Assembly: GCA_003554345.1 (NCBI GenBank)
Contig: PWGE01000038.1
Span: 1 to 6,880, forward strand
Length of the DNA stretch: 6,880 nucleotides
Source: T1SED10-198M sp003554345 [NCBI: Candidatus Sumerlaeota bacterium]
GTDB lineage: Bacteria > Sumerlaeota > T1SED10-198M
Direction: 5' to 3'
Shown: positions 1-6,880 of the stretch, in pieces
Position numbering within the stretch: the stretch's first letter is position 1
How the letters are laid out: each line of letters starts with the position of its first letter
Notes under the pieces: model-generated
The model's database searches: none
What the model was told of the DNA's origin: nothing
Seen by the model: only the letters and a program-made list of their open reading frames with translations
Program-made: the position numbers and the translations under genes

Positions 1-40
1 ATTCCAGTGGTAGGGGCAAACCTATGTGTTTGCCCTGTAT
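1..40. repeat. Interspersed hairpin repeat, copy 1
   Basis: This is a 40-bp unit that matches a second unit at 55-94 at 28 of 40 positions. Its core is an inverted repeat: GGGCAAAC (14-21), a 6-nt loop (22-27) and GTTTGCCC (28-35), a perfect 8-bp stem. With G15 bulged out instead, pairing can run outward to 10/38 using G-U pairs. No T-run follows on either strand, so it does not look like an intrinsic terminator. It resembles the short intergenic hairpin repeats (REP-like) of many environmental bacterial genomes; that comparison is from memory, not a search. Confidence 0.7.
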
Positions 41-54
41 TAATCTCCCCGATC

Positions 55-94
55 ATTTCAGCCGCAGGAGCAGACCTGCGTGTCTGCCCTGCTA
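55..94. repeat. Interspersed hairpin repeat, copy 2
   Basis: This is the second copy of the 40-bp unit, 54 bp after the first. GCAGG (64-68) and GCAGAC (70-75) pair with GTCTGC (82-87) and CCTGC (88-92), leaving A69 as a single bulge and a 6-nt loop CTGCGT. The stem is 11 bp and richer in G+C than copy 1. Differences from copy 1 in the stem preserve pairing: A19-T30 became G73-C84, and G10-T38 became G64-C92. This suggests that the folded form, as RNA or single-stranded DNA, is under selection. Confidence 0.72.
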
Positions 95-191
95 AATTGT
101 AACCCGGGAGTATAGAACTTGTAAGCAATATTTTTCTGTTTTAGTTGTTCTTCTTTTTCTGAATTCTTAAGGTATTTCTATTTTCAGAGGA

Positions 192-226
192 GTGCCATCC
201 TTACAGATATGGCACATATTTGTAAG
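192..226. repeat. Two overlapping, mutually exclusive inverted repeats
   Basis: Hairpin A pairs GTGCCAT (192-198) with ATGGCAC (209-215), a perfect 7-bp stem with a 10-nt loop. Hairpin B pairs CTTACAGATAT (200-210) with ATATTTGTAAG (216-226), an 11-bp stem with one G-T pair and a 5-nt loop. They share positions 209-210 as stem, and the loop of B is the rest of the right arm of A, so only one can form. The element lies 63 bp beyond the nitroreductase stop. Neither strand shows a T-run after it, so a terminator is not supported. A protein-binding dyad or 3'-end RNA structure is possible. Confidence 0.5.
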
Positions 227-288
227 CCTGACTAAACATCCATTTATCAGACAAACACGTGGTTCTCCACCACCAACCGTTGTTTTTC

Positions 289-912
289 TTACACAAAAGA
301 AGTAAAATCCATAACCTCGCGACGATACGCTCTGGGAAGGAGAGAAGCATCTTTCCTCATTTTTCCGATAGCAATCAACATGGGGATATATTTCTGAGAA
401 TCTACAGAGAATTCAGCTTTCACCTTTTCTTCGTCGAAACCATCCATGGGATGCGTTTCCAGGTCATACACTTGAGCCGCATACATCAAGCTCATAGCAA
501 AAAGCGAGGCATTTTTTGTGGCAAATAATCTTCGCTGTTCACTCTCCTTTTCCCCGTAAAGAGCGGCCGCTGTCTGACGCATTTGCTCTTTGTTTTCTTC
601 GGGGAAATAACCAAGTGACACCGCTTTATCAAGCACAGGCTCCAGATTTTTTTCGACTCCTTCATTATCGGCAATGACAATAAAAACAGCAGAGGCCTCT
701 TCAACCTTAGCCTGATTGAAGGCTAATTTGCGCAGAGCCTTTTTCCTCTCCGGACTTCGAACCACTATCAGTTGCCATGGCTGCAAATTTAAAGAAGATG
801 GCGTCAGATTAGCCAGGGAAATGACTTTCCTGAGGGTTTCACTTTCAATCACATACCGCGGATCAAAAAAGTTTATTGACCGCCTTTGATTTAGTAATTG
901 CTTCTCTTTCAT
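289..912 (-). CDS. Nitroreductase family protein (YodC/MhqN-like, FMN-dependent)
   Basis: This 207-residue protein has the pattern of the small NAD(P)H:FMN oxidoreductase family, which reduces nitro compounds and quinones as a cytoplasmic homodimer. Visible signatures are the N-terminal RRS (residues 10-12) that contacts FMN phosphate in the family, the P38-SSLNLQPW-46 segment, M156-DGFDEEKV-164 and the terminal I179-AIGK-184. The overall line-up (LNLQPW, FNQAKVEEASAV, NASLFAMSLMYAA, KYIPMLIAIGK) resembles Bacillus YodC and MhqN, which answer to quinone or electrophile stress; this is judged from memory. Length is normal. The start is supported by AGGAG (minus strand, 923-919) six bases upstream. 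It is transcribed away from the secretion operon and probably has no functional link to it. The true substrate cannot be read from sequence. Confidence 0.92.
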   Translation of the reverse strand: MKEKQLLNQRRSINFFDPRYVIESETLRKVISLANLTPSSLNLQPWQLIVVRSPERKKALRKLAFNQAKVEEASAVFIVIADNEGVEKNLEPVLDKAVSLGYFPEENKEQMRQTAAALYGEKESEQRRLFATKNASLFAMSLMYAAQVYDLETHPMDGFDEEKVKAEFSVDSQKYIPMLIAIGKMRKDASLLPRAYRREVMDFTSFV

Positions 913-993
913 TTTTTTCTCCTGTTCATATATTGGTGTGTAACAAACGAAATCACTTTCTTAATGCAACAGATTTTCCCGGGTTCAGATTCT

Positions 994-1021
994 AAAGTAC
1001 ATATATTACTTTCAATGTCAA
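994..1021 (-). promoter_or_regulatory. Candidate promoter of the nitroreductase gene with internal operator-like dyad
   Basis: Reading the minus strand, TTGACA (1021-1016) is a perfect -35 box and TACTTT (999-994) a weak -10 box, 16 bp apart. This would give a leader of about 75 nt before the start codon at 912. The spacer and -10 are covered by a dyad, AAAGTA (994-999), 7 nt, TACTTT (1007-1012), where a dimeric repressor could block RNA polymerase. A further TACT/AGTA half-site sits just upstream at 1021-1024. The boxes are read by eye; the weak -10 lowers confidence. Confidence 0.42.
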
Positions 1022-1325
1022 GTATATATCCGCAGCGCCAGTTAAACGTGCATGAAACATCCCCCGGATATTTTCAAACAATCATTCCCTTTTTGATAAA
1101 ACATGGAGGACTCTTACTCAGAGACTGCGGTATTTTCCCTGAGAAAATTTTTTCATACTTTTTGAAAAAACTCTTTCATCGCTTCTTTTTCATCTCATTC
1201 CAGGAAAAAATCCACCAGGCATGTCAGACCATTACTTACTTACTGATTTGAAAAATACAAAAATGTCTGTAAAGGATTCATCTTCTCTCTCCAAGCTGTT
1301 TCTGTAACAAGAGAAAGGTCACTGT

Positions 1326-1349
1326 GAAAGGAGGCTCATGTTTTGATAA
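1326..1349 (+). promoter_or_regulatory. Orphan strong Shine-Dalgarno with two-codon ORF and triple stop
   Basis: GAAAGGAGG (1326-1334) is the best SD in the window, but the ATG three bases later (1338-1340) reads Met-Phe and then three in-frame stops, TGA TAA TAA (1344-1352). It is not in frame with the gene at 1388. It may be a minimal leader ORF, the remnant of a lost gene start, or chance. It overlaps the -35 region of the promoter at 1343-1370, so a transcript from that promoter would not contain the SD; only a transcript starting further upstream would. Confidence 0.35.
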
Positions 1350-1370
1350 TAAGAAAAAAAAAACTACAAT
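1343..1370 (+). promoter_or_regulatory. Candidate sigma-70-type promoter of the gspF operon
   Basis: TTGATA (1343-1348) and TACAAT (1365-1370) each match the consensus hexamers at five of six positions and are 16 bp apart, with an A-rich spacer. Transcription would begin near 1377, leaving only about ten bases before the ATG at 1388. The transcript would be almost leaderless, with only AGGT (1380-1383) as a ribosome site. This is the best promoter-like pair I see ahead of the five-gene operon. Confidence 0.5.
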
Positions 1371-1387
1371 AATTATATCAGGTAAAA

Positions 1388-2404
1388 ATGTTTTCATTAA
1401 AAGTTCATAACACCTTTGTTCATCAACTAAAAAACTGTGTGAAAAGCGGTATTCCCATCATCCGCTCACTGGATATTCTTTCCGAGAACTCTCCCACCTA
1501 CCGCTTAAGAAAAACAGTCCGCAGGATGTCTGCTGATATTCAAAAGGGGTCCTCTTTTCATGAAGCTCTGGCAAAACACCACCGAAAATTTGACTCCCTT
1601 CTTATCAGCAGTATTGCAGCTGGTGAAAAAAGCGGTCAACTGGAAGAATTTCTTGATGAACTGGAACTGTATTACTCCAATGTTCTGGAAATCCGACGTC
1701 GTGCTATAGGTGAGCTTTTCTTTCCATTAATGGAATTAGCTCTCATGCTGGCTATTCTCATTGCTCTTCCTTCCATTATTGAATTTTTCATGAGACTATC
1801 GCCTGCTACCATAGAAGAGGTGCCTTTTTTCACCTTTTTGGTATATCTTCGACAAACAATACTCACGGTACTGGGAAGTATCATTCTTGTTCTGGTCATC
1901 CTACGACTTCTGTCTTTTTTCCCTGCGTTTAAAAACCTTTTTGACTTTTCCATTATTCGTATTCCTCTTACAGGGAAAATAGTGAAAAAAATATCGCTCT
2001 ACAAAATTCTCATGAGTTTTTCATTTCTTGCTAAAGGAGGGATGGATGTCCAGACGATGTTCAACCAGTCTGCTGACTCATGCCGTAACAGGTACCTGGC
2101 AAAAAAGTTTCGTCGTTCTTTAAGGGCCATTCAAAATGGAGGAAATATCAAGCAAGCGTTCCTCAGAAGTAATATTTTCCCCCCTCAGGTTATTGAAAGC
2201 GTCAATATTGGCGAACAAACGGGCAAACTGGATGAACAGCTTCAGAAAACAGCTCAACAAATGATTGAAGAGGTTTTTATGACCCTCAAGATTCTCCCCA
2301 AATTTATCACACCCCTTCTCCTGCTCCTGATGGGCTTACTGGTTCTCATGTTAGCCCTGGAAATATATATAAAACCCATCATTGACATAATGGAAAGGAT
2401 ATAA
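1388..2404 (+). CDS. Type II secretion / type IV pilus inner-membrane platform protein, GspF/PilC family, short form
   Basis: This 338-residue inner-membrane protein is the platform on which the assembly ATPase acts to build a pilus or pseudopilus. It has the family's duplicated T2SSF domain: first copy about residues 8-131 with A77-GEKSGQLEEFLD-90, second about 207-329 with I274-GEQTGKLDEQL-285. Membrane segments are near 113-133, 156-176 and 304-328. Typical members have about 400 residues; this one begins directly at the first T2SSF helix and lacks the N-terminal cytoplasmic extension of about 60 residues. No in-frame extension with a start and ribosome site is evident upstream, so the short form seems genuine. 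The SD at the ATG is weak (AGGT). It stops one base before the DUF89 gene and shares an operon with the ATPase at 3244. T2SS and T4P versions cannot be separated without the pilins. Confidence 0.9.
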   Translation: MFSLKVHNTFVHQLKNCVKSGIPIIRSLDILSENSPTYRLRKTVRRMSADIQKGSSFHEALAKHHRKFDSLLISSIAAGEKSGQLEEFLDELELYYSNVLEIRRRAIGELFFPLMELALMLAILIALPSIIEFFMRLSPATIEEVPFFTFLVYLRQTILTVLGSIILVLVILRLLSFFPAFKNLFDFSIIRIPLTGKIVKKISLYKILMSFSFLAKGGMDVQTMFNQSADSCRNRYLAKKFRRSLRAIQNGGNIKQAFLRSNIFPPQVIESVNIGEQTGKLDEQLQKTAQQMIEEVFMTLKILPKFITPLLLLLMGLLVLMLALEIYIKPIIDIMERI

Positions 2405-2405
2405 T

Positions 2406-3272
2406 ATGCGCAGTGAACTGGAGTGTCTCAATTGCATTTTACGACAGGGAATAACCACCACCCGCCTCACAGATTCAGAACCAGAGGTGCAATTCCAGGC
2501 TGTTCGGAAAGTCCTGAAATATCTTTCTACTATCACAGATCTTTCACCTTCTCCTGCCGAACTTTCCACCCCCGCCTACCGAATCGTTAAAGAGACTACC
2601 GGTAAACAAGATCCTTATCAAAAACTCAAAGAAGAATCCAGCAAACATACTAAAAATCACCTGGAAGAAATCGTTAAAATCATTCGTGAAAGCGACCAGC
2701 CCTTATGGACAGCAGGTCATCTGGCAGTTATTGGCAACACCATTGACTTCGGCATTTTTAAGGCAGAAGATATCAATATCGAAAAAGATCTGCTCACTAT
2801 GCTACGGCAACCACTGGCTATCGACGAATATTGTTATTTTGAAAAAATTCTTTCACAGAAGAAAGAACTTCTCTACATAACCGACAATGCCGGGGAAGTA
2901 TATTTCGATTATCTTTTCGGCAGAGAAATTCAACGTCACTTTCCTCACCTGAAAATCTATTTTGTGGTTCGTTCCGAACCCGTCATCAATGATGCCACCC
3001 TCAAAGAAGGACAGGAAGCAGGATTAGACACAATCGGCTCTATCCTCACTACAGGCAATGACGAAATAGGTTTACCCCTTCATAAAGCAGATTCAACAGT
3101 CCGGGAAATATGGAATAGAAACCCCGTTATCATTTCTAAAGGACAGGGTAATTTCGAAACTCTCAATCAACAACACGGTGATATTTTTTTCCTGTTAAAA
3201 GCCAAATGTTCCATTGTAGCCCACGAAATGGGAGTTAAGCTTTATGACGTGGTTTTTAAATACCGTCATTAA
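2406..3272 (+). CDS. DUF89 / ARMT1-like metal-dependent phosphatase, subfamily I type
   Basis: The 288-residue protein matches the DUF89 family, whose studied members are metal-dependent phosphatases proposed to remove damaged or overflow phosphometabolites. Visible hallmarks are the N-terminal C7-x-x-C10 followed by LRQ, typical of the prokaryotic subfamily; T159-DNAGEVYFDYL-170, holding the likely metal ligands D160 and N161; R189-SEPVIND-196 with D196; and S244-KGQGNFETL-253. It looks complete and soluble. The start follows gspF by one base (TAA-T-ATG) with AAAGGA (2394-2399) at ideal spacing, and the 3' end overlaps the ATPase gene by 29 nt, so it is embedded in the secretion operon and probably translationally coupled on both sides. 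No role for DUF89 in secretion is known to me; a nucleotide or phosphosugar substrate is only a guess. Confidence 0.85.
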   Translation: MRSELECLNCILRQGITTTRLTDSEPEVQFQAVRKVLKYLSTITDLSPSPAELSTPAYRIVKETTGKQDPYQKLKEESSKHTKNHLEEIVKIIRESDQPLWTAGHLAVIGNTIDFGIFKAEDINIEKDLLTMLRQPLAIDEYCYFEKILSQKKELLYITDNAGEVYFDYLFGREIQRHFPHLKIYFVVRSEPVINDATLKEGQEAGLDTIGSILTTGNDEIGLPLHKADSTVREIWNRNPVIISKGQGNFETLNQQHGDIFFLLKAKCSIVAHEMGVKLYDVVFKYRH

Positions 3273-5859
3273 ATATTCTCTTTTTATTTTACTGTGTTTT
3301 GCCTCACTCCCTTTATGCAGTGATGTGGTGATATTAACCAGCGGAGAAGTGATGGATGAGATTGAAATTCTGGAAGAAGCCGAAGACCGCTTAACAGTCA
3401 GAACCCGTCACACCACGATGGACATTCATCAAAACCGTATTCAAAGCTACGAAAAAGATGCAGAAAGCCGGCGCCGTTTTTTCCTGGGTAATGCCCGTTA
3501 TCATCTTGAAGCGGGTGAATGGCAAAAAGCCCGGGAAGAAGCCCGTCAGGCACTTGCTCTCCATCCTGATTGTGAAGAAGGATTTCAGCTCCTACGAGAA
3601 ATAGAAAAGTCCATCAGCGAAGAAAGAATGAAACAGCATATGAAGCTTCTGGAAGAGGCAAGACGTTATAAAGAAGCGGAATTGTGGGAGGACGCCCTTC
3701 CCCTGTATGAAGAAATACTCGACAACATTACCTTAGAAGACGCTCCCACTCTCTATCGGGAAACAACCAGAGAAATAGCCGTCGTTTATCTTCACGCTGC
3801 CAGGACATTGGTAGAAGAAAGTCCCCGGCAAATAACCGAATTGCAAAAAGCTCAGCAATTCTTAGAAAAAGTAATACAACATGATGACAATAATGCTGAT
3901 GCCTTCTTTCTTATGGGTATAACCGAAGAACTCCTCGACAGAAATGTCGAAGCCCTCCAGTATTATCAAAAAGCCCTGGAAATTGACAGCACTCATCAAC
4001 AAGCCCATGAAAATTTCTCAAGACTCTATTACCTGGCAGAACAGGAAGAGGATATCACTCTACCCGATCATCTCGCCGATCCTGACATTTTGCCTCCCGG
4101 TGTTTCTGCTCCCGAAGAAGAGCAAGAACCGGACTATTCTGAAAATAATCAAAACAATGGAGTGGCTGTTTCCGAAGCACTCCAGGAAGAAGAAGGAGGT
4201 CTTGCTATCAATAACATCATACCAGAAAACTTACAAGAGTATCTCTCCCTGGATTTTGCAAGGGAAATAATCGACATTGCCCAGCCCTTTGTAGAAGATT
4301 ACTGGCAGATAGCGCTTTTATTGGTTCTTTTTATCCTTATTTACTGGATCATACCGGTCAAGCATTTCGAGCGTAACGCGCTCAACAAACCTTTTTTCCT
4401 GAAATACAAGCGCTGGGTAAAAATACTGGGCATCTTCACGTATCTCTTTTATTTCTTTGAGCGTCTTAACCATATCTTTTCTTCCAGGGCCAAAAAGGGG
4501 GATTGCCCCTATTGTCGGTCTGATATCACAGATTTCTACAGCTGGACCAATTTTGACTTTGCCCATTGTCCCCATTGCGGTCATGAGTTTGAAAAGCCTT
4601 TTTTCAAGCCCAGGGATTACCTGTATGAGTTAGCCCACGATATGGCAGAAAAACAGGAGATTTATCAACAAGGCGACAAAGGAATGGGTAGTCTTGTAGA
4701 AAAAGAAAACATAACCTTTTTCATTCAGGCTGTCCTTTCCCTGGCCATAGACTTTCGCTCAACGGACCTTCATTTTGAGCCCTCTGCTGAATCGCTTAGA
4801 ATTCGCAACAGGGTGGATGGACTTTTATATGATTTGGTCCACATTCCAATGCCTCTCCATCCAGCCATTGTTTCTGCTTTAAAAATCAGGGCCTCTCTGG
4901 ATATATCCGAAAAACGCCGCCCTCAGGACGGAAAGTTCAGATTCGGCCGGGAGGGCACCTCCTATGATATCCGTATCTCCACCGCTCCCACCCAGTTTGG
5001 AGAAAAAGTAAACCTGAGAATATTACCCCGTCATCATACTATTTCTACTTACGCCGAACTCGGCATGGAAAAAGAAGATATTGAGAATATGAAGACCGCC
5101 GTTAACAAGAATTTAGGGCTGGTTCTCTCTACAGGACCAACTGGAAGCGGGAAAACTACCACCCTATATACCATTCTTCAACAACTTAATACCGGCGACC
5201 AGAATATTATTACTCTGGAAGATCCTATTGAATACGAATTTAAAGGTATCAACCAGATGCAGGTTAATCAATCAGCAGGTTTCACATTTGCCAACGGACT
5301 GCGCTCTATTTTACGGCAGGATCCCGACATTATTATGGTTGGTGAAATACGTGATACCGATACAGCGGAAATTGGCGTCAATGCTGCTCTAACCGGTCAC
5401 CTTGTGCTTTCCACACTTCATACGATTGATGCTGTATCTACTATTACCCGCCTTATTGATATGAATGTAGACAGCACCCTGTTTGCCAGTGCCCTGAATA
5501 TTATCATAGCCCAACGATTAATGCGGGTCAACTGCCAGTTTTGTACACAGCCTTACAAGCCGGAAACTCACCTTTTGAAAAAGCTGGGGATAGAAAACGC
5601 TGTTTCTACTGTGACCTTCCATAAAGGAACGGGCTGTGAAGAGTGCAATAATATTGGATACTTAGGGCGGACAGGGATTTTTGAAATTCTTGTTATTGAT
5701 GATAAAATAAAAGAACTTATAGAAAAGGAGGCGGGGCGTCAGAAAATCCTTGATCACGCTCAGTCGATGGGAATGAAAACCCTGAAGGAAAAGGCTCTCC
5801 ACAAGGTTTTTCAGGGGGTAACTACTGTCGAAGAAACAATTAGAGTGATAGGAGCTTAA
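3244..5859 (+). CDS. Membrane-anchored TPR / zinc-ribbon / GspE-PilB assembly ATPase fusion
   Basis: At 871 residues this is far longer than ordinary GspE or PilB (about 500-570). In order: a hydrophobic signal or anchor (about 7-25); a small beta-rich domain (27-70); about four TPR-like helical repeats (77-110, 134-167, 175-215, 218-255); an acidic, low-complexity linker (266-320); a transmembrane helix (353-371) followed by Lys/Arg; a hydrophobic stretch (392-412); a four-cysteine zinc ribbon (C421, C424, C442, C445); then the secretion ATPase core. The core has Walker A G631-PTGSGKTT-639, Asp box L658-EDPIEYE-665, Walker B I696-IMVGEIRD-704, His box with H719 and H726, and the GspE tetracysteine set (C764, C767, C798, C801). 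All catalytic motifs are intact, so an active hexameric motor is expected. The charge pattern puts residues 26-352 in the periplasm and the motor in the cytoplasm. The usual N1/MshEN domain is not recognisable. GGGAG (3230-3234) nine bases upstream supports the start inside the DUF89 gene. Confidence 0.9.
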   Translation: MTWFLNTVIKYSLFILLCFASLPLCSDVVILTSGEVMDEIEILEEAEDRLTVRTRHTTMDIHQNRIQSYEKDAESRRRFFLGNARYHLEAGEWQKAREEARQALALHPDCEEGFQLLREIEKSISEERMKQHMKLLEEARRYKEAELWEDALPLYEEILDNITLEDAPTLYRETTREIAVVYLHAARTLVEESPRQITELQKAQQFLEKVIQHDDNNADAFFLMGITEELLDRNVEALQYYQKALEIDSTHQQAHENFSRLYYLAEQEEDITLPDHLADPDILPPGVSAPEEEQEPDYSENNQNNGVAVSEALQEEEGGLAINNIIPENLQEYLSLDFAREIIDIAQPFVEDYWQIALLLVLFILIYWIIPVKHFERNALNKPFFLKYKRWVKILGIFTYLFYFFERLNHIFSSRAKKGDCPYCRSDITDFYSWTNFDFAHCPHCGHEFEKPFFKPRDYLYELAHDMAEKQEIYQQGDKGMGSLVEKENITFFIQAVLSLAIDFRSTDLHFEPSAESLRIRNRVDGLLYDLVHIPMPLHPAIVSALKIRASLDISEKRRPQDGKFRFGREGTSYDIRISTAPTQFGEKVNLRILPRHHTISTYAELGMEKEDIENMKTAVNKNLGLVLSTGPTGSGKTTTLYTILQQLNTGDQNIITLEDPIEYEFKGINQMQVNQSAGFTFANGLRSILRQDPDIIMVGEIRDTDTAEIGVNAALTGHLVLSTLHTIDAVSTITRLIDMNVDSTLFASALNIIIAQRLMRVNCQFCTQPYKPETHLLKKLGIENAVSTVTFHKGTGCEECNNIGYLGRTGIFEILVIDDKIKELIEKEAGRQKILDHAQSMGMKTLKEKALHKVFQGVTTVEETIRVIGA

Positions 5860-5860
5860 T

Positions 5861-6247
5861 ATGAAAAAAAACATTCATACATCTGTTCTTCCCCCCGCCA
5901 TAGGACCATACAGTTCCGCCGTTAAAGCAGGAGATTTTATTTTTCTCTCAGGACAAATCCCTTATCACATGGAAAAGAACACCATAATAACCGACAATAT
6001 AACTGAAGAATCTTATACTATCCTCAATAATATCCGTCATTTTCTGGACTCCCAGCAGCTCACTCTTTCAGACGTTGTTAAAACCACTATTTATATGACC
6101 GATCTTTCCCGGTTCAACCAGGTAAATACTGTTTATAACGAATTTTTTCATGAATCGTTACCGGCACGCAGTTGTGTGGAAGTAAACCGGCTGCCCAAAA
6201 ACGTTCATATTGAAATAGAGTGTATCATTTATGCCCCATCTGCATAA
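5861..6247 (+). CDS. RidA family reactive enamine/imine deaminase
   Basis: This 128-residue protein is a full-length RidA (YjgF/YER057c/UK114), a trimeric cytoplasmic enzyme that hydrolyses reactive enamines such as 2-aminoacrylate made by PLP enzymes. The active-site residues of the RidA subgroup are present: Y17 in A13-IGPY-17, S30 in L29-SGQIP-34, R103 in P101-ARSCVEV-108, C105, and E118 in H116-IEIE-120. The arginine needed for deaminase activity is therefore retained. The gene starts one base after the ATPase stop, with AGGAG (5850-5854) at good spacing, and overlaps the downstream regulator by 17 nt. RidA genes occur in many neighbourhoods, so placement here may be incidental; a link to metabolite repair shared with the DUF89 gene is speculative. 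Confidence 0.95.
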   Translation: MKKNIHTSVLPPAIGPYSSAVKAGDFIFLSGQIPYHMEKNTIITDNITEESYTILNNIRHFLDSQQLTLSDVVKTTIYMTDLSRFNQVNTVYNEFFHESLPARSCVEVNRLPKNVHIEIECIIYAPSA

Positions 6248-6880
6248 TATTAACACCAGCAAAATTCGCTGCCTTTTCGAAGTTCTTCAGGATATCAACG
6301 GACTTCTTCCCAGAGACGCCTTACTGGAAAAAATCGTCGTCCTGGCCACAACAGCGGGGGAAGCTCAGGCCAGTTCACTTATCCTCCTTGACGAAGACAA
6401 CCCTCAAAACCTTATATTTAAGGTAACAACCGGCTCCCGGGCTCCTCAAATAAAAAAAATACGCATGAAAACAGGACAGGGAGTAGCAGGCTGGGTGGTT
6501 CAAACAGGCAAACCTGCTATAGTCAATGAACCGCATGCAGACAGGAGATTTTTCAGGGAAGTTGCTGATAAGATCAACTATGAAACCTATAATATGATCT
6601 GCGTACCCTTAAAATATGGAGACAGAATTCTGGGCGCTTTGCAGGTCATAAACAAACATGACCGACAGCTTTTCACAGAATCCGACCAGTATCTTTTAGA
6701 GATATTTGCCAATCAGGCAACAAATGCCCTGCTCATTACAAAATCCATCGAGGAAAAGCAAAGTACTATCAATTCCCTGAAAAGTCGCCTGAAATCACTT
6801 CAAAAGCCGCCTATCTTTATTGGAAATGACCCTGCTGTTAAAAAAATACGCGAAATCATCAAGAAAGTGGCGCCTGCCGA
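6231..6880 (+). CDS. GAF-domain sigma-54-dependent transcriptional activator, N-terminal part (runs off window)
   Basis: The first 216 residues are visible. Residues about 11-172 form a GAF sensory domain (landmarks K80-TGQGVAGWVVQTGKPAIVN-99 and V125-PL...ILGALQVINK-142). A helical linker (172-192) follows, then the opening of the AAA+ activator module, F196-IGNDPAVKKIREIIKKVAP-215. This order is typical of NtrC-class enhancer-binding proteins, which act on sigma-54 RNA polymerase; the Walker motifs and the expected Fis-type DNA-binding domain would lie beyond 6880. The ATG lies inside the ridA 3' end, 17 nt before its last base, and is the first possible start because a TAG lies in frame at 6216-6218. 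No strong SD is seen, so it probably depends on coupling to ridA. The ligand is unknown; relatives such as PilR control pilin genes. Confidence 0.88.
   Translation, partial: MPHLHNINTSKIRCLFEVLQDINGLLPRDALLEKIVVLATTAGEAQASSLILLDEDNPQNLIFKVTTGSRAPQIKKIRMKTGQGVAGWVVQTGKPAIVNEPHADRRFFREVADKINYETYNMICVPLKYGDRILGALQVINKHDRQLFTESDQYLLEIFANQATNALLITKSIEEKQSTINSLKSRLKSLQKPPIFIGNDPAVKKIREIIKKVAPA

Follow-up and report, generated by a model that had tools for sequence, protein, structure and literature searches.

Can a secretion ATPase, the helix that anchors it in the membrane and an arm reaching into the envelope be a single protein? The question is raised by a locus in the window, i.e., the whole 6,880-nucleotide stretch of DNA analyzed here, from a Candidatus Sumerlaeota bacterium. 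The sequence-only reading had described a signal-like start, TPR helices, a membrane helix and an intact GspE/PilB ATPase in one protein, and in our study the whole of this observation was found to hold. We regard the protein as a real, old and apparently undescribed form of a known motor. The open frame contained 879 codons, and the first start in frame was an ATG. The features of the locus were as follows.

1388..2404, + strand: GspF/PilC platform protein of 338 amino acids, a candidate partner within the same gene run; contains two stretches of T2SSF
2406..3272, + strand: ARMT1-like protein, encoded between the GspF and ATPase genes and sharing 29 nucleotides with the start of the latter
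3230..3234, + strand: SD-like GGGAG, 9 nucleotides 5' of the ATG, read from the sequence
3244..5859, + strand: membrane-anchored GspE/PilB-family ATPase, a single intact ORF of 871 amino acids
3244..3321, + strand: signal-peptide-like segment, residues 1-26; its own cleavage site is ambiguous
3322..3450, + strand: short 'DVVxLxxGxxxxGxI...I' segment, residues 27-69, strand-like by pattern only
3451..4017, + strand: TPR-like helical arm, residues 70-258 (Pfam, structure model)
4018..4293, + strand: disordered linker, residues 259-350, acidic in the window protein
4300..4356, + strand: membrane helix TM1, residues 353-371 (Kyte-Doolittle peak of 2.44 at 354-372; alignment)
4408..4467, + strand: H2, a second hydrophobic helix with basic flanks, residues 389-408, probably in-plane
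4504..4599, + strand: zinc-ribbon-like module, residues 421-452, with paired CxxC at 421-445
4699..5844, + strand: N2E and C-terminal ATPase domain (T2SSE), residues 486-867 (Pfam, PDB matches)
5134..5160, + strand: Walker A GPTGSGKTT, residues 631-639 (sequence motif)

The CxxC...CxxC module, the weaker helix at about residues 389-408 and the GspF gene two genes upstream were missing from the sequence-only reading.

The motor was intact, as that reading had stated. The T2SSE match at residues 486-867 reached 396.7 bits against a curated cut-off of 24.9 (Pfam, E 9.9e-119), and the best PDB matches were PilB/GspE chains, covering residues 486-869 at an E-value of about 1e-106. Besides the Walker A motif, the window protein contained E663, E701, D704, H719 and H726, followed by the C-terminal tetracysteine 764/767/798/801. 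Orthologues were compared in alignment A1, which held 23 of the 28 Sumerlaeota loci (L009-L034, L036, L038); those left out were L022 and L033 (open at the 5' end), L026 (in-frame stop), and L034 and L038, which contained a multi-TM start in place of the arm. The T2SSE domain was present in all 23 rows (Pfam), and G631, K637, E663, E701, H726 and C764/767/798/801 were invariant in all of them. We take these motor residues to represent the Walker A, the catalytic Glu/Walker B, the His residues and the CTE tetracysteine. The identity between orthologues was 58% in the CTE whereas it was 16-24% in the arm, which, together with the invariant residues, suggests that the motor function is under selection.

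No MshEN (N1) docking domain was found in the window protein, whose Pfam matches at E 0.01 comprised 17 families, or in eight more of the anchored proteins that were scanned, and it was not among the 25/34 families listed for the 23 A1 rows. In contrast, it was present in all six canonical ATPases scanned from G000/G001. This distribution suggests that the anchor and the ribbon may replace adaptor docking. Members of the PilT type are also devoid of the N1 domain, so its absence from the anchored proteins does not exclude them from the wider GspE/PilB family.

The strong membrane helix was found where the sequence-only reading had put it. TM1 was present in all 23 A1 rows, with a mean Kyte-Doolittle value of 1.13-2.71 across the aligned stretch, and terminated in W-x-x-P in most rows. 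The hydrophobicity of H2 was strong enough for a second span in some orthologues (1.79 in L011 and 2.15 in L014); such a span would place the ATPase outside, unless the arm were inside. The C421, C424, C442 and C445 residues of the ribbon were invariant in 23/23 rows, and the conservation of the ribbon was about equal to that of the ATPase. As a control, 80 loci were taken from at least 593 matches to generic GspE peptides, and 67 of them gave a readable ORF. A hydrophobic peak of at least 1.6 before the Walker A was found in four of the 67 ORFs (L039, L041, L048, and L060), and the peak occurred together with a paired CxxC in L039 only, which is a Sumerlaeota anchored copy. In L051 a single CxxC was present, located right where its open frame begins. 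The AlphaFold model of the window protein had a pLDDT below 50 over residues 240-420 and 423-441 and therefore says nothing on the anchor or the ribbon.

A search of other genomes found a comparable domain order in orthologues of two phyla. Of 40 Sumerlaeota genomes, 32 contained the TM1, H2 and ribbon module, always as a single copy (split over two pieces of the ORF in G039), and so did 9 of the 14 second-phylum genomes. Some Sumerlaeota copies, e.g., in G009, G030, and G039, are known from the module scan; that of G023 was also seen in a 12.6-kb stretch (L138). In the tree of ATPase domains, 32 of the 33 anchored proteins formed one clade (100/97) and L166 was unplaced; all 33 as one side of a branch had weak support (28/91). 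The window protein grouped with the other Sumerlaeota copies (100/93). The tree used 33 of 38 anchored loci (L014, L026, L173, L174, and L175 were dropped by the ORF filter), 26 of 28 canonicalSum rows (L003 and L035 out; L037, among those used, is not from Sumerlaeota) and 38 of 40 other rows. No ORF was obtained from L160 or L162. These results bear on whether the protein might be an artefact of assembly or binning that joined two genes near residues 320-420. The genome is fragmented into 454 contigs with 4.3% contamination, and the window comprises an entire short contig, which would suit such an artefact. However, each of the 23 aligned proteins, which come from 23 genomes including one of 3.29 Mb on a single contig, contained an arm, TM1, ribbon and ATPase in one frame; the second phylum contained the order too, and the window protein branched with its Sumerlaeota relatives. 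Since orthologues in other genomes share a comparable order, the arrangement is neither chance nor chimera; the orthologues in two phyla rule out a chimera at that junction, and we hold the artefact to be extremely improbable.

The TPR-like repeats of the sequence-only reading agreed with Pfam, whose TPR families fell between residues 83 and 268 (TPR_2, 7.6e-9 in the window protein). No TPR family of Pfam matched more than 4 of the 23 A1 rows; the TPR matches were generic and the arm was the least conserved part, its helical portion being absent in at least two orthologues (L018 and L021). A Foldseek search with the arm model placed BamD at rank 1 (E 9.1e-5) and PilF at rank 20 (E 2.6e-3), with designed TPRs also found, and all 50 matches listed were weak (TM-score by query length 0.18-0.38). 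The arm had been called pilotin-like; with the pilotin PilF a weak match at rank 20 only, generic TPR matches and the low arm identity given above, this name was not upheld. Residues 27-69 had no Pfam match and were helical in the single-sequence model (pLDDT about 70). That fold showed one long helix over residues 33-90, which we distrust for residues 33-69. The Pro content of the linker was 17% over the 23 aligned proteins, with Pro-rich sequence just before TM1 in many rows, and the arm and linker contained 0-1.6 Cys per 1000 residues.

The hydrophobic segment proposed at residues 7-25 was confirmed by a Kyte-Doolittle peak of 1.87 at that spot. The hydrophobicity and signal-peptide rules were simple home-made scripts. 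By this home-made rule, 20 of the 23 A1 rows had a signal-like start; L024, L031, and L013 failed, and L013 had no signal-like segment in frame. A strong h-region was found in none of the six canonical ATPases run through the same signal script. Of three second-phylum rows, L171 passed the rule, L168 had a strong h-region with no A-x-A-like site, and L170, whose sequence was begun at an internal Met, scored low. For the window protein the rule gave cleavage at residue 34, which is implausible; inspection by eye favors a site close to residue 26. No lipobox was seen by eye in the window protein, the one protein inspected for it.

The protein had been thought to anchor itself and to project its arm into the periplasm. 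The first part stood, as motor and anchor were found on one chain; the arm is probably extracytoplasmic, as argued from sequence. We infer an N-out/C-in topology, in which the arm would lie in the periplasm, the ATPase inside and H2 on the inner face. The signal-like starts, the charges, the Cys-poor arm and secreted-type neighbors point to an outside arm; these neighbors are the two genes upstream in two second-phylum genomes, one for a TPR protein and one for an FGE-sulfatase-domain protein, and their starts look signal-like by eye. The mean numbers of K+R and D+E per row were 3.3 and 3.7 in the 25 residues before TM1, 3.9 and 1.2 in the TM1-H2 loop, and 4.7 and 0.65 past H2. An armless relative in G167 contained an acidic MDE ahead of the TM, which fits N-out. 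The arm might instead be cytoplasmic, with TM1 and H2 forming a membrane hairpin whose ends are both inside and with an N-terminal segment that is no working signal peptide. In keeping with the hairpin, H2 resembles a TM helix in some orthologues (e.g., L011 and L014), row L013 is without an in-frame signal-like start, and a cytoplasmic location is common among TPR proteins. Its loop would be outside, yet it is the basic TM1-H2 loop described above; moreover, the signal-like starts in 20/23 rows, the nearly Cys-free arm, the Pro-rich linkers directly before TM1 in many rows and the secreted-type starts of the two second-phylum genomes argue against it, and we consider a cytoplasmic arm quite unlikely.

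A different function was also weighed, in which the protein is a membrane receptor that has borrowed an ATPase. It would then primarily sense the envelope and, as a paralogue that assembles nothing itself, regulate or cap a different pilus motor. The neighborhoods lend this some ground. The ATPase family was present in all 21 neighborhoods (the window and 20 others), the next commonest families were found in 6, 5, 4, and 4 of them, no neighboring family thus exceeding 6 of 21 loci, and a clustered T2SS locus, looked for in all 21, was not found. By a simple scan, neither a GspF like that of the window nor a pilin-like motif was found in the 20 other neighborhoods, so that such a GspF lay close by in the window only. 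The arms vary among orthologues, and canonical ATPases coexist with the anchored ones. The window GspF was also considered as a special orthologue and rejected; the matches listed from other genomes were GspFs of just 22-31% identity. Against the receptor stand the motor residues invariant in 23 rows, the conservation of the CTE over the arm and the GspF two genes away in the window, and we find it unlikely. PilM_2 proteins were present in the six genomes searched, and canonical ATPases are carried besides the anchored ones, so the adaptors have not been lost. In PMC8092238, type IV pilus twitching is mentioned for all its Sumerlaeota MAGs, and the word PilB is absent from its text.

The protein is thus probably a bitopic assembly ATPase of the GspE/PilB family, N-out/C-in and self-anchored, with its arm in the periplasm. 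In such a motor, each of the six subunits would anchor itself by its own helix, and the ring would be held under the GspF platform by these helices, instead of or besides the GspL/PilM adaptors. The stretch from residue 372 to 485 would leave the ATPase enough slack to make its strokes, the ribbon may serve as a docking or stator module, and the arm, on its long tether, could recruit or sense an envelope component (secretin, pilotin, peptidoglycan or a secreted partner). By analogy with GspE hexamers, six arms would surround the platform. More tentatively, the proteins may form an old, separate lineage of self-anchored motors in which the GspL/PilM adaptor is replaced by six TM tethers, each bearing a periplasmic arm. 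Through these tethers, a GspE ring would be coupled directly across the membrane to conditions in the envelope, be it at the secretin, the peptidoglycan or a secreted partner; we find this possible, if doubtful.

Studies of how a GspE/PilB ring holds its force against the membrane, and of how outside events signal the motor to start, have mostly dealt with adaptors that are separate proteins. A single chain that naturally unites motor, anchor and arm would let this question be addressed in isolation, as its stator would be covalent. A transmembrane version of the motor exists within this family and has been retained in two phyla of uncultured bacteria; annotation based on the T2SSE domain alone would miss it.

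Such an architecture was not found described in the titles and abstract openings of the literature covered, from which subscription papers were mostly absent. The GspL and PilM-PilN proteins are a functional parallel only: through a membrane helix and a cytoplasmic part they keep the motor tethered, but they are separate proteins, and no such domain was found in the window protein (Pfam). The TPR pilotins PilF/TadD and BamD share the TPR fold and the weak Foldseek likeness to the arm, and the TadD/PilF fold is described in PMC10499894. These are outer-membrane lipoproteins apart from any motor, whereas the window protein was without a lipobox by eye; no specific sequence link to them was found. 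GspA/ExeA, a T2SS-associated ATPase, resembles the window protein in carrying a membrane helix on the same chain as a periplasmic portion (PMC9239104). It is thought to aid secretin insertion and not to act as an assembly motor. Its order is an AAA+ ATPase, a TM and lastly a periplasmic PG-binding part; the window protein differs in order and family, with T2SSE at the C-terminal end and no PG-binding domain (Pfam). The sequence-only reading had taken known GspE/PilB ATPases to be cytoplasmic and to dock on GspL or PilM, in agreement with PMC6882859 and PMC11656802; GspE contacts GspL through its N1E, and PilB is seated in a socket of PilM (PMC6882859, PMC5013675, PMC11656802). The window protein has in common with these ATPases (PDB 4KSS and 1P9R, GspE; 5TSG, PilB) the N2E, the CTE, the Walker motifs, the His residues and the C-terminal tetracysteine. 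Whereas the known members are cytoplasmic and contain an N1/MshEN domain, the window protein, with no MshEN match, contains a TM, a ribbon and a probable periplasmic arm.

The open reading frame at 3244-5859 was confirmed as real, with an open frame of 879 codons in which the ATG is the first start. The window is one entire contig (C48) of a genome (G000) of 454 contigs, 88% complete and 4% contaminated, the sole member of its family among the Sumerlaeota genomes listed. The features found in the window were:

1388-2404: GspF, 338 amino acids, two genes before the ATPase gene, in a tight run with it and the ARMT1-like gene
2406-3272: ARMT1-like damage-control protein, close 5' neighbour of the ATPase gene
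3244-5859: GspE/PilB-family ATPase, 871 amino acids, with an SD-like GGGAG 9 nt before the ATG
between residues 83 and 268 of the ATPase: TPR families (Pfam)
residues 486-867 of the ATPase: T2SSE (Pfam)
5861-6247: RidA-family (L-PSP) protein, close 3' neighbour of the ATPase gene
6231-6880: GAF-domain protein, truncated at the contig end and overlapping the RidA-family gene

Residues 486-869 matched solved PilB and GspE structures (E about 1e-106), and the ATPase motif residues were invariant across 23 homologues.

The sequence-only reading had placed motor, membrane anchor and periplasmic TPR arm in a single chain, provided that no assembly join had created it. We aligned 23 anchored proteins, i.e., ATPases with a membrane helix (TM1, residues 353-371 in the window protein), a second hydrophobic helix (H2, 389-408) and a zinc-ribbon-like module (421-452), from 23 genomes including that of the window. 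The other 22 were 30-35% identical to the window protein, and each contained arm and linker, TM1, H2, paired CxxC and ATPase; one came from a one-contig genome of 3.29 Mb (G001). A hydrophobic start was present in 22 of the 23, with none in frame in L013, and TPR_16, TPR_19 and TPR_14 were each found in four (E 0.01). We built a profile from TM1, H2 and the ribbon and ran it against 386 genomes; it matched 32 of 40 Sumerlaeota (the window's genome and 39 others) versus 7 of 346 other genomes. Three of these seven were convincing (G182, G319 and G167; E 3e-8 or better), and the remaining four had E-values of 3e-4 to 9e-4. The module had no match in eight of the 40 Sumerlaeota (G008, G025, G027, G029, G032, G034, G036 and G037); at the edge of one G008 contig lay an ATPase fragment of 316 codons, which may be a cut copy of the anchored ATPase. 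In the second phylum, that of G182, the module was present in 9 of 14 genomes. Proteins were read from six of the nine, with G182 and G319 each entered twice; five contained a signal-like start and arm, and all five matched T2SSE together with one or more TPR families (E 0.001). The sixth (L167) had its 5' end cut off. The same-frame orthologues in 23 genomes and a second phylum rule out a chimera or assembly join, and the one-chain make-up of motor, membrane helix and arm was borne out.

The mean pairwise identity was 0.58 in CTE, 0.53 in N2E and 0.51 in the ribbon, versus 0.29 in TM1, 0.25 in the loop with H2 and 0.16-0.24 in parts of the arm and linker. By these values, the ribbon, absent from the earlier reading, is under almost the same constraint as the motor. 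The arm has a modular build. One type contained a strand-type segment and a helical part; the segment was absent in, e.g., L027 and L028, and L018 and L021 contained the segment and a Pro-rich linker without the helical part. In L034 (G031) and L038 (G011), an N-terminal multi-TM region preceded the ribbon and ATPase in place of the arm. The non-Sumerlaeota genome G167 contained an armless form with the TM at the very start of the protein. Features at this and two second-phylum loci were:

L166:5707-7245 (G167): armless anchored ATPase, 513 amino acids
L164:8512-10584 and L165:10426-12656 (second phylum): TPR protein, FGE-sulfatase-domain protein, then anchored ATPase

Genes for a Colicin V production-domain protein (5062-5589) and an SMC_N-domain protein (3252-5006) lay near the armless gene. 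In L127 (G015), a 394-amino-acid protein encoded three genes past the anchored ATPase and grouped by phmmer with the ATPase family is perhaps a PilT-type ATPase.

TM1 was hydrophobic in all 23 aligned proteins. The mean K+R/D+E counts per protein were 3.3/3.7 in the 25 residues before TM1, 3.9/1.2 in the TM1-H2 loop and 4.7/0.65 after H2. From this charge distribution, TM1 is predicted to be N-out/C-in, with both H2 flanks on the cytoplasmic side. If the hydrophobic H2 also spanned the membrane, the ATPase would lie outside the cell, which we consider impossible, or the arm inside, which we consider unlikely. A home-made signal-peptide rule (hydrophobicity was scored likewise) was passed by 20 of the 23, and a strong h-region was found in none of six canonical ATPases. 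Among three second-phylum proteins, one passed, one had no clear cleavage site and one was badly delimited. Cysteine in the arm and linker was 0-1.6 per 1000 residues. The structure model of the window protein had pLDDT below 50 over residues 240-420 and most of the ribbon, and is therefore uninformative on topology; most ATPase blocks exceeded 90. Folded alone without an alignment, the arm was helical (mean pLDDT 86), and its structure weakly resembled BamD and other TPR proteins. In the two second-phylum genomes of L164 and L165, the TPR and FGE-sulfatase-domain proteins had signal-like starts by eye and are possible periplasmic partners of the anchored ATPase.

A tree built from 97 ATPase domains placed 32 of the 33 anchored proteins in one clade (support 100/97), which split into Sumerlaeota (26) on one side and the second phylum (6) on the other; L166, the armless form, was left unplaced. 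All 25 canonical Sumerlaeota ATPases in the tree fell outside this clade. The anchored form is therefore an old lineage rather than one that arose recently by fusion of a local pilB.

The 338-amino-acid GspF is probably the platform partner of the window's ATPase. At 343 codons its open frame fell short of its listed matches in other genomes, which were mostly near 400-450, and identity to them was 22-31%. No similar GspF was found in 20 other anchored-ATPase neighbourhoods, so these lend the pairing no general evidence. Six genomes searched each contained 10-15 T2SSF, 3-8 secretin and 3-7 PilM_2 matches. Several divergent T2SSF matches lay side by side at G003:C10:258050-262504, G001:C1:1220969-1226168, G004:C11:64347-67978 and on G000:C358, and may belong to a further filament system; beside the first three was a GspE-type ATPase of 414-502 codons, with none listed on G000:C358.

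Canonical GspE docks on GspL via N1E according to PMC6882859, and PilB is seated in a PilM socket according to PMC11656802. MshEN was present in all six canonical ATPases scanned (G000, G001), whereas a Pfam-type domain scan did not find it in the window protein or eight further anchored proteins. We infer from this that TM1, H2 and ribbon would do, in a single chain, the job split between N1E and an adaptor in canonical motors. Among the open-literature matches listed, no paper on a GspE/PilB ATPase with membrane helix and arm was found. The window protein belongs to the motor family, yet shows neither the N1 domain nor the solubility usual in assembly ATPases; the anchored ATPase is apparently a new variant within the known GspE/PilB family. 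GspA, as described in PMC9239104, is a T2SS precedent for an ATPase with a periplasmic part, but differs from the window protein in family and domain order.
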